Part shown: positions 1 to 36,626 of the stretch, piece by piece
Layout of the letters: each line of letters opens with the position of its first letter
How positions within the stretch are numbered: the stretch's first letter is position 1
Source: an alpha proteobacterium AAP81b
GTDB taxonomy: Bacteria > Pseudomonadota > Alphaproteobacteria > Sphingomonadales > Sphingomonadaceae
Reading direction: 5' to 3'
Length of the DNA stretch: 36,626 nt
Assembly (NCBI GenBank): GCA_001295935.1
Contig: LJHX01000019.1
Coordinates: 1-36,626, forward strand
Translations under genes and position numbers: made by a program
The notes under the pieces: model-generated
Seen by the model: the letters and a program-made list of their open reading frames with translations, nothing else
Told to the model about the DNA's origin: nothing
The model's database searches: none

Positions 1-405
1 GGCCGCGGCGGCTGGCGGCGGCGCGGTGGGCGCCGTGCCGGGCGCGGCGCCGAGATCGGGCCGGCCCATCGTCGAATAGAGCGCGCCGGCTGCCAGCGCG
101 ACGAGCGCCGCAAGGCCGACCGCCACCCCCGACAGCGCGCGCACACCCAGGGGCCGGGCGCGATCCTCGGGGATATGCCCGGCGCTGAGCATCCGGCGCT
201 TGATCTCGGTGCGCAGCGCCTCGGCGTCGCCCGGCGGCACGGTGCCGGCGGCGACCTGGTTGTCGACATCGCCGAGCTGGTCGCGCAGCACGGCGAGCGT
301 CGCGGCGCGGGCGTCGGCGCGGGCTTCATGGCGGCGGACGAGCGGGATGGTCAGCCAGGCGACGGCAACGGCGACGAGCAGCGTCAGGATGATCCAGAGG
401 GTCAT
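1..405 (-). CDS. ccmI: Cytochrome c maturation protein CcmI, N-terminal part (cut by window edge)
   Basis: The 135 codons visible are the N-terminal part of a CcmI/CycH-type protein, a membrane component of cytochrome c System I that presents apocytochrome to the heme ligation complex. The protein starts MTLWIILTLLVAVAVAWL, a first membrane segment. A soluble stretch of about 60 residues follows, rich in Arg and Asp and containing VLRDQLGDVD and IKRRML, then a second hydrophobic segment near residues 87-105, then an Ala/Pro-rich stretch at the window edge. The TPR-containing C-terminal part lies outside the window. The start at 405 is the first ATG that opens directly into the membrane segment, 40 bases after ccmH. 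The family call rests on this layout and on the ccmFGH genes upstream; the visible sequence alone would be less decisive. Confidence 0.85.
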   Translation of the reverse strand, partial: MTLWIILTLLVAVAVAWLTIPLVRRHEARADARAATLAVLRDQLGDVDNQVAAGTVPPGDAEALRTEIKRRMLSAGHIPEDRARPLGVRALSGVAVGLAALVALAAGALYSTMGRPDLGAAPGTAPTAPPPAAAA

Positions 406-445
406 TGCGTTCCGTTCATGGGGGCGGCCTGCTCAAGCGGCAGGA

Positions 446-904
446 TCAGCCGCCGTCAAGCCGGGCGAGGTCGGCGGCCTCGGCGGCGCTGAGCGGCGCC
501 TCGGCGGGCACCGCGGCGCCGCGGCGGCGCAGCCACAGCGCCAGCATGGCGCCGCCGCCGATCGCCAGCGCGAAGGGCCCCGCCCAGAGCGGCCAGGTGG
601 CGGGTTCGACCGGCGGCTTCAACAGCACGAAGTCGCCGTAGCGCGCGACGACATAGTCCATCGTCGCGGCGTCCGACTTGCCGGCGCTGAGCTGCTCGCG
701 GACGAGGAGACGCAGGTCGCGCGCCAGCGGGGCATCAGAGTCGTCGATCGACTGGTTCTGGCAGACGACGCAGCGCAGCTGCTGCGAGATATCCCGCGCG
801 CGGGTTTCGAGCGCCGGGTCGGCGAGCATTTCGTCGGGCAGCACCGCCGCCGCCGGGGTGGCGGCGAGCAGCGCGGCGATCAAACCACTGCGCCAGCGCC
901 TCAC
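446..904 (-). CDS. ccmH: Cytochrome c maturation protein CcmH
   Basis: CcmH is a periplasmic, membrane-anchored thiol-disulfide protein that keeps the CXXCH cysteines of apocytochrome c reduced for heme attachment. The 152-residue protein has a signal segment (residues 7-20, [14 protein letters not shown]). It carries the family hallmark LRCVVCQNQ with the redox pair Cys45/Cys48, and a C-terminal membrane helix near [21 protein letters not shown] chose the GTG at 904 because it overlaps the ccmG stop as GTGA, a coupled start, and gives the usual length and signal peptide. A longer open frame upstream reads through ccmG out of frame and is not real. ccmI follows after 40 bases. Confidence 0.93.
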
Positions 905-1431
905 GCTTCGGCCCTCAAACGGTCCATCAGCGGCTTGATCTCGCCCTCCCAGGCCTCGGGACTGATCGGGCCGACGATCTTGTAGCGCACCCGGCCGGCC
1001 TTGTCGGTGACGAAGGTTTCGGGCGCACCGGTGACGCCGAGATCGATGGCGACGCGCCCCGACAGGTCCGACGCAATCGCCTTGTACGGGTTGCCGAGCC
1101 TCGCCAGCCAGTCGCGCGCGTCGGCGGGTTGGTCCTTCCAGGCGATGCCGAAGACCGGATAGCCCTCGCCGGCGATTCGGGTCAGCACCGGATGCTCCTG
1201 CGGGCAGGCGGCGCACCAGCTGGCGAAGACATTGACCAGCGCCGGCTGGCCGCGCAGCGCCGCGGTCGCGAAACCGCCGCCGGCCTCGATGCCGGGCAGG
1301 GCGAACTGCGGCATCGGCTTGTCGATCAGCATCGACGGCAGTTCCTTGGGGTCCTTGGTCAGCCCGACGCCGAAGATGGCGATCAGCCCGACAAAGGCGA
1401 GCACCGGCAGCAGGAAGAGCAGGCGCTTCAT
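901..1431 (-). CDS. ccmG: Thiol:disulfide interchange protein CcmG/DsbE
   Basis: CcmG is a thioredoxin-fold protein tethered to the periplasmic side of the inner membrane; it reduces CcmH or apocytochrome during c-type cytochrome maturation. The 176-residue protein has an N-terminal anchor ([20 protein letters not shown], residues 4-23). The redox motif [10 protein letters not shown] has Cys73 and Cys76, followed by the family features GIAWKDQ and GAPETFV. Length and motif spacing are normal for the family. Its ATG overlaps the ccmF stop as ATGA, and its stop overlaps the GTG of ccmH, so translation of ccmF-ccmG-ccmH is probably coupled. Confidence 0.95.
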
Positions 1432-3407
1432 TCGGCGGGCACTGCGGAGGGGCTTGCCGCCGGCCGCAGCGCCGGGGCGCCGATGCGGAAGCGGCGATCG
1501 GCGAGCGACGCGGCGCCGCCGAGTGCCATCAGCAGCCCGCCGAACCAGATCCAGCCGGCGAGCGGGTGGCGATAGATGCGCACCACCAGGCCGTCGCCGC
1601 CCGGCCCCTGCTGGGTGTCGCCGATGGCGATATAGCTGTTGCCGAACAAGCTGGTGCCGATGCCGGCCTCGGTCGTCTGGTTGCGGCTGACCGGATAGAA
1701 GCGCCGCGACGACTGGAGGTGGATAATCCGGCTACCCTCGCGGACGCTGAACTCGGCGGCAAGCGCCTGGTAATTGACGCCCTCGAGCTCGTGGACACGG
1801 GCAAGGGTGACCGACATCGGCCCGAGGCTGGTGGTTTCACCCGGCCGCATGACGAGGATCTTCGACGCGGCAAAGCAGCTCATCGCGGTAACGCCGGCGG
1901 TGGTGACACCGAGGCCGCTGTGCGCCAGCGCCATGCCGATGACCGCGACGGGCGTCGTGCGGACCAGCCGCCAGGAAAAGCCACCAGCGCCGGTCCAGCG
2001 CCGCGCGAATATCATGACGCCGCCGAGGATCAGCCAGAACGCCGTCGTGAAGCCAACGACCGCCGCCGCCGTCACCGGCCCCGCCGCGAAAGCGATGCCG
2101 CCGCCGACGACGACCGCCAGCAGCGCCGGCAGCCGCAGCTTCCTCGCCAACACGCCGAGGCTATCGCGCTTCCAGGCGAGAAGCGGCCCCACCGTCACCA
2201 TCAGCAGCAACGGCACGGCGAGCGGGGTGAAGACGAGGTTGTAATAGGGCGGGCCGACCGAGATCTTCTTGCCGACCGCCTCCATGACGACGGGATAGAA
2301 GGTGCCGAGGAAGACGACCGCGGTCACCGCCATCAGCAGCAGATTGTTGATCGTCAGCCCGGCCTCGCGGCTGACGGCGCCGAACATCGCGCCCGATTTG
2401 AGTTGCGGCGCGCGCAGCGCGAACAGCGCCAGTGCCGAACCGGTGGCGCCGACGATCATCGCGAGGATGAAGACGCCGCGCGTCGGATCGACGGCGAAGG
2501 CATGGACCGAGGTCAGGATGCCCGAACGTACCAGGAAGGTGCCGATCAGGCTGAGCGAGAAGGTCAGGATGGCAAGCAGGATCGTCCAGCCGGCAAGGCT
2601 CCCACGCTTTTCGGTGACGATCGCCGAATGGAGCAACGCCGTGCCGAGCAGCCAGGGCATCAGCGAGGCATTCTCGACCGGGTCCCAGAACCACCAGCCG
2701 CCCCAGCCGAGTTCATAATAGGCCCAGAAACTGCCGAGCGTGATGCCGCAGGTCAGCGGCACCCAGGCGGCGAGCACCCAGGGCCGCACCCAGCGCGCCC
2801 AGGCGGCATCGGCGCGGCCTTCGAGCAGCGCCGCGACGGCGAAGCTGAACGCCACCGAAAAGCCGACATAGCCGAGGTAGAGCAAAGGCGGGTGGAAGAC
2901 GAGGCCGGGGTCCTGCAGCAGGGGATTGAGTTCGGCGCCATCGGGCGGCGCCGGATCGAGCCGCGCGAAGGGGTTCGACGTCAGGATCGAAAAGGCGAGG
3001 AAAGCGACCGAGATCATCGCCTGCACCGACAGCACGCGCGCCTGCAGGCTGGCCCGCAGATTGTCGCCGAAACGGGCGAGGCCCGCGCCATAGAGCGCGA
3101 GAATCAGCACCCAGAGCAGCATCGAGCCTTCGTGGCTGCCCCAGGTCGCTGCCAGCCGATAGGGCAAGGGCTGGTCGAGCGCTGCATGATCGGCGACCAG
3201 CGCCACCGAAAAATCGGCGCGGCCGAAGCAGATCATCAGCATCGCGAAGGCGGTGAGCAGCAGCAGCGCCTGGAGTTCCGCCGCCGAGCGCCCGAAGGCC
3301 ATCAGCGCCGCATCGCCGCGCACCGCGCCCGCCATCGGCAGCACCGCCTGCGCCGCAGCGACAAAAAGCGCGAGGATGAGAGCGAACTGGCCGATTTCGG
3401 CAAACAT
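1428..3407 (-). CDS. ccmF: Heme lyase subunit CcmF
   Basis: CcmF is the large polytopic membrane subunit that, with CcmH and CcmI, ligates heme to apocytochrome c in System I. The protein is 659 residues, normal for the family. It carries the tryptophan-rich WWD heme-binding signature ([17 protein letters not shown]) and an early [11 protein letters not shown] motif, with many hydrophobic helices and a periplasmic C-terminal part. I chose the ATG at 3407 ([15 protein letters not shown]) because it opens straight into the first membrane helix; an in-frame ATG ten codons upstream adds charged residues that do not fit. The gene diverges from the redox module at 3514. The heme chaperone gene ccmE, often next to ccmF, is not adjacent here. 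Confidence 0.95.
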
Positions 3408-3513
3408 GATGGGGACGCGACGCTCCCCCGGCACCACCGCCGGGCAGGCTTTACTCTAGCGGCGCGCGCGCCTTTTGATAGAGTGCATCTCGGTCGCAGG
3501 GGGGCGGCTCGAC

Positions 3514-6054
3514 ATGACCGCGCACTTCCGCATCGCCATCATCGGCTCGGGGCCCGCCGGGCTCAGCGCCGCGGCGCATGCGGCGTCGCTGGGGCTTGCC
3601 CATGTGCTGCTCGAAAAGACCGGGCATCTTTCCGATACGATCTACAAATATCAGAAGGGCAAGCATGTCATGGCGACGCCGGCACAGCTGGTGCTGCGCG
3701 CCGGTGGCGACACGCCGTTTGCCGCCGGCAAGCGCGAGACGATCCTCGGGGCCTGGGATGCGCGCGCCACCGAGCTGAAGATCAACGTTCGCTACAATGC
3801 CGAAGTGACGGCGATCGCCGGCACCGGCGAGGCGATCCCCGGCAGCGTCCAGAAGATCGTCACGCGGAAGCGCGACGGCAGCAGCGCGACGACCGAGCTG
3901 CAACGCCATGCGCCGCCCTATCGCCTGACGCTCGCCGACGGCGGCGAAATTCTTGCCGATACGGTGATCCTGGCGATCGGCACCCAGGGCAACCCCAACC
4001 GCCTCGCCTGCCCCGGCGGCGACAGCGCCCATGTCCAGTACCAGCTCGACGACCCCGGCGAGTACACCGACGAGCACATCTTCGTCATCGGCGGCGGCGA
4101 CGCCGGCATCGAGAACGCCCTCGGCCTCGCTGCCGACCCGGCGCAGGCCAATGTCGTCACGCTCGTCAACCGCGGCGCCGAATTCTCGACCGCCAAGGAC
4201 GCCAATGTAAAGGCGCTGCTCGCCGCGCGCGACGCCGGGCGGATCAGCATCATGACCGGCACGACGCCGCGCCTGGTGGAGCCCGGCTGGATCGTCCTCG
4301 ATACCCCCGATGGCGAAGTCCGCGCCCGCGCCGATCGCATCATCGCGCGCATGGGGTCGGCGCCGCCGCGTGGCTTCGTCGAAGCCTGCGGCATCGAATT
4401 CACGTCAGGCGACCGTCTCGCCTATCCCAAGCTGTCGCCGGTGTTCGAGACGACGGCGCCGGGGATCTTCGTCGTCGGCGCCCTCGCCGGTTATCCGCTG
4501 ATCAAGCATTGCATGAACCAGGGGCATGACGTCGTCGAGTTCATCAACGGCAACCGGGACTTGAAGCCCGCCGACGAACCGATTCTCGAAGCCAAGTTCG
4601 CCGGGCTGCCGGGGCGGCGCTCGGTCGCCGACTGGCTCGAACGCCTGCGCAGCCGCGTCTCGATCCTGGGCGGCATGAGCCCCTTGCAGATGCGCGAATT
4701 CATGCTCGATTCGGAAGCGCGCTTCGTTCCCGCCGGCGAAATCGTCTTCGAGCGCAACACCCCGGGATCGTCGCTGTTCGGCATCGTCGAAGGTGAGGTC
4801 CGCGTCGAAGTCGACCCCGCCAACCCAGCAATAACCGTGCCGCTGGCGGCGGGCAGCATCTTCGGCGAGGTCGGGCTGATCTCCGGCCGCCGCCGCGGCG
4901 CCACCATCCGCGCCGGCAGCGACTGCATCCTTGTCGAAATCTCGCGCGGCGCGGCCTTGAAGCTGATGTCGGCGGTACCTGCGGCGGGCCGCGAGGTCAC
5001 TCGCATAACGACGACGCGCAGCCTGCAGCAGATTTTCAAATCGGGGCTGACCCCCGATGACCTCGCCGGCATCATCGCCACCGCCAAGGTCGAGACCGTC
5101 CGCGCCGGCGAGGCGCTGATCCGCGAGGGCGAGGCGGGTGACGACATCTTCATCATCCGCTCAGGGTCGATGGTCGTCGAGAAGCTGATCGCCGGCAAGC
5201 CGGTGTTCCTGAACTATGTGCCCGCCGGCAGCTATGTCGGCGAAATGGCGGTGATCGACGGTGGCCCGCGCTCCGCCACCGTCCGCGCCGCGGTCAAGGC
5301 CGATGTGATCCGACTGGAGGGAGCCGCCTTCCGCGCGCTGCTCGACGCCAAGCCCGAGTTGCTCGCCCGGCTGCGCGCCGACATGGCGGACCGCACCCGC
5401 CTCAACAACTTCATCGAAGCGAAGAAGGACAGCTTCCGCGGGCTGGTCGACATGTACACGGGTGTCGCCAATTTCCTCGTCGATCAGGGCGTCGGCGAGG
5501 CGACCGACGTGCTGCTGATCGACGAAAAGCTCTGCGTCGGCTGCGACAATTGCGAAAAGGCCTGCGCCGATTCGCATGACGGCCTGTCACGCCTCGATCG
5601 CGAGGCGGGGCGGACCTATGCCCATCTGCATGTGCCGACGTCGTGCCGGCACTGCGAGCACCCGCATTGCATGGCCGATTGCCCGCCCAACGCCATCCAC
5701 CGCGGGCCGACGGGCGAGGTCTATATCGACGAGACCTGCATCGGCTGCGGCAATTGCCAGCGCGGCTGCCCCTATGGCGTCATCCGCATGGACAAGGTGC
5801 CGCCGAAAAAGCCTTGGCTGTTGAGCTGGCTGTTGTTCGGCAACGGCCCTGGCCCCGGCGAGCCGCCCAAGGCCTGGGCGTACAAGCACGCCAAGAAGGG
5901 TGTCGAGACGCCAAAGAAGGCCATCAAATGCGATATGTGCGCCGGGCAATCGGGGGGGCCGGCGTGCGTCCGCGCCTGCCCGACCGGCGCTGCCATCCGC
6001 GTGTCCCCCGAGCAGTTCCTGACGGTGGCGCTGCTCGAACGCGGTGCCGACTGA
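3514..6054 (+). CDS. FAD-dependent oxidoreductase with two cyclic-nucleotide-binding domains and a four-cluster ferredoxin tail
   Basis: This 846-residue cytosolic protein (no signal, no membrane helix) joins three modules. Residues 1 to about 380 form a two-dinucleotide-fold flavoprotein, with IIGSGPAG for FAD at 9-16 and VIGGGDAG for NAD(P) at 191-198. Residues about 395-510 and 515-630 are two CNB domains. Both keep a phosphate-binding-cassette pattern: FGEVGLISGRRRGAT in the first and VGEMAVIDGGPRSAT in the second. Residues about 670-830 hold four clusters of cysteines typical of DmsB/NarH-like ferredoxins (CVGCDNCEKAC from 674, CRHCEHPHC from 711, CIGCGNCQRGC from 742, CDMC...CVRAC from 806). 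I infer that it moves electrons between NAD(P)H and the cytochrome b encoded directly downstream, gated by cAMP or cGMP. The start follows an AGGGGG ribosome site; an in-frame ATG at 3475 lacks one. The next gene overlaps by one base (TGATG). Confidence 0.85.
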   Translation: MTAHFRIAIIGSGPAGLSAAAHAASLGLAHVLLEKTGHLSDTIYKYQKGKHVMATPAQLVLRAGGDTPFAAGKRETILGAWDARATELKINVRYNAEVTAIAGTGEAIPGSVQKIVTRKRDGSSATTELQRHAPPYRLTLADGGEILADTVILAIGTQGNPNRLACPGGDSAHVQYQLDDPGEYTDEHIFVIGGGDAGIENALGLAADPAQANVVTLVNRGAEFSTAKDANVKALLAARDAGRISIMTGTTPRLVEPGWIVLDTPDGEVRARADRIIARMGSAPPRGFVEACGIEFTSGDRLAYPKLSPVFETTAPGIFVVGALAGYPLIKHCMNQGHDVVEFINGNRDLKPADEPILEAKFAGLPGRRSVADWLERLRSRVSILGGMSPLQMREFMLDSEARFVPAGEIVFERNTPGSSLFGIVEGEVRVEVDPANPAITVPLAAGSIFGEVGLISGRRRGATIRAGSDCILVEISRGAALKLMSAVPAAGREVTRITTTRSLQQIFKSGLTPDDLAGIIATAKVETVRAGEALIREGEAGDDIFIIRSGSMVVEKLIAGKPVFLNYVPAGSYVGEMAVIDGGPRSATVRAAVKADVIRLEGAAFRALLDAKPELLARLRADMADRTRLNNFIEAKKDSFRGLVDMYTGVANFLVDQGVGEATDVLLIDEKLCVGCDNCEKACADSHDGLSRLDREAGRTYAHLHVPTSCRHCEHPHCMADCPPNAIHRGPTGEVYIDETCIGCGNCQRGCPYGVIRMDKVPPKKPWLLSWLLFGNGPGPGEPPKAWAYKHAKKGVETPKKAIKCDMCAGQSGGPACVRACPTGAAIRVSPEQFLTVALLERGAD

Positions 6055-6956
6055 TGGCGCGCGCGGCGATCTCGCGGGCGCCTGTTTCTCGTGCCGTGGT
6101 GCGCGCGCCGCGCGACACGGCGCATGAGGGCTTCCTCACGCATCGTCGCGGCCTGTGGTGGAAAGTGGCGCTGGCGCTCAGCCTGGTCGTCAGCGCCGCC
6201 TATGCACTCATCGACCAGTCGCCACGCCCCAATGGCGGCACCGCGCTCGGCTATGGCCTCGGCACCTTGGGCGCGCTGCTGATTCTCTGGCTGTCGCTGC
6301 TCGGGCTTCGCAAGCGCATCATCACCCGCGGCGCCTATTCGCTCAAGGCCTGGACGAGCGCGCATGTCTGGCTCGGGCTGTCACTGATCGTCGTCGGCAC
6401 GCTGCACAGCGGCTTCCAGTTCGGTTGGAACGTCCACACGCTGGCCTGGGGGCTGATGATGATCGTCATCCTGACCGGCCTCTACGGCATCATCGTCTAT
6501 GCCCGGCTGCCCGAGCAGCTCAGCGCCAACCGCCAGGAAGTCACCCAGCCGCAGATGCTCGAGGCGATCCGCGCCTTGGACGCCCATCTCGACAATGCCG
6601 CCCAGCCGCTCGGCCCCGACGATGCAGCGCTGGTGCGCTTGAGCCTCGAAAAGACCGATATTGGGGGAAGTCTGCGGCAGCGCCTCGGCGGCAGCTATGC
6701 GCGCGACGGCAATGCCCGGGCGCTGGCGGCGGTGCGCGGCGAAGTCGAGCGCCAGCGCCTCGCCGGCAAGCCCGACCAGCGGCTGGCGCAGATCCTGTTT
6801 CTCCTCGAACGCAAGGAGGCCGCGCTTGCCCAGGCGCGGCGGCATATCGGGCTGAAGTCGCGCCTCGAAATCTGGCTCTACATCCATGTGCCGGCGACCT
6901 TCGCGCTGCTCGCCGCGCTTGCCGCCCACATCACCAGCGTCTTCCTCTACTGGTGA
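6054..6956 (+). CDS. Cytochrome b-like integral membrane protein of the redox module
   Basis: The 300-residue protein has hydrophobic helices near residues 34-52, 62-84, 103-122 and 130-150, and a last one at the C-terminus. Histidines sit inside or at the edges of helices (His104 and His118 in HVWLGLSLIVVGTLHSG, His126 in NVHTL, then IHVP and AAHITSV near the end). This is the pattern of a diheme b-type cytochrome of the cytochrome b561/ferric reductase kind. A charged cytosolic loop of about 100 residues lies between the helical blocks. It starts at the ATG that overlaps the stop of the flavoprotein and is followed after 22 bases by the decaheme gene, so the three are almost surely one operon. 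I infer that it carries electrons across the membrane between the two partners. No named family can be assigned with certainty. Confidence 0.7.
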   Translation: MARAAISRAPVSRAVVRAPRDTAHEGFLTHRRGLWWKVALALSLVVSAAYALIDQSPRPNGGTALGYGLGTLGALLILWLSLLGLRKRIITRGAYSLKAWTSAHVWLGLSLIVVGTLHSGFQFGWNVHTLAWGLMMIVILTGLYGIIVYARLPEQLSANRQEVTQPQMLEAIRALDAHLDNAAQPLGPDDAALVRLSLEKTDIGGSLRQRLGGSYARDGNARALAAVRGEVERQRLAGKPDQRLAQILFLLERKEAALAQARRHIGLKSRLEIWLYIHVPATFALLAALAAHITSVFLYW

Positions 6957-6978
6957 TGGCGCCCATGAGCTTCCCCCC

Positions 6979-8886
6979 ATGAGCTTCATCGTCCGGCAGA
7001 TCGCCAAGCGCGCCGATGGCGGCGACATCATCCGCACGCGCACCCTCGTCGGCACGGCGATCAGCGTCGGCCGTGGCACCGATTGCGACGTCCAGCTCGC
7101 CGATCTCGGAGTCATGCTGCGCCATCTGCGGCTGACGCGGCTTGCCAGCGGGCGGGTTGCCGTCGAGGCGACCGGCGGCGTCCCCGTCGAGATCGCCGGC
7201 AATTTCGTCCAGAGCGCCGATCTCGACCCTGCGTCGTCGCCGACGATCGACCTCGCCAGCCACCGGCTGACGCTCGGGCTCGGCGAGGCGCCGGGGTCGG
7301 TGACAGTGACCGCCGAGCGCGTCATCCCGGCGAGCGACGCCGCCGACCCCGCCGCCGAAACCGGCATCTTCTCGCTGCGCGGCACGATGCTCGGCAAACG
7401 CAGCCTCGCCTGGCTGCTGGTCGTGCTGGTGCTGGTCGGCGGGCTCTTGCTGCCCTGGTGGCTCGCCGGCAGCCGGGCGCCACCCCCGGCGATGGTCGCG
7501 GCGGCGGCGCGCGGCGACGGCACAGCGGCGCCCGCTGCGCCAATCCCTGCCGGCTTTGCCGCCGACGAAGTCTGGACCTCGGGGCCGCTGTCGTCGGCGC
7601 ACGCCGGCCTCGCGCATGATTGCGGCGCCTGCCACCAGAAGGCTTTTGTGTCGGTCCGCGATGCGGCCTGCACTGCCTGCCACACGCCCGCGGCTACCCC
7701 GGACCACGCCGCTCCGGCCCGCATGACGCGGGGCCGCGTCACGCCCGTCGGGCTGGTCGCCGATCTTCATCGTCGCGTGGACCTTCCCGAAGGCCGCTGC
7801 GCTTCCTGCCACAAGGAGCATGAAGGCCCGCGCGGCGCGCTGATGGTGGCGGCGAGTTTCTGCACCGATTGCCACGCCGGGCTGGCGGGCCGCCTGCGCG
7901 ATACCGCGCTCGCCAATGTGCCGGGCTGGGAAGGCCATCCCCAGTTCAGGCCGACGATCGTGACCGCGCCGTCACTGACCACACCGCGCTTCACCCGCGT
8001 CTCGCTCGCCGATCGCCCGCGCGAGGCGAGCGGCCTCGTCTATCCGCATGACCTGCACCTGTCGGCGACCAACGCCGTCGCCAACATGGCGCAGAAGCAG
8101 CGCCTGCCGGTCAGCGGCGGCGCCCTCGGCTGCGGCTATTGCCACACGCCGGACAGCGACGGCGTGCGTTTCCAGCCGATCGAGATGGAGAAGAACTGCG
8201 GTGCCTGCCACGACCTCGCTTTCGCCCGCGACGGCGGCGTCACCCGCACCCTGCCGCACGGCCAGCCGGCGCAGGTCGCCGGCATCGTCCGCGACTTCTA
8301 CCTGTCCCAGGCGCTGTCGCCCCGCGCCGGCGTCGAGCGCATCGCCTTCGAACGCCGCCAGCCCGGCCAGTTCGCCGCCGCACAGACGGCAGCGCTGCGG
8401 CTGACCGGCCCGGGCGAGGCGCGCGCCCGCGCCGATGCCGCGATCGCCGCGATCTTCGCGCCGGGCGGGGTCTGCGCCGATTGCCACGGCGTCGTCGATA
8501 CCGGCGCGGCCAATGCCGCGACGCGCTTCACCATCGCGCCGGTGCGCCTCGCCGACCATTATCTCCCCAAGGGCGCTTTCCCGCACAAACGCCACCTGAT
8601 CTTCGACAAGGCCACCGGCGACGCCGCGTGCACCGCCTGCCACACCGGCGTCCGCGCGTCGAAGGTCTCGGCCGACGTCCTGCTGCCGGCGATCGCCACC
8701 TGCCGGCAATGCCATGGTGAACCCGATTCGCGGACCCGCGTCGCCGCCGAATGCAGCACCTGCCACGGCTATCACGGCGCCGGCGACCATGGCGGCGATG
8801 CGGTGGTGGCGCCGGCGCGGCTTGCCCAAGGCCATAGGCTTCCAGCGGCGGGCGCCCCGCGAAACAAGCGCGCCGGGGACGCCTGA
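6979..8886 (+). CDS. FHA-domain decaheme c-type cytochrome, membrane-anchored
   Basis: The 635-residue protein starts with an FHA-like fold at about residues 1-115 (VGRGTDCDVQLADLGV followed by RHLRL). One membrane helix follows at about 142-163 (SLAWLLVVLVLVGGLLLPWW), then a long periplasmic part with ten CXXCH heme sites. The first cysteines are near residues 215, 231, 274, 295, 385, 407, 499, 551, 575 and 592 (CGACH, CTACH, CASCH, CTDCH, CGYCH, CGACH, CADCH, CTACH, CRQCH, CSTCH). The orientation implied is FHA in the cytosol and hemes outside. It resembles cytochrome c3/c7-type multiheme proteins, but an N-terminal FHA domain is unusual. The ATG at 6979 is preferred because the in-frame stretch upstream overlaps the cytochrome b coding end. 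It probably accepts or donates electrons in the periplasm, with maturation by the nearby ccm products. Confidence 0.83.
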   Translation: MSFIVRQIAKRADGGDIIRTRTLVGTAISVGRGTDCDVQLADLGVMLRHLRLTRLASGRVAVEATGGVPVEIAGNFVQSADLDPASSPTIDLASHRLTLGLGEAPGSVTVTAERVIPASDAADPAAETGIFSLRGTMLGKRSLAWLLVVLVLVGGLLLPWWLAGSRAPPPAMVAAAARGDGTAAPAAPIPAGFAADEVWTSGPLSSAHAGLAHDCGACHQKAFVSVRDAACTACHTPAATPDHAAPARMTRGRVTPVGLVADLHRRVDLPEGRCASCHKEHEGPRGALMVAASFCTDCHAGLAGRLRDTALANVPGWEGHPQFRPTIVTAPSLTTPRFTRVSLADRPREASGLVYPHDLHLSATNAVANMAQKQRLPVSGGALGCGYCHTPDSDGVRFQPIEMEKNCGACHDLAFARDGGVTRTLPHGQPAQVAGIVRDFYLSQALSPRAGVERIAFERRQPGQFAAAQTAALRLTGPGEARARADAAIAAIFAPGGVCADCHGVVDTGAANAATRFTIAPVRLADHYLPKGAFPHKRHLIFDKATGDAACTACHTGVRASKVSADVLLPAIATCRQCHGEPDSRTRVAAECSTCHGYHGAGDHGGDAVVAPARLAQGHRLPAAGAPRNKRAGDA

Positions 8887-8963
8887 TCTTGGCTGCGACC
8901 CTGATCGCACGATATCTGCACTCCCCGCGCCCGCCGAGTTGTGCTTTTCGCAACATGGCAGCG

Positions 8964-9022
8964 AAGAAGAAGGGCCTCCGGCGGCGAGGGGCTGAGCCCC
9001 TCGACCCACTCTCGTTTGGATC
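8964..9022 (+). terminator. Hairpin repeat A, copy 1, 3' of the redox module
   Basis: The 209 bases between the decaheme gene and the next gene hold no convincing coding frame, but they do hold this element: CCTCCGGCGG at 8975-8984, then a perfect 8-bp stem CGAGGGGC/GCCCCTCG (8985-8992 and 8996-9003) with a TGA loop, then a short pyrimidine-rich tail. Two related copies occur at 21821-21880 and, inverted, at 21917-21966. Each copy lies 3' of a gene and reads in that gene's direction, which suggests a terminator or 3'-end stabiliser. Confidence 0.6.
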
Positions 9023-9095
9023 CCGGCCAATGCGGCGAGGCTTCACCGTGACCGGAAACTAGGCCAAAGCCGGCCAGCACGCGGGGAGACACTGG

Positions 9096-10679
9096 TTGCA
9101 CGACATCGTCATCATCGGCGGCGGCCACAATGGCCTGACCTGCGCCGCCTATCTCGCCGCGGCGGGGCGCAAGGTCACCATTCTCGAAGCCCGCGATGTC
9201 GTCGGCGGCGCCGCGGTGACCGAGGAATTCCACCCCGGCTTCCGCAATTCGGTGGCGAGCTACACCGTCTCGCTGCTCAACCCCAAGGTCGTCGCCGACC
9301 TCGAGCTGGCCAGGCATGGCCTCAAAGTCGTCAACCGCCCCTTCGCCAATTTCCTGCCGACGGATGACGGCCGCTATCTGCTGACCGGCAGCGTCGGCAC
9401 CGCCGCCGAAGTCGCGAAATTCTCGAACGCTGACGCGGCGGCGCTGCCCGCCTATGAAGCCCGCCTCGAAACCATCGCCGACCTGTTGCGCGACTTGGTT
9501 CTCCAAGCGCCGCCGAACCTCACCGATCGCGGCTGGCGCGCGGCGCTGCCCGAACTGCTCGGCGCGGCGCGGTTGGGCAACCGCCTGCGCCGGCTGACCA
9601 TGGCCGAACAGCGGACGCTGCTCGAACTTTTCGCCAGTTCGGCGGGCGAGTTCCTCGATAATTGGTTCGAAAGCGCGCCCCTGAAAGCCGTGCTCGGCTT
9701 CGATGGCGTCGTCGGCAACTATGCGTCGCCCTATGCGGCGGGGTCGGCCTACGTGCTGCTCCACCACGTCTTCGGCGAAGTGAATGGCGTCAAGGGCGCC
9801 TGGGGCCACGCCATTGGCGGGATGGGGGCGATCACCCAGGCAATGGCGCGCGCCTGTGAAGCCCGCGGCGTCAGTGTCCGCACCGGCACCGCCGTCGCCG
9901 AAGTGCTCGTTGAAAACGCTCGCGCCGTCGGCGTGGTGACGGCAAGCGGTGAAGTCCTCCGCGCCCGTACGGTGATCAGCAACGTCCACCCGAAGCTGCT
10001 CTACCAGCGGCTGATCGACCCGGCGCTGTTGCCGCCCGATTTCAACACTGCCATCGCCGGCTATCGGTCGGGGTCGGGCACTTTCCGGATGAATGTCGCG
10101 CTCAGCGAATTGCCGCGCTTCACCTGCAAGCCCGAACCCGGCCCGCATCTTTCCGCCGGCATCATCCTCGCTCCCAGCCTCGCCTATATGGAGCAGGCGT
10201 GGATCGACGCCCGCCAACATGGCTGGTCGAGAGCGCCGATCGTCGAGATGCTGATCCCCTCGACCCTCGACGACAGCCTCGCGCCGGCGGGCCAACATGT
10301 CGCCAGCCTGTTCTGCCAGCATGTCGCCCCCGAACTGCCGAATGGCGCGAGTTGGGACGACCATCGCGACACCGTCGCCGACCTGATGATCGCCACCGTC
10401 GACAAGGCGGCGCCGGGCTTCGCCGCCTCGGTGCTCGGCCGCCAGATCAAGTCGCCGCTCGATCTCGAACGCGACTTCGGGCTGATCGGCGGCGACATCT
10501 TCCACGGCAAGCTGAGCCTCGACCAGCTTTTCTCGGCGCGACCGGTGCTCGGCCATGGCAGTTATCGCGGGCCGCTCGCCGGTCTCTACATGTGCGGCGC
10601 CGGCACCCACCCCGGCGGCGGCGTCACCGGCGCGCCGGGGCACAATGCGGCGCGCGCGGTGCTCGCCGATCGAGCATAG
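9096..10679 (+). CDS. NAD(P)/FAD-dependent oxidoreductase, PYROXD2/CrtI-like family
   Basis: The 527-residue protein begins with a FAD-binding Rossmann motif (IVIIGGGHNGLTCAAYLA) followed by LEARDVVGGAAVTEE, and ends with the FAD-contacting block YMCGAGTHPGGGVTGAPGHN. This is the layout of the phytoene desaturase-related amine-oxidase superfamily. It is closer to the PYROXD2-type group than to true carotenoid desaturases, which here are represented by crtD near the other end of the window. The substrate is unknown. The start is a TTG at 9096, chosen because it lies 6 bases after GGGGAGA and opens directly into the dinucleotide fold. A large inverted repeat follows 28 bases after the stop. Confidence 0.82.
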   Translation: MHDIVIIGGGHNGLTCAAYLAAAGRKVTILEARDVVGGAAVTEEFHPGFRNSVASYTVSLLNPKVVADLELARHGLKVVNRPFANFLPTDDGRYLLTGSVGTAAEVAKFSNADAAALPAYEARLETIADLLRDLVLQAPPNLTDRGWRAALPELLGAARLGNRLRRLTMAEQRTLLELFASSAGEFLDNWFESAPLKAVLGFDGVVGNYASPYAAGSAYVLLHHVFGEVNGVKGAWGHAIGGMGAITQAMARACEARGVSVRTGTAVAEVLVENARAVGVVTASGEVLRARTVISNVHPKLLYQRLIDPALLPPDFNTAIAGYRSGSGTFRMNVALSELPRFTCKPEPGPHLSAGIILAPSLAYMEQAWIDARQHGWSRAPIVEMLIPSTLDDSLAPAGQHVASLFCQHVAPELPNGASWDDHRDTVADLMIATVDKAAPGFAASVLGRQIKSPLDLERDFGLIGGDIFHGKLSLDQLFSARPVLGHGSYRGPLAGLYMCGAGTHPGGGVTGAPGHNAARAVLADRA

Positions 10680-10707
10680 GGTCCGTCCGCTTCCAATGCG
10701 ATCACAT

Positions 10708-10781
10708 CCGCTCCTGCCGAGCGAAGTCGAGGCACGCCCCCCCGCGCGGCGACGTGCCTCGACTTCGCTCGGCAGGAGCGG
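10708..10781. repeat. Repeat B, copy 1: 29-bp perfect inverted repeat
   Basis: The arms at 10708-10736 and 10753-10781 are exact reverse complements over 29 bases, built around CCGAGCGAAGTCGAGGCACG, and are separated by 16 bases. Four T residues follow on the plus strand, so the hairpin can end transcription of the oxidoreductase gene. A related copy with the same 16-base loop length lies at 18001-18072. The motif resembles a dispersed palindromic element common in sphingomonad intergenic DNA (recollection, not searched). Confidence 0.9.
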
Positions 10782-10917
10782 TTTTCGCGATCCAAGATGA
10801 TCCGAACAACACCTCGACCTGCCCTCACCTTGCCGCCGGCCGCGACTTGCGTCACTCTGGCGGTACAGTCCGTAGCTTGGGGGAAGCGACTGCGGAGCGG
10901 GGGGCACCATTGCGAAC

Positions 10918-11763
10918 ATGCTGATCGCGCAGGTCACCGACCTTCATCTCGGCTTCCATCCCGACGATCCGGCGGAGATGAACCGCCTCCGGCTCGACGA
11001 AATCCTCGCCACGCTGGTCGCCCTCGATCCGCGCCCCGACCTGCTCGTCGCCACCGGCGACCTGACCGAAGCCGGCACCATCGCCGCCTATGAAACGCTG
11101 AAGACCATCGCCGCGGCGCTGCCCTTTCCGCTGCTGCCGGTGCTCGGCAATCACGACGACCGCGACAATTTCCTGAAAGTCTTCCCCGACGCACCCCAGG
11201 CCGGCGGCTTCGTCCAATATGTCCACGACGCGGGGCCGCTACGGCTGATCGTCCTCGATACCCTCGAAGCCGGGCGCCACGGCGGCAGCTTCTGCGAGGC
11301 CCGCGCCGCCTGGCTCGCCGCCGCGCTCGCCGCTTCGGCCAAGCCGACGATCGTCGTCCTCCACCACCCGCCGATCGAAACCGGCAGCGGCTGGATGACC
11401 GAGGACCCCGATGCCGCCTGGGTGGCGCGCCTCGCCGCGGTCCTCTCCGGCCAGACGCAGGTCGTCCGCCTGATCGCCGGGCACCTGCACCGCGCCATCG
11501 TCACCGGCTGGCATGGCCATGTCCTCGCCGTCTGCCCGTCATCGGCGCCGCAGGTGGCGCTCGACTTCGCCGCGCTCGACCCCGAAAATCCTGATGGTCG
11601 CGACATGGTCGTCGCCGAAGCGCCGGGCTTCGCGCTGCATTATTGGACCGGACGCGACCTCGTCACCCATTTCGGCGCCGGCGGCGCGCATCCGGTGCTG
11701 GCGCGCTACAATGCCCGGATGCAGCCGACCGTGCGGCACATTCTCGCCGAGCGCCGGCGCTGA
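10918..11763 (+). CDS. Class III 3',5'-cyclic-nucleotide phosphodiesterase-like metallophosphoesterase (CpdA type)
   Basis: The 281-residue protein has the full set of calcineurin-like metallophosphoesterase motifs in order: TDLHLG near the start, ATGDLTE, LGNHDDRDNF, VVLHHPPI and IAGHLHR. These supply the Asp, His and Asn ligands of a di-metal centre. The arrangement and length match CpdA/Icc-type enzymes, which hydrolyse cAMP to AMP, although some relatives act on other phosphodiesters. There is no signal peptide, so it is probably cytosolic. It stands alone, after an intergenic stretch of 238 bases that contains repeat B, and converges on dnaN 25 bases away. A link to the cyclic-nucleotide-binding flavoprotein 5 kb upstream is possible but unproven. 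Confidence 0.85.
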   Translation: MLIAQVTDLHLGFHPDDPAEMNRLRLDEILATLVALDPRPDLLVATGDLTEAGTIAAYETLKTIAAALPFPLLPVLGNHDDRDNFLKVFPDAPQAGGFVQYVHDAGPLRLIVLDTLEAGRHGGSFCEARAAWLAAALAASAKPTIVVLHHPPIETGSGWMTEDPDAAWVARLAAVLSGQTQVVRLIAGHLHRAIVTGWHGHVLAVCPSSAPQVALDFAALDPENPDGRDMVVAEAPGFALHYWTGRDLVTHFGAGGAHPVLARYNARMQPTVRHILAERRR

Positions 11764-11788
11764 CGGAAGGGAAAAGGGGACCTGACGG

Positions 11789-12910
11789 TCAGACGCGCAT
11801 CGGCATCAGGACGTAAAGCGCCTTTGAATCGTCGTTCTCGCGGATCAGCGTCGGCGCCGCAGCGTCGGCGAGATGGACATCCACCTGGTCGCTGCCGACC
11901 TGGCCGAGGATATCGAGAAGGTAGCGGTAGTTGAAGCCGACCTCGAACTCGGGCGAGGCATAGTCCGCCGGCACTTCCTCGGCGGCGGTGCCGTTTTCGG
12001 GGCTGGTCACCGACAGCGTGACCTTGTCGCGGCCCAGCGCCAGCTTCACCGCACGCGTCTTCTCGGTGGTGGCGATCGCCGCGACGCGGTCGACGCCTTC
12101 GGACAGGCTCTTGGCGTCGATGCGCAACAGGCGATCGTTGGCGGTGGGGATGACGCGGGTGTAATCGGGGAAGGTGCCGTCGATCAGCTTGGAGGTCAGC
12201 GTCGCCTCGGCCGAGAAGCGGAAGCGGATCTTCGACGTCGACAGCGCGATATCGACGGGCGCGTCATCGGCGCATTCGTCGAGCAGCTTGCGCACCTCGG
12301 CGACGCATTTGCGCGGTACGATGACGCCTGGCATGCCGGCGGCGCCTTCGGGCAGGTCGAGCTCGATCCGCGCCAGGCGATGCCCGTCGGTGGCGACGGC
12401 GCGCAGATGCGGCACCGCGCCGTCGACGGCGTGAAGGTAGATGCCATTCAGATAATAGCGCGTCTCTTCGGTCGAAATCGCGAAGCGCGTCGCGTCGATC
12501 AGCTCGCGCAGCTCGGCGGCCTTCAAGGTGAAGCTCGTCGGCAGCTCGGTTTCGGCGATCACCGGGAAATCGTCGCGCTTCAAGGTCGCGAGGCTGAAGC
12601 GCGAGCGGCCGGCGTTGACCGTCATCTTGTCGCCCGACGTCGCCAGCTCGACTTGCGATCCTTCGGGCAGCTTGCGGACGATGTCGAACAGCGTGTGGGC
12701 GCTCGCCGTCGTCGCACCGTTGAGGTCGATGCTCGCGGCGATCGTCTCGACGACCTGAAGGTCGAGGTCGGTCGCCATCAGCCGCAGGCCGTTGTCGCGC
12801 GCTTCGATCAGCACATTCGACAGGATCGGGATGGTGTTGCGCCGCTCCACCACCGACTGGATGTGCGCGAGGCACTTGAGCAAGGTGGCGCGTTCGACAA
12901 TGGCCTTCAA
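11789..12910 (-). CDS. dnaN: DNA polymerase III beta subunit (sliding clamp)
   Basis: DnaN forms the ring that holds the replicative polymerase on DNA. The 373-residue protein has the familiar N-terminus LKAIVERATLLKCLAHIQSVV, the middle region TRFAISTEETRYYLNGIYLH and ATDGHRLAR, and the C-terminal end YVLMPMRV, with three repeated clamp domains implied by full length. I take the start as TTG at 12910, because GGGGGAG lies 8 bases upstream and the usual protein begins MKAIVER. An ATG ten codons upstream (12940) would add MQICPGEPDA, which does not look like the family. dnaA and recF are not next to it, so this window does not show a dnaA-dnaN origin region. Confidence 0.97.
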   Translation of the reverse strand: MKAIVERATLLKCLAHIQSVVERRNTIPILSNVLIEARDNGLRLMATDLDLQVVETIAASIDLNGATTASAHTLFDIVRKLPEGSQVELATSGDKMTVNAGRSRFSLATLKRDDFPVIAETELPTSFTLKAAELRELIDATRFAISTEETRYYLNGIYLHAVDGAVPHLRAVATDGHRLARIELDLPEGAAGMPGVIVPRKCVAEVRKLLDECADDAPVDIALSTSKIRFRFSAEATLTSKLIDGTFPDYTRVIPTANDRLLRIDAKSLSEGVDRVAAIATTEKTRAVKLALGRDKVTLSVTSPENGTAAEEVPADYASPEFEVGFNYRYLLDILGQVGSDQVDVHLADAAAPTLIRENDDSKALYVLMPMRV

Positions 12911-13023
12911 GGCGTCAGGCTCCCCCGGACAAATCTGCAATATCGCGCGACTATAGCGTGCGCAGCGCGCGGCGGTAGTGGAAAGCGGCGGCGCTTGCTA
13001 GGACAGCGCAAAGGGGACGCCAT

Positions 13024-13647
13024 ATGGACATCATTCTCGCTCGCCACGCCGAAACCGTGTTCAACGCGGCGGCGCGCATGCAGGGCCATATGGCGCACAC
13101 GCCGCTGACCCGCGCCGGTATCACCCAGGCCGAGGCGATGGGGGCAGCGCTCGCCGAGGCGCTCGGCCCCCAGCCGGACCGCGATCTCTGGGTCTCGCCC
13201 TCGGGGCGCACCCAGCAGACCGCGGCGATCGTCGGCGAACACCTCGGCCACCCGTTCTTCGACTGGCGGCAGGACGCGCGGCTGCTCGAAATCGACGTCG
13301 GCAATTGGGAGGGGCGCTATTATGCCGATATCGTCGCCGAAGTCGGCCCGATCATCGATACCGACCGCCGGCTGTTCTCGGTGCCCGCGCCCAATGGCGA
13401 ATGGTTCCCCGCCATCGCCGCGCGGCTGACCAGCTGGCTCGCCGACCTCGATCCGGCGCGGCCGGTGCTGGCGATCAGCCATGGCGTCACCGCGCGCGTG
13501 CTGCGTGGGCTGCTGGCCGGCGGCGAGGAATGGCACGGCGTCCGAGTCGCCGCCGACGCGCCGCAGGGTACGGTGTTCCGCATTGTCGATGGCGTCGAAA
13601 GCGTCATTCTGACCGGCTCCGGCGCCCGCAGCGCCCGCGCCGCTTGA
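13024..13647 (+). CDS. Histidine phosphatase family protein (phosphoglycerate mutase-like)
   Basis: The 207-residue cytosolic protein belongs to the branch of the histidine phosphatase superfamily that includes phosphoglycerate mutase-like phosphatases. It carries LARHAETVFN near the start, with the phospho-accepting His in RHAET (the usual RHG is RHA here). SGRTQQTA supplies the second arginine, LLEIDVGNWEG is the typical middle motif, and ISHGVTAR holds the second catalytic His. The substrate cannot be read from sequence. The ATG at 13024 follows AAAGGGG by about 6 bases. It diverges from dnaN and is followed 56 bases later by a diguanylate cyclase gene. Confidence 0.87.
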   Translation: MDIILARHAETVFNAAARMQGHMAHTPLTRAGITQAEAMGAALAEALGPQPDRDLWVSPSGRTQQTAAIVGEHLGHPFFDWRQDARLLEIDVGNWEGRYYADIVAEVGPIIDTDRRLFSVPAPNGEWFPAIAARLTSWLADLDPARPVLAISHGVTARVLRGLLAGGEEWHGVRVAADAPQGTVFRIVDGVESVILTGSGARSARAA

Positions 13648-13703
13648 CACAACCATAGCGTAACGATTTCTAGTGCAGGGAAGCTGTCGCGCGGGGGGTC
13701 GAC

Positions 13704-15470
13704 ATGGCAGGGGCAGGACGGCAGGGGGGCGCCATCTGGCTTCGCGCTGCCCTGCTTGGCGCCTTCGCCTGTCTGCTGGCCGTGGGCGCGATGCTGGTCA
13801 GCCGCATGGCCGGCAATGTCGCGGCCTTGTGGATCGCCAATGCCGCGCTGATCGCCGTGCTCGTCAGCCGGCCGCCGCGGGAATGGCCGCCGGCGCTGGT
13901 CAGCTTCGCCGCCGGTGTCACCGCCGCCAATCTTCTCTTCGGCGATTCGCTGATTTCGGCGATCGGCCTTGGCGCGATCAATACCGTCGAGGGCCTGGTC
14001 GCCGGGCTGGTGATCCGGCCGCGCCTCGGCGATCGCCCCGATTTCGGCGACCGCAGCGACCTCGTCTGGTTCGTGCTGGGCGCGGCGTTTGTCGCGCCGA
14101 TGGTCGGCGCCATGTTGGGCGTGCTGTTCCACACGACGCTCGTCGGCGGCAATGTGCTGGAACTCTGGGTCGCCTGGCGCGCCTGGTTTCTTGCCGATTG
14201 TCTCGGCAATCTCGCCTTTGCGCCGCTGTTCACCATGGCGCTCGGCGGCTTCCGCGACCCCGATGCCGCCAGCGTCCCGGCCTCGCCGCTGGCGAACTTC
14301 TGGCCGCTGGCGGTGGTCGGCGCCACCAGCATCCTAGTGTTCGCCCAGCCGCAACCCGTCGCCTATCTGCTCGTCGCCGCGACGCTGGTGGCAACCTTTC
14401 GCCTCGGCCCGCGCGGCGCGGCGCTGGCCATCGCGATTGTCGCGCTGATCGGCGGCGGCGCGACGCTTGCCGGCTTTGGCCCCTTCACCGTCGCCGGCCG
14501 TTCGCCGGCACAGGAAGGCGCGCTGTTCCAGCTGCTGCTCGGCGTACTGTTCCTCTGTTCGCTGCCCGTCGCCGCGGTGCTCGCCGAACGCAGCCGGCTG
14601 GCGGCGCGGCTTGCCGAGGGCGAGGCGCGCTATCGCGACCTCGTCGATAACATCGGCGATCTCGTCTATGTGACCGATGCCGAGTTCCGCTTCACCGCGC
14701 TCAATACCGCCTGGGTGAAGCTGACCGGCGTGCCGGTCGCCGCCGGCATCGGCCGCATGACCACCGATTTCATCCATCCCGACGATCGCCACCTGCTGAT
14801 CGCGGCGCGCGACCGGCTGACGACATCGGGCGAGCGCGTCACCGTGCGCAGCCTGACGATCAATGGCGTCCGCCACATGTCGGTGCTGGCGCATGCCATC
14901 CGCGACGACGCCGGCCGGCTGATCGGCACGCGCGGCACCGCGACCGATGTGACGGCGCAGGTCGAAGCCGAGGCGGCGCTGCGGCTGGCGGCCGAAACCG
15001 ACGCGCTGACCGGGCTGGCCAATCGCCGCCGGCTGCTCGCCGGGCTCGACCTTGCCCTTGTCAACGCCGACAATGGCGGCGGTCCGCTGTCGCTGGTGCT
15101 CCTCGACGTTGATCGCTTCAAGGCGGTCAATGACCAATATGGCCATCCGGCGGGCGATGCCGTGCTGGTGGCGATCGCCCGCGAACTTCTGTCGATCGCT
15201 GGCGGGCATCTCGCCGCGCGCTTCGGCGGTGAGGAATTCGCGCTGGTGCTGCCCGGCTTCGACGCGCGAGCGGCGCATGAGTTCAGCGAGGTGCTGCGGG
15301 CGCGGATCGCGGCGCGGACCCTGCACCCAGTGCCGCGCGTCACCGTCAGCCTGGGCATCGCCGAACGCCAGCCCGGCGAAGGTGCCGCCACCCTGATCGC
15401 CCGCGCCGACGCGGCGCTCTATGCCGCCAAGGCGGCGGGCCGCAACCAGGTGATGCGCGCCGCCGCCTGA
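13704..15470 (+). CDS. MASE1-PAS-GGDEF diguanylate cyclase
   Basis: This 588-residue sensor enzyme would make cyclic di-GMP from two GTP. Residues 1 to about 300 are hydrophobic with about eight helices and motifs of the MASE1 membrane sensor type (ALWIANAALIAVL, LADCLGNLAFAPLF). A PAS domain follows at about 305-425 (YRDLVDNIGDLVYVTD, DFIHPDDRH). The GGDEF domain at about 430-588 has DALTGLANRRRL, LLDVDRFKAVND and the intact active-site motif GGEEF at 508-512. The inhibitory RxxD site usually a few residues before GGEEF is absent (the segment reads AGGHLAARF), so product inhibition may be lost. The signal sensed is unknown. Confidence 0.93.
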   Translation: MAGAGRQGGAIWLRAALLGAFACLLAVGAMLVSRMAGNVAALWIANAALIAVLVSRPPREWPPALVSFAAGVTAANLLFGDSLISAIGLGAINTVEGLVAGLVIRPRLGDRPDFGDRSDLVWFVLGAAFVAPMVGAMLGVLFHTTLVGGNVLELWVAWRAWFLADCLGNLAFAPLFTMALGGFRDPDAASVPASPLANFWPLAVVGATSILVFAQPQPVAYLLVAATLVATFRLGPRGAALAIAIVALIGGGATLAGFGPFTVAGRSPAQEGALFQLLLGVLFLCSLPVAAVLAERSRLAARLAEGEARYRDLVDNIGDLVYVTDAEFRFTALNTAWVKLTGVPVAAGIGRMTTDFIHPDDRHLLIAARDRLTTSGERVTVRSLTINGVRHMSVLAHAIRDDAGRLIGTRGTATDVTAQVEAEAALRLAAETDALTGLANRRRLLAGLDLALVNADNGGGPLSLVLLDVDRFKAVNDQYGHPAGDAVLVAIARELLSIAGGHLAARFGGEEFALVLPGFDARAAHEFSEVLRARIAARTLHPVPRVTVSLGIAERQPGEGAATLIARADAALYAAKAAGRNQVMRAAA

Positions 15471-15509
15471 GTCGGCACGGGGTTGGAGACCGCGTCGACG
15501 GCGCCTAAA

Positions 15510-15531
15510 GGGGGGCGACCGTTTGCCCCCC
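15510..15531 (+). promoter_or_regulatory. GC hairpin directly before the thiolase ribosome-binding site
   Basis: The arms GGGGGGC (15510-15516) and GCCCCCC (15525-15531) can pair over 7 bp with an 8-base loop. The hairpin ends just before the AAAGGA ribosome-binding site of the thiolase gene and 40 bases after the diguanylate cyclase stop. It may terminate the upstream transcript or shade the ribosome site; the sequence alone does not tell. Confidence 0.45.
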
Positions 15532-15544
15532 CGAAAGGATGACC

Positions 15545-16732
15545 ATGTCCGCCCCCGCCGATCCGATCGTCATCGCCGGTTTCGCCCGCACGCCGATGGG
15601 CGGCTTCCAGGGCGCGCTGAGCGGTCTTAGTGCCACCCAGCTCGGCAGCGCCGCCGTCGCCGCCGCCGTCAGCCGCGCCGGCATCGAGGGTGACGCCGTC
15701 GAGCAGATCTTCATGGGCTGTGTGCTGCCGGCGGGGCTCGGCCAGGCGCCGGCGCGCCAGGCGGCCTTGGGCGCCGGGCTGCCGCTGTCGGTCGAGGCGA
15801 CCACGGTCAACAAGATGTGCGGATCGGGGATGCAGGCGACGATCATGGCGCATGACGCGCTCGCCGCCGGCAGCGCCGAGATCATCGTCGCCGGCGGCAT
15901 GGAATCGATGACCAACGCCCCCTACCTCCTCACCAAGCACCGCGGCGGCGCGCGGATCGGCCATGATGCCGTCAAGGATTCGATGTACCTCGATGGCCTT
16001 GAGGACGCCTATGACCCGGGCCGGCTGATGGGCAGCTTCGCCGAGGACTCGGCGCGCGATTATCAATTCACCCGCGCGGCGCAGGATGAATACGCCCTCG
16101 AAAGCCTGGCGCGGGCGACGGCAGCGATCGCCAATGGCGCCTTTGCCGACGAGATCGTCGCGGTAACCGTTCCCGGCCGCGGCGGCGATACCGTCGTCGG
16201 CGAGGACGAACAGCCCGGCAAGGCACGCCCGGACAAGATCCCCGGCCTCAAGCCCGCCTTTGCCAAGGACGGCACGATCACCGCCGCCAATGCCTCGTCG
16301 ATTTCGGACGGCGCCGCGGCGCTGGTGCTGACGCGGGCCAGCGTGGCGGCGGCCAGGGGCCTGCCGGTGCGGGCGCGCATCGTCGCCCATGCCGCGCACG
16401 CCCATGAGCCGGGCAAGTTCACCACGGCGCCGGTGCCCGCCATCCGCAAGCTGCTCGACAAGGCCGGCTGGAACGTCGCCGACGTCGACCTGTTCGAAGT
16501 CAACGAGGCCTTTGCCGCCGTCGCGATGATCGCCATGCACGATCTCGGCATCCCGCGCGACAAGCTCAACATCCATGGCGGCGCGACGGCGCTCGGCCAT
16601 CCGATCGGCGCTTCGGGGGCGCGGATCATCGCGACGCTCGTTGCGGCGCTCGAGCGCACCGGCGGCCATCGCGGCGTGGCGGCGCTGTGCATCGGCGGCG
16701 GCGAAGCCACCGCCATCGCCGTCGAGCGTTGA
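15545..16732 (+). CDS. Acetyl-CoA C-acetyltransferase (thiolase)
   Basis: The enzyme condenses two acetyl-CoA to acetoacetyl-CoA, or the reverse. The 395-residue protein has the acyl-accepting Cys92 in NKMCGSGMQA. NEAFAAVAM and GGATALGHPIGASGARI supply the catalytic His, and LCIGGGEA near the C-terminus holds the second catalytic Cys. Length is normal for the biosynthetic/degradative thiolase II family (AtoB/PhbA). I prefer the ATG at 15545, 5 bases after AAAGGA, over the in-frame ATG at 15539, which overlaps that ribosome site. It is followed after 25 bases by an SDR of the 3-hydroxybutyrate dehydrogenase type, so the pair likely interconverts ketone bodies or polyhydroxybutyrate breakdown products and acetyl-CoA. 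Confidence 0.92.
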   Translation: MSAPADPIVIAGFARTPMGGFQGALSGLSATQLGSAAVAAAVSRAGIEGDAVEQIFMGCVLPAGLGQAPARQAALGAGLPLSVEATTVNKMCGSGMQATIMAHDALAAGSAEIIVAGGMESMTNAPYLLTKHRGGARIGHDAVKDSMYLDGLEDAYDPGRLMGSFAEDSARDYQFTRAAQDEYALESLARATAAIANGAFADEIVAVTVPGRGGDTVVGEDEQPGKARPDKIPGLKPAFAKDGTITAANASSISDGAAALVLTRASVAAARGLPVRARIVAHAAHAHEPGKFTTAPVPAIRKLLDKAGWNVADVDLFEVNEAFAAVAMIAMHDLGIPRDKLNIHGGATALGHPIGASGARIIATLVAALERTGGHRGVAALCIGGGEATAIAVER

Positions 16733-16757
16733 AGCCGCAACCATCGAGGAGATCGCC

Positions 16758-17540
16758 ATGCTCAAGGGTAAAGCCGCCGTCGTCACCGGATCGACCTCGG
16801 GGATCGGCCTCGCCGTCGCCCGCGCGCTCGCCGCCGAGGGCGCCGATGTCATGATCAACGGCTTCGGCGACGCCGCGGCGATCGAGGCCGAGCGTGCCAG
16901 GATCGAAGCCGATTTCGGCGTCCGCGCCCGCTACAATGGCGCCGACATGTCGAAGGGCGCCGAGATTGCCGCGATGATCGCCGCGGCGCAGGCCGAGTTC
17001 GGCAGCGTCGACATCCTCGTCAACAATGCCGGCATCCAGCATGTCGCGCCGATCGAGGATTTCCCGCCGGAGAAATGGGACGCGATCATCGCCATCAACC
17101 TGTCGGCGGCCTTCCACGCCATCCGCGCCGCGGTGCCGGGCATGAAGGCGCGCAAATGGGGGCGAATCATCAACACCGCCTCGGCGCATTCGAAGGTCGC
17201 CTCGCCGTTCAAATCGGCCTATGTCACCGCCAAGCACGGCATCGACGGGCTGACCAAGACCGTCGCGCTTGAAACCGCGACCTTCGGCATCACCGCCAAT
17301 TCGATCTCGCCGGGCTATGTCTGGACGCCGCTCGTCGAAAAGCAGATTCCCGACACGATGGCGGCGCGCGGGTTGACCCGCGAACAGGTGATCAACGACG
17401 TGCTGCTGACCGCGCAGCCGACCAAGGAATTCGTCACCGTCGACCAGGTCGCGGCGCTCGCCGTGTTCCTGTGCGGCGATGCCGCGTCGCAGATCACCGG
17501 CGCCAATTTGTCGATGGACGGCGGCTGGACGGCGGGCTGA
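16758..17540 (+). CDS. 3-hydroxybutyrate dehydrogenase (short-chain dehydrogenase)
   Basis: The 260-residue enzyme would oxidise D-3-hydroxybutyrate to acetoacetate with NAD+. It is a classical SDR, with cofactor motif VVTGSTSGIG near residues 8-17, LVNNAGIQHVAPIEDFP, and the catalytic Ser-Tyr-Lys set with Tyr155 and Lys159 in YVTAKHG. IQHVAPIEDFP and the C-terminal region VWTPLVEKQIP are typical of the 3-hydroxybutyrate dehydrogenase subgroup. The start follows GAGGAGATC and fits the usual MLKGK N-terminus. The position directly after a thiolase supports the call, since together the two link hydroxybutyrate to acetyl-CoA. Confidence 0.88.
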   Translation: MLKGKAAVVTGSTSGIGLAVARALAAEGADVMINGFGDAAAIEAERARIEADFGVRARYNGADMSKGAEIAAMIAAAQAEFGSVDILVNNAGIQHVAPIEDFPPEKWDAIIAINLSAAFHAIRAAVPGMKARKWGRIINTASAHSKVASPFKSAYVTAKHGIDGLTKTVALETATFGITANSISPGYVWTPLVEKQIPDTMAARGLTREQVINDVLLTAQPTKEFVTVDQVAALAVFLCGDAASQITGANLSMDGGWTAG

Positions 17541-17946
17541 TCGGGCGCCGGGCTTATCCCCGATATCCTCGCAATCCACAGGTCTTGTTGCAAATATTTC
17601 GCTTTGACGACTCGGCCTTTGGTGAGAGCATCGCTTTGTGACCGGGAATTGACGGCGGCAGAAATGCCATATGAAGAGAAACGGTTACGCGCTCGGATTG
17701 GTGCAACAGACTGGCTTCGGCCGGAAATTGGGCAGCGGTTCAGGCAGGGTGGCGACGCCAGGGCGGTAGTGGGATCGGCACGCAAGTGGCGAGGCCGCGA
17801 ATGCCAGGGGGGAGCGATCCGGTGGCCGGGAGGTGATCCTCAGGGACGGCTCTCGCGCTGCGAAAGTGCCGTGACACGCGCCGGCACGCGACACCTCCGC
17901 CGCGAGGCAAAGGGTGAACCGCGACACCGCGCGACAGGCGCGACAC

Positions 17947-17978
17947 AATGGCGGCCGGTGGCGACACCGGCCGCCATT
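17947..17978. terminator. Strong hairpin, 14-bp perfect stem
   Basis: The arms 17947-17960 and 17965-17978 pair perfectly (centred on GGCGGCCGGTG / CACCGGCCGCC) around a GCGA loop. No run of T follows on the plus strand, and a short ATTGTGT follows on the minus strand. A shorter hairpin with the same GGCGGCCG/CGGCCGCC core lies downstream of pufC at 23753-23775. It may be a terminator or part of an untranslated RNA. Confidence 0.5.
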
Positions 17979-18000
17979 ATCGGTTCTGGCAGCGCCCACC

Positions 18001-18072
18001 CCGCTCATGCCGAGCGCAGTCGAGGCACGTGCCCGCGCGCGGAGGTGCCTCTACTTCGCTCGGCATGAGCGG
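18001..18072. repeat. Repeat B, copy 2: imperfect inverted repeat
   Basis: The arms 18001-18028 and 18045-18072 are reverse complements at 26 of 28 positions, with a 16-base loop. The arms are a close variant of those at 10708-10781: CCGCTC(A/C)TGCCGAGCG is shared. It sits between two genes that converge. Confidence 0.88.
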
Positions 18073-18106
18073 AACTGGCAGGCCCCTTGCGGCACCCGCG
18101 CTGTGG

Positions 18107-19363
18107 TCAGGGCTTCACATTCGGCGGCACTTCGCCCTTCATCCCCGCCGCTACCGCCTCGGCGGCCGCCAGCACACGCAGGATATTGCCGCCGGCGAGC
18201 TTGGCGCAATCGGCTTCGCTCCAGCCGCGGCGGAGAAGTTCGGCGATCAGCGCGGGGTAGGTTTCGACCCCGCCCAGGCCATCGGGGGTGGTGTCGATGC
18301 CGTCGAGGTCGCTGCCGATCCCGACATGATCATGGCCGGCGATCTTCGCCAGATGGTCGATATGGTCGGCGACTTCGGTCAGCGTCACCTTCGGCATCGG
18401 ATGCGCCTTCTCCCATTCGGCGAAGGCGGCGGCGGCGCGATCGGGCTGGCCGATGTAGAGCCCCGAATAGGGCGGCGCATTGTAGCTGGCGCGCACCCCG
18501 GCGCGCGCCGCTTCCCATTCCTGGCGCGCGCGTGACACATAGCCCGGGGCGTAATTGACCATGACGATGCCGCCATCGTCCTTGAGCATGGCGAGTACAT
18601 CGTCGGGCACGTTGCGCGGATGGTCGGTGATGGCGCGCGCCGACGAGTGCGAGAAGATCACCGGCGCCGCCGAGGCCGCCATCGCCGCCTTCATCGTTCC
18701 CGGCGACACATGGCTGATGTCGACGAGCATGCCGAGGCGATTCATCTCATGGATCACCGCCTTGCCGAAATCGGTCAGCGGCGCCGCGCGCGGCGCCTCG
18801 TTGGCGCTGTCCGCCCAGTCGTTGTGCCGCACATGGGTCAGCGTCATGTAGCGCACGCCGAGGGTGTAGAACTGGCGCAGCACGGCGAGATCATTGTCGA
18901 TCTGGCTGCCGCCTTCGACGCCCATCAGGCTGGCGACCTTGCCGCTCTTCTGGATGCGGCGGATGTCGGCGGCGGTCGACGCCAGCTCGAAATGCTGGGG
19001 ATAGCGCGCGACAATGCCGCGGACGATGTCGATCTGCTGCAAGGTCGCCTTGACCGCGGCGGGGCCGGTGATCGTCGCCGGCACCCACACCGACCAGAAT
19101 TGCCCGCCGACCTGGCCGGCGTGCAGGCGCGGAATGTCGGTATGCAGCGGGTGCTTGAACTGGCGGCTGTCGGCGGCGAGATCGACCTGCCACCAGCCCT
19201 CGCCGAAATCCTGGCGCAGCTGCTCGGGCCAGTCGTTGTGGCCGTCGATGATCGGCTGGGCCTTGAGCACGGCGCGGGCGCGGGCGAGGTTGGGGTCGTC
19301 GGCGGCATGGAGCGGCGCCGCGACGACGAGGGCGGCGAGCAGGGCGGAGGTCAGGATGCGCAT
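18107..19363 (-). CDS. Membrane dipeptidase (peptidase family M19), secreted
   Basis: The 418-residue protein has a signal peptide (MRILTSALLAALVVAAPLHA) and the metal-binding pattern of renal dipeptidase-like M19 enzymes. HND (IIDGHNDWPEQ) opens the domain, GVEGG holds the bridging Glu, and SHVSP and FSHSSAR supply further histidines. HVGIGSDLDG is the conserved C-terminal block. Such enzymes cleave dipeptides, often including those with D-residues, with a two-zinc centre in the periplasm. Length is normal. It has no close operon partner: the M50-like gene upstream on the same strand ends 60 bases before its start. Confidence 0.9.
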   Translation of the reverse strand: MRILTSALLAALVVAAPLHAADDPNLARARAVLKAQPIIDGHNDWPEQLRQDFGEGWWQVDLAADSRQFKHPLHTDIPRLHAGQVGGQFWSVWVPATITGPAAVKATLQQIDIVRGIVARYPQHFELASTAADIRRIQKSGKVASLMGVEGGSQIDNDLAVLRQFYTLGVRYMTLTHVRHNDWADSANEAPRAAPLTDFGKAVIHEMNRLGMLVDISHVSPGTMKAAMAASAAPVIFSHSSARAITDHPRNVPDDVLAMLKDDGGIVMVNYAPGYVSRARQEWEAARAGVRASYNAPPYSGLYIGQPDRAAAAFAEWEKAHPMPKVTLTEVADHIDHLAKIAGHDHVGIGSDLDGIDTTPDGLGGVETYPALIAELLRRGWSEADCAKLAGGNILRVLAAAEAVAAGMKGEVPPNVKP

Positions 19364-19423
19364 GGCGCGACTGTGCCGGGCCGTTCCGGGGCTGGCAAGA
19401 TCAGCCGCCCCGGCGCCGGGGGT

Positions 19424-20011
19424 TCAGGGGATCAGGCGCGGCCCCAGCAGCCCCAGCCAGCCGATCATGCCGACGACGGCGCCCGCCACCAGCACCAGGA
19501 ACAGGCGCGCGCCCGCCCGGCGCCACAGCCAGACGAGCCCGGCAACCAGCACCAGCCCGCCGACGCCGGCGATCGGCAGCGCCGGCAGCGCCAGCGCCCG
19601 CGCGGCGACGATCTCATCGAAATTCGGCGCCGACGGCCGGGCGATGCCGGCGAGCACGAACAATTGCTGGAGCAGAAAGGCGCCATTGACGAGGAAGCGC
19701 GGCAGCGTTGCCGCGACCAGCGGCAGGCCCCAGGGGCGGGCGCGGTTGCGCATGCCGACGAGCGCCAGCGCCAGCGTCACCGCCGGCCCCGCCAGCGTCG
19801 CCAGCGCCACCACGCCGGGCGCGCCACCGAAAGGCGCCACCTCGGGAAAGCCGTCGGCGCTGGCGAAGTGCAGCCGCGCCGGAAATCCGCCGAGGCGCGC
19901 GACCAGCCAGTGGCCGAGTTCGTGCAACACCACCGTCACCGGGAACAGCAGCACGCACCACAGGAATGCGGCGATATGGCCGCCAGGGGGGCGCCGCCGA
20001 GCAAGAGCCAT
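19424..20011 (-). CDS. Compact membrane protein with M50-type HExxH motif
   Basis: The 195-residue protein is mostly hydrophobic, with about five helices. Near the N-terminus it carries VVLHELGHWLVARLGG, the HExxH metal-binding motif set in a membrane helix as in site-2 protease (M50) relatives. I cannot firmly identify the second metal ligand of that family, an Asp in a later helix, and no PDZ domain is present, so this may be a minimal or a non-proteolytic relative. The sequence FPARLHFASADGFPEVAPFGG between helices is unlike the classic S2P proteins. It lies 14 bases downstream of the NTF2-like secreted protein gene on the same strand and may be co-transcribed with it. Confidence 0.65.
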   Translation of the reverse strand: MALARRRPPGGHIAAFLWCVLLFPVTVVLHELGHWLVARLGGFPARLHFASADGFPEVAPFGGAPGVVALATLAGPAVTLALALVGMRNRARPWGLPLVAATLPRFLVNGAFLLQQLFVLAGIARPSAPNFDEIVAARALALPALPIAGVGGLVLVAGLVWLWRRAGARLFLVLVAGAVVGMIGWLGLLGPRLIP

Positions 20012-20025
20012 CGGGCGAAAGCGCC

Positions 20026-20526
20026 TCAGGCCGCGGGCTTGGCTGGCGGCGCCGGCGGCGCCTTGGGCTTGATCGGCTTCGGGTTCGGCCCGGTGAAGGT
20101 CCAGGCGGCGATCTTCCAGCCGGCGGCGGTTTTGCGCAGCGCGAAGGTCAGCTGCGCCGGCTCGCGCATCGGCGCGGCGTTTTGGGTGAAGGTAAAGGTC
20201 GCCGGGACGATGACATAGGCCGCCTCGCCGGCGACGACCTCGCGCGACGCCGGGCGGATCGTCATCTTCTGCGCGGCGATCCCGGCGGCGCTCTCATGCT
20301 TGCCGAGATCGGCGATCCACGCGTCGAAGGCGCCGCGCCCCTGCCAGACGAAGGGCGGCACTTCGTCGGTCACCGTCAGGTCGGCGGTCGTCGCTGCCTT
20401 GGCAGTCTTGATGTCGCCTTTGTTCATCGCGTCGATGAACTGCTTGATCGGCGCGGCGAGTTCCGGGGTCGCCGCCTGTGCGCCGCCCGCCAGCGCCAGT
20501 GCCGCCGTCAGGATGATTGCACGCAT
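20026..20526 (-). CDS. Secreted NTF2-like (SnoaL/DUF4440-type) protein
   Basis: The 166-residue protein has a signal peptide (MRAIILTAALALAGGAQA). About 130 residues follow in the pattern of the NTF2-like fold: a helical start with IKQFIDAMNKGDI, a middle W-Q-G-RGAFDAW turn, and later beta strands with VIVPATFTF, LTFALRKTAAGWKIAAWTF. The C-terminal tail is rich in Pro, Ala and Lys. Members of this fold are often small ligand-binding or catalytic proteins; no active site can be named here. The start follows GGGGAGA by 4 bases. Confidence 0.72.
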   Translation of the reverse strand: MRAIILTAALALAGGAQAATPELAAPIKQFIDAMNKGDIKTAKAATTADLTVTDEVPPFVWQGRGAFDAWIADLGKHESAAGIAAQKMTIRPASREVVAGEAAYVIVPATFTFTQNAAPMREPAQLTFALRKTAAGWKIAAWTFTGPNPKPIKPKAPPAPPAKPAA

Positions 20527-20674
20527 GCTGTCTCCCCATCGCAGGTCGGCAGGCTAACATCGTCGCCGACCCGCAACAATCCGTCGCAGGCGCCTGCCCT
20601 CTCTTGCCAGACAGGTGACGCACTGCACCATGGCTCGCTAACGCCAGTCCACGCCCTTTGCCGGAGTCCCCGCC

Positions 20675-21817
20675 ATGCTCGATCTCGCCATGCGCACCGC
20701 CTTTACCGACGATCACAACGCCTTTCGCGACACCGTGCGCAAGGTCTTCGACAAGGAGCTGATCCCCAACCTCGACAAGTTCGAGGACGAGGGCATCGTC
20801 TCCCGCGACTTCTGGCGCGCCTGCGGCGATGCCGGGCTGCTCTGCCCGACCGTCCCCGAGCAATATGGCGGGCTCGGCCTCGATTTCGGCTACAACGCCG
20901 TCGTCGGCGAGGAACTCTCCTATGCCGGTTCGTCGGCCGGGATCACCCTCCAGTCCGACATCGTCGCCGACTACATCGTTGCCTATGGCTCGGAAGAGCA
21001 GAAGGCGAAATATCTGCCCAAGATGATCAGCGGCGAGATCATCACCGCCATCGCCATGACCGAACCCGGCGCCGGCTCCGACCTGCAGGGCGTCCGCACC
21101 ACCGCCCGCAAGGACGGCAACCACTATGTCATCTCGGGCTCGAAGACCTACATCACCAACGGCCAGAACGCCGATCTGATCATCGTCGTCGCCAAGACCG
21201 ACCCCGACAAGGGCGCCAAGGGCACCTCGCTGATCCTCGTCGACGCCGGCACCGAAGGCTTCGCCCGCGGCCGCAACCTCGACAAGATCGGCCAGAACTC
21301 GGCCGATACCTCGGAACTGTTTTTCAACGACGTCCGCGTGCCGATGACCAACTGCCTCGGCGAGGAGAACAAGGGCTTCATCTATCTGATGAGCCAGCTG
21401 CCGCAGGAACGCCTCGGCATTGCCATCGGCGCCCAGGCCGGCGCCCAGCGCGCCTTCGACGAAGCGGTGAAGTTCACCAAGGACCGCAAGGCCTTCGGCA
21501 AGACGGTGTTCGATTTCCAGAACACCCGCTTTACCCTTGCCGGCATCAAGACCGAGCTCCAGGTCGGCTGGGCGCATATCGACTGGGCGCTCAAGCGGCT
21601 GCTCGCCGGCGAACTCACCGCCGCCGAAGCCTCGGCCGCCAAGCTCTGGCACACCGAAATGCAGGGCCGCGTCGTCGATGCGGCGCTGCAGCTGCACGGC
21701 GGCGCCGGCTACATGAACGAATATCCGATCGCCCGGCTGTGGCGCGATGCCCGCGTGCAGCGCATCTATGGCGGCACGTCGGAAATCATGAAGGAAGTCG
21801 TCGCGCGGACGATTTGA
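20675..21817 (+). CDS. Acyl-CoA dehydrogenase
   Basis: The 380-residue flavoenzyme would introduce a 2,3-double bond into acyl-CoA thioesters in beta-oxidation or amino-acid breakdown, passing electrons to ETF. It has the N-terminal helical domain (FRDTVRKVFDKELIP). AIAMTEPGAGSD is signature 1, QNSADTSELFFNDVRVP is the middle beta domain, and QERLGIAIGAQAG and LQLHGGAGYMNEYPIARLWRD are the C-terminal motifs. The family's catalytic Glu is commonly found in the C-terminal region near IYGGTSEIMKE, which is present here. Chain-length preference is not readable. It stands alone and is followed by a terminator-like hairpin. Confidence 0.92.
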   Translation: MLDLAMRTAFTDDHNAFRDTVRKVFDKELIPNLDKFEDEGIVSRDFWRACGDAGLLCPTVPEQYGGLGLDFGYNAVVGEELSYAGSSAGITLQSDIVADYIVAYGSEEQKAKYLPKMISGEIITAIAMTEPGAGSDLQGVRTTARKDGNHYVISGSKTYITNGQNADLIIVVAKTDPDKGAKGTSLILVDAGTEGFARGRNLDKIGQNSADTSELFFNDVRVPMTNCLGEENKGFIYLMSQLPQERLGIAIGAQAGAQRAFDEAVKFTKDRKAFGKTVFDFQNTRFTLAGIKTELQVGWAHIDWALKRLLAGELTAAEASAAKLWHTEMQGRVVDAALQLHGGAGYMNEYPIARLWRDARVQRIYGGTSEIMKEVVARTI

Positions 21818-21820
21818 GGG

Positions 21821-21880
21821 AAGAAAGAGGGCCTCCGGCGGCAAGGGCCTGAGGCCCTTGGCCCGCTTTTGTTTTGGTTC
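21821..21880 (+). terminator. Intrinsic terminator, hairpin repeat A copy 2
   Basis: Immediately after the acyl-CoA dehydrogenase stop lies GCCTCCGGCGG and then a perfect 8-bp stem CAAGGGCC/GGCCCTTG (21842-21849 and 21853-21860) with a TGA loop. The T-rich tail GCTTTTGTTTTGGTT follows. This has the form of a rho-independent terminator and shares the same blocks as the copy at 8964-9022. Confidence 0.75.
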
Positions 21881-21916
21881 GGTGCATAACCTCGGAATGC
21901 GAGCCCGCACCCGACG

Positions 21917-21966
21917 AAATGGGTGCAGGGCTCAGCCCTGCCCGCCGGGGGCCCCTCTTCCTGGTC
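21917..21966 (-). terminator. Hairpin repeat A copy 3, inverted, 3' of the monooxygenase gene
   Basis: The stem GCAGGGC/GCCCTGC (21925-21931 and 21935-21941) has loop TCA, the complement of the TGA loop in the other copies. The flanking GGGCCCCCGGCGG on the minus strand corresponds to the CCTCCGGCGG block. It reads in the direction of the minus-strand monooxygenase whose stop is at 21973, and forms a facing pair with the copy at 21821-21880. Confidence 0.6.
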
Positions 21967-21972
21967 TCCTGC

Positions 21973-23595
21973 TCAGCCCGCCGCGCTGACCACGAAGCCC
22001 TCATAATCGCGCGCCGCCACTTCGGCGCAATGCGCGCGATAGACGTCGACGCCCGCCGCATAGGGCAGGAAACGCCGCGGCTTGCCCGGCACATTGGCGC
22101 CCATGTACCAGCTGTTGGCATGGGGGTAGAGCGTCGTCGTGCTGATCTCGTCGACGTGCGCCACCCATTGGTCCTCGGCCGCCGGGCTCGCCTCGATGAC
22201 CGCCTGCTGGCGCCCCGCCATCCAGGCCAGGCAATCGGCGATCCATTCGACGTGCTGCTCGATCGACGTCATCATGTTCGACAGCACCGACGGGCTGCCC
22301 GGCCCGGTGATCAGGAACAGGTTCGGGAAGCCCGCCACCATCAGCCCCAGATAGGTGCGCGGGCCTTCCGCCCAGCGCTCCTTCATCACCGCGCCGTCGC
22401 GGCCGCGGATGTCGATGCGGTCGATCGCGCCGGTCATCGCATCGAAGCCGGTGGCAAGCACGATCGCGTCGAAATCGAAGCTCTCGCCGGTGGTGGCGAG
22501 CCCGGTTTCGGTGATGCGATCGATCGGCGTCGCGCGCAGATCGACGAGGCGGACATTGTCGCGATTGTACGTGGCGTAATAATTGGTGTCGACGCAGAGG
22601 CGCTTGCTGGCGAAGGGATGGTCCTTGGGCGTCAGCAGGTCGGCGACGGCCGGATCCTTCACGATGCTGGCGATCTTCTTTTTGGCGAATTCGGCGGCGG
22701 TGGCGTTGGCGGCAAGATCGGTGCCGATGTCGGTATAGGCGCCGAAGATCCTGAAGCCGCCGACCTGCCAGCGCCGCTCATATTCGGCCTCGCGCTCCTC
22801 GGGAGTCGCGTCGAGCGCCGAACGGTCGGTCGGATCGTAGAGGAAGCCGAGCGCCGTATTGCGTGAGCGGGCGCGATAGTCCTCGCGATTGGCCTGCCAG
22901 GCTTGCAGATCCTCATCCGGAATCGGGCCGTTGTGCGCCGGCATCGAATAATTGGGGGTGCGCTGGAAGACCGTCAGCTGCGCCACCTGCTCGGCGAGCA
23001 CCGGGATCGCCTGGATTCCCGATGACCCCGTGCCGATGAAACCGACGCGCTGGCCCGACAGATCGAGCCCCTCGCGCGGCCAGCGCGACGTCCGGTAGAG
23101 CGCGCCCTTGAAACTTTCGATGCCGGGGAAAGTGACTTCGGTCGGCACCGACAGGCAGCCCGTCGCCATGATGCAGAAGCGCGCGCGATACTGGTCGCCG
23201 GCGTCGGTCGTCACCGTCCATTGGCTGCTGGCGTCGTCGTAATGCGCCGCGGCGACGCGCGTGTGGAAGCGGATGTCGCGCTTGAGGTCGAAGCGCTCGG
23301 CGACATGTTCGGCATAGGCGAGGAGCTCGGCCTGCGGCGCATAGCGCTCGCTCCACCGCCATTCCTGCTCGAGTTCGGCCGAGAAGGAGAAGGAATATTC
23401 AAGGCTCTGGGTGTCGACGCGCGCCCCGGGATAGCGGTTCCAGTACCAGGTGCCGCCGACATTGCTGCCGGCCTCGATCACCTGCGCGGTCAGCCCGAGC
23501 TCGCGCAGCTTGATGAGCATGTACATGCCCGAAAAGCCCGCGCCGACGACGATCGCGTCGATCTCCCGAACGTCTGCTGCTGCTGCTGCCGCCAT
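21973..23595 (-). CDS. Flavin-containing monooxygenase, Baeyer-Villiger-like
   Basis: The 540-residue protein has the FAD motif VVGAGFSGMY at residues 16-25, then the NAD(P) motif FIGTGSSGIQ near residue 182, and the YWNRYPGARVD stretch typical of type I Baeyer-Villiger monooxygenases, which insert oxygen next to ketones using NADPH and O2. The family fingerprint FxGxxxHxxxW is present as FKGALYRTSRWP (Phe162 to Trp172) but the His is Arg168. The gene may therefore encode an altered or differently acting enzyme. The start at 23595 follows GGGGAGAG by 7 bases; an open frame further upstream is shadow. It is on the same strand as puf, 191 bases after pufC, separated by terminator-like hairpins. 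Confidence 0.85.
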   Translation of the reverse strand: MAAAAAADVREIDAIVVGAGFSGMYMLIKLRELGLTAQVIEAGSNVGGTWYWNRYPGARVDTQSLEYSFSFSAELEQEWRWSERYAPQAELLAYAEHVAERFDLKRDIRFHTRVAAAHYDDASSQWTVTTDAGDQYRARFCIMATGCLSVPTEVTFPGIESFKGALYRTSRWPREGLDLSGQRVGFIGTGSSGIQAIPVLAEQVAQLTVFQRTPNYSMPAHNGPIPDEDLQAWQANREDYRARSRNTALGFLYDPTDRSALDATPEEREAEYERRWQVGGFRIFGAYTDIGTDLAANATAAEFAKKKIASIVKDPAVADLLTPKDHPFASKRLCVDTNYYATYNRDNVRLVDLRATPIDRITETGLATTGESFDFDAIVLATGFDAMTGAIDRIDIRGRDGAVMKERWAEGPRTYLGLMVAGFPNLFLITGPGSPSVLSNMMTSIEQHVEWIADCLAWMAGRQQAVIEASPAAEDQWVAHVDEISTTTLYPHANSWYMGANVPGKPRRFLPYAAGVDVYRAHCAEVAARDYEGFVVSAAG

Positions 23596-23678
23596 TGTGT
23601 CTCTCCCCAGCGCTGACCCGCCCCGTGGCCAGGACGCTAGCATGGCGCGATGGCGGGCAACCATCGCCCCAAAACAAT

Positions 23679-23703
23679 AGGCCCGGGACGTTCGCCCCGG
23701 ACC
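23679..23703 (-). terminator. Candidate terminator downstream of the puf operon
   Basis: On the minus strand, CCGGG and CCCGG (23696-23700 and 23683-23687) pair around an 8-base loop, and the stem can extend by two pairs past one mismatch. TATTGTTTT follows. The element lies about 85 bases after the pufC stop and before the monooxygenase start, where the puf transcript could end. Confidence 0.4.
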
Positions 23704-23752
23704 CGAAGTCGTGATCGCAGAAATATCGGCGCCGCGGCCGGGAGCAGCAAAT

Positions 23753-23775
23753 GGCGGCCGGCGACGACGGCCGCC
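23753..23775 (-). terminator. GC hairpin just after pufC
   Basis: GGCGGCCG (23753-23760) and CGGCCGCC (23768-23775) form an 8-bp stem with loop GCGACGA, 12 bases after the pufC stop. On the minus strand ATTTGCTGCT follows. Its core matches the hairpin at 17947-17978. It could protect or end the puf mRNA. Confidence 0.5.
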
Positions 23776-23786
23776 GGCCGCGTTCG

Positions 23787-24914
23787 TCAGGCCGGCGGGG
23801 TCGCCGCCGCCGGCGCGGCGCCGGGCTCGGCCGTCGGTGCGGCTGCCGGCTGGGTTGTCGCCACCGCCTGAACCATGGTCTGGGCGGCGGGGCCCTTCAG
23901 CCCCGGATAGTCCTTTAGCATCGGATAGCCCCCCAGCGGCTTGTTGTTCTGCTGGTGGCAGCTGAGGCAGTTGACCTTGTAGGGGTCGCCATGCGGCCCG
24001 CGGCGGTTGGCCGGCCAGACATCGCCGAGCGCGCTGATGTAATTGTTGTTGATGTCGCGCACCATGCGAATGCCATACCAGGCCGAAACGCGCTGCGGTC
24101 GCGACTGCGACCAGTTCGCGAAGTTCTGGCTGTTGTGGCAATAGTTACAGTTCACATTGAGCGCGTTCGAGAAGTGCATCATCAGGCCATAGGTCTTCTC
24201 GGTGTCGGCGATCGAGGCGACATGCCCGCGCGGCAGGGCCTTGGGCCCCTGGACGCGGATTTCCTGTTTGTCGGCGATATAGGACGAGAAGGGATCATAG
24301 GGCAGCGACGAATAGGCCGCGGTGGTCATCCCCGGCGTGTTCTGGCCGAACTTCTTGCCCTTGAGCGTCGCCGCATCGTCGGGCGCCGCCGACCAGCGAT
24401 AGGCCGGCACCGGCTGGCCGCGATGGCACGTCCAGCAGGTGACGCCGGCGTTGCCGCCATTGGCGCTGGCCGCGAAGTGCGGCCGCCACTGGCTGTTGAT
24501 CGCCCGCGTCATCTGCAACATCTTGCGCGCCACGACCTTGGTGTAGAGCTCGTCGGACGCCATATTCTCGGGGTTGTGGCAATAGTTGCAACCGCCGTTC
24601 TTGAGCGTGCCGTCGTCGGGCGACACCCAGTTGGTCAACGCCGCCATCGTGTAGTTGAACTCGTCGGCACTGAGATCGCCGAGGACCTGGACGTTCTGAT
24701 AGGCCTGGGAGGCCTTCTGCCCCGCCGGATCGATGGTGAGCTCAAACGGCGGCGGCGGCACCGCGGCGACCTTGGGGGTCGTCGCCTTATGGACAACCAG
24801 ATCGGTGCCGCTGCCGCGCGGGCCGACCTGCTCGACGGTTTTGGTGCCGATCTCGCAGCCGCCGAGCAGGATCAGCGGCGCGAGAGCGAGGAGGGAAGCG
24901 GTGATGCGCGTCAT
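23787..24914 (-). CDS. pufC: Photosynthetic reaction-centre tetraheme cytochrome c subunit
   Basis: PufC is anchored on the periplasmic face of the reaction centre and re-reduces the photo-oxidised special pair. The 375-residue protein starts with a lipoprotein signal whose lipobox is LLGGC (Cys20), so lipid attachment is likely. It has four heme sites in order: CNYCH, CWTCH, CNYCH and CLSCH, with Met-containing helices before them ([30 protein letters not shown]) as expected for axial ligands. The last 35 residues are Ala/Pro/Thr-rich. Its ATG overlaps the pufM stop as ATGA. It is the last gene of the puf operon. Confidence 0.97.
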
Positions 24915-25882
24915 TGCGGTGCTCCCGGAAGCGTGGCGGGATCGACCACGCCGGTCGCCGGATAGGCGAGCGCGAAGTGATGCTGGACCGCCCAGAGGTA
25001 CCAGTTATCGACGACCGTGCCGGTCAGCAGGATGCCGATACCCCCGGTCAAAGTGGTCAGCACGGCGAACCACCAGGCCCAGCGGTGGATCGATTCCATG
25101 GTCGCGTTGAAGCCCATCGTCCAGCGCCAGAACAGCGCAGCGCGTTCTGTCGCAGTGCCGCGATCGTAGATCTGCTCGATCTCGCGCTCGCCGCCATAGC
25201 GGCCGACGGCCAGGATGGTAGCGCCGTGCATGGCGAACAACAGGGTCGAGCCATAGAGGAAGGCGATGCTGAGCGCATGGAAGGGGTTGTAGAAGAGATT
25301 GCCGTAGCGGATCGAGAAGGCCGCCGTCCAATCGAGGTGCGGGAAGACGCCAAAGGGCACTGCTTCCGACCAGCTGCCCATCGCGATCGGCCGGATGAAG
25401 CCGAGGACGAGATAGAGCCAAATGGCGCTGGCAAAGGCCCAGGCGATGTGGGTGCCCATGCCGAGCTGGATGGCGCGACGATAGGTGCGCGCCCACCACA
25501 GCAGGATCGACGCCGTCAGGAAGAAGCCGGCGATCAGCCACCAGCCGCCTTCCTGCAGCGGCGGCAGGATCTTGAGGCCATATTTCGCCGGCGGCGGCTC
25601 GAGCGCCAGCCAGAAGAACTGGCGGACGAACTGGATTGGCGAATAATCGACCGACGCCAGCATGTTCATGCCGATGATGACGATGGCGATGGTGCCGGTG
25701 ATCAGCGAGGCAAGGCCGAGCGTGCCGAGGTAGATCGGCCCCAATTGGGCGCCGCCGATCTTGCCGGCGAGCCAGGAGAAGCCGAACGGGCCGATGCGGG
25801 CTTCGTTGCTGGCGTCGAGCGGAACCCCGGGTTCGAGCTCACCGCGGAGCTGCACCTGGGTGAAGACATTCTGATAAGCCAT
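24911..25882 (-). CDS. pufM: Photosynthetic reaction-centre M subunit
   Basis: PufM is one of the two core membrane proteins that hold the bacteriochlorophyll special pair, bacteriopheophytin and quinone. The 323-residue protein has five helices. The expected ligands are visible: His in [11 protein letters not shown] (accessory pigment), [12 protein letters not shown] (special pair), and [18 protein letters not shown] and the Glu of ATERAALFW (non-heme iron). The start at 25882 ([15 protein letters not shown]) follows GGGAGGG. An open frame that extends upstream overlaps the pufL end and is not used. It is 14 bases after pufL and overlaps pufC by 4 bases. Confidence 0.98.
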
Positions 25883-25896
25883 GGTCCAGCCCTCCC

Positions 25897-26721
25897 TCAG
25901 CGCCAGATCGGCAGGTTGAGCCACCAATTCCACCATTCGGGCCAACCGCGTGCCCAGAAGGGCCCCGAGATGATGATGCAGACCGCGCTCCAGAAGCCGG
26001 CGTTCAGGGCAAGCAACAGCCCGACGCGGTGGATGCCGAGCGTGCCGACCGAATAGCCGATCAGATCCCGGAAGAAGGTATCTTCATATTCGGGGCTCTT
26101 CACCGCCTGGCCTTCGCCGGGATTGACCGCCGAGAGCACCAGCGAGCCGTGCAGCGCCAGCGCCAGCGTCGTCGTGAAGAAGAAGCTGACCGCCAGCATG
26201 TGCGCCGGATTGTAGTGGAAATGGAGATATTGATAGCCGGTGTTCGACACCCAATCGAGGTGGCTGAAGATCCCATAGGGGAAGCCCCAGTGCCAGGCGC
26301 CCATCAGCAGCGGGCGAAAGACTTCGAGGGTGACATAGGCGAAGATCGCGAAGCTGAAGGCGATCGGCACATGATAGCCCATGCCGAGCTTTCGGCAGAT
26401 CTCGGTTTCGCGCAACGCCCAGGAACAGAAGGAGCCGACGGCGCAGATGGTGATGATCTGCCACAGCCCGCCTTCCTTCAGCGGGGCGAGCGCCAGGCCA
26501 TATTTCAGGTCGGGCGGCGCGATGTTGATCAGCCAAGGGTTCCACGTCGGGCCGATCGCCGCGCCGTAGAAGATCAGCGCCGTGCCGAGCACGGTGAAGA
26601 AGATGCCGGTGATTCCGAAGAAGCCGACGTAGAAGGGCCCGATCCAGAAATCGAAGAGGTCGCCGCCGATCAGCGTGCCGCCTCGGACGCGATATTTTCG
26701 TTCGTAACTCAGCACCGCCAT
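25897..26721 (-). CDS. pufL: Photosynthetic reaction-centre L subunit
   Basis: PufL pairs with PufM in the reaction-centre core. The 274-residue protein starts [17 protein letters not shown], typical of the family. It has five helices and the pigment and iron ligands: His in FSHLDWVSN (accessory pigment), [10 protein letters not shown] (special pair), [10 protein letters not shown] and GIHRVGLL (non-heme iron). A strong GGGGGGAGGTG ribosome site lies just before the start. The 165-base gap to pufA contains a 6-bp stem hairpin at 26743-26760, and a stronger one overlaps the end of pufA. Confidence 0.98.
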
Positions 26722-26742
26722 GGCGCACCTCCCCCCGAGCTA

Positions 26743-26760
26743 CCGGACACGGACGTCCGG
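26743..26760 (-). promoter_or_regulatory. Hairpin in the pufA-pufL gap, before pufL
   Basis: CCGGAC and GTCCGG (26743-26748 and 26755-26760) pair with a 6-base loop, 21 bases upstream of the pufL start codon and beside its ribosome site. With the stronger hairpin at the pufA stop it may act on processing or translation of the pufLM part of the message. Role inferred only. Confidence 0.45.
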
Positions 26761-26876
26761 CCGCGCGGGCCTGTTTTCGAGTGGAGCGAGCGGGTGACGA
26801 CCTTGGTCAGGCCGCCACCCGTCTCGCCTTGTCCCTCACGCAACCAACTGTTCCGGCGATTGCCTGGGCATCAGCC

Positions 26877-26900
26877 CCGGCAACGCTCAGGCGTTGCCGG
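26877..26900 (-). promoter_or_regulatory. pufA-end mRNA hairpin (10-bp perfect stem)
   Basis: CCGGCAACGC (26877-26886) and GCGTTGCCGG (26891-26900) pair perfectly around a TCAG loop that includes the pufA stop codon. In Rhodobacter puf mRNA, hairpins between pufA and pufL shield the pufBA segment from 3'-exonucleases and raise LH1 relative to the reaction centre. This hairpin is in the corresponding place, though it takes in the last codons of pufA. Confidence 0.6.
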
Positions 26901-27078
26901 CGGGGCCTTCCAGCATCGCCGTCGGCGCCGCGGGGGCGGCCGGCTCGGCGCCGTCGAGCCAATTGTAGCGCGTTGTGCTGAGCAGGATGAAGTGAATCAG
27001 GATCGCCAGGGTGAACAGGAAGATCGCCAGGGCGCTCAGGATTCGCTGCGGGTTGAAAGTCTGCCACACTCTCCACAT
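26887..27078 (-). CDS. pufA: Light-harvesting complex 1 alpha polypeptide
   Basis: The 63-residue LH1 alpha chain spans the membrane once and forms the antenna ring around the reaction centre. MWRVWQTFNPQR is the amphipathic N-terminus. The helix LSALAIFLFTLAILIHFILLST holds the bacteriochlorophyll-ligating His29, and YNWLDG follows. A C-terminal Ala/Pro-rich tail of about 20 residues extends the usual form. AAGGAG lies before the start, partly inside the pufB stop (GGTTAAGGAG). pufB precedes it by 12 bases. Confidence 0.97.
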   Translation of the reverse strand: MWRVWQTFNPQRILSALAIFLFTLAILIHFILLSTTRYNWLDGAEPAAPAAPTAMLEGPAGNA

Positions 27079-27090
27079 TGGTCTTACTCC

Positions 27091-27318
27091 TTAACCGGCG
27101 GTGGGACGGGCAGCCGACGTCGTGTCGGCCTGCTGGATGATTTCGGCGCCGGCATAGGGCCGCGGTGCGCCGAACCAGGGCCGCCACGTCCAGACGAGGA
27201 AGTGGGCGACGACGGCAACCAATACGAAGAACGCCGTGCTGGCGACGAAGAGCTTGTGCACTTCCTTCGCCTCGGCGTCGGTCAGGTAGGTACCTGGCCC
27301 GAGCTTGTTTTCACTCAT
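27091..27318 (-). CDS. pufB: Light-harvesting complex 1 beta polypeptide
   Basis: The 75-residue LH1 beta chain pairs with PufA in the antenna ring. The N-terminal YLTDAEAKEVHKLFV with His21 and the membrane helix ending VVAHFLVWTWRPW with the bacteriochlorophyll-ligating His39 are the family hallmarks. The C-terminal tail after WFGAPRP is about 25 residues long, longer than in many beta chains. The ATG overlaps the stop of the 46-codon frame upstream as ATGA, and GGAGG lies about 9 bases before it. Confidence 0.97.
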   Translation of the reverse strand: MSENKLGPGTYLTDAEAKEVHKLFVASTAFFVLVAVVAHFLVWTWRPWFGAPRPYAGAEIIQQADTTSAARPTAG

Positions 27319-27455
27319 GCATTGTCCTCCAGGCTATCCACCATGCGAGACCGGTATGGCCTGGCCAGGCGTCTTTCCGGCTGGATGGTGCCGGGAAGCT
27401 GTTGAGGCCGCGCGCCGACAAGGGCGGGGCCGAAAAGGGGAAGCGCCGGGCTCAT
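27315..27455 (-). CDS. 46-codon ORF coupled to both bchZ and pufB (pufQ position)
   Basis: This frame runs from an ATG that overlaps the bchZ stop as ATGA to a TGA that overlaps the pufB start as ATGA. Its product would begin [20 protein letters not shown], followed by an Arg-rich middle and an acidic end (SLEDNA). It has no membrane helix and I recognise no family. In Rhodobacter the gene between bchZ and pufB is pufQ, a membrane-bound protein of about 74 residues, and this sequence does not resemble it. It may be a small protein, a leader that couples translation into pufB, or chance. No strong ribosome site precedes it, so its translation would depend on ribosomes leaving bchZ. Confidence 0.45.
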
Positions 27456-28909
27456 GCCGCTTGCGCCTGAACTTGTGCCGCCGCGGCGGCGAGCCGGGCG
27501 CGGGTGACTTCGGCCTCGCCGGCGGCACGCGCGGCGGCCTCGGCGGCATCGCGCAGGCGCTTGGCCGCCGAAATGCGCACCAGCACCGGCTGGCGCTCGA
27601 CGAGCGCGTCGAGCTCGGCGCGGGCGTCCTCGGCCCAGGCGACCTGGCGCTGGGGTTCGAGCCGCGACGGCGTCGCATCGACCTTGTCGAGGGTGGTGCC
27701 CAACGGCAGGATGTTGAACAGCGCGTCGAACAGCGCGTTGCAGACTTCCTGGACGAGATAGGTGGCGCCCGAATAGCCCATGTAGGGCGAGCCGGTATGG
27801 CGGCGGATCGCGGCGCCGGGGAAGCTCGCCGGCACATAGATGCCGCGGCCACCGGCTTCGGCGAGGTACATCCGTTCGTTGTAGCTGCCGAACACCACCA
27901 GCGGCGGGTTGCCATGGATGTCGGCGCGGACCTGGGCGTTGTCGGGCTTGACCCCCGCCGAGCGCCAATGGGCGAAATGGCAGGGCAGCCCGAGATCGCC
28001 TTCGAGGAAGCCCTTGAGGCCGCGGGCATAGGTTTCGGTGGCGACGACGCCGAAGCTTGCCGTGCCGAAGAAATCCTGGGTGACCGAGCGCCACAGGTCC
28101 CACAGCGGCTTGATCGTCGTATGCTTCTCGCGCTCGATGAAGGGCGCGGCGTCGAGGCCGGTGAGTTCGGCGAGGGTTTCGAGGAACAGCGTCGTCGAAG
28201 TCAGCCCGATCGGCGCCTGCAGGAAGGGACGCTCAAGGGTCTCGCACAGCCCGCGACCGAATTCGCGGTACATGCAGATGTTGACATCGGCGTCGGCCAA
28301 TTTGCGGACGTCCGCCAGATGGCTGCCGAGCGGGAAGACCATGTTGACGGTGCAGCCGAGGCCTTCGACGAGGCGACGGATCTCGGCGAGGTCCGATGCC
28401 ATGTTGAAGCAGCCGTACATCGGCCCGATGATGTTGACGCGCGGCGCCTGACCCTCAGCGCGCGGGCGCGGCGGCGGGACTTTCTTCGGTCCGAACTGCG
28501 TCCACAGCCAGGTCAACGCGCGGTCGGCGGCCTGCCACTGGTCCTCGTCGATGGTGCGCGGCAGGAAGCGCTGGATGTTGGTGCCTTCGGGGGTCACACC
28601 GCCGCCGATCATCTCGGCGATCGAGCCGGTGACGACGACCGCCGGCAGCGACGGGTTGAGCGTGCTCCAGGCGCGCTTCATCGCGCCTTCGGTGCCGTCG
28701 CGGCCGAGTTCCTGCTCGCTGAGGCCGGTGACGACGATCGGCAGCTCGTGCGGCGGCAGGCCGTCGGTATAGTGCAGCACCGAGGTGACGGGGAGATTCT
28801 CGCAGCCGACCGGCCCGTCGATGACGACCTGCAGGCCCTTGATCGCGGTGAAGGCGTAGACGGCGCCCCAATAGCCGCCGGCCCTGTCATGATCGAGGAT
28901 CAGCGCCAT
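27452..28909 (-). CDS. bchZ: Chlorophyllide a reductase subunit BchZ
   Basis: BchZ and BchY form the catalytic tetramer of chlorophyllide a oxidoreductase, which reduces ring B on the way to bacteriochlorophyll a. The protein has 485 residues. [16 protein letters not shown] near residue 32-47 carries the conserved Cys36 that helps hold the catalytic 4Fe-4S cluster shared with Bch[21 protein letters not shown] and [16 protein letters not shown] are typical of the nitrogenase-like subunits. The last 60 residues are Ala/Arg-rich and helical. GGAGGTGAAG precedes the start. A partial, frame-shifted copy of its own first codons lies upstream. Confidence 0.97.
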
Positions 28910-28980
28910 GCTTCACCTCCAGGACCGTCAGAGATCATGACGAATCCGGCAAAAGCGCCGTGGTCGAGGATGAGGGTCAT
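28900..28980 (-). pseudogene. Frame-shifted relic copy of the bchZ start
   Basis: An ATG at 28980, overlapping the bchY stop as ATGA, opens a frame reading MTLILDHGAFAG, closely like the true BchZ start [12 protein letters not shown] 71 bases downstream. The relic frame runs past the real start out of frame and stops after 26 codons. The DNA of the two starts matches at most positions over about 25 bases. This looks like a small tandem duplication, or an older coupled start that was displaced by an insertion. It could still deliver ribosomes from bchY towards bchZ. Confidence 0.55.
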
Positions 28981-30482
28981 GTCCCGACCGCCTCCTCGGC
29001 CTTGGCGTTGGCGGTCATCTTGGCAGCGTACTTTTTCGCAAATTCCGGCCGGTCGCGCGGCGTGTCTTCCCAGATGCCGGCGGCATGGCCTTCGCCGACG
29101 CCTTCGAAGAAGCTCCGCATCGTTTCAAAGCGGTCCTTCGACGCCATTGCGGCGTTGACGACCTGGGCGAGGCTGCCGGCGCCGGCGGGGCCCATCAGCG
29201 GCCGCGCCGAAATGAGGTTGGTGAAGTAAAGCGCCGGGATCGCCTTGGTCTTGGCGTGCTGGACGACCGGCGTCGTGCCGATGGCGAGATCGGGGTCGAA
29301 GGCGTCGACAGCGCAGAGATCCTGTTCGAGGCTGGCGCGATACTGGACGCGGGTGCCCTTGGCCTCGAGCCATTCGCGATCGACTTCCGACCAGGGCGTG
29401 CGCGGGCAGGCGGTGCCGACATAGGGCACCTCGGCGCCCGATTCGATCAGCAGCCGCGCGACAAGCAGTTCGGAGCCCTCATAGCCCGAGACGGTGATGC
29501 GGCCCTTGACCGGCTTGGCGGCAAGCGCCCCGGCGATGGCGGGGAGGAAACGGTTCTGCGCCGCGGCGACCTTGTCGGCGGCGATACCGCAAAGCTCGCC
29601 GACCGCCGCCAGCCAGGCGGCGGTGCCGTCACGGCCGACCGGCGCCGAGCCTAGGACGCTGCGCCCCGCCGCCTGGAATTCGCGGACGCTGGCGGTGTAG
29701 AAGGGATGGATCGCCGCCACCGCGGCGCAATCGAGCGCGGCATAAAGCTCGCGCCATTCGCGCGTCGGCACCACCGGCCCGGCGGCGAGCCCGAGGGGTT
29801 CGAGCATCATGCCGATGCCGACAGGATCGGCGGGGAACATCTCGCCGAGCAGGGTGATCGTCGGGCGGTCGGGCAGCGACGCCGGCGCCGCCACCGGCCC
29901 GGCGGCGGCTTCCTTGCGGGCGTAGGCGAGCATCGCGCCGGCGAGGACGTCCTTGGCCTCGGCATGGGTCGGCACGCCGAAGCCCGGCACGTCGATGCCG
30001 ATGATCCGCACGCCGTTGATCGCATCGGGGAGCAGCTGCAGCGGCACGCCGCTCGCGGTCGGCACGCAGAGGTTGGTGACGACGATGGTATCGTAGAGCG
30101 CCGGATCGGCGAGCTCATGGACCGCGTCGCGGATATCCTCGAAGAGCTTGCCGGTGACGAGGCTTTCCGAATTGAACGGCACATAGCCGACCGTCCGCCG
30201 CGCGCCATAGAAGTGCGAGGTGAAGGTCAGCCCATAGACGCAGCAGGCCGAGCCCGAGAGCACCGTCGCGGTGCGGCGCATCCGCAGCCCGACACGCAGG
30301 GAGCCAAACGCCGGACACATCGATTGCGGCTGATCGTGCGGACCCTTGGGATAGTCCGCAGCATAGCGATCGAGGACTTCCGACTTGCCTGCCGCCGCGG
30401 CGGCCGCGCGCAGCGTGTCGGCGCCGGCGTGGCAGCCAAGGTCCTCGACAGGGACAGGAGGAGAGCCGAGCGCCTCAGACAT
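28977..30482 (-). CDS. bchY: Chlorophyllide a reductase subunit BchY
   Basis: BchY is the second catalytic subunit of chlorophyllide a oxidoreductase. The 501-residue protein has the cysteines expected to bind the interface 4Fe-4S cluster: Cys56 in QSMCPAFG, the pair Cys80-Cys81 in GSACCVYG, and one in TNLCVPTASG. FTSHFYGARRTVGYVPFNSESLVTGKLFEDIR and the later VSGYEGSELLVARLL and IGTTPVVQHAKT blocks are typical. Its start overlaps the end of bchX by 8 bases (ATGTCTGA), so translation of the two is likely coupled. Its stop overlaps the relic bchZ start. Confidence 0.97.
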   Translation of the reverse strand: MSEALGSPPVPVEDLGCHAGADTLRAAAAAAGKSEVLDRYAADYPKGPHDQPQSMCPAFGSLRVGLRMRRTATVLSGSACCVYGLTFTSHFYGARRTVGYVPFNSESLVTGKLFEDIRDAVHELADPALYDTIVVTNLCVPTASGVPLQLLPDAINGVRIIGIDVPGFGVPTHAEAKDVLAGAMLAYARKEAAAGPVAAPASLPDRPTITLLGEMFPADPVGIGMMLEPLGLAAGPVVPTREWRELYAALDCAAVAAIHPFYTASVREFQAAGRSVLGSAPVGRDGTAAWLAAVGELCGIAADKVAAAQNRFLPAIAGALAAKPVKGRITVSGYEGSELLVARLLIESGAEVPYVGTACPRTPWSEVDREWLEAKGTRVQYRASLEQDLCAVDAFDPDLAIGTTPVVQHAKTKAIPALYFTNLISARPLMGPAGAGSLAQVVNAAMASKDRFETMRSFFEGVGEGHAAGIWEDTPRDRPEFAKKYAAKMTANAKAEEAVGT

Positions 30483-31485
30483 GGTCGTAGACGACCTCGA
30501 GGCTGGGCTTGGTGACGAAGACGCCGCCGCGCATGTCGGCCTGGCTCGCCGGCTTCAAGGTCACGCTGCCGCCGGTGTCCTCGGGCTTGAACAGCGCCAG
30601 CAGGCCGTCCTGGTCGAGCGGCGTCGGCCGCACCGGCGGCGCGGTGGCGACATTTTCGGCGAGCTCGGCGAACAACGGACCCCATTGGCTCTCGGACGTG
30701 CCGATGATCTGGTAGTTGGCCGATTTCTTGCGGATATCCTCGTGCGCCGGGATCGAGATCAGCTCGGGAATGCCGACGGCTTTCGCAAAGGCCTGGGCCT
30801 CGCCCGAGCCATCGTCCTTGTTGATCAATATGCCGGCGACGCCGACATTGCCGCCCATCTTGCGGAAATATTCGACCGCCTTGCAGACATTGTTGGCGAC
30901 ATAGAGCGATTGGAGATCGTTCGAGGCGACGACGATGACCTTCTGGCACATGTCGCGCGCGATCGGCAGGCCGAAGCCGCCGCAGACGACGTCGCCGAGG
31001 AAATCGAGCAGGACGTAATCGAAGCCCCAATCGTGGAAGCCCAATTTCTCCAGCGTCTCGAAGCCATGGATGATGCCGCGCCCGCCGCAGCCGCGGCCGA
31101 CTTCGGGGCCGCCCAGCTCCATGGCGAAAACGCCGTCGCGCTGGAAGCAGACGTCCTCGATCTTCAAATCCTCGCCGGCGAGCTTCTTCTTGGCCGAGGT
31201 CTCGATGATCGTCGGGGTCGCCTTGCCGCCGAACAGCAGCGAGGTCGTGTCGGACTTGGGATCGCAGCCGATCAGCAGGACGCGCTTGCCCTGCTGCGCC
31301 ATCATGTAGCTGAGGTTGGCGAGCGCGAAGGACTTGCCGCTGCCGCCCTTGCCATAGATGGCGATGATCTGGGTTTCCTTGGTCACCTCGCCGGTGTGGA
31401 CCGGCGCCGGCTCCTCATGGGCTTCGGCGCGAAGCGCTTCGTCCGCTTCGCGCAGGGCCAGGACTTCGTCCAGAAAAGCCTTCAT
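30475..31485 (-). CDS. bchX: Chlorophyllide a reductase iron protein BchX
   Basis: BchX is the NifH-like ATPase that feeds electrons to BchYZ. The 336-residue protein has the P-loop YGKGGSGKS at 44-52, switch region LIGCDPKSDTTSLLF, and two cluster-binding cysteines, in GRGCGGRGII and in GGFGLPIARDMC. DFLGDVVCGGFGLP is diagnostic for this family. The ATG at 31485 overlaps the bchC stop (ATGA) and is preceded by GGAGAG. An open frame reaching further upstream is a shadow of bchC. Its end overlaps bchY by 8 bases. Confidence 0.98.
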   Translation of the reverse strand: MKAFLDEVLALREADEALRAEAHEEPAPVHTGEVTKETQIIAIYGKGGSGKSFALANLSYMMAQQGKRVLLIGCDPKSDTTSLLFGGKATPTIIETSAKKKLAGEDLKIEDVCFQRDGVFAMELGGPEVGRGCGGRGIIHGFETLEKLGFHDWGFDYVLLDFLGDVVCGGFGLPIARDMCQKVIVVASNDLQSLYVANNVCKAVEYFRKMGGNVGVAGILINKDDGSGEAQAFAKAVGIPELISIPAHEDIRKKSANYQIIGTSESQWGPLFAELAENVATAPPVRPTPLDQDGLLALFKPEDTGGSVTLKPASQADMRGGVFVTKPSLEVVYDHV

Positions 31486-32414
31486 GCGACATCTCTCCAG
31501 TCGAGAACCATCTTGAGGCAGGCGGGATCGGCAAAGGCGCGCGGATAGGCGGTCGCCGCCTCGCCCGCCGGCACGCGGTCGCTGACGAGGTCGGCCAGCG
31601 ACAGCCGGCCGCTGCCGACCATGGCGATCACCGCGGCGAGATCGTCGGGCTGGAACTCGGCGGCGATGCGGAAGCGCGCCTCGCGGCGGAAGGCCGGGGC
31701 GAAGTGGAAATGCAGCGGGTTGCCGTAGAAGCCGGCGAGAACGATCTCGCCGCCATGGCCGAGGCGGGCGATTGCGCCATCGAGAATGTCGGGGTCGCCG
31801 CTGGCGTCGTAGATTGCGCGATAATCGCGGCGGTCGTCGGCGTCGGGCTGGCAAACGGCATAGCCGGCGCCCTTGTCGAGCCGCGCCGGGTTGATTTCCC
31901 ATACCGTCGGGTAGCGCCCGGCGGCGACCGTCATGCGGGCGAGCAGGCGCCCGAGGACGCCATGGCCGATGATGAGATCGGGCAGCGGAAAGCCCGCCAT
32001 GGCGTGGCGCGCGGTGGCGGCGAGCGACAGCAGCACCGCCTCGGCCCCGAGCGAATCGGGTACCGAGAGCACCCGCGACGACGCCGTGACGAGGCGCCGC
32101 GCCGAGCCGCCGAACAGCCCGCGCGCGCCGATGAACTTGGTCGATCCGGGAACGAAAACGCGCTCGCCGATGCGGCCGCGCGCCATATGGCCGGCGTCGA
32201 TGATGCGGCCGACCGATTCATATCCGGGAACCAACGGATAGCCCATGCCGGGAAAAGCCGGCATGGCGCCGGTGAACATCAGTTTCTCGGTGCCCATCGA
32301 GACGCCCGAGAAGTCGACTTCGACGACGACTTCATCGCCCTCGGGCTCGCCCATGCCGAGCCGGCGCAGCGCGACGCGCCCCGGTTCTTCGACAACGACA
32401 GCAAGCGTATCCAC
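31482..32414 (-). CDS. bchC: Bacteriochlorophyllide a (3-hydroxyethyl) dehydrogenase BchC
   Basis: BchC oxidises the C3 1-hydroxyethyl group to acetyl in late bacteriochlorophyll a synthesis. The 310-residue protein is a medium-chain dehydrogenase-like enzyme with FSGVSMGTEKLMFTG and GMGYPLVPGYESVGRI near the start, typical of BchC. The Rossmann region is around LIIGHGVLGRLLARM. It lacks the zinc-binding cysteines of ordinary alcohol dehydrogenases, as is normal for this family. The start is a GTG at 32414, 7 bases after AAGGGGAG. It is the first gene of bchCXYZ-puf after the promoter region with the putative PpsR sites, 151 bases below crtF. Confidence 0.96.
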   Translation of the reverse strand: MDTLAVVVEEPGRVALRRLGMGEPEGDEVVVEVDFSGVSMGTEKLMFTGAMPAFPGMGYPLVPGYESVGRIIDAGHMARGRIGERVFVPGSTKFIGARGLFGGSARRLVTASSRVLSVPDSLGAEAVLLSLAATARHAMAGFPLPDLIIGHGVLGRLLARMTVAAGRYPTVWEINPARLDKGAGYAVCQPDADDRRDYRAIYDASGDPDILDGAIARLGHGGEIVLAGFYGNPLHFHFAPAFRREARFRIAAEFQPDDLAAVIAMVGSGRLSLADLVSDRVPAGEAATAYPRAFADPACLKMVLDWRDVA

Positions 32415-32465
32415 GAGCGACTCCCCTTGGCTGGCGGCTTCCCGGCCCTTCCACCTCAGGCTCGC

Positions 32466-32493
32466 ATCCTATCGCATCAAGGGATGATGTAAA
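32466..32493 (-). promoter_or_regulatory. Putative sigma-70-type promoter of bchC
   Basis: On the minus strand TTTACA (32488-32493, -35, 5 of 6 with TTGACA) and TAGGAT (32466-32471, -10, 4 of 6 with TATAAT) are 16 bases apart, about 52 bases before the bchC GTG. The -35 lies inside the first PpsR-like palindrome, which is how repression would work. Confidence 0.5.
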
Positions 32494-32531
32494 GCCAGCT
32501 TGACGCTTTTTATTGTCCAAATCACTGGACG
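32488..32531. promoter_or_regulatory. Tandem PpsR/CrtJ-type operator before bchC
   Basis: Two TGT-N12-ACG palindromes, 32488-32505 and 32514-32531, are separated by 8 bases. Each matches TGT-N12-ACA at five of six core positions, and the second also has the inner C and G (TGTC...GACG). In Rhodobacter capsulatus CrtJ binds two such sites 8 bp apart in the bchC promoter. The identical spacing here supports the call. No PpsR gene is in the window. Confidence 0.7.
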
Positions 32532-32565
32532 GCCTTCGGCCTGCGCGAATGGACAGGTGCTGGCG

Positions 32566-33696
32566 TCAGACCTTGGCAATCAACAGCCGCGTCACCAGCG
32601 CCAGCGGCGTCCGCACTTCGCGGACCTGGGCAAACCCCGCCGTCGCCAGCATGGCGCGATAGGTTTCGGCGGCGCGCGGCCGACCGCTGCCCATCGCCCA
32701 GAGGTAGAGGCCGAAATAGGCGTCGCCCATCGCCTCGGCGCCGCGGGTGCCGGCCATCGGCTCGGCGAGCAGCAGCGTGCCGCCCGGCGGCAGCGCGGCG
32801 CGCGCCTTGGCGAGCAGCGCCGCGACAACCTCGTCGTCATGGTCGTGGCAGATGCGGACGAGGCTGATCGCATCGGCACCGACGGGCAGCGGATCGTCGC
32901 GGAAGCTGCCGCCGTGGACATCGACTCGCGCCAGCCCGCGCGCCGCCAGCACCTCGCGCGCCCGCGCCGCCACCGGCGGCAGGTCGAAGAGCATCAGCTC
33001 GAGCCGCGGATGTTTCGCCGCGACTTCGGCGAGAAAGGCGCCATGGCCGCCGCCGACATCCATCAGGCGCCGGTGCTTGCCGAAATCCCAGGCGCTGAGC
33101 ACCTGCTCGGCGATCATCGGCTGCGAGGCGGCCATCAGCGCCGAATAGGCGGCGGTGCCGGGATCGGCGGGGTCAGCGGGCTCCCCCCGCGCCGCGGCGC
33201 CGGCATAGCTCCAGAAGCGGTCGAGCGCGCCACCGCCGCGGCCCTGGCGGAGCAGCGCCAGCGGGTCGGCGAGATCGGCGTAGAAGAGTTTGTGGTGCTC
33301 GATCATCGCCAGCGCCCCGGCGTTGCGCGACAGCGCCGCGCCGCGTTGGCCGAGCGTCCAGCGGCCGTCGCCGATGGCCTGCACCAGGTCGAAGGCGGCG
33401 GCGGCGGCGAGCAGGCGGGTGGTTGCGACCTCCGACAGGTCGGCAGCCCGCGCCAGATCCGCCACCGTCCCCGGCGCTTCGGCGAGCGCCGCGAGCATCC
33501 CCGAATCGACCAGCGCCGTCACCGTCTTGGTACCCACAAAGCCGTTCATCAGCTGGAACATCGCCGTCGCTTCATGGCGCGCCTTGATGCGCAGCAGCGG
33601 CAACCGCAGCGACCAGCGCTGAAAGCCGGGATCGGCAAGGGTGCGGTTGCGGCCCAGCAGCCAGCGGGTGCGAAAGTCGGTCAGCCAGCGGCGCAT
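32566..33696 (-). CDS. crtF: Hydroxyneurosporene / demethylspheroidene O-methyltransferase CrtF
   Basis: CrtF transfers a methyl group from S-adenosylmethionine to the C1 hydroxyl of acyclic carotenoids, the last step to methoxy-carotenoids. The 376-residue protein has the N-terminal dimerisation part (FQLMNGFVGTKTVTALVDSG), the SAM site MDVGGGHGAFLAEVA and LFDLPPV, and ISLVRICHDHDDE with the catalytic His region, then LLLAEPMAG. The start is probably ATG at 33696 (MRRWLTDFRTRWLLG). A TTG twelve codons upstream is a second option; the PpsR-type palindrome lies between the two. It diverges from crtD. Confidence 0.93.
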   Translation of the reverse strand: MRRWLTDFRTRWLLGRNRTLADPGFQRWSLRLPLLRIKARHEATAMFQLMNGFVGTKTVTALVDSGMLAALAEAPGTVADLARAADLSEVATTRLLAAAAAFDLVQAIGDGRWTLGQRGAALSRNAGALAMIEHHKLFYADLADPLALLRQGRGGGALDRFWSYAGAAARGEPADPADPGTAAYSALMAASQPMIAEQVLSAWDFGKHRRLMDVGGGHGAFLAEVAAKHPRLELMLFDLPPVAARAREVLAARGLARVDVHGGSFRDDPLPVGADAISLVRICHDHDDEVVAALLAKARAALPPGGTLLLAEPMAGTRGAEAMGDAYFGLYLWAMGSGRPRAAETYRAMLATAGFAQVREVRTPLALVTRLLIAKV

Positions 33697-33713
33697 GTCA
33701 GCCTGACTGGACA
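33696..33713. promoter_or_regulatory. Perfect PpsR/CrtJ-type palindrome between crtF and crtD
   Basis: TGTCAGCCTGACTGGACA matches TGT-N12-ACA exactly. Its first base is the last base of the crtF ATG, and it lies 21 bases before crtD. Only about 38 bases separate the two divergent starts, so one operator could govern both and part of the promoters must lie inside the coding regions. Confidence 0.65.
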
Positions 33714-33734
33714 GTTTGGGCGTTACGGTCAATC

Positions 33735-35288
33735 ATGCCGGCAATGAGCGGGGGGATCGTCATCATCGGCGCCGGTATCGGCGGACTGGTCGCGGCGGCC
33801 GAACTCGCCGCCGCCGGCTGTGCCGTGACGGTCGTCGAGGCGCTGCCGCATGTCGGCGGCAAGCTGCGCACCGTCGATGTCGCTGGCGCCGCGGTCGACG
33901 CCGGGCCGACGGTGTTCACCGCGCGCTGGCTGTTCGACGATATTTTCGCCAGCCTCGGCGAGCGCCTCGACGACCATCTGACCCTCGTCGCGTCGGACTG
34001 TCTCGCCACCCACGCCTGGGGCGACGGCAGCCGCCTCGACCTCTGGGCCGACCCTGCCCGCAGCCGCGACGCCGTCGGCAGTTTCGCCGGCGCCGCCGAA
34101 GCGCGCGGCTGGGACGACTTCCAGGCCGAAGCCAAGCGCATCTGGGACGCGCTCGAAACGCGCTACATGATGGCGCCGGTGACGACGCCCTGGGGGCTGA
34201 CGGCGCGCTTCGGCCTCAGCGGCCTGCCGCAGATGCTGGCGATCAACCCCTTCCAGACTTTGTGGGCTGCGCTCCACAAGCATTTCCGCGATCCGCGGCT
34301 GATCCAGCTCTATGGCCGCTACGCCACCTATTGCGGCGCCTCGCCCTTCCAGGCGACGGCGACCTTGATGCTGATCGCTCATCTCGAAGCGCGCGGTGTC
34401 TGGCTGGTCGACGGCGGCATGCACAAGGTCGCCGAGGCGCTTGCCAGGCTGGCGGTGGCGCGCGGCGCGACGCTGCGGCTGGGCGAGCGCGTCACCGGCA
34501 TCGCCACGGCGCGCGGGCGCGTCTCGGGCGTCGTCCTCGCCAGCGGCGAGATGCTGCCGGCGCGCGACGTCATCGCCAATTGCGACGTCTCGGCGATCGC
34601 CGACGGCCGCTTCGGTGCCGCCGCGTCGAGCGCCGCGCCGGGCGTGCGCGCCAAGGACCGCTCGCTGTCGGCGGTCGTCACGCTGATGGTCGCCGATGTC
34701 GGCGACGCCGCGCTCGATCGCCACAATGTCTTTTTCTCCGACGATTACGCCGCCGAGTTCCGGCAGATCTTCGGCGAACGCCGCTTGCCCGCGGCACCAT
34801 CGGTCTATGTCTGCGCCCAGGACCGCGGCGCCGGCGCCCGCCCCACGGGGCCCGAACGCTTCCAGCTCATCGTCAATGCCCCCGCCATCGGCGACGCCCT
34901 AACCCCTGAGGAGATCGAGGCATGTCAGCTCGCGACCCTGCGCACCCTGTCCCGCTGCGGCCTCGACTTGCGACCGCAAGCGCAGGTGGTGACGACGCCG
35001 GCGACCTTCGAAACGCTGTTCCCTTCGACGGGTGGAGCCCTTTATGGACGGGCCTCGCACGGCTGGGCGGCCAGCTTCCGCCGGCCTGGATCGAGGACGA
35101 AGCTACCCGGGCTGTGGCTGGCGGGGGGATCGGCGCATCCCGGCGCGGGCGTGCCGATGGCGGCCTTGTCCGGCCGCTTGGCGAGCGCAGCGATCCTCGC
35201 GGACCGGCGTTCGATGCGGTCGTCGCACCCCATGGCTACCGCTGGTGGTATCTCGACGCGATCAGCAGCGACGGCCGCTTCGGGCTGA
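33735..35288 (+). CDS. crtD: 1-hydroxy-carotenoid 3,4-desaturase CrtD
   Basis: CrtD inserts the 3,4 double bond into hydroxylated acyclic carotenoids. The 517-residue protein has the FAD motif IVIIGAGIGGLVAAAELA at its start, then VVEALPHVGGKLRT and AGPTVFTARWLFDDIF, and the C-terminal FAD motif LPGLWLAGGSAHPGAGVPM. These are typical of CrtD within the CrtI superfamily. ATG codons at 33735 and 33744 are both possible. The final 25 or so residues after AAILADR are unlike the family and are encoded by DNA that also codes, in another frame, for the start of crtC. Confidence 0.93.
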   Translation: MPAMSGGIVIIGAGIGGLVAAAELAAAGCAVTVVEALPHVGGKLRTVDVAGAAVDAGPTVFTARWLFDDIFASLGERLDDHLTLVASDCLATHAWGDGSRLDLWADPARSRDAVGSFAGAAEARGWDDFQAEAKRIWDALETRYMMAPVTTPWGLTARFGLSGLPQMLAINPFQTLWAALHKHFRDPRLIQLYGRYATYCGASPFQATATLMLIAHLEARGVWLVDGGMHKVAEALARLAVARGATLRLGERVTGIATARGRVSGVVLASGEMLPARDVIANCDVSAIADGRFGAAASSAAPGVRAKDRSLSAVVTLMVADVGDAALDRHNVFFSDDYAAEFRQIFGERRLPAAPSVYVCAQDRGAGARPTGPERFQLIVNAPAIGDALTPEEIEACQLATLRTLSRCGLDLRPQAQVVTTPATFETLFPSTGGALYGRASHGWAASFRRPGSRTKLPGLWLAGGSAHPGAGVPMAALSGRLASAAILADRRSMRSSHPMATAGGISTRSAATAASG

Positions 35289-36121
35289 CCGTCATCGCCT
35301 TCATCGGTTCGGTGTTCTCGCCTTACTATCGCGCCGCCGGGCGGTTCCGGCCGGAAAATCACGTGTCCTTGAACGTCGCGCTCTATGGCGGCGGCAAGCG
35401 TCGCTGGGCGATGACCGAACGCGGCGACGCGGCGCTGTGGCGCGACGCGACGACCTTGCGCATCGGCCCCAGCCAGCTGCACTGGGACGGCAACGGCCTG
35501 ACCATCGATGTCGAGGAAGTCGGCGCCACCCTGCCGGTGCCGATTCGCGGTCGCATTCGCGTCACGCCGGAAGTCCTCGGCCAGCGCCGCTTCCGCCTCG
35601 ATCCCTCGGGCAAGCATATCTGGGAGCCGCTTTCCCCCCGCGCCCATGTCGAGGTCGACTTCCCGGCGCCGGGGGTGCGCTGGCAGGGGTCGGGCTATCT
35701 CGACGGCAATCACGGCTCCGAACCGCTCGAAGCCGGTTTCGCCGATTGGCAATGGTCGCGCGCCCATCTCGCCGGCGGCCACACCGCGGTGATCTATGAG
35801 GGCAAATTGAAGGGTGGCGCCGGCTTCGGCATGGCACTGCGCATCGCCGCTGATGGCGGTGCCGAAGTCGTTGAGATGCCGGCAGCGGTCGAGCTCGAAC
35901 CCTCGGGCTGGCGGGTGCGCCGCCAGACCCGCGCCGATCCCGGCTGGCGGGCGCGGCTGGTGGCGACTTGGGAGGACACACCCTTCTACGCGCGCTCGGC
36001 GCTTGCCAGCCGCATCTTCGGCGAGGATGTCGAGGCCGTCCATGAGAGCCTGTCGATGACGCGCTTCGATTCAGGCGTCGTGCAGTGGATGCTGCCGTGG
36101 CGGATGCCGCGGCGGGGGTGA
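35114..36121 (+). CDS. crtC: Hydroxyneurosporene synthase / carotenoid 1,2-hydratase CrtC
   Basis: CrtC adds water across the 1,2 double bond of neurosporene or lycopene, the first step to methoxy-carotenoids. The frame carries the family landmarks HGYRWWYLDAISSDGRFGLTV, IAFIGSVFSPYY and HVSLNVALYGGGKRRWAMTE, then GSGYLDGNHGSEPLE and the catalytic-region motif FADWQWSRAHL. The start is uncertain. Recognisable CrtC sequence begins near 35200. In frame upstream are a GTG at 35114 (taken here, 335 residues) and an ATG at 34922 (399 residues). Either start lies inside crtD in another frame. No good ribosome site marks a choice. Confidence 0.85.
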   Translation: MAGGGIGASRRGRADGGLVRPLGERSDPRGPAFDAVVAPHGYRWWYLDAISSDGRFGLTVIAFIGSVFSPYYRAAGRFRPENHVSLNVALYGGGKRRWAMTERGDAALWRDATTLRIGPSQLHWDGNGLTIDVEEVGATLPVPIRGRIRVTPEVLGQRRFRLDPSGKHIWEPLSPRAHVEVDFPAPGVRWQGSGYLDGNHGSEPLEAGFADWQWSRAHLAGGHTAVIYEGKLKGGAGFGMALRIAADGGAEVVEMPAAVELEPSGWRVRRQTRADPGWRARLVATWEDTPFYARSALASRIFGEDVEAVHESLSMTRFDSGVVQWMLPWRMPRRG

Positions 36122-36495
36122 TGACGATGTGGCTGCCCCTGCTGGCGGTCGCGACGGCGGGCAATGCGGCGTGTCCGGCGGATTTCCCGGCCTTCTGGCG
36201 CCGCTTTGCTGGCGATGCGGCGTTTCAGCGGCGGCACACGGCGGCGACGCTGGATGTATCGTGGATGGATAACGACGGGCCCCTGCCGCGGGAGGTTCAT
36301 GGCCGACGCCGCATGCGAGCTGTCCATTTCCCCCTGGAGCTGCCGGCGCCGGCGGATGTTCGGGTGACGCCAACCGGCAAGTCACGCATCATGGTCACCA
36401 TCACAAAGCCCGATACCGACTGGCAGATCAGGCTCACCTTCCGGCGTGATCCGCCCTGCTGGCGGTTGGTCCGACACGCCGACGACTTGTTGTAA
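36121..36495 (+). CDS. Small secreted protein of unknown function coupled to crtC
   Basis: The 124-residue protein starts at an ATG overlapping the crtC stop (TGATG), so it is probably translated by re-initiation after crtC. A short signal-like N-terminus (MTMWLPLLAVATAGNAAC) is followed by PADFPAFWRRFAGDAAFQRRH and a C-terminal half with several predicted beta strands ending in PCWRLVRHADDLL. The arrangement of F-W-RRF-D-AFQ and a final cysteine plus WRLVR recalls small exported proteins of the DUF4348 kind, from memory and at low certainty. No function can be given. The signal peptide is inferred from hydrophobicity only. Confidence 0.65.
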   Translation: MTMWLPLLAVATAGNAACPADFPAFWRRFAGDAAFQRRHTAATLDVSWMDNDGPLPREVHGRRRMRAVHFPLELPAPADVRVTPTGKSRIMVTITKPDTDWQIRLTFRRDPPCWRLVRHADDLL

Positions 36496-36626
36496 GGCGG
36501 TCGCCAGGTCCGCCTTCACGGCGGGCACCTGATCTCATCGCTGCCGCTGTTGCCGATGCCGCGCCCTATCCCGGTCATGCCAGCGCACGCTGGCATCCAG
36601 CCGTGGCGTCTGGCGGCGCCTTCCGG
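36496..36626. other. End of window: non-coding, with a short palindrome
   Basis: These 131 bases contain no supported gene. ATGCCAGCG (36577-36585) and CGCTGGCAT (36588-36596) form a perfect 9-bp stem with a 2-base loop, a palindromic unit of the REP kind that I associate with sphingomonad intergenic regions. It would serve as a 3' end structure for crtC and the small gene. Confidence 0.6.

Follow-up and report, generated by a model that had tools for sequence, protein, structure and literature searches.

A candidate cyclic-nucleotide-gated electron conduit encoded by a three-gene unit of Alphaproteobacteria

The window, a stretch of 36,626 nucleotides of DNA, carries on its forward strand three neighbouring genes (the trio) that combine a flavin domain, two CNB domains, ferredoxin-type clusters, a candidate membrane cytochrome and a decaheme cytochrome c, with a phosphodiesterase gene belonging to the wider module. 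Their features are listed below in window positions; the gene calls were made by scripts with a codon-score picker, and start positions may be off.

446-883, reverse strand: ccmH/nrfF
901-1431, reverse strand: ccmG/dsbE-type thioredoxin
1428-3437, reverse strand: ccmF/nrfE-type heme lyase, running away from gene 1 across a 76-base gap
3514-6054, forward strand: gene 1, FAD/NAD(P) oxidoreductase-CNB-CNB-four-cluster ferredoxin, 846 aa
3526-4524, forward strand: YpdA/thioredoxin-reductase-like FAD/NAD(P) domain of gene 1, aa 5-337
4720-4971, forward strand: CNB domain 1 of gene 1, cassette residues E452 and R461
5092-5346, forward strand: CNB domain 2 of gene 1, cassette residues E577 and R586
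5512-6003, forward strand: HycB/DmsB-like ferredoxin domain of gene 1, 16 Cys for four [4Fe-4S]
6054-6956, forward strand: gene 2, candidate di-heme b-type membrane cytochrome, 300 aa
6979-8886, forward strand: gene 3, FHA-like domain-TM-decaheme cytochrome c, 635 aa
10918-11763, forward strand: SpdA/CpdA/Rv0805-like phosphodiesterase of the wider module

The stop codon of gene 1 and the ATG of gene 2 have one base in common (CTGATGG), 22 bases separate gene 2 from gene 3, and an amine-oxidase-type gene lies between the trio and the phosphodiesterase gene. As seen by the closest named relatives, among the best 80 of at least 550 stretches, the host is a sphingomonad-like alphaproteobacterium. 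It is likely to be an anoxygenic phototroph, since the chlorophyllide reductase genes bchZ and bchY are found at 27452-30281. A MASE1-PAS-GGDEF diguanylate cyclase is also encoded near the module, at 13704-15470.

Regarding gene 1, Pfam recognizes Pyr_redox_3 (E 5e-24), Pyr_redox_2 (4e-22), two cNMP_binding stretches (1.1e-34 for the whole protein; 69.3 and 58.5 bits, both above the cut-off of 27.5) and Fer4 domains, the ferredoxin tail holding 16 cysteines at residues 674-822. The flavin domain is of the kind common to YpdA and thioredoxin reductase; however, its YpdA score of 109 bits is far below the cut-off of 340 and it has no CxxC, as its sole cysteines are Cys166, Cys292 and Cys333. Judging by its motifs, we take NADPH to be a likelier donor than NADH. 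The 16-cysteine tail aligns with the four-cluster ferredoxins HycB, DmsB and NrfC but, unlike them, is fused behind FAD and CNB domains and scores below the curated cut-offs. The CNB pair, with intact cassettes, aligns along the regulatory subunit of PKA in one stretch, and differs from PKA-R and CRP in its placement within a predicted redox chain, no kinase or DNA-binding partner domain having been found.

These features are strongly preserved among 130 gene 1 orthologs, of which 123 are distinct (the ortholog sets count some genomes twice). The intact cassette patterns originally reported hold throughout, Gly-Glu and Arg being invariant in both CNB domains in 130 of 130 sequences; the Glu and Arg presumably serve the ribose and the phosphate, respectively. 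In CNB domain 2, eight of 111 columns are at least 99% identical, Glu577 and Arg586 among them, and the remainder of the domain is variable. The residue following its cassette Arg is Thr or Ser in 117 of the 130, leaving the choice between cAMP and cGMP unsettled by sequence. All 16 ferredoxin cysteines are present in the 129 orthologs that cover them. No viral relatives of gene 1 were confirmed in the search.

Gene 2 is a candidate di-heme b-type cytochrome, the b hemes being predicted from the spacing of two H-x13-H pairs, His105/His119 and His279/His293. The first two histidines are kept in 131 of 131 orthologs and the other two in 130 of 131, the misses being gaps. A structure model predicted from the window sequence and 46 of 74 cytochrome b sequences is good (pLDDT 86) and has five long membrane helices, with one histidine pair on the third and one on the last of them (residues 97-119 and 242-298), and hydropathy and charged loops suggest that one heme lies close to each membrane face. 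The protein gave zero Pfam or NCBIfam matches at E 0.1, its best matches among PDB sequences had E 0.49 or worse, and no Foldseek match to the model was found at E 0.001.

The product of gene 3 has ten CXXCH motifs, kept as ten in 111 of 119 orthologs, which are preceded by a single transmembrane stretch at residues 146-164. With the Pfam domains and cysteines of gene 1 and the histidine pairs of gene 2, the three parts named in the original prediction are thus confirmed, and its order of redox centres (FAD, 4Fe-4S, heme b, ten hemes c) is borne out as far as cofactor motifs can predict it. Meanwhile, the N-terminal FHA-like domain matches weakly, with E 0.026 for FHA and 2e-4 for Yop-YscD_cpl in Pfam, both below the curated cut-off, and a profile match to GarA at E 3.5e-4. 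In the residue register taken from the GarA alignment, the Ser and Asn positions, which we take to contact phosphothreonine, are Met46 and Ala73 in the window, so that the control by phosphorylation proposed earlier does not follow. The domain is well kept at GR (118/119) and at the His of SxxH (107/119). The Ser of SxxH is seldom kept, this position being E in 22, D in 20, M in 15, N in 14, A in 11, T in nine, P in eight and S in seven of the 119 orthologs (S or T in 16); the Asn position is D in 51, N in 43 and G in 13. Phosphorylation control through this domain is not supported by these residues.

A scan of named genomes gave at least 550 stretches with a gene 1 relative at E 1e-3 or better, of any closeness, from which the best 80 were kept. 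All three genes are present in 75 of these 80 best of at least 550 loci, and the remaining five are truncated by a contig edge close to or within it. The co-conservation that had been expected stood within this set, where order and strand are identical in 75 of 75 loci with a full trio (best 80 of at least 550), and did not hold throughout the wider one, as 40 stretches examined in the class and the phylum comprise 29 with the full trio and 11 lacking it. Gene 2, searched at E 1e-6 (a match at this threshold is what "with cytochrome b" means for family genomes), was detected in 25 of 60 relatives (a count that includes the window genome), in 44 of 385 class genomes and in 35 of 398 phylum genomes, the weaker matches being distant cousins. 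Within the family, the loci covered show all three genes in 19 of the 23 genomes with cytochrome b (the window genome and 18 others; G005, G013, G015 and G023 are not among the 19). The mean column identities of genes 1, 2 and 3 are 80% (14-row alignment), 62% (16 rows) and 55% (14 rows), indicating that the trio is not a product of chance; of the cluster members, alignments A1 to A4 include 16 of 23, 14 of 21, 14 of 21 and 12 of 18, and A5, A6 and A7 include 16, 17 and 23.

Departures from this arrangement are informative about how the parts are connected. Genes 1 and 2 are fused into one frame, both CNB domains included, in L142 and L144, which belong to one genus. In L124, L128 and L130, genes 2 and 3 occur with no adjacent gene 1, L128 having a FAD fragment at its far end. 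L149 encodes, at 7331-9046, a CNB-CNB-ferredoxin protein without a FAD domain, beside cytochrome b and a ten-CXXCH frame, which suggests that the CNB block is tied to the ferredoxin/cytochrome b side at least as strongly as to the flavin. Seven of the 11 stretches without the full trio are distant cousins of cytochrome b beside cytochromes with 21-34 CXXCH. Such cytochromes were seen in the distant cousins L049, L050, L135-L137 and L145-L148, several with a barrel-like protein, and the ferredoxin-FAD proteins of L135, L146 and L148 showed no CNB domain when scanned. The distant-cousin loci lacking CNB may represent an ungated sister system.

The trio may encode a conduit from NAD(P)H to the periplasm that is gated by a cyclic nucleotide, a reading to which we give a probability of about 0.55. 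In its favour are the parts, the cofactor motifs, their order, their conservation and their co-occurrence with other genes, all read from sequence; the complex, nucleotide binding, gating, direction, ligand and acceptor are what we infer from them. The three proteins would assemble as an inner-membrane electron conduit, where NAD(P)H would reduce the FAD on the cytosolic side and electrons would pass from it to the four [4Fe-4S] clusters and on to a pair of b hemes on the third and last helices of gene 2. These hemes would then reduce ten hemes c in the gene 3 product, which may be docked by its transmembrane helix and cytosolic FHA-like domain, and an envelope partner would receive the electrons, a candidate being the LVIVD decaheme cytochrome, present in 29 of 44 class genomes with cytochrome b. 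Since the CNB pair is sited between the flavin and the ferredoxin, the binding of cAMP or cGMP to these tandem PKA-like domains probably opens or closes the entry to the clusters, although sequence does not tell whether the nucleotide would activate or inhibit this predicted gate. No strict match to an FNR- or CRP-type box was found in 81 upstream regions, which fits protein-level control, as weak evidence. Scanning for sigma-70 promoters and terminators gave no useful signal.

The signal itself would be produced by a CHASE2 cyclase and removed by the linked phosphodiesterase, two components which, like the LVIVD decaheme and its barrel-like neighbour, had escaped the original prediction. The phosphodiesterase is a calcineurin-like metallophosphoesterase (Pfam 52 bits, cut-off 21.5), and its nine positions in the D-x-H, GD, GNHD and GHxH motifs are kept in 82 of 82 sequences. 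It has a profile match to Rv0805 at E 9e-30 and stays below the curated cut-offs of SpdA (125 versus 400 bits; this model carries a name for 2',3' nucleotides) and CpdA (75 versus 225 bits), although one Sphingobium plasmid record labels the gene cpdA. Unlike SpdA, CpdA and Rv0805, it is genomically tied to a predicted electron conduit: among the best 80 of at least 550 named loci, 69 have room for it, and it lies at most 2.5 kb from the trio in 63 of these, further off in three and unseen in three.

This association extends to the 36 family genomes, where, in raw counts not adjusted for shared ancestry, the phosphodiesterase is present in 23 of 23 with cytochrome b versus one of 13 without, and a class III cyclase above the cut-off in 23 of 23 versus two of 13 (a match in G020, below the cut-off, was scored negative). 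Outside the family, the phosphodiesterase was not found in 24 relatives, and among 36 other-family stretches it stands beside the trio in L138 only. The cyclase occurs without the trio in eight of the 24 outside-family relatives, so that the cyclase alone is no mark of the module. The phosphodiesterase was observed once without cytochrome b, in L256 (G034:C33), whose genome encodes class III cyclases as well. A single cyclase match was obtained in the window genome, and it bears a CHASE2 domain. Such a CHASE2 cyclase directly adjoins the phosphodiesterase in G018, in Brevundimonas denitrificans (L245) and in G676; in L233 the adjoining cyclase frame runs off the end of the sequence and is seen as a profile match only, and in G023 two genes separate the pair. 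A cyclase gene of this kind falls within the stretch in seven of the best 80 of at least 550 named loci, and two other cyclases have GAF and PAS domains in place of CHASE2.

The invariant cassettes, together with the co-occurring cyclase and phosphodiesterase, lend sequence support to the second-messenger gate that had been proposed. CNB folds are also found in other kinds of proteins, such as the family 2B encapsulin among the NCBIfam matches, and the domains could be structural here or bind another ligand, with no second-messenger gate. This is improbable, as the cassette Glu and Arg are invariant in both domains of every ortholog and the cyclase and phosphodiesterase track cytochrome b within the family. 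Returning to the gated conduit, we tentatively extend it, at somewhat under even odds, to a widespread second-messenger circuit acting directly on electron transport, in which a CHASE2 sensor cyclase would join with a dedicated phosphodiesterase and the tandem-CNB flavo-iron-sulfur enzyme to switch a transmembrane wire from NAD(P)H to multiheme cytochromes. The switching would be allosteric, not transcriptional, and the outer cytochrome modules exchangeable.

The LVIVD cytochrome has about 1300 aa, ten CXXCH and LVIVD repeats, and a barrel-like protein of about 610 aa adjoins it. Near the trio, the cytochrome is encoded in 32 and the barrel in 27 of the best 80 of at least 550 named loci; the window genome encodes its LVIVD decaheme on another contig, C81. 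Searched at E 1e-20, the cytochrome is present in 29 of 385 class genomes, from 14 families: 29 of 44 with cytochrome b and none of 341 without, a difference of Fisher p 6e-33 uncorrected for ancestry. The 11 phylum genomes having it, out of 398 (three shared with the 385-genome set), all have cytochrome b, and among relatives it is found in 19 of 19 with cytochrome b versus none of 11 without, a set made up of 29 relatives out of the 60 and an arbitrarily chosen G138, from which G005, G015, G017, G023, G030, G033 and G036-G059 were left out, G000 being searched apart. In G013 the protein is an end piece only. In the window genome, counting CXXCH genome-wide by DNA pattern was too noisy.

Among the 15 class genomes having cytochrome b and no LVIVD cytochrome, seven have only a distant cytochrome b (at most 159 bits), and four of the other eight (L116, L127, L130 and L131) carry four- and five-heme cytochromes beside cytochrome b. 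In these four loci a third protein looks barrel-like by eye, with no Pfam match. An HbpS-like protein of about 640 aa with two Pfam stretches (L119:5390-7312 and orthologs) joins the LVIVD cytochrome and the barrel in many loci.

The envelope partners bear on where the electrons would go. A PDB search for relatives of the LVIVD cytochrome gave a single match at E 0.01, which was not useful. A barrel was matched in 27 loci, and a model of it made with 18 sequences is poor, with pLDDT 54 and 19 strands, and is best matched by AlgE and OprD. The MtrB barrel has about 26 strands, and this poor, AlgE/OprD-like model gives no support for an MtrB-type barrel. With the same complex, electrons might end within the periplasm, with the LVIVD decaheme reducing a soluble substrate there, the barrel acting as its porin and nothing reaching the cell exterior. 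The likeness to the substrate porins OprD and AlgE, in a poor model, would fit this reading, as would the signal-like N-terminus of the LVIVD protein, which by eye has no lipobox, and the many sphingomonad hosts among the best 80 of at least 550 stretches, known as aerobes. However, the trio is paired in other loci with the four- and five-heme cytochromes and another barrel-like protein, and the CNB-free cousins have 21-34-heme cytochromes in loci that look more like envelope conduits, so that we regard a purely periplasmic end point as unlikely, if a serious contender.

The genes for cytochrome c maturation next to the trio raise a different possibility, that the module chiefly feeds this maturation or the reduction of periplasmic thiols. 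The window has the divergent ccmF-G-H genes, and a CcmI/NrfG-like TPR gene occurs in 75 of the best 80 of at least 550 named loci; nevertheless, ccmF is found in just 12 of those 80 (best of at least 550), and the module, having ten hemes itself and being tied to the LVIVD decaheme, looks more like a consumer of maturation than its supplier. Such a role is thus very improbable.

As for direction, bchZ and bchY in the window allow for a phototroph that might take up electrons, by analogy with PioAB, in which case an external donor would feed the cytochromes and the flavin would make NAD(P)H or supply reductive metabolism. An inward flow would nonetheless be uphill to NAD(P)H with no evident energy input, and the module is present in many genomes among the best 80 of at least 550 stretches, counted regardless of phototrophy; we hold an inward flow to be rather improbable, and an outward conduit gated by a cyclic nucleotide is preferred.

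This outward conduit would resemble MtrCAB/CymA of Shewanella, PioAB and ImcH/CbcL of Geobacter in the entry of electrons at the inner membrane into multiheme cytochromes of the periplasm and envelope, with a barrel-like partner near. It differs from them in that the entry looks to be by NAD(P)H through FAD and Fe-S clusters, in its tandem CNB domains, in its barrel, not MtrB-like in the poor model, and in a candidate cytochrome b with no PDB fold match at E 0.001. A cyclic nucleotide also affects electron transfer through the Shewanella Crp, at the level of transcription according to the titles and abstract openings available, whereas here the predicted nucleotide site is inside the redox enzyme. 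To our knowledge, there is no case of a cyclic nucleotide directly controlling an electron-transport enzyme at the protein level. In agreement with the earlier view that no named system has this set of parts, neither a description nor a name of the assembly was found in the titles and abstract openings of the literature covered, which includes few subscription journals.

The domains are singly known, and the assembly is possibly a variant of the multiheme electron conduits with direct second-messenger gating as a new principle. If so, a cyclic nucleotide would govern an electron-transport enzyme directly, at the protein level, in many alphaproteobacteria, and a b-type cytochrome family without Pfam or PDB fold match would gain a home. 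The annotations "hypothetical protein" and "cytochrome c3 family" would also be united as one testable system; one PLSDB record labels the parts as cyclic nucleotide-binding domain-containing protein, hypothetical protein, cytochrome c3 family protein and metallophosphoesterase. Genes 1 and 2 were also observed on twelve plasmid records from Sphingobium, 0.9-1.3 Mb in size, and two such records, L035 and L036, carry the whole module, in L035 near a ShlB/FhaC-type gene.
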